Positions 1-39,029 of a DNA stretch of 39,029 nt are shown in pieces. The position numbers and the translations under genes were made by a program. How positions within the stretch are numbered: position 1 is the stretch's first letter; each line of letters opens with the position of its first letter. The DNA is from a virus: the IMG/VR virus record IMGVR_UViG_3300002518_000001, positions 1 to 39,029 of that record; one strand, written 5' to 3'. The notes beneath the pieces were generated by a model. That model was not told where the DNA came from. It did no database searches and saw nothing but the letters and a program-made list of their open reading frames with translations.

Positions 1-71
1 TGAGCTTCGCGGGACTCTTTGAGCTTCGCGATCAGTTCTTCTCGTTTGACAGTGACAGTTTCTTTGTTCAT
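1..71 (-). CDS. Hypothetical protein, N-terminal fragment
   Basis: A leftward reading frame opens with ATG at 71 and runs off the left edge of the window, so only the first 23 residues are visible. It begins MNKETVTVKREELIAKLKES and is rich in Lys and Glu, as expected for a helix or coiled coil. A good ribosome binding site (AGGAGA) lies a few bases upstream of the ATG. It is the last visible gene of the leftward thymidine kinase cluster, 35 nt after the gene ending at 107. No function can be assigned from this fragment. Confidence 0.6.
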   Translation of the reverse strand, partial: MNKETVTVKREELIAKLKESREA

Positions 72-106
72 CAAGTTCTCCTGGTTGTGAATGGGGGTAA
101 GCGAAG

Positions 107-337
107 TCAGTCTTCGTCTACTCCAATGTATTGGATGAGTTCTCTTTCTGCATCGTAGAGTTGGGTTTGAAGCAGGTTGCATCGTTGCTTCTGCTGATGA
201 AGCTGCTCTTCCAATCGGTTGATGTAGGCGAAGATCTCGTCCAACTCGGCGTTACACAGGGCCTCTCCTGTAACGTGTCTTTGACGCAACTGAGAGATCC
301 TGTGTTCTTCTTGTAATCGTTGGTAGTGATCAGGCAT
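107..337 (-). CDS. Small coiled-coil protein of unknown function
   Basis: A 76-residue protein I do not recognise. It is almost entirely charged and polar helix: the stretch from about residue 30 to 70 (NRLEEQLHQQKQRCNLLQTQ and following) has leucine spacing typical of a coiled coil. The ATG lies 3 nt after the stop of the upstream gene (ending at 341), which suggests translational coupling. No strong separate ribosome binding site is visible. It belongs to the leftward thymidine kinase cluster. A structural, chaperone-like or adaptor role is possible, but nothing in the sequence decides. Confidence 0.6.
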   Translation of the reverse strand: MPDHYQRLQEEHRISQLRQRHVTGEALCNAELDEIFAYINRLEEQLHQQKQRCNLLQTQLYDAERELIQYIGVDED

Positions 338-340
338 GTG

Positions 341-601
341 TTATTCGGGTGGATGGAGTCGTTTCGCGGCGTTCTTTGCCCACAGTGCGAGCCACCCATT
401 CGTGAATTGGGCATCGTTGATGCTCTCTACTTGAGACACCAAAATTTCGAGACTCCCGACAGGGAGGTGATCGCGGGCGAGCAAGTACAGCAAGGACACC
501 CATCGGTCACGAGAGCTTTGCGACCCGGAGGCTTCTCGCATCCTCCTGTTTATTCTGTTATTGGGAGAGACAATAGATCCAGATGATTCGGTGGTCTTCA
601 T
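341..601 (-). CDS. Hypothetical protein (86 aa)
   Basis: An 86-residue protein with no recognised family. Its ATG overlaps the stop of the upstream 33-residue gene in an ATGA arrangement (601-598), typical of translationally coupled phage genes. The first 30 residues are Ser/Arg-rich and probably disordered. The middle (about residues 30-75) contains hydrophobic helices, including the segments VSLLYLLARDHL and NGWLALWAKNAAKRL. Those segments are too short and too polar for confident membrane spans. Its position between thymidine kinase and another small gene suggests an early accessory role, which is inference only. Confidence 0.55.
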   Translation of the reverse strand: MKTTESSGSIVSPNNRINRRMREASGSQSSRDRWVSLLYLLARDHLPVGSLEILVSQVESINDAQFTNGWLALWAKNAAKRLHPPE

Positions 602-699
602 GTTCCCGACAGGTCTTTAAGGGCGGTCTCTGTTATATAGCGAAGTTGGTCGGACAAGACCAGGCATTCATCGGGGATCAATAGTTTTTTTCTGTCCAT
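598..699 (-). CDS. Very small protein (33 aa)
   Basis: A 33-residue reading frame beginning MDRKKLLIPDECLVLSDQLR. A longer in-frame version starting at 834 is possible, but it would overlap the thymidine kinase gene by 77 nt. The ATG at 699 has a clear ribosome binding site (AAGGTGA) about 5 nt upstream and is preferred. Its stop overlaps the next ATG as ATGA. The length and lack of motifs preclude a function. The tight coupling on both sides is the main evidence that it is real. Confidence 0.5.
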   Translation of the reverse strand: MDRKKLLIPDECLVLSDQLRYITETALKDLSGT

Positions 700-757
700 G
701 GGGTCACCTTTTGGCTTGAGTGAGTGGGTTGCCCATAGATATAAGCGAGGAAAGAGA

Positions 758-1369
758 CTATTGAGACTGTGCAGGCTCGTTTTTTTCGGGGATACAGTTT
801 CGGCATCGTGCCTCATATGACTCGCTATCACCAATCAAGATCAGTTCCGAGTTCTCCACTGTCCGATAAGTGTGGGAGGCAGGGAGTCCGCATGTCTGGC
901 ATATGGCAGTGAGCTTGGTGACGTGGTCGGCCAAGCACAGTACTTGGGCAGCTTGTCCAAATGGATCGCCAAAGCAGTCTCGCTCCAATACAGCGATATA
1001 CACAAGAATCTTTCTCTTCAGGAGATAGTGAATCACCGGCATAATGTCTCCGCCGAAGAATTGAGCCTCGTCCATACCGACGACGTGGGTGTCGGATTGG
1101 ATGCAAGAAGGCAGGTCGGAGATCTTATTTAATGTAATGGCCGGAAAGCTGGCGCCGGAGCGCGAAACAATGGCCTCAGAGGGCTCGCGTGTGTCGAGCG
1201 CGGGTCGAAAAGCAGATACCCTGTTTGGACCATATCGATAAATGGCTTTTCGCAGGCGACCGATCAATTCGTCGCTTTTTGCGGAAAACATGGGTCCGGA
1301 GATGACTTCAAGCCACCCTTGTGGAGGGGGTTGGACGGCAAAAGATTGGGCTGGTCGGGATTGCGTCAT
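758..1369 (-). CDS. tdk: Thymidine kinase (type II, Tdk-like)
   Basis: Cytosolic enzyme of the pyrimidine salvage pathway that phosphorylates thymidine to dTMP with ATP, boosting dTTP for phage DNA synthesis. The 203-residue length fits the family. Visible motifs are the P-loop GPMFSAKS (residues 25-32; usually GPMFSGKT), the Walker B/Mg site DEAQFF near residue 100, a lasso segment ERDCFGDPFG near 130, and two Cys pairs (CQTC and CRNC) of the structural zinc site near the C terminus. The two P-loop changes (G to A, T to S) are conservative, but activity is not proven. The start is supported by GTGAGG 5 nt upstream. The gene heads the leftward cluster and is divergent from the gene at 1448. 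Confidence 0.93.
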   Translation of the reverse strand: MTQSRPAQSFAVQPPPQGWLEVISGPMFSAKSDELIGRLRKAIYRYGPNRVSAFRPALDTREPSEAIVSRSGASFPAITLNKISDLPSCIQSDTHVVGMDEAQFFGGDIMPVIHYLLKRKILVYIAVLERDCFGDPFGQAAQVLCLADHVTKLTAICQTCGLPASHTYRTVENSELILIGDSESYEARCRNCIPEKNEPAQSQ

Positions 1370-1447
1370 GGTGGCCTCACCAATACAATGGTTTTGGGTT
1401 CAGATGGTCGAGTCCTGCTATCGTATCACACACGCAGGAGTGCCGAA

Positions 1448-2182
1448 ATGGGGAAATACGGAGTCACACGAGAAGAATGGGTTGATGCTTTGCGACATGT
1501 CCAGGCTTTGGGAAAGCAGCAGTGGAAGTCACAGATCGAATATGAATTGATGGGTGATCGCATGGATCACGGATGCCCTCCTCCCTTAGAGGACTACCAA
1601 GACCGTTTTGAGATCAAGCAGGGGTCGGAATCCGGGGTGACAACGAACACCACGTGGAACGGGGAGCGCGTCTTATGGGCGTATCCGGCTGTGTGGAAAG
1701 GAAGTGCCAACGCCAAAGAGCGTGTTGTCACGTCAGAGTCTCGCATCCCGACGGCTTGCGGCGGTGTCATGATGTGGGCCATTATCCACGCCCTCAAAGA
1801 ATTGGGCCTGGAAGAGGAGATCCCACGCAGCGACATCGAGACAATGAAACGGCTTGGCCTGCAAGACAAGGACGGCATCGCAGCAGCTTTTGTTGAGTTG
1901 GGGTGGGCTCCCAAGATCATCCGAGACGTATCGGCTATCCGAGAAGGTGATGTTCTGTGCTTGGGGTACTTTGGGGAGTCGGGTGGTTCGTTTCATCATT
2001 GGTGTATTGCACGAGAAAAGCCTCACCAAGGCATCGAGGGAAAGCCTGTGTTGTGGACGTGGGGTAGTTCTCCAGACGCGGGAGGGTATGGCCCCGATTG
2101 GTACTCCAAGAACCGAACGAGAACGATCGACGGGGAAGAGCGAACCCGTATGTTTGTGGCGGCGAGTCCTTTCTCCGATTAG
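1448..2182 (+). CDS. Possible papain-fold (NlpC/P60 or CHAP-like) hydrolase
   Basis: A 244-residue protein. The ATG at 1448 is chosen because AGGAG lies 8 nt upstream; an earlier in-frame start would overlap the divergent thymidine kinase gene. From about residue 99 the order of features resembles NlpC/P60 or CHAP cysteine hydrolases: a Cys at the start of a hydrophobic helix (TACGGVMMWAIIHAL, Cys about 104), then a GDVLCLGYF strand near 168-175, followed by HHWCIAR with a candidate catalytic His (183 or 184). Such enzymes cut peptidoglycan peptides or other amides, so an endolysin or virion hydrolase is possible. No signal peptide is seen. This reading rests on motif order only. It ends 2 nt from the convergent gene at 2185. 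Confidence 0.6.
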   Translation: MGKYGVTREEWVDALRHVQALGKQQWKSQIEYELMGDRMDHGCPPPLEDYQDRFEIKQGSESGVTTNTTWNGERVLWAYPAVWKGSANAKERVVTSESRIPTACGGVMMWAIIHALKELGLEEEIPRSDIETMKRLGLQDKDGIAAAFVELGWAPKIIRDVSAIREGDVLCLGYFGESGGSFHHWCIAREKPHQGIEGKPVLWTWGSSPDAGGYGPDWYSKNRTRTIDGEERTRMFVAASPFSD

Positions 2183-2184
2183 TC

Positions 2185-2763
2185 TTACCAATCGGATGCT
2201 TCTTTCCGGTCTTTCTCAATCTTCGCCAGTTTTTCTATCTCGGCTTCGCGAAAAGGGTCTATCACTTGGAGTTCTCCAAAGGGTCGGTGGACTTTCACGG
2301 TAACGGCAGAGGATGGAACGGATACTCTGCTTCCTATTCGCAGGAAGAGTAATTCTGACTCGTCAACAGTGAAGGGCACGGGTGTCGTACAGATCCACAT
2401 GGTGGACCCATATTTCTCACCTCTTTTGACCACTATTATGTGTCCTGAGACTGTCTGATGCCCAACTATATTCCCTGTTCTTTCTAGGACAAACGGGAGC
2501 TTCTTGCTCCCGTTGTCAATCACCTTGTAGGTTCCGACATTTTTATCTGGCACTGATTTTGAGTGGACAACGAGGACGGTGTCTCCATTGCTCAGTTCAA
2601 AGTTGTCAGATGCGTGCAGCGGTATGGTTCCTGGTTCAACCCCAATGAGTCGGTTGGGGTCTCCTCCGTGGATGAACGTTAGCTTGTCGAGGTGGACGAT
2701 TGAATAGGCGGTGTCCATGTGGGAGATTGTCGTATCCAATTTCTTTGCGAGTATGTCTGCCAT
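2185..2763 (-). CDS. Unknown protein with tail-fibre-like segment and C-terminal SDW tag
   Basis: A 192-residue protein. Residues about 85-130 (LPFVLERTGNIVGHQTVSG onward, then a VVKRGEKYG and TMWICTTP pattern) resemble a short beta-rich motif common in phage tail fibre and baseplate proteins, where an L-x-R/A segment, an xGxxVxVxxG strand and a GTxWxCTT strand follow one another. This is a pattern match, not a proven homology. The last residues are DRKEASDW, the tag shared with four other proteins in this window. The ribosome binding site is weak (AAAGAGA). The 15-bp palindrome lies 13 nt upstream of the ATG. It forms a leftward pair with the gene at 2794. Confidence 0.65.
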   Translation of the reverse strand: MADILAKKLDTTISHMDTAYSIVHLDKLTFIHGGDPNRLIGVEPGTIPLHASDNFELSNGDTVLVVHSKSVPDKNVGTYKVIDNGSKKLPFVLERTGNIVGHQTVSGHIIVVKRGEKYGSTMWICTTPVPFTVDESELLFLRIGSRVSVPSSAVTVKVHRPFGELQVIDPFREAEIEKLAKIEKDRKEASDW

Positions 2764-2776
2764 GTCTCTTTGGTTC

Positions 2777-2791
2777 GTTCAGTCACTGAAC
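2777..2791. promoter_or_regulatory. 15-bp palindrome, copy 1
   Basis: GTTCAGTCACTGAAC, a perfect palindrome around a central base. It lies 2 nt downstream of the stop of the leftward gene 2794-3651 and upstream of the leftward gene 2185-2763. It is one of 12 copies in the window and probably a protein-binding site (inference). Confidence 0.75.
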
Positions 2792-2793
2792 TT

Positions 2794-3651
2794 TCACTGA
2801 GGTGGTGAGATCTCATCGGAACTATTGTTGCTGAGATTTTCGTCTTCGTCCATCCATAGTTTCCATTGGGTGTCGTTCATGGAGGTGTCGGCTTGCACCA
2901 TTGCCCGGTGTGCGATCTTCACAGTGAGGGCCTTGGCATCTTGAAAAGTCAGCTTTTCGTTTTGGTCATTCATCCACATGGACTTCAATTCATCCAAGGA
3001 AGCCCAAAGTTCACCGTCGATGACTTGCTCTCCCAGGTAGCGTTTGTATCCAGAGACCCAATAGTGGACATGGACCGATGGGTCTTCAATAGACCACACT
3101 CCCCATATCCAATGCTCGCCATTGTCTCCGGGAACGTTCAGGTGGGACACGAGAGAGCCTTGGTTTTGGGAGACCAGTGCGATTGCGTCGAAGTCGTTGT
3201 GGATCGCGATAAGCTCGCGGAGGTCGTTCAAGAGGTTATATACGATCGTGGAGGGGCTGTATGGCCCGCCGTCGAGCAAAGCCCTTTGTTCATCGTGAAT
3301 CGCGAGTAGCTGCTCCAATAGGAGGTCTACAGCTCCATACATCTTGTGCACGGACTTGGCCACGTTGAGCATAACCCGACCTGTATTGGCGATTAGCTCT
3401 GCTGCGACAGGATAGCGATGACTGACTCGACCGACAATAGATCCGTCTCCCCCTAGCACGATCAGGTCTCTGCCATCAGGAGGTGCCAAGGACTCTCCTG
3501 CCTGCATCAGTTCTAATTGGGATGCGACTGTCCAGGGAAGAGGGGGGTCCATGCTCGCTACTTGGTCCAATATCTGTAGTGCGAGTTCTTCTACTTGTAA
3601 TTCGTCATCTGCGTACTCTTCTGTTGCTTCTGCTGTGGGGTCGATTGACAT
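2794..3651 (-). CDS. Hypothetical protein (285 aa), acidic
   Basis: A 285-residue acidic protein I do not recognise. The N-terminal 35 residues are acidic and probably flexible. About residues 80-150 look helical (VAAELIANTGRVMLNVAKSV and following). Residues 165-220 contain aromatic beta-like segments (EHWIWGVWSIED, VHVHYWVSGYKRYLG). The C terminus is acidic and Ser/Asn-rich. A strong AGGAGA ribosome binding site precedes the ATG. It is the first gene left of the G/T-rich divergent region, so its promoter is probably within 3652-3900 on the minus strand. The 15-bp palindrome begins 2 nt past its stop codon. Confidence 0.75.
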   Translation of the reverse strand: MSIDPTAEATEEYADDELQVEELALQILDQVASMDPPLPWTVASQLELMQAGESLAPPDGRDLIVLGGDGSIVGRVSHRYPVAAELIANTGRVMLNVAKSVHKMYGAVDLLLEQLLAIHDEQRALLDGGPYSPSTIVYNLLNDLRELIAIHNDFDAIALVSQNQGSLVSHLNVPGDNGEHWIWGVWSIEDPSVHVHYWVSGYKRYLGEQVIDGELWASLDELKSMWMNDQNEKLTFQDAKALTVKIAHRAMVQADTSMNDTQWKLWMDEDENLSNNSSDEISPPQ

Positions 3652-3899
3652 GATGGTCTCCTGTGAGGGGGATGGAGAGGGGTTCTGTGTGATGTTTCTG
3701 TAGATGGTTTGATTTGTTCTGTGTGTGTAAGATGCAGTTCCCCCCTTTTGGGCGTCAAGGGGAGCGCGACGCGCGAGGGAACGAAGAGACCGAGAGAGGG
3801 TGTGACCCGCGAGAGCCCGTTGGAGCGAATGCGACCGGAGGGTTCCCGTGTTATTCAGAGAGAAGCGAGAGAGGATCGCGTCGGTGTGGGTCGGGTATA

Positions 3900-3920
3900 A
3901 AAAGATCGGGTGGATCTTTT
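3900..3920. repeat. Perfect inverted repeat (hairpin)
   Basis: AAAAGATC and GATCTTTT, 8 bp each, separated by the 5-nt loop GGGTG. The right arm ends in four T and is followed by GGGG. Terminator-like but without a full T tract; it could serve either strand. Confidence 0.5.
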
Positions 3921-4675
3921 GGGGTATGTCGGTGTGTTTCGTTTTTGGTTGTTATGACGCACGGGTTGTGAAGATGGGGTTGTGGTGTGTGGGTGTGCGT
4001 TATAACGTTCGCGGTGGTGCTGTGTGTGTAATTGAATTTCGGCAAGTGGTATCGGATGACCGAGAGTCTGGATTTGTGTAACAAGTGGATCTTGTTTTGA
4101 CGACCAGACACAGAAGAAACGAAGAAAGAAACTGGGGTTCCGATGGTAGATGCACGTGGACGTGGTGTCGTGTGTGAATCGTGCTTGCGTTCCGACAATA
4201 TTGTGGTGAGTCCCGTGTGTGTTTCCAGTGTTAAACCGATGAGGCGCCGTTCTCTGCGCGAGGGTCTGCATGGGTGTGGGTGTGGAGTGGGGTGTTGGGG
4301 GTTGCGATGGTGTCGCGTTGTGTGGGGTGTGGATGAGGTGGGTGAGATGCAGTCTCGTGGTCATTGAGAAGCGGGAGGCTCGGTTCTCCGGGGGCATGGC
4401 TTCGTTTTGCGGGAGCCTGGAGAGCACGCGGGGTGGGCCAATCTTTGCCCGACCAGCGAGTAACCGTACCAAACGTTGCGGTGCCGAAGTCCCATTCGGC
4501 TGCGATTTTTGGTGCGTGGATGTGTTACGTGCGGGTTTGTTTCCTCTGGCGGCTGGTGTTGCCTGGAAACATGTTCCTTGGGATTGTGTGTTGTGGCGGT
4601 TGCCAGCGGTGGTGTGGTGGTGTGGTGTGTTGTGGATGCAGTTGCATGTGTGGGGGTGGCATACGGTGTCTTGGA

Positions 4676-4690
4676 GTTCAGTGACTGAAC
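4676..4690. promoter_or_regulatory. 15-bp palindrome, copy 2
   Basis: GTTCAGTGACTGAAC, an exact consensus copy inside the G/T-rich region, 48 nt upstream of the start of the possible 36-residue ORF at 4739. Confidence 0.75.
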
Positions 4691-4738
4691 GCTGGGGGGA
4701 GATTTTTGGAAAAATCACTTGAACGGAGGGCCGAGACG

Positions 4739-4849
4739 ATGTATGTTGATTTTGGTTTGACGAAAGTAGATCTCCCGACCGACGATCGTCACACTCGAAG
4801 AGAGTTGCCCAAGGAACCCGACCAAAGGGGCCAGCCAGTGGGATGTTGA
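4739..4849 (+). CDS. Possible 36-aa peptide
   Basis: A short frame, MYVDFGLTKVDLPTDDRHTR and 16 further residues, polar and charged. It is the only frame in the G/T-rich region with a convincing ribosome binding site (GGAGG about 9 nt before the ATG). Its composition is normal for a protein, unlike the Cys/Trp/Val-rich frames around it. A 15-bp palindrome lies 48 nt upstream and a strong hairpin 55 nt downstream, so it has the outline of a small transcription unit. No function can be suggested. Confidence 0.4.
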   Translation: MYVDFGLTKVDLPTDDRHTRRELPKEPDQRGQPVGC

Positions 4850-4904
4850 GACCAAACATTGCGAGAGGCATCGACAACAACTCTTTTTTCAAATGTCCAT
4901 GGGG

Positions 4905-4955
4905 AAACCCAGAAAAGAAGCTCATCGGAGACGGTGGGCTTTTTTTTTTGGGTTT
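4905..4955 (+). terminator. Long near-perfect hairpin with T10 tract in its 3' arm
   Basis: Positions 4905-4924 can pair with 4935-4955 over 20 base pairs including several G-U pairs, with one bulged T (4940) and a 10-nt loop. The 3' arm contains ten consecutive T followed by GGGTTTTT. It may act as a Rho-independent terminator after the ORF at 4739, or as a stable structured RNA. Confidence 0.5.
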
Positions 4956-5230
4956 TTGCGAATAAGAACACTCGGACGATACTGGATCGGTGAGAGGGTC
5001 GTCAAGAAAAAAAGTGTGTGGGTGTTATATTTTTGTGGTGTGTATAATTTGTATTGAGAAAAAAACTTGTTTGGTGTGTATGACTTGTGTTACGAGTGGT
5101 GTGACGCAAGTGGGCACGGATCAAGTTTTCCATGACAAGAGTGCATATCTCCTAACGCCAGGTGTTATGTGTTGCGTGGGAACATTCCGATTGGTTGGTG
5201 TCAGGTAGCGTACAATACAAAAGAGCATTG

Positions 5231-5266
5231 CGAGGGAGTCGATTTGGGTGAACATCGGCTCCCTCG
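5231..5266 (+). repeat. Strong hairpin without T tract
   Basis: 13-bp stem (5231-5243 with 5254-5266, one G-U wobble) and loop TTGGGTGAAC. Neither strand has a T tract next to it, so it is not a standard terminator. It may be a structured leader element or part of a noncoding RNA upstream of the gene at 5410. Confidence 0.45.
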
Positions 5267-5378
5267 TCGTGTATGTGGGGTATGTGTTTGGGGGGTGGTA
5301 GGTCTGTGTATGGGTGGGTGTTGCGTATATATGTGTGAGTCCGTTGGTTTGGCGGGTCATGTAATATTGTGCATCATG

Positions 5379-5384
5379 TATAAT
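5379..5384 (+). promoter_or_regulatory. TATAAT box, extended -10 promoter
   Basis: TGTATAATGG: a perfect sigma-70 -10 hexamer with the upstream TG of an extended -10. No clear -35 box. The ATG of the next gene is at 5410, giving a leader of about 20 nt that holds the ribosome binding site. A similar TGTATAAT occurs near 5040. Confidence 0.5.
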
Positions 5385-5409
5385 GGGCATATTGCCGGGA
5401 GTTGTGAAG

Positions 5410-6072
5410 ATGAAAGAGACGAAAGTGAGTCCATCGTCGTTGCGTTTGTTTGGTGCGAGTGCGTTTGCGTCATTGGTGGGTGTGTTGAGTCCGTTCCGGG
5501 AGGGAGCGTTATTGGTGAGGGATTTGGGGTTGGAAGACGGTCCGGATGTGTTGGAGCGTTGGCGGGATCTTGTGGAGCAGCAGGTGTTGGACTCAACAAC
5601 CGAGGAGGGTTGGTGTGATACGTTAGTTCATTTGATGTTCCCGGTGGGGGATCGTTATGCGAGCTTGGTATTGGACTTGGGAGATGCGTTGGAGGATGCG
5701 GTCGTAGAGAAAGCCACCAGGGGGATGGTCAGGGTGGTGGGTGCACGGTTGGGTGCGCGGGGTATTATATTGCTAAAGGTGGCGAATGCGTTGTTGTATA
5801 ATGACGTCCCGAAGGAAGACAGGGAGGGTCGTGCGGCTCGTGATTTGAGGGAGTATGATCAAGTGGAAGAGATTCCGGAGTCGATGAAGGTGTTGGCTAT
5901 TGTGATGTCGGGAATGGAGAGTCCGTCGGAGCGGTCGATCACATTGTTTCCGTTGGACAGTATGGGTGTTCCGCAAAGGGATGAGCGGGCGAGCGTTGAG
6001 GGAGACTTGGCTTTCGGGTTGAGCGAGAATGGAAAAATGGCAGTGGTTCACGAGAGAGACCCCCGTGTTTGA
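5410..6072 (+). CDS. Hypothetical protein (220 aa)
   Basis: A 220-residue protein, MKETKVSPSSLRLFGASAFA onward, with no recognised family. The ATG at 5410 is preferred over one at 5383 because GGGAG lies 8 nt upstream and the earlier ATG sits on the TATAAT box. It looks alpha-helical and acidic with several hydrophobic helices (about residues 10-35 and 100-130). None is a clear membrane span. It is the first rightward gene after the G/T-rich region and has its own likely promoter, so it may be expressed early. Confidence 0.75.
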   Translation: MKETKVSPSSLRLFGASAFASLVGVLSPFREGALLVRDLGLEDGPDVLERWRDLVEQQVLDSTTEEGWCDTLVHLMFPVGDRYASLVLDLGDALEDAVVEKATRGMVRVVGARLGARGIILLKVANALLYNDVPKEDREGRAARDLREYDQVEEIPESMKVLAIVMSGMESPSERSITLFPLDSMGVPQRDERASVEGDLAFGLSENGKMAVVHERDPRV

Positions 6073-6192
6073 TTTGGTGTCGCAATAGGGGTGTTCGTCG
6101 GTTATTTATGGGCAGGGATTCACCGCAGGAATTTTTGTTACCCAAGCGAGGGTGGTTGTTACCACGTTCGTTGGCGACGCGGTGGGTCTCTA

Positions 6193-6248
6193 TTTCTTGA
6201 GTTGTTTCTTGAGTTGTTTCTTGAGTTGTTTCTTGAGTTGTTTCTTGA
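6193..6248. repeat. 12-bp tandem repeat, about 4.7 copies
   Basis: Unit TTTCTTGAGTTG repeated exactly four times (6193-6240) and then eight further bases before the sequence diverges. It lies 5 nt before a 15-bp palindrome. Perfect identity between units suggests recent slippage; an iteron-like role is also possible. Confidence 0.9.
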
Positions 6249-6252
6249 AAAA

Positions 6253-6267
6253 GTTCAGTGACTGAAC
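6253..6267. promoter_or_regulatory. 15-bp palindrome, copy 3
   Basis: GTTCAGTGACTGAAC, exact consensus, in the leader region of the ADP-ribosylglycohydrolase gene and followed by the 47-nt repeat element. The same order is seen at 15991-16052. Confidence 0.75.
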
Positions 6268-6277
6268 TTGCATGGTC

Positions 6278-6331
6278 TTTTTTCAGATTTCAGATTTGCA
6301 CCGCAAAATAGAACGGGAAGAAAGACATTAC
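6278..6331 (+). repeat. Dispersed repeat element, copy 1
   Basis: Matches 16006-16052 over its whole length, with 41 consecutive identical bases (6291-6331 against 16012-16052), apart from an internal 7-bp tandem duplication of CAGATTT in this copy. It ends in GAAAGACATTAC. A third, diverged copy lies at 20810-20847. Confidence 0.85.
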
Positions 6332-6341
6332 GGGGTACTTT

Positions 6342-6365
6342 GGCACGACCGAAGTGCCTTTTTTT
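6342..6365 (+). terminator. Terminator or attenuator upstream of the hydrolase gene
   Basis: Stem GGCAC/GTGCC with a 7-nt loop followed by TTTTTTT. The T tract runs into TATAAT (6365-6370). This separates upstream transcription from a new start just before the gene at 6389. The stem is short, so termination may be partial. Confidence 0.5.
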
Positions 6366-6388
6366 ATAATATTCAGGAGAAGAACCCG

Positions 6389-7456
6389 ATGGTTGAGATG
6401 AAAAAAGAGAACAGAGTTGGATTGGAAGAGTGGGACAGGGCTCGTCCGACGGCTCTTGATTACAAGGATCGGATCAAGGGGGCCTTGTGGGGTCTCGCGG
6501 TGGGAGATGCCCTTGGGGCACCGTATGAGTTCGACAGTCGAGATTCGCGTCGTATCGGCAGCTTGGACGTTTCAATGAGTTACGGCACGGGTGGTACGTG
6601 GAATGTCCGCGAGGGGGAGTGGACGGACGACACGGCGATGGCGTTGTGCGGTATCGAGTCTTTGTTGTTGTGGGGAGGGTTGAATCCGGATGACTTGCTT
6701 CGTCGTTGGGTGGCGTGGTGGAGGAAGGGCTACATGAGTACTCGCGACGAGTGCTTTGACATCGGCACGACGACGTCGAGTGCCTTGTTGGAGTTCAGGA
6801 GGAGAGGCTTGTGGTATGAGGCGGGTCTCCAAAGTGGCGGTTCGGGGAATGGGTCGTTGATGCGGTTGGCTCCCTTTGTGCTTTGGTACGCGGAGCAGTC
6901 GGGCGACGTCGCAGTGGAAGCGGGTCGTATTTCGGGGAGACTGACGCACGGTTCGAGAGATTGCGACGACAGCGTGATGATCATGTCGCTCTTGATGGAG
7001 GCGTTGGTGTCGGGTGAATACATGACGGGGGCTTTGTTGGAGTTGCCGGATTTGTTGTCGGATTGGGTGGGTGCACCGGGTCTGATGCGATTGTTGGATG
7101 GTTCGGTTATCGCGATGTCGCGGGAGCAAGTGAGGTCGGGCGGTTATTGCGTGGACACGTTGGTGGCAGCGGTGTGGTCGGTGTTGCAGTCCACTTCGTT
7201 CTCGGAAGCGGTCGTTACGGCGATCCGTTTGGGTGGAGACACGGACACGGTGGCAGCGGTGGTTGGTCAGCTTGCGGGTCTCTTGTACGGGTGTTCGGGT
7301 ATTCCCAGGAGGTGGATCGAAGGGTTGCTTTGTTATGATCGTGTGAATGCATACATCAATCGTTTCACGGACGTCGTGATAGAGTTGGGTGAGCATGGCG
7401 AGACCACGTTCATGCCGCAGTGGATGGGAAGTCGGGTCTATTACGAGGGGCCTTAG
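6389..7456 (+). CDS. ADP-ribosylglycohydrolase (DraG-like)
   Basis: A 355-residue enzyme of the ADP-ribosylglycohydrolase family, which removes ADP-ribose from proteins or small molecules using two metal ions. Both metal-binding signatures are present: GALWGLAVGDALGAPYE and EWTDDTAMAL near residues 30-86, and GGDTDTVAAVVGQLAG near 281-296. The ATG at 6389 is chosen because AGGAGA lies 9 nt upstream; an earlier frame at 6272 would run through the repeat element. A TATAAT box and terminator-like hairpin lie just upstream, so it probably has its own transcription control. In a phage it could reverse host ADP-ribosylation used as defence, or undo phage-made ADP-ribosylation. The target cannot be told. 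Confidence 0.9.
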   Translation: MVEMKKENRVGLEEWDRARPTALDYKDRIKGALWGLAVGDALGAPYEFDSRDSRRIGSLDVSMSYGTGGTWNVREGEWTDDTAMALCGIESLLLWGGLNPDDLLRRWVAWWRKGYMSTRDECFDIGTTTSSALLEFRRRGLWYEAGLQSGGSGNGSLMRLAPFVLWYAEQSGDVAVEAGRISGRLTHGSRDCDDSVMIMSLLMEALVSGEYMTGALLELPDLLSDWVGAPGLMRLLDGSVIAMSREQVRSGGYCVDTLVAAVWSVLQSTSFSEAVVTAIRLGGDTDTVAAVVGQLAGLLYGCSGIPRRWIEGLLCYDRVNAYINRFTDVVIELGEHGETTFMPQWMGSRVYYEGP

Positions 7457-7457
7457 C

Positions 7458-8039
7458 ATGACAAAGGCATGGGATGCGTTGGAGTTGGCCTTTCGGGGCC
7501 TGTCGGAGACTTCGGATGGCTCGGAAAAGAAAGAGTCTTCGGAGGTCTCGCCTGTGTCTGTCGTTCCATCTGTCGTTCCACCTGTCGTTCCACCTGTCGG
7601 TCGGGCGGATCTTCCAAGAATTCGTTCTGTGAAGGAGTTGTTGGCCCCCAAGGGTCGGTCGGAGGTAAGGCCAGTGGTCCCTGTGGCGTCTGTAATGGCA
7701 CCGGAGGAGCATGTTCGGGCGTATGGGTTCGTGTCGATCGATTGGGACCACGTGGAGGCTTGCAAGGCGGTCGGGAACAAAGAGAGGAGGGTGCCGAGAG
7801 AGTGGACGAAGCGGGAGGTGTCTTTGATCGAGTGGTTTCGGGCTGTTCGGTTAGAGGGAGTGTTGCCGACGAAGCCGTTCTGGTTGAATGCTTGCAGTTG
7901 GCTATCAGAGCCGAGCAAGTATTACGAATGGATGGAGTCCAGGATACGCCGAGGCCCGATGTCCAAGAGGTTTGACAGATTGTTGGATAAGTTGGAGGAG
8001 TTGCGTCGGGCAGCGAAGAGGATACGAGGAACAGGGTAG
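7458..8039 (+). CDS. Hypothetical protein with Val-Pro repeat
   Basis: A 193-residue protein starting 1 nt after the stop of the hydrolase gene, so probably co-translated with it (GAGGGG precedes the ATG). The first 35 residues are Ser/Glu-rich. Residues about 34-48 contain a VVPP repeat encoded by a 12-bp DNA repeat. The C-terminal half is basic and helical, with a conserved-looking WFRAVRLEGVLPTKPFW segment and a Lys/Arg-rich end (RRAAKRIRGTG). That layout suggests a flexible linker joined to a nucleic-acid-binding or adaptor domain. No family is recognised. Confidence 0.7.
   Translation: MTKAWDALELAFRGLSETSDGSEKKESSEVSPVSVVPSVVPPVVPPVGRADLPRIRSVKELLAPKGRSEVRPVVPVASVMAPEEHVRAYGFVSIDWDHVEACKAVGNKERRVPREWTKREVSLIEWFRAVRLEGVLPTKPFWLNACSWLSEPSKYYEWMESRIRRGPMSKRFDRLLDKLEELRRAAKRIRGTG
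7557..7599. repeat. 12-bp tandem repeat inside a gene
   Basis: Unit [TC]CTGTCGTTCCA repeated three times plus a partial copy, in frame, giving the VVPS-VVPP-VVPP linker of the gene at 7458. The period equals that of the unrelated noncoding repeat at 6193. Confidence 0.85.
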
Positions 8040-8077
8040 ATATTTTGGGGGAGGTGTCTCGTTTGGTTGTCGATGTG

Positions 8078-8088
8078 TATATATATAT
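8078..8088 (+). promoter_or_regulatory. TATATATA-type promoter box
   Basis: An 11-bp alternating TA tract 52 nt before the ATG at 8141, with no sigma-70 -35 hexamer. Similar boxes precede the genes at 12583, 17379, 18844 and 33313. They resemble in style, not exact sequence, the AT-only late promoters of T4-like phages. Confidence 0.5.
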
Positions 8089-8140
8089 TGCGGAAAAGAT
8101 GGCAGCAACGCATACTTGATTGGGTAACAAAGAGGTAGTC

Positions 8141-9067
8141 ATGAGCTTTATAGACAAGCCGATTCAATGGGACATGTCGAAAGACGACGCGGCAAAATCA
8201 ATCCACGAGAGGTTCCGCAATCGTCAGTTTTGGTTGGAGGTTGTGTGTGAGACGCCCTTAGAAGGGGCGGACTACCCGAAGATGCTTGATGTTGCCCGTG
8301 ACAAGGCACGTCGAGTGGACGTGCCACGATCGTCGGATGAGTTTCTTGATGAGATTCGCACTTCTCGACCCCGTAAGCTCTGCGTGTTCAAGGGTTTCAA
8401 GAAAGGCCCGTACACGTGGTGGGCGGCGATCGTGGAGTTCGGCGATCCGACGATTCGAAGAATGCTTCGTTCGCGAGTCGAAAAGTCCGAAGACGATTTG
8501 GTTCCGGGGGTTGAAGAGCGTCGGGTTTACGCACTCTTTAACGGTTGGACGTCAAGGCGTGGCACGGAGGCTGTCTTGGTGGATTACTCTGGTTCGAGCG
8601 AGATTATGGGAAAAACCCATACGGTGACGGATGCCCGCGAGTTCATGCAGTACATGCTGGATGCTCGCGTGGGAGACCGCGTGACGGACGGTTACGGACC
8701 ATCTTTTGAGTTGGAAGACATTGATCTTGGCTCGTCGGAGTTGCCTCGCATCGAGGGATTGCCTCCGGTTGTTCCGAGAGAACGTAAGCCGACAGGACGC
8801 AAGTCTTGGGAAGAGGAGCATCGACCGTGGGAGGACGAAGAGGAAGACGATGACGACATGGAAGTCTTGTCTCGACGCCCCCGAACGGAGTCGAGATCCG
8901 ATAGAGAAGAGAGCAGCGGGTTCGAAGAACACAAACGTCGAAAAGCGACGGAAGATTCGAAGGGATCGGATTTTTGGGGTCGCACCGAGCCAGAGGGTGC
9001 CCCTGATGCGGGAGTTACCGACCTGGAAAAAGCGGCTCGTAATCGCAGAAAGTCTTCGGATTGGTAA
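8141..9067 (+). CDS. Unknown protein with acidic linker and C-terminal SDW tag
   Basis: A 308-residue protein. The ATG at 8141 has AGAGG 6 nt upstream. The N-terminal 200 residues look like a folded domain (segments RKLCVFKGFKKGPYTWWAAI and RVYALFNGWTSRRGTEAV) of no family I recognise. Residues about 210-290 are a disordered, strongly charged linker with a run of Asp/Glu (EEEDDDD) and many Arg/Ser. The protein ends AARNRRKSSDW, the tag shared by five proteins here. It has its own TATATATA-type promoter and is followed by the UvsW-like helicase gene. It could be a DNA-metabolism adaptor or a virion protein. Confidence 0.8.
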   Translation: MSFIDKPIQWDMSKDDAAKSIHERFRNRQFWLEVVCETPLEGADYPKMLDVARDKARRVDVPRSSDEFLDEIRTSRPRKLCVFKGFKKGPYTWWAAIVEFGDPTIRRMLRSRVEKSEDDLVPGVEERRVYALFNGWTSRRGTEAVLVDYSGSSEIMGKTHTVTDAREFMQYMLDARVGDRVTDGYGPSFELEDIDLGSSELPRIEGLPPVVPRERKPTGRKSWEEEHRPWEDEEEDDDDMEVLSRRPRTESRSDREESSGFEEHKRRKATEDSKGSDFWGRTEPEGAPDAGVTDLEKAARNRRKSSDW

Positions 9068-9084
9068 GCTAGATACGGGAGGAT

Positions 9085-11223
9085 GTGTTGCGGGAACAGA
9101 TGAGTCTGCCCCTTATGCCCCCAAAGGGACGTCAAGATGAAGCAGTGGTGGAGATTGGGGCTTTGCCCCGGCTCCCGCCTGCGGGTCGTAGTGACTTGGA
9201 GTTGGTGGAGGAGGAGCCGAAGTCGTCTGTGCGGGTTCGGTTCCGGGGTGCGTACTTTTACGTCCATCCTGCGAGTCAGTTGAGCATAGAGGTTGAGCGT
9301 TCTATCTCTTTTCAACGCAAAGGATTCGAGAAGACTTTTACTTACCAAAAGGGTAAGTGGGATGGGTACACTTCGTTGTTCAAGCGTGTCCGAGGGGAGG
9401 ACACCTTGGAGGTTCCGATTGGGATGTATCCGCAGTTTGCGGCGGGGTGCGATCTGCACGGCGTCAGCGTCGTGGTTGACAATAGTCGAATGCGTCCGAT
9501 GTCTGTGGTGCCTCCGAACTTGGAGTGGTGGAGGCTCCAGGGGAAAGACGGGGAGATTGAGCTATACGATTATCAGTTGGACACGGTGGGGCATACGACC
9601 TACGATGAGGACGTGTATAAGCTCTCCCCGGAGAAAGCAGAAGAGTTGTCGAGTGGCCTTGGGTTGTTGACGCGATACAGGGTCAATGGTTGCGGTATTT
9701 GGCGATCGGCGACGGGATCAGGGAAGACGACAGCCGTGGCGGGATTGATCCAAAAGCTTGGTGTCCGCGTTGTTTTTGTGGTGTACGGTACAGAGTTAGT
9801 GGAACAAACGGCGGAGAGGTTTAAGCAGATGTTGGCTCCGTGGCTTGAGCGTCACGGGTTGGATGTGGAAGACGCGATCCGTGTGTGCAACAAGAAAAGC
9901 ACGGAGTTTGGGCTCATTACAGTTGCGGGGTCGTCGCTCTTGGCGGCAGCACTCAATAGGCCGGAAGCTGTGAAGCGAGAGGCAGGTCGCTTGTCAAGTG
10001 CTGCGATGGATCTGCTTGATCCTGCATTGTTTCGATCGGATGAAGAAAAGGAGGCGATCGAGAAGATGCGGGACTTCGTCTCGAAGTGGTTTCGTGTGTG
10101 CAGGAAAGAGAGCTACGATAAGGCAATTCGGGACTTCGGGGATGATTGGAAGGGGTTGTCGGAAGACGTGTTAGATGAGCCATTCCGATTGGTGGGTGGT
10201 ACGTTTTTGATGCGTCAGTCTTCTGGCGACCTTACAGAGGAGACGCAGACGGAGTTCTATGAGAGGTTGTCGAAGGTTTTTCTCTCGATGCACACTCTCC
10301 CAAGGAGGGCGAAAAAAGCACTCTCTCGAAGAGATCAGGTTGCTTCGGGGCTACAGAGAGCAGGTTTGTTGATCGGCGACGAGGTCCACCTGGCAGGCGG
10401 CAAGGGTTATCACGAGGTGTTGATGGCTTGCCCGGCGTATTATCGCGTAGGGATGTCAGGAACGCCATTAGAGCGGACGGATGGCCAGAACATTAGGGTG
10501 ATCGCTGGATTCGGCGAGATCTTGTCGCATGTTTCCAACAAGGACATGCAAGAGGCGGATGTTGTCCCGAACGTCAACATCAACTTTGTCTCGACCAAAG
10601 GGGGTCCATCGATCAAATTGTCAAAGGGGTGGCTTTGGAATGACGTAGTGGATCTCGGAATATCTGGGTATTCATTGAGAAACGACATCATTTCGTTCTT
10701 GGTGCATCGTGCATACCTCGCGAACAAGCAGTCATTGGTGCTGTTCCGGTCTCGTGTTCATGGAGAGAACTTGTCCGTGTTTTTGGATGTATGGGGAGTT
10801 CCCCACACTAAGTTGGACGGTCGCTCACCAATGGAAGATCGTTTGGCGGCATTGGATAGGTTTCGTAGCGGTACGGAGTTGGCGTTGGTCGCGAGCGATA
10901 TTTTTGGGACAGGTATCGACATCCCCGATGGTTTTGATCTTTTGATTAACGCAGGGGGTGGGAAGGGAAGATCGAAGGACGACGATCGCGGCGGGATAAA
11001 GATTTTGCAGCGATTGGGTAGAGGTTTGCGTGGAGATTCGGACCATACTTTGGAGTTTTGGGACTTCTACGACGACCATTTGTGGAGATTGGCTCAACAT
11101 GGAGAGAGCCGATTCAAATTGTATGAAGAGCAAGATTGTTTTACGATGCAAGATGTTTCGTGGAGGGATTTGCTCCCTCCCGAAGTGATTGCTCGGTATG
11201 AACCAGAAGGGAGTTTGTTGTGA
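9085..11223 (+). CDS. Superfamily 2 helicase, UvsW-like
   Basis: An SF2 DNA helicase/translocase, about 710 residues, resembling T4 UvsW and the XPB/RecG-like group that remodels forks and branched recombination intermediates. Visible motifs, numbered from GTG 9085, are Q-like YDYQLDTV, motif I ATGSGKTT (about 209-216), motif II DEVH (432-435), motif III GMSGTP (about 457-462), motif V SDIFGTGIDIP and motif VI QRLGRGLRG (about 642-650). About 220 residues separate motifs I and II, longer than usual, suggesting an inserted domain. The start is uncertain: GTG 9085, TTG 9088 (GGGAGG 5 nt upstream) or ATG 9100. It overlaps the next gene as GTGA. Confidence 0.9.
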   Translation: MLREQMSLPLMPPKGRQDEAVVEIGALPRLPPAGRSDLELVEEEPKSSVRVRFRGAYFYVHPASQLSIEVERSISFQRKGFEKTFTYQKGKWDGYTSLFKRVRGEDTLEVPIGMYPQFAAGCDLHGVSVVVDNSRMRPMSVVPPNLEWWRLQGKDGEIELYDYQLDTVGHTTYDEDVYKLSPEKAEELSSGLGLLTRYRVNGCGIWRSATGSGKTTAVAGLIQKLGVRVVFVVYGTELVEQTAERFKQMLAPWLERHGLDVEDAIRVCNKKSTEFGLITVAGSSLLAAALNRPEAVKREAGRLSSAAMDLLDPALFRSDEEKEAIEKMRDFVSKWFRVCRKESYDKAIRDFGDDWKGLSEDVLDEPFRLVGGTFLMRQSSGDLTEETQTEFYERLSKVFLSMHTLPRRAKKALSRRDQVASGLQRAGLLIGDEVHLAGGKGYHEVLMACPAYYRVGMSGTPLERTDGQNIRVIAGFGEILSHVSNKDMQEADVVPNVNINFVSTKGGPSIKLSKGWLWNDVVDLGISGYSLRNDIISFLVHRAYLANKQSLVLFRSRVHGENLSVFLDVWGVPHTKLDGRSPMEDRLAALDRFRSGTELALVASDIFGTGIDIPDGFDLLINAGGGKGRSKDDDRGGIKILQRLGRGLRGDSDHTLEFWDFYDDHLWRLAQHGESRFKLYEEQDCFTMQDVSWRDLLPPEVIARYEPEGSLL

Positions 11224-11747
11224 GCCAAAAAAATGGTGACGCGAAAGTTGTGTCTGTGGTTGAAGAGCCGATGCGAGATCCGATAGTTTATGTCGAGGGG
11301 GTGGGGTCTGTTCCTCCTGAGATTGCCAAGCAATTGGTGTATGCGTGGAGGGCATTGTTGATGTCTTTGCGGGCCGAGGGGAAGTTCGAGGGAGATGTTC
11401 CGCGAGCCTTTACAGCTAAGATGTCACCGAATGGATCGGTGTCCTTGGAGCCGTTTCATATGCCCACAGGGGTGGTGATAGGTGGCGAGGAGGTGAGCTT
11501 GGACGGTCCATTGGAGCATATGTTCCGACCGGCACCTCGTCTAGACGCTTCCTTGGCTCCGACTCTCCCTCGCAATGGATTGGGGTCTTCGCCGACGCAC
11601 TTGGACATGGAGATGGAGTCTCGTAGGTCGGCTCGACGTCGTCGTGCTGTTGGTGGTGCTGAGTTGGTGGGCTCCAAGGTTCCCGATGCTTCGGGTCAAC
11701 ATCGTGCGTTGGTCTCTGATGGTGGAGAGGTAGAGGTTGTCTCATGA
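11220..11747 (+). CDS. Hypothetical protein (175 aa)
   Basis: A 175-residue protein starting with GTG inside the helicase stop (GTGA overlap), so translation is probably coupled. The N-terminal 75 residues look folded: IVYVEGVGSVPPEIAKQLVY leads into a helix (WRALLMSLRAEGKFEG). The second half is Arg-rich and probably disordered (SRRSARRRRAVGG). No family is recognised. Coupling to a helicase on one side and the gene at 11744 on the other suggests a replication or recombination accessory role, which is inference. Confidence 0.7.
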   Translation: MSQKNGDAKVVSVVEEPMRDPIVYVEGVGSVPPEIAKQLVYAWRALLMSLRAEGKFEGDVPRAFTAKMSPNGSVSLEPFHMPTGVVIGGEEVSLDGPLEHMFRPAPRLDASLAPTLPRNGLGSSPTHLDMEMESRRSARRRRAVGGAELVGSKVPDASGQHRALVSDGGEVEVVS

Positions 11748-12463
11748 GCGGGGTGAGAGACTTGTTCAAGGTGGCTTTGCCTGTGAAGCTCGCCAGGAAA
11801 GAGATCAAGAGAGAGGTTAGAGGTCTCAATTTGGGACGTGGCCGCAGGAAGAAGGAGAAGAGAGCCACCAGGACGGAGATGATTCGCAGGACACACGAGG
11901 GTCGTATTCTGGTGCCAGATCGTCGAGATCGAGAGGCACGGATGGAGGCGGCTCGTGTAGCCCAAGCTTTCGCAGAGAAGCACGCCAGGTACTTCGGCAG
12001 TCGCCAATGCGATTGGCAGAGGATGATGGAGAATCCCGGTGCGGTGGGGTGCTTCTCTCGTGCTGCCGCATATGCGTCCGAGTTGACTTGTTCGGCTTCG
12101 GATTTTGTGGAGGCACAGTTTTGGTATTTTGATAAATACGTGGGCCAGGTTCCCGACATAAAGAATTTGGCGGCACCAGATGCTGTCTCCCGGTATAGTA
12201 TTTGGAAGGAGTCTAGAGAGTCGGGTGAGGCGCCGGATGCGACGGTTTATCCGGCAGTGGGAGGGAGGGTCGCAAAATTAACAGATGACGAAATGCGGGG
12301 CTATGAGGAGTCTTCCTTGCGTCGAATGGTCTCTCGATGGGGTTCGGAAGATAAAGTGTGGGAGTTGTTTGGACAGGAGGACGATGTTTTCTCTTTGGCT
12401 TTTCGGGAGAGCCGGGGGTCTTGGCAGCGTATGTACGGAACAGGAGACCTTGAAAAAGTTTAG
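11744..12463 (+). CDS. Hypothetical basic protein (239 aa)
   Basis: A 239-residue protein coupled to the gene upstream by an ATGA overlap. The first 60 residues are strongly basic (GRGRRKKEKRATRTEMIRR), suggesting nucleic-acid binding. The rest is helical, with aromatic segments such as DFVEAQFWYFDKYVGQVPD. It lies just before the DnaB-like helicase and primase genes, where a helicase loader would be expected, but no loader motif is visible. Its TAG stop lies inside a copy of the 15-bp palindrome (12458-12472). The function is unknown. Confidence 0.7.
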   Translation: MSGVRDLFKVALPVKLARKEIKREVRGLNLGRGRRKKEKRATRTEMIRRTHEGRILVPDRRDREARMEAARVAQAFAEKHARYFGSRQCDWQRMMENPGAVGCFSRAAAYASELTCSASDFVEAQFWYFDKYVGQVPDIKNLAAPDAVSRYSIWKESRESGEAPDATVYPAVGGRVAKLTDDEMRGYEESSLRRMVSRWGSEDKVWELFGQEDDVFSLAFRESRGSWQRMYGTGDLEKV

Positions 12464-12472
12464 TCACTGAAC
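12458..12472. promoter_or_regulatory. 15-bp palindrome, copy 4 (stop codon inside)
   Basis: GTTTAGTCACTGAAC. The one departure from the consensus (C to T at position 4) creates the TAG stop of the gene 11744-12463. Confidence 0.7.
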
Positions 12473-12513
12473 GCACAGGTGCTTCTCTTGCTGTGCTCTT
12501 GTGTTCTTCACAT

Positions 12514-12551
12514 GTCGCTATATCCGTATTTTATTGTATATATAGAGCGAC
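12514..12551 (+). promoter_or_regulatory. TATATATA box flanked by inverted repeat
   Basis: TATATATA at 12537-12544 is flanked by GTCGCT (12514-12519) and AGCGAC (12546-12551). The ATG of the next gene is at 12583. A similar arrangement with a different arm sequence lies at 17314-17342. Confidence 0.5.
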
Positions 12552-12582
12552 AGTACAACGTTCGAGAGTAGAGGTTGAGATC

Positions 12583-12813
12583 ATGATTAAAGTATCGACA
12601 TTGGCAATCAAAGGACACCAGGCATTGGTGATGACCCCGACAGGAAGATTGATTGTTTTGAAGTTCGACAAGCCCCTGCCGGATGGGTATGAAGTCAAGA
12701 TGTTGGATGAGGAGCCTCCGGAGGCTGACGTGTGGCACGGAGGGGAAGACTTGGTTGTGCCTGTTTTTCCTGCATTTGAAGCGTCTGATATGCCGGACAT
12801 GCCGAGCGTTTAA
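12583..12813 (+). CDS. Small hypothetical protein (76 aa)
   Basis: A 76-residue acidic protein, MIKVSTLAIKGHQALVMTPT onward. The start at 12583 is chosen over an upstream in-frame start at 12493 because GAGG lies 8 nt upstream and the upstream part crosses the TATATATA box. The N-terminal 45 residues look like a small beta fold. The C terminus is Pro/Asp-rich. It has its own promoter-like box and lies just before the replicative helicase gene. No function is recognised. Confidence 0.7.
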   Translation: MIKVSTLAIKGHQALVMTPTGRLIVLKFDKPLPDGYEVKMLDEEPPEADVWHGGEDLVVPVFPAFEASDMPDMPSV

Positions 12814-12831
12814 TAAAAAAATGTCGAGGTG

Positions 12832-12855
12832 TTGTCATCTGTGGGTATATGACAA
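12832..12855. promoter_or_regulatory. Inverted repeat in helicase leader
   Basis: TTGTCAT and ATGACAA, 7 bp each, with a 10-nt spacer, 63 nt upstream of the helicase ATG. The right arm overlaps a TATATG box. It is either an operator or a leader hairpin. Confidence 0.4.
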
Positions 12856-12918
12856 TAGGTCACATAGAAGATCGGATCATATGCACCACACGATTCGCTG
12901 TGCGCGATAGGAGGGTTG

Positions 12919-14301
12919 ATGGTAACACCGGGAGTTGCGGGTCCAGAGGCGTTTGAGAAATTTGCCTTTGGCGACGGTATGCAGAAAGACGTGCTGCGAT
13001 TGATGGCACGAGAGCAGTTGTTTTCGGAGGCTTCGGTTCATTGGATTGAGCCGAAGTACTTCGGGACAGGGGCACAGAGATGGATGGCCAAGGCCCAAAT
13101 CCGTTTCTTTGAAAGATACATGATGCCGCCAACAAAGAGCGAAGTGTTGGAGGTTTTGCGCAAGTCACAGGTGTTGGGCGAGGTAACCGATGTCTTGGTT
13201 TCGGACATCTCTCGCTTGACGGGGGAGATATACGACGAGCCGTTGTCGGGGTCTCGCGAGTTTACATTGGACTCCGTCAGGGGGTTTGCTCGCAAAAGAG
13301 CGTGGCAGTCGGCCATATTGGAGGCTCTGCCTTATTTGGAGATGGGAGATGCCGATCGGGTTGATCTGATCATGGAGCGAGCCAAGTCGTCCGTGTATGA
13401 TTTGGAAGCGGGCGGGTATTGGCTGTTCGAGACTGTAGAGGAGAGAGCCCGGCGAAGGGCAATGGACGAGGAGACCGGGGGGGATGTGTTTCCTTTGGGG
13501 ATACCTCCGCTAGACCTGGCTTTACGCCGGGGCGGCATTGGTCCTGGGGAAGTCGTTATGTGGATCGCGGAGAAAGGGGGCGGGAAATCAATTGCCTTGT
13601 GCCATACGGCTCGACACGCTGTCTTCTCCCATGGTCGCGTCGCGATATTTTCGTTCGAGATGGCCGAGGAGCAGATCGCAGATCGCTTGGATGCGGGATT
13701 CGGTGGCGTCAGCATGTGGAGTATGGTCGCCGAGCAAGAGAAAATGATGGAGAACTTGCGGTTTTTAACAGGCAGGTTCCCGCGCAGCGTCTTTATTCGC
13801 CGTTACCCCACCAAGGGAGCAACCATATCGGACATAAAAAGATGCTTGGACTCTCTGCGGAGGCAGCACAGTTGGACGCCTCACGTTATCGTTTTGGACT
13901 ATTCTTCGATCGTCCGTCCTTCTCGATCGCGAGAGAGAAAGAACGAGGAGCTTCAGGAAGTCGTCGAGGATTTTCGTGGATTGTGTGTTGAGGTGGGTGC
14001 TGCGGGCTACACAGCAGCGCAACTGAATCGGATGGGAGCAGCACGTCGTGTCGCAGATGGAACGCATGCAGCGGGTTCTTGGGACCAACTTGCTACGGTC
14101 GATTACTCATATATTATCAATCAAACATTGGAGGAGCGGGAGCGAAACATGATTCGTATCTTGATAGAGAAAGCTCGCGATGGCCTCTCCAAGTTAGAGA
14201 TTGGGCCTCTGGAGACTGAATGGGCCAAGATGAGATTTATCGCTCCCATCCACGCACCTCCGTGGGAGATCCGTGAAAAGTACGGCATTTACTTCAAGTA
14301 G
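12919..14301 (+). CDS. Replicative DNA helicase (DnaB/gp41-like)
   Basis: A 460-residue hexameric-type replicative helicase with a RecA-like motor. Residues 1-160 match the helical N-terminal domain of phage DnaB proteins (pattern SVHWIEPKYFGTGAQR and later MPPTKSEVLEVL). The C-terminal motor has Walker A AEKGGGKS near residue 216, FSFEM (family FSLEM) near 244, Walker B VIVLDYSS near 325 and AAQLNR near 370, the DnaB glutamine-rich motif. The P-loop has Gly-Gly-Gly before Lys-Ser, an acceptable variant. AGGAGG lies 4-5 nt upstream of ATG 12919. It is followed directly by the primase gene, so the two form the core of the phage primosome. Confidence 0.93.
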   Translation: MVTPGVAGPEAFEKFAFGDGMQKDVLRLMAREQLFSEASVHWIEPKYFGTGAQRWMAKAQIRFFERYMMPPTKSEVLEVLRKSQVLGEVTDVLVSDISRLTGEIYDEPLSGSREFTLDSVRGFARKRAWQSAILEALPYLEMGDADRVDLIMERAKSSVYDLEAGGYWLFETVEERARRRAMDEETGGDVFPLGIPPLDLALRRGGIGPGEVVMWIAEKGGGKSIALCHTARHAVFSHGRVAIFSFEMAEEQIADRLDAGFGGVSMWSMVAEQEKMMENLRFLTGRFPRSVFIRRYPTKGATISDIKRCLDSLRRQHSWTPHVIVLDYSSIVRPSRSRERKNEELQEVVEDFRGLCVEVGAAGYTAAQLNRMGAARRVADGTHAAGSWDQLATVDYSYIINQTLEERERNMIRILIEKARDGLSKLEIGPLETEWAKMRFIAPIHAPPWEIREKYGIYFK

Positions 14302-14316
14302 AGGCAGGCGACGAAC

Positions 14317-15459
14317 ATGTCTGATATTGGGAGTCTTCGGTTCGAAGATCACGAGATAGAAAGAGTTCGCCATGCTGCGAATGTGGTGGAGCTTGTGGGG
14401 TCTGTGGTTAAGTTGACTCGTGCGGGGTCTTCTTTCAAGGGTTGCTGTCCTTTCCACCAGGAGAAGACCCCATCGTTTTTTGTTGAACCCGAAAAGAAGG
14501 TGTATTACTGCTTTGGTTGCGGTGCGAGAGGAGATGCTATCACGTTCATGCAGGAGATGTTCTCCCTGTCTTTTGCGGATGCTATTCGCGAGCTTGCTCA
14601 CCGGCACAGCATCTCTTTGGGGGATGGTGCGTTTAGGGACTTTACTGCCAAGGTGATGCGGGCTCTTCACCCACCAGCTACGACGTGGGCAGTGCCAGGC
14701 CGAAGTGATTGCCGAGATGAGGGGGTTCGGGTTGAATCTATCGCCAAGGTTATGTCGCACCACAGGATTGACGCTCCCGCAGGGATGGCTCGTTTGGGTC
14801 ATCCGATGATTTGCGAGATCAACGATTACGTGGAGGGTCGCGGTTTTTCGGTGGAGGATTTGGCCACCAAGGGGTATGGCGGTTTTGTTTTTGGTCCGCA
14901 CGGCGGGAGGCTTTTTATCCCGTGTGTGATGGACGGTGACTTGGTTTTCTGGCAGACACGTTCGATTGTCGATCGCCAGGATATGTACGGAAGGGTTCCA
15001 CCAAAGTACCTGAGTGCGCCGGATGTGACGTCGGGGATATGTATCTATAATTTGGATGTGGCCAAGAAGTTTCCGCTTGTTCATGTGGTGGAGGGTGCGT
15101 TTGACGCGGAGACTGTAGGGGATGACGCCATATCGATGTTTGGGTGTCGAGTCACGGCGGCACAGGCTCGCGTATTGGCTTTGCGAGGGTTTCGAGAGTT
15201 AAACTTGTGCTTTGACCCCGATGCTTGGAAAAAAGAACACAAGGGCAGTATCGACCGGGAGCCTCCTGTGTTGGCGGCAGGTCGGGCTATTTTGGAAGAG
15301 GGTATGGCCTTGCGTGTTTCTATCTTGGAAGGGAGAGACCCCAACGAGATGGGGAGAGATGCAGTGCGAGAGGTATTGGGACGTTCTAAGTCTGTTGCAG
15401 ATGTGGTATTTTTAGAGAGTCTTGTTGCGCGTGTCGGGGGTATGTTGTCTTCGTCTTAG
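14317..15459 (+). CDS. DNA primase (DnaG-like)
   Basis: A 380-residue DnaG-type primase that makes RNA primers for the lagging strand. The N-terminal CHC2 zinc-binding domain is visible as CCPFHQEKTPSFFV with Cys-x2-His, then YYCFGCGARGDAITF with Cys-x2-Cys (residues about 43-80). The TOPRIM catalytic core is seen as VVEGAFDAE near 253-261 (conserved Glu) and LCFDPDAWKKEH near 300 (Asp-x-Asp). It is shorter than bacterial DnaG (about 580 residues) because the C-terminal helicase-binding domain is reduced or absent. Contact with the neighbouring helicase may therefore be made differently. It starts 15 nt after the helicase gene. Confidence 0.93.
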   Translation: MSDIGSLRFEDHEIERVRHAANVVELVGSVVKLTRAGSSFKGCCPFHQEKTPSFFVEPEKKVYYCFGCGARGDAITFMQEMFSLSFADAIRELAHRHSISLGDGAFRDFTAKVMRALHPPATTWAVPGRSDCRDEGVRVESIAKVMSHHRIDAPAGMARLGHPMICEINDYVEGRGFSVEDLATKGYGGFVFGPHGGRLFIPCVMDGDLVFWQTRSIVDRQDMYGRVPPKYLSAPDVTSGICIYNLDVAKKFPLVHVVEGAFDAETVGDDAISMFGCRVTAAQARVLALRGFRELNLCFDPDAWKKEHKGSIDREPPVLAAGRAILEEGMALRVSILEGRDPNEMGRDAVREVLGRSKSVADVVFLESLVARVGGMLSSS

Positions 15460-15478
15460 TTTTTCAAGGGAGAGTCGC

Positions 15479-15988
15479 ATGAGTAATTTGTCTGTTTGTC
15501 CGTTCTGTGGGGGCAGTGCAACCAGCTTGCCGGGTCGGGGGGGTGGACGGTCTCATGCTTTGCGAGATTTGTTGTCAGACATCGGACAGACGTGTTTTTG
15601 TAAAGTCCCTGGGGGGCAGTTGGAGCAGATGCTCCAAGAGCACGAAAAGAAATGGGAGGCGTTGGTTAAGCAGTACTTCCCGGATTGCATGTCGATGGAG
15701 GATGTGATGTCCGAGCTTCGAGGGATGGATCGTTCGGATGTGCTGTATGTGACGATGGTAAAGAGGTTTGATTATCTTCGGCTTATGAGGGACGCATTGA
15801 AGCGGAAGATAAAGGAGAGGGAGAAGATGGCTTCTGATCTCGATCGGGACAATGAGGGTGTTCGAACTGTCTTCCGCGATTTTTCGTCAGAGGAAGCCAA
15901 GCAGCAAACTATTTCGGTGCCGCGCAGGATGCCAAAGGTCGAGGGGGGGTCTCTCCGCGATTGGATGAGAGACGCCGAAGACAACTAG
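15479..15988 (+). CDS. Zinc-ribbon protein with helical C terminus
   Basis: A 169-residue protein starting at ATG 15479 (AAGGGAGAG upstream). It opens with CPFCGGSATSLPGR, like the first half of the small Lar/zinc-ribbon proteins; further Cys (CFC near residue 40) could complete a zinc site. Residues 60-140 are long charged helices (KRKIKEREKMASDLDRD). It is the last gene of the helicase-primase unit and is followed 2 nt later by a 15-bp palindrome. It may be a primosome or DNA-binding accessory, but no specific function can be assigned. Confidence 0.7.
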   Translation: MSNLSVCPFCGGSATSLPGRGGGRSHALRDLLSDIGQTCFCKVPGGQLEQMLQEHEKKWEALVKQYFPDCMSMEDVMSELRGMDRSDVLYVTMVKRFDYLRLMRDALKRKIKEREKMASDLDRDNEGVRTVFRDFSSEEAKQQTISVPRRMPKVEGGSLRDWMRDAEDN

Positions 15989-15990
15989 AA

Positions 15991-16005
15991 GTTCAGTGAC
16001 TGAAC
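15991..16005. promoter_or_regulatory. 15-bp palindrome, copy 5
   Basis: GTTCAGTGACTGAAC, exact consensus, 2 nt after the stop of the gene 15479-15988 and directly before the second copy of the 47-nt repeat element. Here a TTTTTT follows, so weak termination is also possible. Confidence 0.75.
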
Positions 16006-16052
16006 TTTTTTCAGATTTGCACCGCAAAATAGAACGGGAAGAAAGACATTAC
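16006..16052 (+). repeat. Dispersed repeat element, copy 2
   Basis: Begins with TTTTTTCAGATTT and ends with GAAAGACATTAC; 41 consecutive bases are identical to 6291-6331. It follows palindrome copy 5 immediately, as copy 1 follows palindrome copy 3. Confidence 0.85.
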
Positions 16053-16093
16053 AGGGCGAAGTGCGAGAAAATGGGATGAATCGAAAATTCCAT

Positions 16094-16122
16094 GTCGTGT
16101 TTCGTCACGATTTAGCTATATG
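16094..16122 (+). promoter_or_regulatory. Promoter-like element: CGTG-N6-CACG box plus TATATG
   Basis: GTCGTGTTTCGTCACGA (16094-16110), then 6 nt, then TATATG (16117-16122). The same two boxes with the same 6-nt gap occur at 22990-23018. The ATG of the next gene is at 16149. Confidence 0.55.
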
Positions 16123-16148
16123 TTTTTTAGAAGAAACAGGGTGCCAAG

Positions 16149-16754
16149 ATGCCAAGAACAAAGACGCCGCACCTCGAAAGTCACATTTACGGTGTTCAAA
16201 AGATGGGAGCCAGGGAAGGTATGGATATTGAACGCATGAGAGTTCTGGGGTATTCGGTTCATCCCGGTGCCATTATGCAGCTTCACAACAAAGGAAAGCC
16301 GTGGAGGATTTACTTGACTTGCACGACGGGTGGGTCAAATAAGTTTTGGGAGGCGTGGTGGGAGGGAGTCGGGTTTACGCCGAAGAGTCGGTATGGAGCC
16401 ATCGGAACGAATGGTCGGACTTCGGAAAGAGCGGCTCTTTGGTGTGCCCGAAAGGCTCAAGAGAAAGCAACGAGTGTACGGTCACAGTACGTGAGACCGG
16501 AAGGAAGCCTCTCTTCTAGGGGTGCTATCAAGTGGCTAGAAGACCATTTGGACCCGTTAGGTGCGATGAGGTTATCCACGCCGGGATCGACAACTCCGGA
16601 AGCCCCTCCAACGGAGACCGATACGACCGCTGAGACTAAGACCGCACCGCGACGAAAGACTCGGCGTAAAAAATCCCCTCGCCCCAAGGTGAAGTCAAAG
16701 CCTAAGAGCTTGTCTGAAATCGCCCAAGCGAGAAGAAAAAGCAGCGATTGGTAG
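16149..16754 (+). CDS. WGR-domain-like protein with basic linker and SDW tag
   Basis: A 201-residue protein. Residues about 53-115 resemble a WGR domain, a small beta-rich nucleic-acid-binding module known from PARP proteins: NKFWEAWW, then RYGAIGTNGRTSERAALWCA, then a Lys-rich helix (family pattern KFYxxxL ... WGRIGTxGQ ... A..A...K). The Trp of WGR is replaced by Tyr-Gly-Ala. Residues 140-190 are a Thr/Pro/Lys/Arg-rich linker. The protein ends IAQARRKSSDW, the shared tag. It has a strong-looking promoter (16094-16122) and is followed 1 nt later by another tagged gene. A DNA-binding role is likely but unproven. Confidence 0.75.
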   Translation: MPRTKTPHLESHIYGVQKMGAREGMDIERMRVLGYSVHPGAIMQLHNKGKPWRIYLTCTTGGSNKFWEAWWEGVGFTPKSRYGAIGTNGRTSERAALWCARKAQEKATSVRSQYVRPEGSLSSRGAIKWLEDHLDPLGAMRLSTPGSTTPEAPPTETDTTAETKTAPRRKTRRKKSPRPKVKSKPKSLSEIAQARRKSSDW

Positions 16755-16755
16755 A

Positions 16756-17286
16756 ATGTTTACAAAAAGCCCACAATGTCTGGACTCCTTTGAAGATGCA
16801 TTGGAGTCAATGCGGAATTATAGAGCGTGGCGGGTGCGTCTTGAGAAAGATGGTCTTGTTATTGAGTTTTGGGCGTACCCTTCGGCCTTTAATAATGTGT
16901 ATCTTCGGAAGTGCGAAGTGTTGGAACTCAGGGACTGTAGAGAGTGTACCTCTGTTACCCTGAATTATATGTTGGATCGCGTTCCGGGGTACTTGGATGC
17001 AGGGTTCCTCATCTGTAGATCTCCAGGAGTTTTGGAAGCTCCATCGAATGCGGACTTCTCGTGGTCGGAGTCGGTGATGATTCCGACAAAATACAGAGGG
17101 CATCCTCCTGTGGCCCCTTTTCCTTCGGCTATCAGGAGACCGAGAGTGCCATCGAGTAAAGCCTCTTATCGAAGTAAGAGGGCTCCTCGGAAAAAGAAGA
17201 AAGTGGATAATAGTAGCCAGATCACCATTGAAGAGCATGGATTGGCAAGTATCGCTGCCAAGCGGAAAAAGAATAGCGATTGGTAG
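16756..17286 (+). CDS. Unknown protein with basic linker and SDW tag
   Basis: A 176-residue protein whose ATG lies 1 nt after the preceding stop, so it is probably translated together with the WGR-like gene. Residues 1-105 look folded, with several Cys (RKCEVLELRDCRECTSV) that might bind metal. Residues 110-155 are a Pro/Arg/Lys-rich linker (RSKRAPRKKKK). The end is IAAKRKKNSDW, the shared tag. The layout (folded head, basic linker, tag) repeats that of the gene before it, though the folded parts show no clear similarity. The function is unknown. Confidence 0.7.
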   Translation: MFTKSPQCLDSFEDALESMRNYRAWRVRLEKDGLVIEFWAYPSAFNNVYLRKCEVLELRDCRECTSVTLNYMLDRVPGYLDAGFLICRSPGVLEAPSNADFSWSESVMIPTKYRGHPPVAPFPSAIRRPRVPSSKASYRSKRAPRKKKKVDNSSQITIEEHGLASIAAKRKKNSDW

Positions 17287-17313
17287 AAAAGCGAAAAAAG
17301 ATAGTCTGGATAG

Positions 17314-17342
17314 GACGCCTAGCAATTTATATATAAGGCGTC
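17314..17342 (+). promoter_or_regulatory. TATATATA promoter box inside inverted repeat
   Basis: GACGCCT (17314-17320) and AGGCGTC (17336-17342) flank TATATATA (17328-17335). The ATG of the CobS-like gene is at 17379. Because one arm lies upstream of the box and one about where transcription would begin, a DNA-level operator is more likely than an RNA hairpin. Confidence 0.5.
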
Positions 17343-17378
17343 ACTACAGACAACAACCAAACATCCAGGAGTCAAGAG

Positions 17379-18647
17379 ATGTCTGAATTCGAGAGTATCC
17401 CTGCCCCTTCCGAATTGATTGCCCCTGCTACTGCTGAAACGGTGGAGGCTCCCCCGGTCCTTCCGCCTGTTGTCACCGAGCCGATCTTGTCGGCGGAAGA
17501 GCGGGCCGAGTCTGCGGCTTCTCGTCGCGGTGGTGCTGGCCTCCAAAAATACGACACCGACGGAAATCCGGTCTGCCGTCTTTGCGGTCGCGGCGTCGAA
17601 GACATGGCGAAGCACGTCCAAGAAGCTCACGGTGTCAATATCACCGAATACGCCAAAGAGTATCCCGGTTGGCCTTTGGTCTCCAAGAAGGTCAAGGGGC
17701 TCGGCGACGGACTCTCGTACTTGGAACGAGAGAAGAAAAAATTCTCGGTGTTTGAAACGTTCGGTTTTCATTGGCCTGAAAAGCCCGACAAAACCGTCGA
17801 TGGATACGCCGAAAGAGGCCCCCTGTGCCCCACGGTCGATCCCTTCTACGTGTTCGATCCCGAAGTCACGATGGATGCCCTCATGGCTATGCACCTCGGC
17901 GACAAAGTCCTGACCGTTGGTCCCACCGGATCGGGCAAATCTTCCCTGTGGCAGCAAATCGCGGCTCGCCTTGGTATGAACTTTCTCCGCATCAACTTCG
18001 ATGCCGGTGTCACCCGACCCGATCTCGTCGGTCAGTTCGTGGTCAAGGGTCGAGAGATGGAGTTCGCCTACGGTGCCCTGCCTCGCGGTATGGCTCTGCC
18101 CGGCACGATCATCTGCTTCGACGAGTGGGATGCTGTCTCGGAAGAGTGTGCTTTCGTTCTCCAACGCCCCTTGGAGGAAGACTCCCAACTGATGATTCTG
18201 GAGATCGGAGATCAAGTGGTCTCCCTGCACCCGGACAATATCATCGTTGCCACGTCGAACACCACCGGACTCGGTGACGATTCGGGCCTCTACTCCTCCG
18301 GTACCCGCATCCAGAACTACGCCACTGTCAACCGCTTCTCTATGACGATCAAGTTGGACTACCTTGCGAAAGAGCAAGAGGAGCAGATCCTGCTCCGTCG
18401 GTTCGAAGACCTCTCCGAAATGGAAGCTCGTGCTCTGGTCAAGATCGTCAACGCGACCCGCTCCTCCTCCGAGAAAGGTGAGATCGCCGCTCCCCTGAGT
18501 ACTCGCGATCTCGTGAATTGGTGCCAGAAGTACATCTTGACGGGTGATGTCGAAAAGGCCGCGAAGCTCGCCTTTATCCACCGCTCGCCTCGCGAAGATC
18601 AAGATGTCCTGCGCGGCATCGTCCGTCGCGGATGGCGTGGAGAGTAA
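17379..18647 (+). CDS. CobS-like MoxR-family AAA+ ATPase with MucR-like zinc finger
   Basis: A 422-residue AAA+ ATPase. After a Pro/Ala-rich start, residues 66-100 form a Ros/MucR-like zinc finger (Cys66, Cys69, His79, His84, then EYAKEYPGWPLVS). The motor follows: Walker A GPTGSGKS (181-188), RPDLVGQF (214-220), Walker B CFDEWD (246-251), sensor 1 VATSNTTGLGDDSGLY. These match CobS, the ATPase of aerobic cobaltochelatase. Such ATPases work with a VWA partner, here the next gene. No CobN-like subunit is visible, so true cobalt chelation is doubtful; remodelling of a protein substrate is the safer reading. AGGAG lies upstream of the ATG. Codon use shifts to C-ending codons compared with neighbours, suggesting high expression. 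Confidence 0.88.
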   Translation: MSEFESIPAPSELIAPATAETVEAPPVLPPVVTEPILSAEERAESAASRRGGAGLQKYDTDGNPVCRLCGRGVEDMAKHVQEAHGVNITEYAKEYPGWPLVSKKVKGLGDGLSYLEREKKKFSVFETFGFHWPEKPDKTVDGYAERGPLCPTVDPFYVFDPEVTMDALMAMHLGDKVLTVGPTGSGKSSLWQQIAARLGMNFLRINFDAGVTRPDLVGQFVVKGREMEFAYGALPRGMALPGTIICFDEWDAVSEECAFVLQRPLEEDSQLMILEIGDQVVSLHPDNIIVATSNTTGLGDDSGLYSSGTRIQNYATVNRFSMTIKLDYLAKEQEEQILLRRFEDLSEMEARALVKIVNATRSSSEKGEIAAPLSTRDLVNWCQKYILTGDVEKAAKLAFIHRSPREDQDVLRGIVRRGWRGE

Positions 18648-18662
18648 TCTCCGTACTCCCTG

Positions 18663-18685
18663 CCCCCAAGTTTTCTTGGGGGTTT
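18663..18685 (+). terminator. Rho-independent terminator after CobS-like gene
   Basis: Stem CCCCCAAG/CTTGGGGG with loop TTTT, followed by TTT. It begins 16 nt after the stop of the CobS-like gene. The stem is strong and the T tract short. Confidence 0.7.
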
Positions 18686-18690
18686 CCCAT

Positions 18691-18755
18691 GTGCGGTTTC
18701 TTGGCTAGCTCTTGGCTCATGCGTAATGCATAGGAATTTAGTCACTAAACCGCAC
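18691..18755. repeat. Long-range inverted repeat around palindrome copy 6
   Basis: GTGCGGTTT (18691-18699) and AAACCGCAC (18747-18755). The right arm overlaps the end of a 15-bp palindrome. It lies between the terminator and the promoter box of the CobT-like gene. Confidence 0.5.
18736..18750. promoter_or_regulatory. 15-bp palindrome, copy 6 (variant)
   Basis: ATTTAGTCACTAAAC, a two-sided variant (C to T in both arms plus one end base). It is 37 nt upstream of the TATATATA box of the CobT-like gene. Confidence 0.6.
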
Positions 18756-18786
18756 ATTTTCTGTGTCTGCTTTGCTCTCTTGTTTG

Positions 18787-18796
18787 TATATATATA
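18787..18796 (+). promoter_or_regulatory. TATATATA-type promoter box
   Basis: TATATATATA preceded by TTTG and followed by GG, 47 nt before the ATG at 18844. No sigma-70 -35 hexamer is evident. Confidence 0.5.
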
Positions 18797-18843
18797 GGCA
18801 TGAGTCAGAACAGGTAAGCCAAGAGCAACGGAGAAAAGAGAAA

Positions 18844-20784
18844 ATGATGAGAAGACCAGGAAGAGCGGCACGAGACTCTTTAAATAGTTCCTTGGAAAGG
18901 ATTGCGCGAGTCATCAGCGACAGGTACGACATTAACGTTGTCTTTCATAAAGACGACTGCTACACGGACGGTAGGACTATCGTTCTTCCTTCTGTTCCCG
19001 CCTCGGCAGATGCCGACTTCCTGCAAGCCCTTGAAGGCAAGTTGGATCACGAAGCCGGACACATCATTTTCACCGATTGGGATGCCGTGAACCGCTCCGC
19101 TGAACACCCTCAATTGAAGTGGTGGACGAACGTTTTGGAAGATGCTCGTATCGAGGCGTGTATCTGCGAAGCGTGGCCGGGTTGTCGGGCGAACTTGGAG
19201 TTCACTCAACGGTGGCTCTTGGAAAAAGATCTCGATGAGTGGCACTCCTTTGATAAGGAGAACAAAGAGGCCAAACTCGCGATTCTGTACGCTAAGGGCT
19301 ATGGCAGTTGGTTTTTGGAGATCCCCGATGCCGAATCGATGTTCAAAGAAGCGTGGGAAGACATCCTCCCTGCTCTGGGTTTGGCGGCGAAGCAAGAGTC
19401 CGCTTTTCACTCCCTCGCCTTGGCCATTTGGGTCATGGATACGATCGATCCCGATTGGCGTGAGGCCGGTCGCGAAGGTCTCGCTCCGTTCGTGCGTTCG
19501 AGCGAGGAGTTGGACGAGCTTTTGCGTACCCTCGCAGGAGCCGAGCGAGAGTTGGCCCGTATCGGTCGTGGTGGCAAAGTCATCGAAGGCGAAGGTGGTT
19601 CCGGCAGCACCGATCGATTCTCCGAAGCTTCTCGTCGTGCCCGAATCGAGGAAGAGGCGGGAGAGAGATACGGACACGGTATTACCCGGTCTTTTCTGGA
19701 AAAGTACGACGGCACCGACAGAGAAGAGAGGAAGCGTCGATCTCTGGCTCGAACGGGGGGCATGGGGGGGCGCCCTGCGGAGCATGGTCCTCGCTCCACG
19801 GATGACTTCGGTTCCAAGGCTCTGTCCGGGGTAGCAGGAGACATTCGACATCGCATCGGTGTTCCCGGCTCCGAACACTATGTTCCGGCGACAACCGAAG
19901 ACGACGTGATCCAATTGCAGTGGGACGGAAACTTGCATTGGTTCCAAACGAACCTCCAGGAGGTTCGAAAGATGTCGGGTGCCATGTCTCGCAGACTCCG
20001 TATGGTCATGATGTCTAAGGCATACCCAAGCACGGAATACGAAAAGCACTCTGGACGTCTGAATGTCCGGTCTCTCCCTCGGTTCCTGATGACCGGCAAC
20101 CCTCGCTGTTTCAAGCAGCGGTCAAGAGGCGAGGAGTTGTGTGCGAGAGCAACGCTGTTGGTCGATGAGTCCGGTTCCATGCATGGCACTCGTATCCAAG
20201 AAGCTCGGCGTGCTGCGATTCTGTTTGGTGAGTTTTGTGAGCAGTTGGGTATCCCCTTCGAGATTTTGGGTTTCTCCACGACCTCGACAGGCCACGAGCA
20301 AAAGAGATACGATCGTGCTGCTCCCGAAGACAAGTCGTACTACACGCGGTGGGGGAATCACCTTCTGTTGGTGTACAAGCGATTCGATGAGCAGTGGCGT
20401 CGTGTGGGTCATCGCATTCAACACATGTCGGGTCGCGACCAGAACTACGATGGTGAGTCTGTGCAGATCGCAGCCCAACGCTTGCTCATGGCGGCACAGC
20501 CCGGTGAGCGAAAGCTCCTGTTTGTCTTCTCCGACGGCTCTCCCGTTCAAAGCATCTACGAACACGCGGATGCCCACCAAGAGTATCTTCGCACGGTCAC
20601 GGGGTATCTTCCGGAAGTCGGTATCGAGGCCATTGGTATTGGCATCTGCACCGAAGCTGTGAAACACTACTACCCGAATTGGGTTGTGATCAACGATCCC
20701 CGTCAATTGTCCGGTGCCCAAATGTCGAAGCTGCGAGAAGTCTTTTTGGAGTCCAAAAAGCCGAAGCGTCGGCGAGCAAGATAG
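18844..20784 (+). CDS. CobT-like VWA protein with intact HExxH metallopeptidase motif
   Basis: A 646-residue partner of the CobS-like ATPase; length and layout fit CobT. The C-terminal von Willebrand A domain has a complete MIDAS start, DESGS near residues 441-445, with further acidic and Thr positions downstream. The N-terminal part contains HEAGH (69-73) followed by NVLEDARIEA (96-105), matching a gluzincin-type zinc peptidase site (HExxH plus a downstream Glu). In classical CobT, as far as I recall, the same region lacks a full HExxH. The middle (about 230-330) is charged and flexible. The start is ATG 18844, with GGAG 9 nt upstream. Like the ATPase gene it uses C-ending codons. It is probably a protein-remodelling or proteolytic complex. 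Confidence 0.85.
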   Translation: MMRRPGRAARDSLNSSLERIARVISDRYDINVVFHKDDCYTDGRTIVLPSVPASADADFLQALEGKLDHEAGHIIFTDWDAVNRSAEHPQLKWWTNVLEDARIEACICEAWPGCRANLEFTQRWLLEKDLDEWHSFDKENKEAKLAILYAKGYGSWFLEIPDAESMFKEAWEDILPALGLAAKQESAFHSLALAIWVMDTIDPDWREAGREGLAPFVRSSEELDELLRTLAGAERELARIGRGGKVIEGEGGSGSTDRFSEASRRARIEEEAGERYGHGITRSFLEKYDGTDREERKRRSLARTGGMGGRPAEHGPRSTDDFGSKALSGVAGDIRHRIGVPGSEHYVPATTEDDVIQLQWDGNLHWFQTNLQEVRKMSGAMSRRLRMVMMSKAYPSTEYEKHSGRLNVRSLPRFLMTGNPRCFKQRSRGEELCARATLLVDESGSMHGTRIQEARRAAILFGEFCEQLGIPFEILGFSTTSTGHEQKRYDRAAPEDKSYYTRWGNHLLLVYKRFDEQWRRVGHRIQHMSGRDQNYDGESVQIAAQRLLMAAQPGERKLLFVFSDGSPVQSIYEHADAHQEYLRTVTGYLPEVGIEAIGIGICTEAVKHYYPNWVVINDPRQLSGAQMSKLREVFLESKKPKRRRAR

Positions 20785-20809
20785 ACGGCATTGTCGATAT
20801 ACAGGGGGT

Positions 20810-20847
20810 GCACCTCAAAATAGATTGACAAGAAAGACATTACAGAG
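20810..20847 (+). repeat. Dispersed repeat element, copy 3 (diverged)
   Basis: Aligns without gaps to the core of copies 1 and 2, sharing CAAAATAGA and AAGAAAGACATTACAG with a changed middle. Unlike the other two it is not preceded by a palindrome, and it is followed 11 nt later by a terminator hairpin. Confidence 0.65.
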
Positions 20848-20858
20848 TGAATGTATGC

Positions 20859-20886
20859 GGAGCCCGGAAGACCGGGCTCCGTTTTT
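20859..20886 (+). terminator. Rho-independent terminator
   Basis: Perfect 9-bp stem GGAGCCCGG/CCGGGCTCC, loop AAGA, then GTTTTTG. It ends the CobT-like transcript before the sigma-like gene. Confidence 0.85.
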
Positions 20887-20891
20887 GTGCA

Positions 20892-20912
20892 TCGTGACAA
20901 AATTGGTCACGA
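20892..20912. promoter_or_regulatory. Inverted repeat, likely operator of the sigma-like gene
   Basis: TCGTGAC and GTCACGA with a 7-nt AT-rich spacer, 37 nt upstream of ATG 20950. The TCGTG/CACGA ends also occur in the promoter boxes at 16094 and, nearly so, 22990. Confidence 0.5.
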
Positions 20913-20949
20913 AAGCCACACAGATCAAAACAAAACAGAGGTAACGGGC

Positions 20950-21612
20950 ATGAACAGAAATTGGCACTACAATGATTTCCTGAAAAATTACGAAGGCTTT
21001 CTGCACAACCAGGCGAAGATTCTCGCGACTTGCCCCGGTGTCGATCTCGATGATGCCGCACAAGATGTTAGGATGTTTGCGTGGGAGGCCGTGACACACG
21101 AACGTTTCAACAGTTGGTCTGAGTCTCCGTCGGCTTGGATCTTTCAGCGGGTCGTGTGGGGTGTGCAGCGAAAGATCTCTGTGTATCGTCGATCCTATCT
21201 GGAGGTGCCTGCGAGTGCTTCACTGCAAAATAGGTGGTGTGTTTCTGAGTTCGGGTCGTGGAGGGTGCGGTGGTTGGACAATTTGGGGGAGTCGGATGTT
21301 ACTTATTCGGATGTGTTCAGGGGTCGATTCTATGACATAGAGAATCAAGTGGAGGCTCGTATCGCGTTGGAGCGGATTGAGAGATTCGCTGAGACATCGC
21401 TTCCGGAAGGGCAGCGGAGACCTATTTTGGCAGTGTTGCAACGCACGGAGGAGGTCATTGAACACTCGCAGAAGTCGAAAGGGGGTCGTGCGGGTGTGGC
21501 GACTTACGAGGTTGCGTCGGGTCCAAACCTGTCCACTTTCTTGAACCACCCGTGGGCCGCAAAAATGATGGAGCGGGCACAGAACAAAATCATCGAAGAG
21601 TTCAGTGACTAA
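20950..21612 (+). CDS. Sigma-factor-like protein
   Basis: A 220-residue protein with the outline of a small sigma-70 family factor. Residues about 28-75 (VDLDDAAQDVRMFAWEAV, then SPSAWIFQRVVWGVQRKI) match region 2 of ECF-type factors, which binds core polymerase and the -10 box. A later helical part (ALERIERFAETSLPEGQRRP) could be region 4 but is not clearly so. AGAGG precedes the ATG; an earlier frame at 20851 lies inside the terminator. The stop TAA lies within a 15-bp palindrome. If real, it could direct host polymerase to the TATATATA/TATATG promoters seen here. An alternative is another helical DNA-binding protein. Confidence 0.6.
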   Translation: MNRNWHYNDFLKNYEGFLHNQAKILATCPGVDLDDAAQDVRMFAWEAVTHERFNSWSESPSAWIFQRVVWGVQRKISVYRRSYLEVPASASLQNRWCVSEFGSWRVRWLDNLGESDVTYSDVFRGRFYDIENQVEARIALERIERFAETSLPEGQRRPILAVLQRTEEVIEHSQKSKGGRAGVATYEVASGPNLSTFLNHPWAAKMMERAQNKIIEEFSD

Positions 21613-21614
21613 AC
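21600..21614. promoter_or_regulatory. 15-bp palindrome, copy 7 (stop codon inside)
   Basis: GTTCAGTGACTAAAC. The last codons of the sigma-like gene, Phe-Ser-Asp-stop, are written inside the palindrome. It is followed by TTTTTTT. Confidence 0.7.
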
Positions 21615-21631
21615 TTTTTTTGAGGTGAGTG

Positions 21632-22342
21632 TTGCCAAAGGACACAACAGCGTATCGTCGAAATAAGCGTATCTTTGAGAAAGTGCCGCGAGTTAGAGGC
21701 ACAGGCATGCAGCATCGACGGTGCAATGTGTGCCAAGGGTGGTTCACCGCACAAGATGTCGAACAGGGCCTCTTTCCCCGACCGGGATTGGGGTCTTCTT
21801 GCGTTCGGTGTTTTGTGGTGGAGGTAGAGAAGAGGGGTGAGGTGTCCCTGCCGGATTGTTTCGGGGTGGGGTTCCAGGGGTCGTCGATGTTATGTCGGCA
21901 GCGGTGTGTGGTGTCGTCGGCTTGCATGATTGAGTTTACTGACAAGGTGTTCGACAGAACGGCGAGGGAGGTGGATCGGCGTCCATCCAAGACGCTCCTG
22001 ATGGAGCGAATCTTACGGGCATCCGGTCGCCCTGTTCATGTTTTGGATTTGGGACCAACAGCAGCAAGGATAGCAAAGATAGAGGGGTTAGAGTCTCGAC
22101 GTAGAGTCAATTGGGTGAGCGGTTTGCATGTTCTACTAGGGGAGAGCCCGCACGTTGTGAACTTGGGGGGTGGATTTTATGTGTATAAAGACTTCTGGGA
22201 TTTAGAGAGGGATGGTGGTACACTTGGTGTCCACAGGGCTCCCCGGTTGGAGCCTGTAGGAACCATTTTATCTCGATTGGAGAAAGAAAGTGAGTGCATT
22301 CAGGATCACCATGAGGGGAACGCCGACCCGGAAGATTCGTGA
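21632..22342 (+). CDS. Zinc-finger and winged-helix (HARE-HTH-like) protein
   Basis: A protein of about 236 residues with a non-ATG start: TTG 21632 has GAGG 6 nt upstream; GTG 21629 is the alternative. Residues about 27-52 carry two Cys pairs (CNVCQGWF and CVRC) likely to bind zinc, with more Cys near 80-92. Residues about 120-190 fit a HARE-HTH type winged helix: a MERILRASGRPVHVLDL helix and turn, a second helix, and a final GGGFYVYKDFW beta wing. HARE-HTH domains are thought to sense DNA modification or organise DNA-binding proteins. It lies downstream of the sigma-like gene, so a transcription role is plausible. The fold assignment is from pattern only. Confidence 0.6.
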   Translation: MPKDTTAYRRNKRIFEKVPRVRGTGMQHRRCNVCQGWFTAQDVEQGLFPRPGLGSSCVRCFVVEVEKRGEVSLPDCFGVGFQGSSMLCRQRCVVSSACMIEFTDKVFDRTAREVDRRPSKTLLMERILRASGRPVHVLDLGPTAARIAKIEGLESRRRVNWVSGLHVLLGESPHVVNLGGGFYVYKDFWDLERDGGTLGVHRAPRLEPVGTILSRLEKESECIQDHHEGNADPEDS

Positions 22343-22721
22343 GTTCTGCTGTGAGTTGTGCGAGTTGGTGTGGGAGGCTCGCGTGTATGACTCTGAAAGA
22401 GAGAGTCAGGTTTGCGAGTCGTGCGAACAACCAGCGGTGGAGAAGGTGACGTCTCCCACTTTCTGGGATGGCTCTCCGGAGGCCGAGAAAGAGAAGTTGA
22501 AGCGTCGATCTCGTGATCACATGGATTGGTGTCGGCGAACGGGGAATCATCCAAGTAGCACAGGTGATCGGAATCCAAGATCGCGTGCTCGGAATACCTC
22601 TACGACGACGATCGCCGAGCACAAGCACACGTGGAAGAAGTGGAAGAGGGAAGCTGAGAATAACACAGATCAAGCGACCGAGGTTGTGACGCGAACACCT
22701 GGCAAGGTCATCACGTCATGA
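22311..22721 (+). CDS. FmdB-like zinc ribbon protein
   Basis: A protein of about 136 residues overlapping the previous gene. ATG 22311 has AGGA 6 nt upstream; GTG 22290 with GGAG upstream is an alternative. Residues 9-45 look like a FmdB-type zinc ribbon: FCCELCELVWEARV, then VCESCEQPAVEKV, two Cys pairs about 20 residues apart. The rest is charged and helical (EAEKEKLKRRSRDHMDW, EHKHTWKKWKREAENN). Such small zinc ribbons often regulate transcription or join nucleoprotein complexes; the target here is unknown. It overlaps the next gene as ATGA. Confidence 0.65.
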   Translation: MRGTPTRKIREFCCELCELVWEARVYDSERESQVCESCEQPAVEKVTSPTFWDGSPEAEKEKLKRRSRDHMDWCRRTGNHPSSTGDRNPRSRARNTSTTTIAEHKHTWKKWKREAENNTDQATEVVTRTPGKVITS

Positions 22722-22996
22722 GCTGGGAAGTGGAGGTCAAAGCATTGCCGCGACTCCGCGACACAAGTCGTCCCAAGCTCATGTCTGTGGACGGTAAGGG
22801 GTATAGTGGCAAGGTGGAGGAGTTCTCGTACCTGAGTTTGATCTCTGACCGAAACAAGTCTCTCGCGACCCTGCTCGCTGAGAGGGGATACAAACGACCT
22901 CATATTGTGGGAAGGTTGGCAGTTTTGGGTCCAAGCATCAGGCTCCAAGTGATAGAGAAAGAGAGAGTTCGTAAAAAAAAATCTCCTGTGTCGTGA
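22718..22996 (+). CDS. Small hypothetical protein (92 aa)
   Basis: A 92-residue basic protein coupled to the previous gene by an ATGA overlap. It begins MSWEVEVKALPRLRDTSRPK and ends in a Lys/Arg cluster (EKERVRKKKSPVS). Its predicted beta strands and basic tail suggest nucleic-acid binding, without a recognised family. Its stop codon lies inside the CGTG-N6-CACG promoter box of the next transcription unit (22990-23018). Confidence 0.6.
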   Translation: MSWEVEVKALPRLRDTSRPKLMSVDGKGYSGKVEEFSYLSLISDRNKSLATLLAERGYKRPHIVGRLAVLGPSIRLQVIEKERVRKKKSPVS

Positions 22997-23018
22997 TACG
23001 TCACGGATTTGATATATG
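22990..23018 (+). promoter_or_regulatory. Promoter-like element: CGTG-N6-CACG box plus TATATG
   Basis: GTCGTGATACGTCACGG (22990-23006), 6-nt gap, TATATG (23013-23018). Same order and spacing as at 16094-16122. It probably drives the unit encoding the gene at 23085 and the ssDNA-binding protein. Confidence 0.55.
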
Positions 23019-23084
23019 TTGTCTATGTGCCAGCCACGCAGAAAACATTCTGTCAAACATCCAGTACCTGTCTAAGGAGATTCC

Positions 23085-23591
23085 ATGAGAAGTATTCGAG
23101 AAGACCTGCGCATATCGGACGATCTCGATCAAGAGTTCGCCACTCATCCAGAGGCTGTTGAGCATTGGGGAAGAGAGGCCGCTGACGCGGAGGTTGCTTT
23201 TCTGTACGCTCGCCAACGTTACAAAAAAAAGCAGGCCGAGGTTATGATGGAGAAGCGTCGTGCTGCTGCCATCAGCGGAGACCCCAAGAAGTCGATCAAG
23301 CTTCTGGAGCAAGAAGTCCTGCTGGACTCGCGGGTGGACGGAGCTTTCAACGAGATGGTTGAAGCTCAACGGCGACAAGGGTATGCTGCCGCAGCGTACA
23401 AGTCTATCTTGGAGAAGTCCTCCTCGTTGATCTCTATGGGTGCCAAAGAGAGAAGGGGCATGGGACACGCTCCGAGTGTTTCGACCTCTCCTTCCCCTTT
23501 TGGAGGTGACAGCACGTCACCCCCTTCCTCCACGCATTTTTCTCGCGAGGATTTCATGCCTCGCGGTGAAGCTCCCCCTCACGGGAGATAA
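23085..23591 (+). CDS. Helical protein, possible UvsY-like recombination mediator
   Basis: A 168-residue protein with a strong AAGGAGA ribosome binding site. Residues 1-125 are almost wholly helical and charged (REDLRISDDLDQEF, then YARQRYKKKQAEVMMEKRRA, then GYAAAAYKSILEKSSSLIS). Residues 126-168 are Ser/Pro-rich and disordered. Its size, helical make-up, basic middle helix and position directly before the ssDNA-binding protein and RecA genes recall T4 UvsY, which loads the recombinase on ssDNA coated by gp32. The sequence likeness is weak, so this is inference from context. It could also be another ssDNA-binding-protein partner. Confidence 0.6.
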   Translation: MRSIREDLRISDDLDQEFATHPEAVEHWGREAADAEVAFLYARQRYKKKQAEVMMEKRRAAAISGDPKKSIKLLEQEVLLDSRVDGAFNEMVEAQRRQGYAAAAYKSILEKSSSLISMGAKERRGMGHAPSVSTSPSPFGGDSTSPPSSTHFSREDFMPRGEAPPHGR

Positions 23592-23651
23592 TCGGTCCTT
23601 TGCGACCCTGTTTAAGGCTTCTTACAGCCGAGTTTTCAAGTAGGAGAAAAC

Positions 23652-24920
23652 ATGACCTTTTTCGAAGTTGACATTGATGCGGGGAAAGCCCGTGCGGACA
23701 AATGGACCTCCGATTCGTCTTCCGACGGTGGTGGTGGTGGTGGTGGTGACTTTACCCCCACGATCTGGGTGAAATTGGGCGACGGGCAAACGTTGGAGAT
23801 GCGTGTGATGCCTCCGTGGACGGATAAAGGCCCGAATGGTTTGGTTCCGTACTGCGAGAGCTTCACGCATTGGAAGTGCGGCCCGGACGGAAACAAACAG
23901 TGCATCTGCCCCCGCAAGCTGCGTCGGGCACAGAACGACATCGTGTCCGAGATGTCAGAAGATCGCAAAGCTCGCTTGGGCCTCTCGGACTATGACGTCA
24001 CGCAGGAAGATCCGTGCTATATCTGCGAGGAGTTGGACAAGAAGTTCGCGACAGGAGCCAAAGCTGACAAGGACTTCGCGATGCGTCGCATCGGAAAGCG
24101 CGGCCTCTTGTTTCAAGTGCTGGACCTGCAAGACCCCGTGTGGACCGGCTCTGAGCCGCAACTTTCGGATAAGCCGGAGAAGGCGGAAGAGCTTCGCGGC
24201 AAGCCCAAGATCAAGATGCTTCGGTTGTCGCCGCATAACGGCGGCATGCGTTTGGTCAACATCTTGAACGACCCCGGCACGTATGGTCTCGTGACTCACC
24301 CGTACGAGGGCACCGGACTCAAGCTCTCTCGCACCGGCTCCGGATTCAACGACACCGAGTACCACGTTGAGCCCCTGCTGCGGGATCTCGCTGTGGTGCG
24401 TGGACCCCTCTTTTCCACGCCTTCGGGTGAGCCCGATAAGGAGCGAATCATCCAAGCGTTGGAGGCGATGGTGGACATCGACTCTCATCCGTTTTTTCGC
24501 TCGGTGAGCTACGAGTACACTCGTGCCATTTGGATGGGTATCGACCCCAAGACCTTGGAGGAAGGCAAGGGCTCCGGTGGCTCTTCCGGTGGCTCTGGGC
24601 ATGGTCGTGCCGCATCCCCCGCATCCCCCGATGGCTCCTTCGCTGCGTGGAAAGAGTACGGTGAGCGACACCGTAGTTTGACCGCTTCGGAGCTTGCCAA
24701 CGAGAGCGGATGGCAGGAGTCTCAGGTGCCGAAGTGTTACAGCAACCGACCCGATCACAACATCCAAGACTGCCGTGAGTGCCCCATTCGCGGGTTCTGC
24801 GCGGCTCGTCATAAGTCCACTTCGGGCAAGTGGTCCCTGAGTGAGCCCACTCCGTCGGCTCCGTCCGTTCCGATGGGGCGATCGGCACCTCCTCCGACAG
24901 ACGAAGACATTCCGTTCTAG
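23652..24920 (+). CDS. Single-stranded DNA-binding protein (gp32-like with SSB-type C-terminal tip)
   Basis: A 422-residue phage ssDNA-binding protein that coats unwound DNA and recruits partners. The core (about residues 33-330) resembles gp32-like proteins of large phages, with Cys/His clusters that may bind zinc (CESFTHWKC, CICP, CYICEELDKKF). A second Cys-rich patch (CYSNRPDHNIQDCREC and RGFC) lies near 360-385. Residues 26-32 are seven Gly encoded by seven GGT repeats. The last residues, DEDIPF, closely match the DDDIPF tip of bacterial SSB, which binds host repair and replication proteins. It uses C-ending codons, as expected for an abundant protein. A terminator follows. Confidence 0.85.
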   Translation: MTFFEVDIDAGKARADKWTSDSSSDGGGGGGGDFTPTIWVKLGDGQTLEMRVMPPWTDKGPNGLVPYCESFTHWKCGPDGNKQCICPRKLRRAQNDIVSEMSEDRKARLGLSDYDVTQEDPCYICEELDKKFATGAKADKDFAMRRIGKRGLLFQVLDLQDPVWTGSEPQLSDKPEKAEELRGKPKIKMLRLSPHNGGMRLVNILNDPGTYGLVTHPYEGTGLKLSRTGSGFNDTEYHVEPLLRDLAVVRGPLFSTPSGEPDKERIIQALEAMVDIDSHPFFRSVSYEYTRAIWMGIDPKTLEEGKGSGGSSGGSGHGRAASPASPDGSFAAWKEYGERHRSLTASELANESGWQESQVPKCYSNRPDHNIQDCRECPIRGFCAARHKSTSGKWSLSEPTPSAPSVPMGRSAPPPTDEDIPF

Positions 24921-24947
24921 GTGCGATTGCAACGCTTGAGTTGCTGT

Positions 24948-24978
24948 GGGGAGTGGCCATGTGTCACTCCCCTTTTTT
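24948..24978 (+). terminator. Rho-independent terminator after ssDNA-binding protein gene
   Basis: Stem GGGGAGTG/CACTCCCC, 9-nt loop, then TTTTTT. It separates the abundant ssDNA-binding protein transcript from recA. Confidence 0.85.
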
Positions 24979-24995
24979 GTGTGAGGAGGTGATGT

Positions 24996-25883
24996 GTGGG
25001 AAAAGATGATCCATTGGGGAGAATGAGAAGCCGAGAAGACCTGCTCCCTGCGATCCCAACGGGGGTTTCTTATGGAGAAGATTCAGGAAGCATAGAAGAG
25101 ACCGTGCGTCGATTACAAGAGGAGTTGGGTGGCGATGTGGTGTCTAGGGTCTCGGACTTGGCAAAATTGCGTCCTGACGGCTTCTCTACGGGTCACGCGG
25201 GGCTTGACGCAACCTTGGGGGTGAATGGGTATCCCAGGGGTCGTATTGTTGAGATATTTGGTACGGAAGGGTCGGGCAAGACTACATTGGCCTTGCATGG
25301 CGTCGTCAGTGCTCAGTCGGAGGGCAAGGATGCGGCCTTTGTGGACATGGAACACTCTTTGGATCTGCTTTACGCAGAGCAGGTCGGTGTTCAAGTCAGC
25401 GACTTAGTGTTTTCGCAGCCAGATAACGGGGAGCAGGCTTTGCATGTGGTGGAGTCGATGGCGAGATGCGAGACCGTCGGGGTGGTTGTCTTGGACTCCG
25501 TCGCAGCGTTGGTGACGCGAGCGGAGTTATCGGGTCGTATTGGGGATGACTTTTCCGGGGAGCAGGCTCGATTGATGAGCCAGGCCATGCGACGTTTGGC
25601 CACAGTGGCGAGCAGGCACTCCACGACGATCTTGTTTTTGAATCAGGTGAGATACAAGACAGGGGTGCTATACGGAGATCCAGAGTTTTCTCCAGGTGGC
25701 GTGGCTTTGAAGCATTATGCGAGTCTGCGTATGCACGTCCGACGTTTATCTACTTGGGAGGAGGCGGGTTCTCCCGTTGGGATAGAGAGCTTGGTCCGGG
25801 TCGTGAAAAATAAGCTTGGACCCCCGACGAGCGAGACCAAGATAAAGATACGTCACAGCGTGGGCGTCTGTTCGACCGAATAA
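24996..25883 (+). CDS. recA: RecA-type recombinase (UvsX-equivalent)
   Basis: A 295-residue strand-exchange recombinase. Motifs match bacterial RecA closely: Walker A GTEGSGKT (about 89-96; GPESSGKT in E. coli), FVDMEHSLD (FIDAEHALD), FSQPDNGEQAL (CSQPDTGEQAL), Walker B VVVLDSVAAL, GEQARLMSQAMRRLA (loop 1 region), ILFLNQVRYKTGVLYGDPE and SPGGVALKHYASLRMHVRR (loop 2). It lacks most of the C-terminal regulatory domain of bacterial RecA (about 350 residues). The GTG start at 24996 has GGAGG 6 nt upstream. The 15-bp palindrome begins immediately after the stop, and the Mre11-Rad50 fusion gene follows. Together they would process ends and start recombination-dependent replication. Confidence 0.95.
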   Translation: MGKDDPLGRMRSREDLLPAIPTGVSYGEDSGSIEETVRRLQEELGGDVVSRVSDLAKLRPDGFSTGHAGLDATLGVNGYPRGRIVEIFGTEGSGKTTLALHGVVSAQSEGKDAAFVDMEHSLDLLYAEQVGVQVSDLVFSQPDNGEQALHVVESMARCETVGVVVLDSVAALVTRAELSGRIGDDFSGEQARLMSQAMRRLATVASRHSTTILFLNQVRYKTGVLYGDPEFSPGGVALKHYASLRMHVRRLSTWEEAGSPVGIESLVRVVKNKLGPPTSETKIKIRHSVGVCSTE

Positions 25884-25898
25884 GTTCAGTTACTAAAC
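25884..25898. promoter_or_regulatory. 15-bp palindrome, copy 8 (variant)
   Basis: GTTCAGTTACTAAAC, directly after the recA stop and 22 nt before the ATG of the Mre11-Rad50 fusion gene, so it could influence expression of that gene. Confidence 0.7.
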
Positions 25899-25920
25899 TT
25901 TTACCAGGAGCCGATACCTG

Positions 25921-28900
25921 ATGAGCAACCGAGTTCTCGTTTTTTCCGACTTGCAAGCACACACGCATCATGCGTACGCAAGGTCATTGCCGAATGGCCG
26001 GAATACCCGACTCAAGGCAGCGACGGACTGCTTGAAGTATATCATCGACTTTGCAAGGGAGAACCGGATTCGGGATGTGGTCTTCTGCGGGGATCTCTTC
26101 GAGACCAAGAATCGAATCCCGATGGTTGTTCTCCAAGAAGTGTGCGAATTGATCGTTGATTCGGTGGTTCACGGGTTGCGTTGGTTTATGATCCCAGGGA
26201 ACCATGACTATGCAGTGCGTAACGGAGAGGTCCACGCCTTGGCGTTATTGCGTGGGCACGAGGACATTTACATTTTTGATGAGGATTGGTCGCGTGTTCC
26301 ATTTCATAACTTTGGGGCATCCTTGGACAGTTCCATGTCCGCACGAGGGGGCGTGCCGACCTTGATCCACACGGTCAAATATGCAGAGAAATTACCAGTA
26401 GAGGTGTTCGATGTGGAGCCGGACGAGGGCTCTCTGCGGGTATTGTTGGCTCATGGTTATGTGGAGGGCATGTGCGACTTCCCCCACGACTTCCCGGAAG
26501 ACGAGATGGCCCAAGACGGGGAGTGGATACGAAGAGCGTGGCTCCGAGGCTTCGACGCGGCTCTGGTGGGTCACTACCACAAGCCAATGGTTGAGAACAT
26601 TCACGGGTGCCAGGTTATTGTTCCGGGTTGCCCGTATCAAGAGAAGTCCGACGCTATGGGCCAAGAGCGAGGGTTCTTTGTTTGGGACTTGGACAGTCGG
26701 GAGGCAACGAAGCATGTGATCCCGGAGAGCGTGGCACCGAGATTTGTGAAAGTGTCCATTGGGGCCGATGGTGTTGTGGAAGAGGAGGTCGCGTCCAACA
26801 GCATTGTATTATTGGAGCCTGCGGTAAGAGGGGTGCCTGCGGATGTGATTAAGCAAGCTCGTCAGAGCCTGATGGCTTCGGGTGCCTCGTACGTAGAGCC
26901 CCTGACGTTGCCACGCACTCCGGTCGTCCGGGTGGAGCGTCCAGCGATCGAGGTCGGCACCCGAAGTACACCGTTGAGTGTGTTAAAGCGTGTCCTTCGT
27001 TCGGATGCTATCGACCTGCGGGGGTGTTCTCTGCGTGAGTTGGAGCGAAAGGCTTCGGCTATTATCGCGGAGCATGGGCTCTTGCGAAAAGGGGCAAAGG
27101 GTGGATCTCCTGTGGTGGAGATGTATTTGAGTGCGCGAGATGCGTTTGCATTCGGTCGGGTTGATGTGGAGTTGACCGACCAGGGCTTGCTTGGAGTGGG
27201 GGGTGTCAACATGGAGACTTCTCAGGCGAGCAGCAATGGTGCGGGGAAGTCCACGCTTCCGGATGTGGTGTCGTTAGTCTTGTTTGGGAAGTCTCTGCGA
27301 AATGTGCGGGCAGATGAAACGATCCGCCGGGGAGCACGATCGTATCGAGGCATGATTCGGTTTGCGACATCCGATGGCAAGCGATACGAGATCTTTCGTT
27401 GCAGAAAAGACAAAGAGTTCGGGGGCGGGCTGTTCTTCCGGAAGGGATGGGGTGAGTACGACTTGGAGGAATTTGAACTTCCAGGAAAAGACGTCGATAT
27501 GCGCGGAGGAGAGGGGAAGGAGACGCAGGATCATATCTCAGCGTCGCTCAGTATGGGGTTCGGGTTGTTCCGTGCCTTAGTTCTGTTGGGAGAAGGTGGA
27601 GACTTTCGGTTTGCAGCGTTGGGAGATTCGGCAAAAAAAGATGTCTTGTCAGATATTCTGGGGGTGTCGTTCTATGATGATCTCGCCAAAAACGCTCGGT
27701 CTCTTGCGAACACTCTGAGCGACGAGCAGGACAAATTGGAAGCAGAAGCAGGAGTACTGCTTTCGGAGAAGGAGGACGCAAACCGCGAGTGGCATGTCGT
27801 GCAAGAGTCATTGGTGCGTTGGGAGAGAAAGCACCTGTATGAGATCCAAGGTGCCGAGGAGACTTTGGTTGCCGCACAAAAGGTTTTGCGACTCGCAGAC
27901 GAAAAAATCATTGCACCGGCAGCGGGAAGTTCAGTGACTGAACTGAAAGATACGCGGGTTCGTGTTCTGGAATTCCGGGAATTGCTCGAACAAGCCAGAG
28001 AGGACCATGCAGGTCTCTTGGAGGAAGCGAACGAGAGTGCTCTTGCTTCTCAATCCAAGGTTGTCGGCCTGTTGTCGGATGTTCGATCGGTCGAGGCCCA
28101 ATTGAAAGATCGGCGTGACTTGATCGCTCGTGGGAGGTGCGGAGAGTGCGGGCAAATCGTGACGGAAGATGTCTGCGAAGGCAAACTCTCCGAGTTAGAG
28201 GGACGCTTGGCAGAGTTGCAGGAAGATCTCCATGTTGCCAAAGGTCGAAAGTCCAGTTTGTCCGCGATCTACAACGATAGGCTTGTCTCCAGCACAGGGG
28301 ATACCTCAGAATTGGAAGAGACCTTGGGAGGGTTTCGGGCGAGAGTCGAGGAATTGGAGGCCGACGGTTTGTTGATCGCACAGGCGAAAGACCGGCGTGC
28401 TCAAGCTGCTCGCTTGCACGGGATACGCAGAGATGAGGTCGAGCGTTTGAAAGCCGAGGCGAATCCACACACAGGAGAGAGCGAAAGGCTCGTAGGGAGA
28501 TCGGCCCGGTTGGTGACCGAGCGGGACATAAAGTTGCGAGAGCAGGCGTCGAAGCACTTGGACATGCTGCACTACAAAGTCCTCGCGGATGCGTTCGGAC
28601 CCAAAGGGGCTCGATCAATGCTGTTTGACGAACTGATGCCGCAGTTGAACGATCGTTTGGAGTTATACTCCGACCTTTTTTGCGGGGGGTATATTCGAAT
28701 ATCGGTGCAGTCGCAGTCTGAAACTGCCAGGGGAAAGGTGCAAGAGAAGATTGGGCTTGTGGTGGACTTCCCATCCGGTTCGTGTTCTTATGGCTCATGC
28801 AGTGCAGGAGAGAAGAGGCGAGTGGATTTGCCTGTTCTGTTTGCTCTCCAAGACGTCGCTGCTGCTTACGGTGTGGGGTTGGGCTTCTGCTTTTTGGACG

Positions 28901-29115
28901 AAGCGTTCGAGAATGTGGACGCAGCGGGCAAGGTTGGACTGATGGACCTGCTCTCCGAGGTGTCGGGTCGATCGCACACTTCCACGGTCTTTGTCGTCAC
29001 TCACGATGAGGACTTGTTGGGATTGTTCGATCCGGTGATGTGGTGTTATCGTGTAGGCGGGCGAACGAGCTTGTTTTTCGGAACATCGACTGCCCCAACA
29101 GAAGTGCCTGCTTGA
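25921..29115 (+). CDS. Fused Mre11-Rad50 (SbcD-SbcC / gp47-gp46) exonuclease
   Basis: One uninterrupted 1064-residue frame containing both halves of the Mre11-Rad50 DNA end-processing complex, normally two proteins. Residues 1-300 are the SbcD/Mre11 phosphoesterase: SDLQAH (8-13), CGDLFE, GNHDY (94-98), LAHGYVEG and GHYHKP (about 217-222). From about 400 the SbcC/Rad50 ATPase follows: Walker A NGAGKST (439-445), a long coiled coil, a zinc hook CGEC (740-743), a second coiled coil, signature CSAGEKRR (about 959-966) and Walker B FCFLDEAFEN (988-997). It trims double-strand ends to give ssDNA for RecA. A perfect 15-bp palindrome lies inside the coding sequence (27929). CAGGAG lies about 10 nt before the ATG. 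Confidence 0.95.
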   Translation: MSNRVLVFSDLQAHTHHAYARSLPNGRNTRLKAATDCLKYIIDFARENRIRDVVFCGDLFETKNRIPMVVLQEVCELIVDSVVHGLRWFMIPGNHDYAVRNGEVHALALLRGHEDIYIFDEDWSRVPFHNFGASLDSSMSARGGVPTLIHTVKYAEKLPVEVFDVEPDEGSLRVLLAHGYVEGMCDFPHDFPEDEMAQDGEWIRRAWLRGFDAALVGHYHKPMVENIHGCQVIVPGCPYQEKSDAMGQERGFFVWDLDSREATKHVIPESVAPRFVKVSIGADGVVEEEVASNSIVLLEPAVRGVPADVIKQARQSLMASGASYVEPLTLPRTPVVRVERPAIEVGTRSTPLSVLKRVLRSDAIDLRGCSLRELERKASAIIAEHGLLRKGAKGGSPVVEMYLSARDAFAFGRVDVELTDQGLLGVGGVNMETSQASSNGAGKSTLPDVVSLVLFGKSLRNVRADETIRRGARSYRGMIRFATSDGKRYEIFRCRKDKEFGGGLFFRKGWGEYDLEEFELPGKDVDMRGGEGKETQDHISASLSMGFGLFRALVLLGEGGDFRFAALGDSAKKDVLSDILGVSFYDDLAKNARSLANTLSDEQDKLEAEAGVLLSEKEDANREWHVVQESLVRWERKHLYEIQGAEETLVAAQKVLRLADEKIIAPAAGSSVTELKDTRVRVLEFRELLEQAREDHAGLLEEANESALASQSKVVGLLSDVRSVEAQLKDRRDLIARGRCGECGQIVTEDVCEGKLSELEGRLAELQEDLHVAKGRKSSLSAIYNDRLVSSTGDTSELEETLGGFRARVEELEADGLLIAQAKDRRAQAARLHGIRRDEVERLKAEANPHTGESERLVGRSARLVTERDIKLREQASKHLDMLHYKVLADAFGPKGARSMLFDELMPQLNDRLELYSDLFCGGYIRISVQSQSETARGKVQEKIGLVVDFPSGSCSYGSCSAGEKRRVDLPVLFALQDVAAAYGVGLGFCFLDEAFENVDAAGKVGLMDLLSEVSGRSHTSTVFVVTHDEDLLGLFDPVMWCYRVGGRTSLFFGTSTAPTEVPA
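27929..27943. promoter_or_regulatory. 15-bp palindrome, copy 9 (inside coding sequence)
   Basis: GTTCAGTGACTGAAC, exact consensus, within the Rad50-like coiled coil, encoding Ser-Val-Thr-Glu-Leu. It is the only copy not at a gene end or in a gap. Confidence 0.75.
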
Positions 29116-29145
29116 GAACGAGAGCCAAAGGGAGAACGGACGAAG

Positions 29146-29607
29146 ATGGGAATGATCAAAATCACAGACATCCTCTGTATTATGGAAATACCTGCTCTGA
29201 CTAAAAAGGGGGATGAGTGGACCTTGCATGGGTCTGACTTCTCAGAGGGTTCGATGGGTCGGGTAGAAGAGGTCTTGGGGCGAACAGGAGGCAAGACACG
29301 TGTTCGCATGATTGTCTTGAAGGGTTCTGTTTTGTACCAGAATACAGCAGAGGACCAGATGGTGTTGGAGAGAAGTGAGGGGGCGGACGGGTATCGTCAG
29401 TTGGCTCGCGATGCGATGGCTGTACGATCCGAGATGGCTCGCGAGGCTCCTCCTCAGTCGTCGGGCTCATCGTCCGCTCCAGCTACGGGTGCAGCGGTCC
29501 TTCAGAATTTGGGGATGCTGGATCAGCAGGGGAATGTTGTTCCTGATGGCTCCAGGAGAAGTATGGGGGTTATGTCAAAGTCCCAATACAACAAGGGTCG
29601 GCAATAA
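29146..29607 (+). CDS. Hypothetical protein (153 aa)
   Basis: A 153-residue protein, MGMIKITDILCIMEIPALTK onward. GGGAG lies upstream of the ATG. Residues 1-75 look like a small beta-alpha fold (RVRMIVLKGSVLYQNTAED). The rest is a Ser/Pro/Ala-rich flexible tail ending in KSQYNKGRQ. It lies between two recombination nuclease genes, so an accessory role in recombination is possible. No family is recognised. Confidence 0.7.
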   Translation: MGMIKITDILCIMEIPALTKKGDEWTLHGSDFSEGSMGRVEEVLGRTGGKTRVRMIVLKGSVLYQNTAEDQMVLERSEGADGYRQLARDAMAVRSEMAREAPPQSSGSSSAPATGAAVLQNLGMLDQQGNVVPDGSRRSMGVMSKSQYNKGRQ

Positions 29608-29663
29608 TTATTCCCTAAGTGGGTTCGTCCGTGGTACTATTTGTTCTTTTTGAGGAGGAGTGA

Positions 29664-30227
29664 ATGGGACTGTTCCGACGATCGTCGCAACCTATCGTGC
29701 GATTGGATATTCCAATTACGCCGATCCCCAAAGGAAGACCTCGTTTCTCCAGGAGGGGTTCGCGGACATACACACCCGCTCGAACTTTGGATTATGAGAA
29801 GGCTCTTCGTGCAGAGGTTGTAAAGGGCTTGTCAGACCAGGCGGATGAGTTCCCGGTGTATCCAAAAGGGGTGCATGTTCGAATCATGGTGGATTTTATC
29901 TTCGAGAGGCCAAAAACGAAGTCTCGAAAGAAAGACCCTGACGGGTTATTGTGGCGTATCGGGAGAGAGGATGGGGATAATCTTGAAAAAGCGGTCCTCG
30001 ACGCCCTAAAAGGCGTTCTGTGGCATGATGACAACCAAGTTGTCTCTGTGACATGGCGAAAGATGTACGCACCCAAAAGAACTCCATGCTCTGAGCATGG
30101 AACTTTAATGGGGGAGGCTCGCGGTCCTCGTGTTTGCATATACACGCGGGCTGTGACAGAATGTCCTGTGCAACGCACCTGTAGTTTCGGTGCTTTACTC
30201 CCGTTCGAGGATTATGAAGATGAGTAA
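29664..30227 (+). CDS. RusA-like Holliday junction resolvase
   Basis: A 187-residue endonuclease of the RusA family, which cuts four-way junctions left by recombination and so prepares branched phage DNA for packaging. Seen: IPKGRPRFSRRGSRTYTPAR and then TLDYEKAL (substrate-binding start of RusA), the metal-binding acidic motif EDGDNLEKAVLDAL (about 95-110), and LWHDDNQVV with the second Asp pair. The C-terminal 60 residues, including Cys-rich TECPVQRTCSFG, extend beyond the E. coli RusA length (120 residues). GAGGAGG precedes the ATG. The gene overlaps the next small gene. Confidence 0.88.
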   Translation: MGLFRRSSQPIVRLDIPITPIPKGRPRFSRRGSRTYTPARTLDYEKALRAEVVKGLSDQADEFPVYPKGVHVRIMVDFIFERPKTKSRKKDPDGLLWRIGREDGDNLEKAVLDALKGVLWHDDNQVVSVTWRKMYAPKRTPCSEHGTLMGEARGPRVCIYTRAVTECPVQRTCSFGALLPFEDYEDE

Positions 30228-30381
30228 AAAGCAGGAGCCGTCCGCAGACAGACCTGTGATAGTGGAGTCCACTCCTGATCCCGGATACAAGGCCCCTGCG
30301 GGTCCAATGATACCCAAGTGCACCAAGTGTCGTCGTCAACTGACAGACTGTGAGTGCAGTTACAATAGCCTGAAAAAATAG
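30220..30381 (+). CDS. Small zinc-binding-type protein (53 aa)
   Basis: A 53-residue protein beginning MSKKQEPSADRPVIVESTPD, with CTKCRRQLTDCEC near its end, four Cys suited to one zinc ion. The start at 30220 is chosen because GAGG lies 8 nt upstream; it overlaps the end of the RusA-like gene by 8 nt. It precedes the terminase gene by 10 nt. It could be a partner of the resolvase or terminase, but nothing proves this. Confidence 0.6.
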   Translation: MSKKQEPSADRPVIVESTPDPGYKAPAGPMIPKCTKCRRQLTDCECSYNSLKK

Positions 30382-30391
30382 AGACAGGTTG

Positions 30392-32110
30392 ATGAGTGAC
30401 GCACGTAAAATTATTGCACCTACCCCGGATATTATCGCAGGAGCACGGGATGTCTCCGAGCGTTGGTATCTGAACTTGGCTCTTTGGTCACAGTATTCGG
30501 GGCTGCGTGTAGACGGTCACCCTTTCTCGTTCGATCGACATCTTTATTTGCTGCCTATCTACATGGATCGCAGCTTGGATATTGTGGTGATGAAGTCGGC
30601 ACAGATGGGGCTGACCATTGCGGAGTTGCTTCGCTGTTTTCACCAAGCCCTCCACCACGAGGCATGGGGTTATCCGTACCCAATTAAGATTGGTTTTTAC
30701 TTCCCGGACAAGTCGGGTGTTTTGGATGTTGTTCGAGATCGCGTCGAGCCATTGTTGGCGTCGAGCCCTGAGTTACAACCCTACTCGACGCAACCGACCA
30801 AGCTCTTGAAGCGAATCGGGCCAAGTTCTGTGTACTTTCGGTATATGGCCGGTAAATCGACAAAGGATTCGATTCCGCTGATGTCCTTGTTCTTCGATGA
30901 GGTTCGACTGATGTCGCCTCGTGATGTCTTTCAGGCATACGAACGTGTCTCTGCCGCCGAGATTAAGTACAAGTTTCACGCTTCAACAGCGGGCGTGCCC
31001 GACACCGATATTCATGGTCTCTTCTTGGAGTCAGACCAAAAGTGGTTCTACACGAGATGCACGCGCTGCCAGTACGAGCAGTGCCTGCCTCTGGAGTTTC
31101 CGGACTGTATCGCCGAGCACACGATCGGGACAGAGAAAGGGAAGATATACTACATCTGTAAGAGTTGTCGGCTCCCGCTCGAAGATAATCAACGGGGTCG
31201 GTATATTCCACATGGAGATCCGCTTCACGAGGTCTCCGGCTACCAATTCAGCCAGTTGGTTTCCAAGAAGATTACGGCTCGCGAGATCTGGAGAATGTTC
31301 CAGACAACGGACAATATCCCGGAGTTCTGGAACGCAAAGCTTGGAATGCCCTATGTGGACGAGGAGAACAGGCCCGTGCACATGGGTGGCTTAGTTGATA
31401 ACGAATACCAGAACATCAGCACATTGGCCGAGTGGGGGCAGTACACAGGGCAGACGTATATGGGCGTAGACCAGATGATGAATCTGAACTACGTGACGAT
31501 TATCGAGGTGCGAGGAGAAGAGAGGCGTCTTGTCTGGTTCGAGATCATCGAAGACCGAGATCCTTTTGCCCGACTGTACCAACTTATGGAAGATTACAGT
31601 GTATCTGTGTGTGTGTGTGACAGTGAGCCCAATACAAATGACGCTTTAAAGTTCGCCAGGGCATTCAATCGCCGGGTGTTTCTCGCGAAGTACGGGTTGT
31701 ATCCGGACTTAGTCAGGTGGGATGACCATTGGCGGCCCAAGCGGGCTCACAAAAAGGCTGCACAGGAAGAGTTTTACCAATATCGGGTGTTTCTGGACAA
31801 GTACCAAAGTATCGGTCGAACCTTGGAGTGGATTCGTCGGGGTCGAGTGCAGTGGCCGAATCCGGAGAGGCTTGTACAAGAAGCTCTTCCTTTGGGAGGT
31901 GGCGCCAGGATGCCGTATCCTGTGATGAAAACACACGCCTTTCACCATTATTCCAGCCCTATCCGAATCAAGATCATGGAAAACGAGGAAGAGCAGAGAT
32001 ACAGGTTCGCGTGGAAGTTCACGATGGGAGATCCGCATGCTTTGGATTCTTTGAACTACGCGATCACGGCTTCCTTGAGGCGCCGTTCGATCGCGGGTTG
32101 GTGGTCGTAA
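30392..32110 (+). CDS. terL: Terminase large subunit (GpA-like)
   Basis: A 572-residue packaging motor of the lambda GpA type, which cuts concatemeric DNA and pumps it into proheads. The ATPase half has a deviant P-loop, KSAQMGLT (residues about 69-76), typical of GpA (KSARVGYS in lambda), and Walker B SLFFDEV near 169. A zinc-knuckle-like insert follows (CTRCQYEQC and YYICKSC, about 226-265), also usual in GpA proteins. The RNase H-like nuclease half shows Asp residues in GVDQMMNLNYVTI, VCDSEPNTNDA and GDPHALDSLNYA. A small terminase subunit is not recognised. The 15-bp palindrome begins 2 nt after the stop. Confidence 0.92.
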   Translation: MSDARKIIAPTPDIIAGARDVSERWYLNLALWSQYSGLRVDGHPFSFDRHLYLLPIYMDRSLDIVVMKSAQMGLTIAELLRCFHQALHHEAWGYPYPIKIGFYFPDKSGVLDVVRDRVEPLLASSPELQPYSTQPTKLLKRIGPSSVYFRYMAGKSTKDSIPLMSLFFDEVRLMSPRDVFQAYERVSAAEIKYKFHASTAGVPDTDIHGLFLESDQKWFYTRCTRCQYEQCLPLEFPDCIAEHTIGTEKGKIYYICKSCRLPLEDNQRGRYIPHGDPLHEVSGYQFSQLVSKKITAREIWRMFQTTDNIPEFWNAKLGMPYVDEENRPVHMGGLVDNEYQNISTLAEWGQYTGQTYMGVDQMMNLNYVTIIEVRGEERRLVWFEIIEDRDPFARLYQLMEDYSVSVCVCDSEPNTNDALKFARAFNRRVFLAKYGLYPDLVRWDDHWRPKRAHKKAAQEEFYQYRVFLDKYQSIGRTLEWIRRGRVQWPNPERLVQEALPLGGGARMPYPVMKTHAFHHYSSPIRIKIMENEEEQRYRFAWKFTMGDPHALDSLNYAITASLRRRSIAGWWS

Positions 32111-32112
32111 AA

Positions 32113-32127
32113 GTTCAGTGACTGAAC
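32113..32127. promoter_or_regulatory. 15-bp palindrome, copy 10
   Basis: GTTCAGTGACTGAAC, exact consensus, 2 nt after the terminase stop and just before the ribosome binding site of the next gene. Confidence 0.75.
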
Positions 32128-32142
32128 GCGGGAGTTGGGTTC

Positions 32143-32478
32143 TTGCTATTATCTGGTTCGGCTTATTACACGGCTCAAGCATTACTGACGCGCCGTATTT
32201 TACGCATCCTTTGCTGCGGGCACCCCATGTTTCAAGAGGACATCTTTTCGCACCTTCCGCATGCGGAGACGACGGATTCGACATCGAAGCCTTTTGGGTT
32301 TAGCGAAATTCATCTATTCTGTGGCTCTTGTGGTCACGAGATTCGATTGGATTGTCTGATCTCAGGCACAGCAGACCAGGCGTGGCCTTACGTTGAAGCT
32401 GATCATTTTGCGAACGCCGTGTCTCGCAAGCGAAACAAGAAAGACAGAGAGGAAGGAGAAGCCGATGCCGATTTATGA
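32143..32478 (+). CDS. Small zinc-ribbon-like protein
   Basis: A protein of up to 111 residues. A TTG start at 32143 has GGGAG 8 nt upstream and is preferred; ATG 32227 lacks a ribosome binding site and would lose the first Cys pair. Cys pairs CCGHP (about 25-28) and CGSCGHEIRLDC (about 60-71) could form a zinc ribbon. The C terminus is Lys/Glu-rich. It overlaps the next gene by 14 nt. The function is unknown; many phage zinc ribbons bind nucleic acid. Confidence 0.5.
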   Translation: MLLSGSAYYTAQALLTRRILRILCCGHPMFQEDIFSHLPHAETTDSTSKPFGFSEIHLFCGSCGHEIRLDCLISGTADQAWPYVEADHFANAVSRKRNKKDREEGEADADL

Positions 32479-32758
32479 GAGGTCTCCCGTGGGACTCACC
32501 GGAGCAGAGTACAATTCGTTCAACGAAGAGACCGGAGAGTCTGTGTTTATCGCGGTGCAGCCGGAGGACGTCTTGGGGCACCTTGCTCGCGGATGCACGA
32601 TCGCTGAGATCCAGAAATCGATTCAAGCTCCCCGCGAGGTCATTGAGCATGTGATCATGCAGATTCCTGTGATGGTTGCATGGAGAGAGCAGCAGGCCGA
32701 GCAAGCGTCGAATGTTCAAAGGTTGCCGGAAGTTTCTTCTGTGCCAATGGGGGAGTAA
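32465..32758 (+). CDS. Small protein with helix-turn-helix-like segment
   Basis: A 97-residue protein starting at ATG 32465 with a strong GGAAGGAG site; an earlier in-frame start lies inside the previous gene. Residues about 40-65 (LARGCTIAEIQKSIQAPREV) follow the usual helix-turn-helix pattern of a small hydrophobic helix, turn and recognition helix. The C terminus is Gln/Ala-rich. Being near the large terminase it could be the missing small terminase subunit, which often has such a motif, or a regulator. Both are inference. Confidence 0.6.
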   Translation: MPIYERSPVGLTGAEYNSFNEETGESVFIAVQPEDVLGHLARGCTIAEIQKSIQAPREVIEHVIMQIPVMVAWREQQAEQASNVQRLPEVSSVPMGE

Positions 32759-32759
32759 C

Positions 32760-33233
32760 GTGTCTCGCATGGGAATAAGTCAAGCACGGGTCGCTTTGTT
32801 GGGGTCTGGTCCTTCGGAGTGGAGGGAGATGTTGATCCATCAGATCAACAGTACGTATATACGGGAGTATTCATCCGGAGACGATGTCAGCCCGGTGATG
32901 TTTTTGTTACCGACCCATCCTTCTCGGATGGAAAAATTCCCGTCAGATATGGACGATCGGTACCAAGAGGCGATTGTTGGCCAGGAGCAGCTTTTGGCAG
33001 CACGATCTGATTTGGTCGTGTTTGCAAATGACGGGTCTTGGAATCAAACCAAACATCGGCACTTGGATCGATTACTGCGCCAAGTAGGGGGCGTGATAAT
33101 CTGGAATCCACCGGGCGTAGAGGACGCACCTCCGTCGGAGACAAAGCCAGGTGTTGTGACGGTTTCCGGTGGAGTTCCGAGCTTGGTGTATACCATTTTC
33201 TACCTGCTCTTGGTTCAGGCTCGTTCGTCGTAG
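32760..33233 (+). CDS. Possible nucleoside-processing (Rossmann-like) protein
   Basis: A protein of about 157 residues. GTG 32760 lies 1 nt after the previous stop with GGGGGAG upstream; ATG 32769 is the alternative. The fold pattern is a strand and glycine turn (RVALLGSGPSEW), a strand VMFLLPTHPS, an acidic helix, a strand DLVVFANDGSWN, and a final strand GGVIIWNPPG. This order recalls nucleoside 2-deoxyribosyltransferase-like proteins of phages, but the catalytic Glu cannot be placed with confidence. The end is hydrophobic (PSLVYTIFYLLLVQ). Function unassigned. Confidence 0.55.
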   Translation: MSRMGISQARVALLGSGPSEWREMLIHQINSTYIREYSSGDDVSPVMFLLPTHPSRMEKFPSDMDDRYQEAIVGQEQLLAARSDLVVFANDGSWNQTKHRHLDRLLRQVGGVIIWNPPGVEDAPPSETKPGVVTVSGGVPSLVYTIFYLLLVQARSS

Positions 33234-33250
33234 TTGTTTGGGGCTGTGCT

Positions 33251-33258
33251 TATATATG
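33251..33258 (+). promoter_or_regulatory. TATATATG promoter-like box
   Basis: TATATATG within TATATGG...CCATATA, an inverted repeat spanning 33253-33277. It is about 55 nt upstream of the gene at 33313 and 17 nt after the preceding stop. Confidence 0.4.
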
Positions 33259-33312
33259 GGAGGAAACCAACCATATAGGTGCAATCGATGAAGGACGAAA
33301 AGAAAAGAGAGA

Positions 33313-34215
33313 GTGACCTTTCCCATGCCCCCCGTTCGAGCCAGGCCAGGAGCAGCCGCTGCTGCGTTTGGTGCAATGCGTGGCGTGTCTGTTGAAGAGA
33401 TGGAGAGGATGATCACAGAGGAAGACCTCGACGAGATAGAACGGAAGTCCGTCTCTAGACGATCAGCCCCTTATGCTCCAAGGACTTATCCGACCTTTAA
33501 GTCGGTCAAACCAAGAAGTCCGGAGACAGGATTGCGGCGATTGAGAGAGGCCGAGATTGGTTCGGAAACAACGAGAGTTCTAGGAGCGGCAAAAGAAGAT
33601 CTCTCGGAGATGATTTCGATTCACTTTCCAGTAAAGGGTGCTTCGACTATTGGCGGTATCTCATCTCCGGATGCACCTTGGTCTATCGAGATAGAGGCAT
33701 CTACGATGCACGACTTTGAGTTGCGGGTCGTAATGCCTGTGTCTCAAGCATTCTTTGCGGATGGGCGGGTGATCCCGTGGACCCTGCGTGGGCTTCATTC
33801 GTGGAGTTCTTTGGGTTCTTTGCCGGAAGGCGTCCCAATCCCGGCGAGACAGTTTTATTGTAGATCTCTCGCTCACCCACGCGATTTGTTTTCGTCATGG
33901 GGGATGGATGCGGAGATGAGCTTGGGCTTAATGCCAGGGGAGTTTTGGATCTCAAATGGCGGAGTTTGGGTGTGGATATATAGTGCTTGGGTTCGTCTTT
34001 TGGATGTGGGGTCGTCTGATCTAAATGCACTTCGTCACAAAATAGGAGGGGCCGAACGAAGAGCCGTTCATGCTATGTCGTCAACAGATATGCCTATGTC
34101 GAGCCTGGAGTTTGAGCCTATCGTTATGGGTCGTGGTATAGTAGTCGAGAGTGACGTGGACACAGAGGCGTTGGAGAGAGCATCTTCTCAGCGAAAAAAA
34201 GAGAGTGATTGGTGA
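33313..34215 (+). CDS. Unknown protein with C-terminal SDW tag
   Basis: A protein of 296-300 residues; GTG 33313 and ATG 33325 are both possible and neither has a well-placed ribosome binding site. The N-terminal 80 residues are Arg/Pro/Ala-rich and flexible. Residues 95-250 look like a folded domain rich in Trp (SIHFPVKGASTIGGISSPDA, then WTLRGLHSWSSLG, then WISNGGVWVWIYSAW). The protein ends ASSQRKKESDW, the tag shared with four other proteins. Its stop overlaps the next ATG (TGATG). The function is unknown. Confidence 0.7.
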   Translation: MTFPMPPVRARPGAAAAAFGAMRGVSVEEMERMITEEDLDEIERKSVSRRSAPYAPRTYPTFKSVKPRSPETGLRRLREAEIGSETTRVLGAAKEDLSEMISIHFPVKGASTIGGISSPDAPWSIEIEASTMHDFELRVVMPVSQAFFADGRVIPWTLRGLHSWSSLGSLPEGVPIPARQFYCRSLAHPRDLFSSWGMDAEMSLGLMPGEFWISNGGVWVWIYSAWVRLLDVGSSDLNALRHKIGGAERRAVHAMSSTDMPMSSLEFEPIVMGRGIVVESDVDTEALERASSQRKKESDW

Positions 34216-34883
34216 TGGCTAAGAAGAAAAAAGAAAAAGAGTCAAAGAAAGTTGTTGAAACCCCTCAAGTACAGATTGCTTTGCGACAGCCACCGGAGAC
34301 GCACCAAGAGCGTGTTGATAAAATAATCAAGTGGGTTGTCGCCTGTATGGTGAAAGCAGCCGAGCAGGTTCCCCACAGCGATGTGTTTTCTTTGCCTGTT
34401 ATCCAAGACTACTTGTCGGATCGTCAGTCAGGGATTCCTGTATCTTTGGTGCCGCACGAGGTGTACGAGATCCTGATGTCAGGAGGGGAGTCTGATTCGC
34501 CGGGGTGGGAGTCTTGTTTGTCTATGGCTGTCTATCAACTTTCTTGTTTACCGGTGTCTCCATCAGATTTTCGAGTGGGAGAGGCCCGGTGGGGTGCTGT
34601 GCGTCAGTTTGTGGAAGACTTTCGGCATCTGGGCATGTTGTCCCACACGGCAAATGCTGCAATGGAGATCGTGGAGCATCTTGGCGTCGGGGTCTCAGGT
34701 GGCAAAGCCAACCCAGGAGGAGGATGGGAGAACGTGTCCGATCCCACAGACATGTACGACTTTATGGCGCATTGCGAGGAGTTGTATCGAGTTATCGTGG
34801 AGAACGTCGATGAGTCTTTTGCGGAAGATGGGAATAGAGAAGGAGATCCCACCCCAATCTCCGGAGAAAAAGAGGAAGAGTGA
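34215..34883 (+). CDS. Hypothetical protein (222 aa)
   Basis: A 222-residue protein coupled to the previous gene by a TGATG overlap. It starts with a Lys/Glu-rich tail (MAKKKKEKESKK). The body (about residues 35-180) is helical with hydrophobic segments (IKWVVACMVKAAEQVP, CLSMAVYQLSCLPV) too broken for clear membrane spans. The C terminus is acidic. No family is recognised. The last 74 nt overlap the next gene in another frame. Confidence 0.65.
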   Translation: MAKKKKEKESKKVVETPQVQIALRQPPETHQERVDKIIKWVVACMVKAAEQVPHSDVFSLPVIQDYLSDRQSGIPVSLVPHEVYEILMSGGESDSPGWESCLSMAVYQLSCLPVSPSDFRVGEARWGAVRQFVEDFRHLGMLSHTANAAMEIVEHLGVGVSGGKANPGGGWENVSDPTDMYDFMAHCEELYRVIVENVDESFAEDGNREGDPTPISGEKEEE

Positions 34884-35262
34884 GTCCGGGGGGTTGGTCT
34901 ACTTTATCGAGGAGGTGGCTAAGCCCGGAGAAGAGGGGGCGATGAAGATTGGATACTCCGCGACGCCACCGCGACGACGCCAACTGCTACAGACCGGAAA
35001 CTCGCAGAGGTTGGTGATCTGGGGAACTGTTCCAGGGACGAAAGAGGACGAGGCGAGGCTTCATGGGCACCTGCGAGAGGATTGGATTCATTTGGAGTGG
35101 TTCCGCCTTACACCCCAAGTGGAGGCAAATGTCCGAATGTGCCTGCGTGTTGGGTCTGTTCCAGGGGAACTGCTGTTAGGACAGGAAGTTGGCTCTCATG
35201 CGAATGATGGCTATGTTGCAGTTCAGGCTTTGCTGCGGGGGTCGTCTCCAGGAGAAGAATGA
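34810..35262 (+). CDS. T5orf172 / MUG113-type GIY-YIG-like protein
   Basis: A 150-residue protein. ATG 34810 is chosen because GGAG lies 7 nt upstream. Residues about 26-95 match the T5orf172/MUG113 branch of the GIY-YIG superfamily: GLVYFIEEV, MKIGYSATPPRRRQLLQTGN, VIWGTVPG, EARLHGHLREDWIHLEWFRLT. In GIY-YIG nucleases the first Tyr, an Arg and a Glu act in catalysis. Here Y, R and E candidates exist, but whether it cuts DNA is not known. Overlaps 74 nt with the gene upstream; its stop overlaps an ATG as ATGA. Confidence 0.78.
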   Translation: MSLLRKMGIEKEIPPQSPEKKRKSESGGLVYFIEEVAKPGEEGAMKIGYSATPPRRRQLLQTGNSQRLVIWGTVPGTKEDEARLHGHLREDWIHLEWFRLTPQVEANVRMCLRVGSVPGELLLGQEVGSHANDGYVAVQALLRGSSPGEE

Positions 35263-35442
35263 ATGGAGAATCGACGAAACATGTCTAGATTGTTTGTTGT
35301 TTTGCTTATCTTGTTGTTGTGCTACTACATAGCAGAGGCAATTCACATTCATCGTATGGTGCTGAATGCACCAGGAGAAGGTTATGGACGGATCGAGAAT
35401 CAAAGACACCCTGACGGAAGTTCCTCCTATCGTTGTAAGTAA
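35263..35442 (+). CDS. Small single-span membrane protein (59 aa), overlapping the next gene
   Basis: A 59-residue frame, MENRRNMSRLFVVLLILLLC onward. AGGAG lies 8 nt before the ATG at 35263. A short basic N terminus is followed by one strongly hydrophobic segment (residues 10-25), then a polar C-terminal tail. This is the outline of a single-span membrane protein, with the N terminus probably inside. There is a Cys at 20, but the residue before it is Leu, so it is not a normal lipoprotein signal. Its last 59 nt overlap the following gene. Small membrane proteins of this kind include holins and spanin parts; the sequence does not decide. Confidence 0.55.
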   Translation: MENRRNMSRLFVVLLILLLCYYIAEAIHIHRMVLNAPGEGYGRIENQRHPDGSSSYRCK

Positions 35443-35911
35443 CGAGGTAAGTGACGAGGACGCAGCAGCGATCGATAAGCTGAGAGAGGCAAAGACTCTT
35501 CGAGAGAATCTGCTTGGTTTGTCTTCGGATTGGGCATGGGATTATTTTCCCGATCTAGCGGACCTCCCTGAGAATTGGAGGCCGATCGACCAATGCGAAG
35601 GCGGGTTCCGAGCGGTGGTCTTGAATAAGAAGGGACTCCCCCATCTTGCTGTAATCGCCAGTTGTGGTGTCGAGCAGGACGGAAATAAGTGGATGCACTT
35701 GTCGGTGTCGCGACGCAAACATCTCCCGACATGGGGTGAACTCGTGATGGTGCGAGACGCTATTATTGGAACAGATTATTTCGCGTATCAGGTGATCCCC
35801 CCTCGGTCTGAACACGTTGACATCGCGGATGTCCTTCACATGTGGATCTTGCTCGACGATGATAAAGGCCAAGTCTTCCCCGACTTCACCGAAGGCACAG
35901 GTCTTATCTGA
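35384..35911 (+). CDS. Hypothetical phage protein (DUF7694-like)
   Basis: A 175-residue protein; ATG 35384 has AGGAG about 6 nt upstream. Residues 85-165 (HLSVSRRKHLPTWGELVMVR, then GTDYFAYQVIPPRSEHVDIA, then HMWILLDDD) follow the pattern of a small conserved phage protein family in which a P-T-W/E-L segment precedes a A-x-Q-V-x-P segment. I recall this as DUF7694, function unknown. The upstream membrane-protein gene overlaps its first 59 nt. A 15-bp palindrome begins 2 nt after the stop, between this gene and the convergent reductase gene. Confidence 0.75.
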   Translation: MDGSRIKDTLTEVPPIVVSNEVSDEDAAAIDKLREAKTLRENLLGLSSDWAWDYFPDLADLPENWRPIDQCEGGFRAVVLNKKGLPHLAVIASCGVEQDGNKWMHLSVSRRKHLPTWGELVMVRDAIIGTDYFAYQVIPPRSEHVDIADVLHMWILLDDDKGQVFPDFTEGTGLI

Positions 35912-35913
35912 AA

Positions 35914-35928
35914 GTTCAGTGACTGAAC
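35914..35928. promoter_or_regulatory. 15-bp palindrome, copy 11
   Basis: GTTCAGTGACTGAAC, exact consensus, extended to a 21-bp symmetric sequence (AAA/TTT flanks), in the gap between two convergent genes. A promoter operator is unlikely here, which argues for a role at transcript ends. Confidence 0.75.
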
Positions 35929-35970
35929 TTTATCCCCTCCCTTTGAGTACCCCCTCTTTCTTTTACCTCC

Positions 35971-37839
35971 TCAGATCTCGCACACTCCACCAGCACAAGC
36001 CTGTGTTTGACGGACTTCCGTGCCATCCTCCCACTCTTTGACGTCCGATACTTTCATTTTGTGGACGTTTGCGGCCAGTCTCTCCCATTCTTCGTCGGGT
36101 ATTTGTTGGTACACTAGCTGCTCGAAGTCGGTGTCGTCTTGTTGCGGGAAGACACTGATCGCCGTGTAGCTGTCGCGGTGTTCCCACATCCACTCGCCGA
36201 CATCGTCCCACTCGTTTTGCCCCACATAGACGGTGGCAGACACATTGTTTTGGTTGTCGCCTTCGCGGTGGCCGGGTTCGATCCAATCTTGGTGGAACCG
36301 ACGGATTCGCTCCAACAGGTCGATGGGGGATTCGGTGCTGCGGCTACTGCCGCTGCCGCTGTGGACCAAGGGGATATTGATGAATGCCTCTCTGTCAGGG
36401 ACATACACGGAGTCTTCCACGAGTTCTGGTGCGACTGCCATGGCATGTTCATAGATTGCACTGCCCTTATTCAGGGTCAGGCGTCGAATGTACCGACCGT
36501 GACGCTCCGGGCTATGGATGCCACATGGGACGCCTCCCAATCGCAAGGAGGAGGTTCCTTCGGGCTTCAGCAAGGTTGTGCGCTTGGCCGGATTGATTCC
36601 CAAGATTTTGGCCATGCGTGCGTTCTCCTCCAGCACGACGCGGGCGGCAGCTTGCAGATCCAATCTTTCGACGTTGCCTGCGGTGATGCCCGTCATGGAG
36701 ATGCCAATGAGGGCGTCTTCGTCGGTGCGCTCTTTCCATTCAGGTCGCAGCAGGTGAAAGTCGGTGTAGGTGGCCTGGATCGTGGCAATCCGTGCAGCCA
36801 TTCGTGCTCTGTGTTCCAGATCAGATTGACATTCAATGGTGGATGCGTTTATCGTGGCAAGGTTACAAAACGTATAGAAACGGAGGCTTGCCTCAAGGCA
36901 TGGATTAAATAACCAATCCAGGTTATGGGTCCAAAAGATGGCGGGCTCGCCGTATTTGGATTGAGCGATAATCTCCCAGTATTTCCAGAAGGAGGACTCG
37001 TCGTGCTCCGAGCGGAGGAGGGCAGCATCTATATTGGCCATGCGGCGCCAAGGGTGGGTTTCGGTCCAATTGCCTGCTTTGTAGTGGAGCATGCGAGGAT
37101 CGTCGTGGGAGAAGATGCAAACATAAGAGGAACGGCGAACACCACCAGACAGGACCGCTTCCGCGAAGTGACACATGATGTCGGAGGCTTCATCGGTTTC
37201 CAACTGTTGGCCCGGTTTCTTGTCGGCCAGGATGCTCTCGACTCGTTGGAGGGCGTCGAGTAGGGGGTTGGGTCCGGGGGCTCGACCTCCTGTTGTGCTC
37301 AGGAAAGATCCTGCCGGTCGGACGTCGGAGGGATCGAATCGAGGCCTGGGGTCGCCGCAGAAGTAAGCGCAGAGGAGGGCGTCGAGCGCTTCGGCCCATC
37401 CTTCGATGGTGTCCACGATCAGGTATCTGCGATCGAGTCGTGGTCTTTGGATAGGGGGGAGTTGGGCGACGTGTTGGCGTTGAACGGAGTATCCGACACC
37501 GCATCCGCTCAGGAGGAGAAAAAATGCCTCAGTGAAGGCTCGCGGGTGGATAATGGCAGTCGCCGAGCAGTTGTACAAGCGGGCCGGATTCTTGATGATC
37601 GGGTCGCCGCCGTACTGAAGAGAGCGCATAGAGGGGAGAACTTTATCGTCGTAGACCAATTGAAACGCTTCGCGGATCGGATCGGCCAAATGGGGCAGCT
37701 TCCGAATGTGCATGGTTTCGGTGCGAGATACATTCTCTCTAGGGGTCTCCCTTCGATGCAGTTCCTTCAAGTATTTTGCGTACTTGTCGAAGTGGATTAG
37801 TTGTTTGAGTAAGGTGCGGGCATTAGCGTCTTGACTCAT
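35971..37839 (-). CDS. nrdJ: Class II (adenosylcobalamin-dependent) ribonucleotide reductase, monomeric RTPR-like
   Basis: A 622-residue enzyme that reduces ribonucleotides to deoxyribonucleotides with coenzyme B12 as radical source. It fits the monomeric Lactobacillus RTPR type. Active-site Cys are placed as expected: Cys91 (LYNCSA), thiyl Cys314 in NPCLE, and Cys325 eleven residues later (FCNLATIN), the same 11-residue spacing as Cys408/Cys419 in RTPR. The C-terminal redox pair is Cys615/Cys620 in ACAGGVC, spaced like Cys731/Cys736. It is about 115 residues shorter than RTPR. GGAGA precedes the ATG. It is leftward, divergent from 38119, with its own promoter at 37938-37967. It needs no O2 or small subunit, but depends on host B12. 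Confidence 0.93.
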   Translation of the reverse strand: MSQDANARTLLKQLIHFDKYAKYLKELHRRETPRENVSRTETMHIRKLPHLADPIREAFQLVYDDKVLPSMRSLQYGGDPIIKNPARLYNCSATAIIHPRAFTEAFFLLLSGCGVGYSVQRQHVAQLPPIQRPRLDRRYLIVDTIEGWAEALDALLCAYFCGDPRPRFDPSDVRPAGSFLSTTGGRAPGPNPLLDALQRVESILADKKPGQQLETDEASDIMCHFAEAVLSGGVRRSSYVCIFSHDDPRMLHYKAGNWTETHPWRRMANIDAALLRSEHDESSFWKYWEIIAQSKYGEPAIFWTHNLDWLFNPCLEASLRFYTFCNLATINASTIECQSDLEHRARMAARIATIQATYTDFHLLRPEWKERTDEDALIGISMTGITAGNVERLDLQAAARVVLEENARMAKILGINPAKRTTLLKPEGTSSLRLGGVPCGIHSPERHGRYIRRLTLNKGSAIYEHAMAVAPELVEDSVYVPDREAFINIPLVHSGSGSSRSTESPIDLLERIRRFHQDWIEPGHREGDNQNNVSATVYVGQNEWDDVGEWMWEHRDSYTAISVFPQQDDTDFEQLVYQQIPDEEWERLAANVHKMKVSDVKEWEDGTEVRQTQACAGGVCEI

Positions 37840-37937
37840 GCACTTTCTCCGTTGAATTGTCTTGTGATTTTAAGAGGATAAGGTGTGTTTCATGCGAGCC
37901 GAATCTCTGGGAGAAGAACATGAACCACAGACCTACC

Positions 37938-37967
37938 ATGCTATCCAATTTTATTGGGTCATGTCAA
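37938..37967 (-). promoter_or_regulatory. Sigma-70-type promoter of the reductase gene with operator-like palindrome
   Basis: On the minus strand, TTGACA (37967-37962), an 18-nt spacer and TAGCAT (37943-37938). The spacer holds CCAAT-TTT-ATTGG (37945-37957), a symmetric sequence in the right place for a repressor. Leader of about 90 nt. Confidence 0.55.
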
Positions 37968-38011
37968 TTTGTTTTGGGTGGGTTGAGGCTCCTTGTGAAC
38001 ACTCGAATCCC

Positions 38012-38040
38012 TTGACAATCCTGCGTTATTGAGGAATAAA
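38012..38040 (+). promoter_or_regulatory. Sigma-70-type promoter
   Basis: TTGACA (38012-38017), a 17-nt spacer, AATAAA (38035-38040). It is the best sigma-70 promoter in the window and faces right, towards the gene at 38119. An AGAAG/CTTCT inverted repeat lies in the leader (38051-38073). Confidence 0.6.
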
Positions 38041-38118
38041 AAAAACTGGTAGAAGCCCCCGTGTATAGACTTCTGTTCGGAGTTGCATAGACTTCGTGAA
38101 TCCAAAGAGAGAACTCAT

Positions 38119-38397
38119 ATGCCGCTGTATTTGAATGGGAAAGAAGTTTCTGGACACGCTCTTGACGTTGAGGGGTTTGAGCCAGGGGTAAACGATCCTG
38201 CTGAGTTGCACTTGGTGGATGGGTTCAAAGACAAGGATCTCGTCTATGTCGAGTCTCTGGATCGTCTCTTTCGGTACGAGGACACATCGACGGCATCGGA
38301 TGACGGAGGTGGTGTCCTCGAAGAGGAGGAGGAAATGAGCGAACTCGAAAGACTTCGTCTCCGTGTTGCAGAGCTTGAGTCCGGTGATAAAGTTTAG
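38119..38397 (+). CDS. Small acidic protein with C-terminal coiled coil
   Basis: A 92-residue protein, MPLYLNGKEVSGHALDVEGF onward. ATG 38119 is preferred over an in-frame start at 38083, since AGAGAG lies 7 nt upstream and the region before it looks like leader. Residues 1-50 suggest a small beta fold. Residues 60-92 are acidic, then a short coiled coil (EEEEEMSELERLRLRVAELE). Its TAG stop lies inside the last 15-bp palindrome. In phages such acidic coiled-coil proteins near structural genes may be scaffold or tail-chaperone parts; unproven here. Confidence 0.65.
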   Translation: MPLYLNGKEVSGHALDVEGFEPGVNDPAELHLVDGFKDKDLVYVESLDRLFRYEDTSTASDDGGGVLEEEEEMSELERLRLRVAELESGDKV

Positions 38398-38406
38398 CGA
38401 CTGAAC
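38392..38406. promoter_or_regulatory. 15-bp palindrome, copy 12 (stop codon inside)
   Basis: GTTTAGCGACTGAAC. The C to T change at position 4 creates the TAG stop of the gene 38119-38397, as in copy 4; one more base differs near the centre. Confidence 0.65.
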
Positions 38407-38439
38407 AATTTTAGAAAATAACGGGCAGGAAGATATGAG

Positions 38440-39029
38440 GTGAGAGTCTTGTTCTTTTTGTCCGCGATGCCGCCAGAGCACGCCAAGTGGATTCAACTGA
38501 CCATCTTGGTTTTGATTGTTTGTATGGCGATCGGTCGTGTGTTGATCGCTGCCAAAGATGGCCAGGGCAACACGAGTTCTTCGTTGACGGGGATGCAGAT
38601 CACAACGTTTGTGATTTTTGCTGTCGTGATGATTGATACATTTAACGATCGATCTTTCCGGGATTTCGATGCATCTTCCATTGTGGGGAAGGTTACAGGT
38701 AAGCGAGGGAGGCGGGGCCGGGTGGCCAGGGCGTCGGGGGTTCGGACGGAGCGATCCACCTCACGTTCTGTGATCAAGGAGAAGTATTGGCTCTTGGCTA
38801 TGGTCTTCTTGGCTTACTGCGTACTGTTTTTGTTATCCCATCGGAAGAAAGACATGAGGGATTGGACAGTAAAGGGAGCGATGGCGATAAGGGGGAACGA
38901 CCCGTACGAGCATATCGTTGATGAGACGTTGGTTGCTATTCTCAGGGATAGTCCGGACGATCCGGACATCCAAGACTTTTTCATTCGGGGGATGTTGGCC
39001 AAGAAGGGGCAGGCGGTCGCGGCGGGGGG
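38440..39029 (+). CDS. Membrane protein with three predicted spans, C-terminally cut by window end
   Basis: A frame from GTG 38440 (AGGA 9 nt upstream) stays open to the last base, about 196 residues. ATG 38467 is an alternative start. Three hydrophobic segments are visible: about residues 19-36 (IQLTILVLIVCMAIG), 52-66 (ITTFVIFAVVMID) and 116-135 (YWLLAMVFLAYCVLFLLS). A basic loop rich in Arg/Lys/Gly (GKRGRRGRVARASG) lies between spans two and three. The visible C terminus is soluble and charged. No family is recognised. Confidence 0.7.
   Translation, partial: MRVLFFLSAMPPEHAKWIQLTILVLIVCMAIGRVLIAAKDGQGNTSSSLTGMQITTFVIFAVVMIDTFNDRSFRDFDASSIVGKVTGKRGRRGRVARASGVRTERSTSRSVIKEKYWLLAMVFLAYCVLFLLSHRKKDMRDWTVKGAMAIRGNDPYEHIVDETLVAILRDSPDDPDIQDFFIRGMLAKKGQAVAAG

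Follow-up and report, generated by a model that had tools for sequence, protein, structure and literature searches.

Two neighbouring genes at positions 17379-20784 of a 39,029-nucleotide window, the whole stretch of phage DNA analysed here and itself taken from a virus record of 104,653 bases, encode a pair that we read, at a probability of roughly two in three, as a MoxR-class AAA+ ATPase and a VWA partner whose N-terminal domain would be a zinc-dependent metallopeptidase, the two together remodelling a client protein at the expense of ATP and cutting it, with the cobaltochelatase subunit CobT as a decayed branch of the same family. A machine that remodels or cuts proteins is a likelier identity for the pair than a B12 enzyme, because the peptidase site lost from true CobT is intact here and in relatives from many phages and plasmids.

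The CobT-like open reading frame starts with ATG and translates into 646 residues up to its stop; a longer frame with a GTG start opens at 18763, though a GGAG lies upstream of 18844. The protein consists of an N-terminal HExxH domain (Pfam CobT, 3.3e-10, residues 11-120), a linker that AlphaFold predicts to be disordered (residues 241-338, about 15% of the protein) and a C-terminal VWA domain (Pfam CobT_C, 9.8e-26, residues 434-636) with an intact MIDAS, its DxSxS and SDG segments being conserved across homologues (Table 1). Three phage loci have the protein split into two frames, one for the peptidase domain and one for the VWA domain, and one locus has two tandem copies (L026, L038, L052, L032).

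Table 1. Positions in the window of the gene pair, its motifs and other genes discussed in the text.
Feature	Position	Strand	Evidence
ADP-ribosylglycohydrolase family protein	6272-7456	+	phrog_6572, 1.3e-62
CobS/MoxR-type AAA+ ATPase, 422 aa	17379-18647	+	AAA_5 1.4e-14; TIGR01650; phrog_249
C2H2-like zinc-finger pattern CRLCGRGVEDMAKHVQEAH, ahead of the AAA module of the ATPase	17574-17630	+	pattern
Walker A of the ATPase, GPTGSGKS	17919-17942	+	motif
Walker B of the ATPase, ICFDEWD	18111-18131	+	motif
CobT-like protein, 646 aa	18844-20784	+	translation; Pfam CobT and CobT_C; AlphaFold
HEAGH, residues 69-73 (His69 and His73 as predicted zinc ligands, Glu70 as predicted catalytic residue)	19048-19062	+	invariant in 51 homologues
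NVLEDARIEA, residues 96-105 (Asp100 the predicted third ligand)	19129-19158	+	co-occurrence with HExxH
MIDAS motif DESGSM of the VWA domain, residues 441-446	20164-20181	+	conserved; VWA fold match to NorD and MDN1 MIDAS
Second conserved MIDAS segment SDGSP, residues 563-567	20530-20544	+	S563, D564, G565 and P567 are invariant columns
Downstream gene, possible sigma-70 region 2	20851-21612	+	weak, 18.7 bits against a cut-off of 24
Fused SbcD-SbcC (Mre11-Rad50-like), one 1064-aa frame	25921-29115	+	matches SbcD-type phosphoesterase and SbcC-type ATPase
Adenosylcobalamin-type ribonucleotide reductase	35971-37839	-	TIGR02505, 206 bits, below the 340-bit cut-off

Translation confirms both HEAGH and NVLEDARIEA, the motifs on which the original prediction was built, and the alignment check that it had proposed bears out the histidines and Glu70, together with its statement that this region is degenerate in CobT. 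Homologues were taken from phage records, IMG/VR, GTDB genomes and plasmids, with near copies removed, and the CobT query for the genome search was read from the PDB alignment. Among 72 non-redundant viral homologues that include the region, 68 carry HExxH, two carry HExxxH (L023, L051) and two carry neither (L006, L007), while 51 aligned phage proteins, about 21-28% identical to the window protein, show no variation at His69, Glu70 or His73. In bacterial CobTs, by contrast, HExxH is replaced by a DSMALR-type sequence in all 26 non-redundant proteins, mostly with EQARVEA downstream, and the CobT of PDB 9uka reads GDSMALRQ and VEQARVEA at the matching places. Judged by these alignments, the occurrence of HExxH in CobT-like phage proteins is far above chance. 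The HExxxH variants need not be dead, since the HEXXGH form occurs in dipeptidyl peptidase III. Four phage or plasmid proteins (L006, L007, L090, L226) have lost both histidines and keep the module, so that cutting seems dispensable in some lineages, which suggests that remodelling alone can suffice. Cyanophage S-CAM3 has an annotated "peptidase" that lacks HExxH as annotated; its start may be wrong, because the tblastn match begins upstream of it. When viral contigs were scanned with a single protein, no relative could be confirmed.

The third zinc ligand, which had been expected at Glu99 or Glu104, is probably Asp100. Of the 74 sequences that have the histidines, 73 also have this residue, against 1 of the 41 that lack them, whereas Glu99 (70/74 and 41/41, respectively) and Glu104 (64/74 and 39/41) are also kept in CobTs that lack the histidines and are therefore not diagnostic; in the four phage or phage-plasmid proteins without both histidines, Glu99 is always kept and Asp100 is changed in three. 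The Fisher test of Asp100 against HExxH yields 1e-28, a value that is not phylogenetically valid, and on the tree the association amounts to about four changes, only one of them on well-supported branches; with so few changes, we present it as suggestive. The proposal of a gluzincin peptidase survives in part: HExxH is complete, but a downstream Glu specific to HExxH proteins was not found, both Glu residues being equally kept without HExxH and the specific residue being Asp100, and the domain has no fold match in the PDB.

An AlphaFold2 model of the N domain built on 51 sequences (pLDDT 87.3, pTM 0.82, with pLDDT about 94-96 around both motifs) comprises strands at residues 31-35 and 45-49, the HEAGH helix at 57-76 and, as the next long helix, the NVLED helix at 89-110, in which Asp100 sits. 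The structure prediction thus places both motifs in confident helices, while a Foldseek search of the N domain against the PDB returned no significant match and no zincin (best E 2.6), and its matches among viral models were confined to the same family. By motif, a conserved HExxH within a helix, the domain would count as a zincin; by fold, the PDB gives no match. PDB 9zq6 (AcrIIA26, an anti-CRISPR described as a novel fold) weakly matches the N-domain profile A3 (E 1.8e-4 over 54 residues), across the NxxEDxxIE helix, and may be a piece of a phage peptidase or a chance similarity.

The ATPase has the Walker A and B motifs and sensor residues of the MoxR class and adjoins a VWA gene; its TIGR01650 (CobS) match reaches 1.5e-42 and 145.9 bits, against an equivalog cut-off of 559. 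Of 89 phage CobS-like ATPases, 24 have a C2H2-like zinc finger, a feature absent from all 117 bacterial CobS proteins. Pairing of the two genes is nearly constant, a CobS-like gene lying within 3 kb of the CobT-like gene, on either side, in 92 of 94 phage loci; in the window, the ATPase gene comes first. We propose that the VWA MIDAS would link the ATPase ring to a protein complex, as is thought for NorQ/NorD and CobS/CobT, and that ATP-driven remodelling would then present the client to the peptidase domain, where His69, Glu70, His73 and probably Asp100 would form the zinc site at which it is cut; zinc binding, cutting and their coupling to ATP are what we infer from the motifs and the pairing. 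In true CobT, the peptidase site would have decayed and only a scaffold role would be left, a direction of change that we read from an unrooted tree.

An explanation that dispenses with proteolysis would have the metal site of the N domain serve structure or client binding, the ATPase/VWA pair being a remodeller only. It would accommodate the lineages that keep the module without the histidines, and CobT likewise, and it agrees with the fold match of the VWA half to NorD in the NorQD complex (1.8e-10) and to the MDN1 MIDAS domain, given that NorQD, CobST and MDN1 remodel without cutting. Glu70 argues the other way, being needless at a purely structural site and yet invariant in the 51 homologues, although the argument is not decisive, as Glu70 is also kept in phage proteins that lack the histidines (REV, QEV, SEI). 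We regard the non-proteolytic explanation as unlikely and favour an ATP-driven metallopeptidase.

The same holds for a role in B12 synthesis, in which viral CobST, as an auxiliary metabolic module, would join host CobN as a cobaltochelatase and raise the B12 available to DNA synthesis by the phage (Liu et al. 2021, PMC8651126). Both phage proteins are homologous over their full length to CobT and CobS (TIGR01651/TIGR01650; PDB 9uka), and the CobT-like protein shares with CobT the VWA MIDAS, the long linker and the pairing with CobS. The main point in favour is that the window phage encodes its own adenosylcobalamin-type ribonucleotide reductase, which keeps the B12 role alive as a rival. Against that role, only about seven of 37 phage records, that of the window phage included, have a class II (B12) type enzyme, compared with 16 that have a class I small subunit. 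Both proteins also score far under the equivalog cut-offs (101.9 of 759 bits for TIGR01651 on the CobT-like protein, and the ATPase as given above). The HExxH site that is missing in CobT, which has DSMALR in its place and Q for Asp100, is kept in the phage proteins, and the zinc finger of many phage ATPases occurs on no bacterial CobS. CobN, with which CobT works, was found neither in the record of the window phage nor in 36 other phage records, though the host may still have it. Among 5,426 complete E. coli genomes, 219 have phage-plasmids and 87 have IncC-like plasmids that carry relatives, and CobN was not found in an E. coli control genome. The absence of CobN from the 37 phage records, together with the carriage of the module by E. 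coli plasmids where the control genome lacks CobN, makes a chelatase role unlikely. The original prediction of an ATP-driven cutting or remodelling machine in place of a metal chelatase is thus partly supported, by the kept HExxH, the coupled MoxR/CobS-type ATPase and the missing CobN, but not as regards the prohead, which it had named as a possible target.

In bacteria, CobN was seen in 19 of 45 CobT-family genomes and not in the other 26, with incompleteness as a possible cause. The presence of CobN consequently fails to separate the two types there, and a missing CobN says little by itself; a further function of bacterial CobST is another possible cause.

The neighbouring genes favour replication or transcription complexes over the prohead as the client, though context is no proof of it. 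The virus record encodes a primase, DnaB, a UvsW-like helicase, a single-strand binding protein, a UvsX-like protein, SbcCD (SbcD and SbcC fused in one frame; Table 1) and a terminase; an ADP-ribosylglycohydrolase family protein is also encoded in the phage. The gene directly downstream of the pair, with its possible sigma-70 region 2, parallels in position the sigma gene that follows the module in other phages, while hhalign detected no homology between the two (probability 0.1%). The "peptidase" and CobS genes of cyanophages S-PM2 and S-CAM8 have gp46, gp47, gp55, gp45 and gp44 as neighbours. Rhizobium phage V1VFA-S and an Acinetobacter phage-plasmid share the gene order VWA, ATPase, sigma-70, unknown and DnaE, and IncC plasmids have AAA, unknown, ssb, bet, exo, DUF3150 and VWA, the last with HEAAH. 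Among 143 neighbour proteins from 31 representative loci, the commonest families are DNA polymerase (10), sigma-70 (6), ligase, DnaB helicase, primase and uracil-DNA glycosylase. Four loci (L212, L213, L214, L225) have related HExxH VWA genes beside DUF3150, with DUF7146/Toprim primase also present in genome loci, and are probably mobile elements in bacterial genomes.

Another alternative is virion maturation, in which the pair would process head or tail proteins; it has been proposed on the model of a MoxR-vWA pair that an archaeal virus requires for tail assembly (Iyer et al. 2021, PMC7824862), and the prohead target of the original prediction is of this kind. Apart from that proposal, it can draw on the terminase gene about 10 kb downstream of the CobT-like gene. 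None of the 25 commonest neighbour families is a head or tail family, the neighbours being replication and sigma-factor genes and not capsid genes, so that a prohead target is unsupported, and conjugative IncC plasmids, although they form no virions, carry a module of the same kind; we consider virion maturation very improbable. For the metallopeptidase machine, the most likely client, and a guess made from the gene context, is a replication, recombination or transcription complex of the phage or its host.

The kind of system is already known, since Iyer et al. (2021, PMC7824862) described, in group 2.2 jumbo phages, a MoxR-type ATPase adjoining a vWA protein whose N-terminal domain is a metallopeptidase, and suggested virion assembly. 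Compared by description, that pair is alike in layout; the passages describing it give no CobT link or third ligand, and they point to virion assembly, in contrast to the replication and transcription context found here. The "peptidase" label of the cyanophage CobT has been called mistaken (Liu et al. 2021, PMC8651126); our data contradict this and, as far as sequence can tell, side with the peptidase label. The cyanophage "peptidase" (phrog_459, e.g., S-PM2) has HEVGH and NVIEDARIEK and adjoins a CobS-like ATPase, differing from the window pair in its reversed gene order and its T4-like replication cluster. Similarly, the VWA protein of the IncC plasmid pEC2-NDM-3 has HEAAH and NVLEDCRIER with an AAA ATPase nearby, and differs in the DUF3150 of its module and in residing on a conjugative plasmid with ssb-bet-exo. 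NorQ/NorD, which acts on nitric oxide reductase, shares the MoxR-class AAA+ ATPase, the VWA partner and the VWA fold, whereas no N-domain match to it was seen in the fold search. Measured against the open-licence literature, and with earlier statements possible elsewhere, what is added here is the link between the phage peptidase, the plasmid VWA protein and the decayed CobT domain, together with Asp100 as the proposed third ligand and the case against a B12 role.

More tentatively, and with a chance that we put at clearly less than even, what are called "CobS/CobT B12 genes" in cyanophages, in phage-plasmids and IncC plasmids and in many tailed phages might all form one mobile-element family of ATP-driven metalloproteases acting on replication or transcription complexes, with bacterial CobT as the branch whose protease has decayed. 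Lists of B12 auxiliary metabolic genes widely include CobS and CobT from cyanophages and other phages. Should the site prove active, the B12 reading would be wrong for a gene family present in hundreds of phages and plasmids, laboratory E. coli phage-plasmids would offer a testable ATP-driven protease, and the odd N domain of cobaltochelatase CobT would have an origin.
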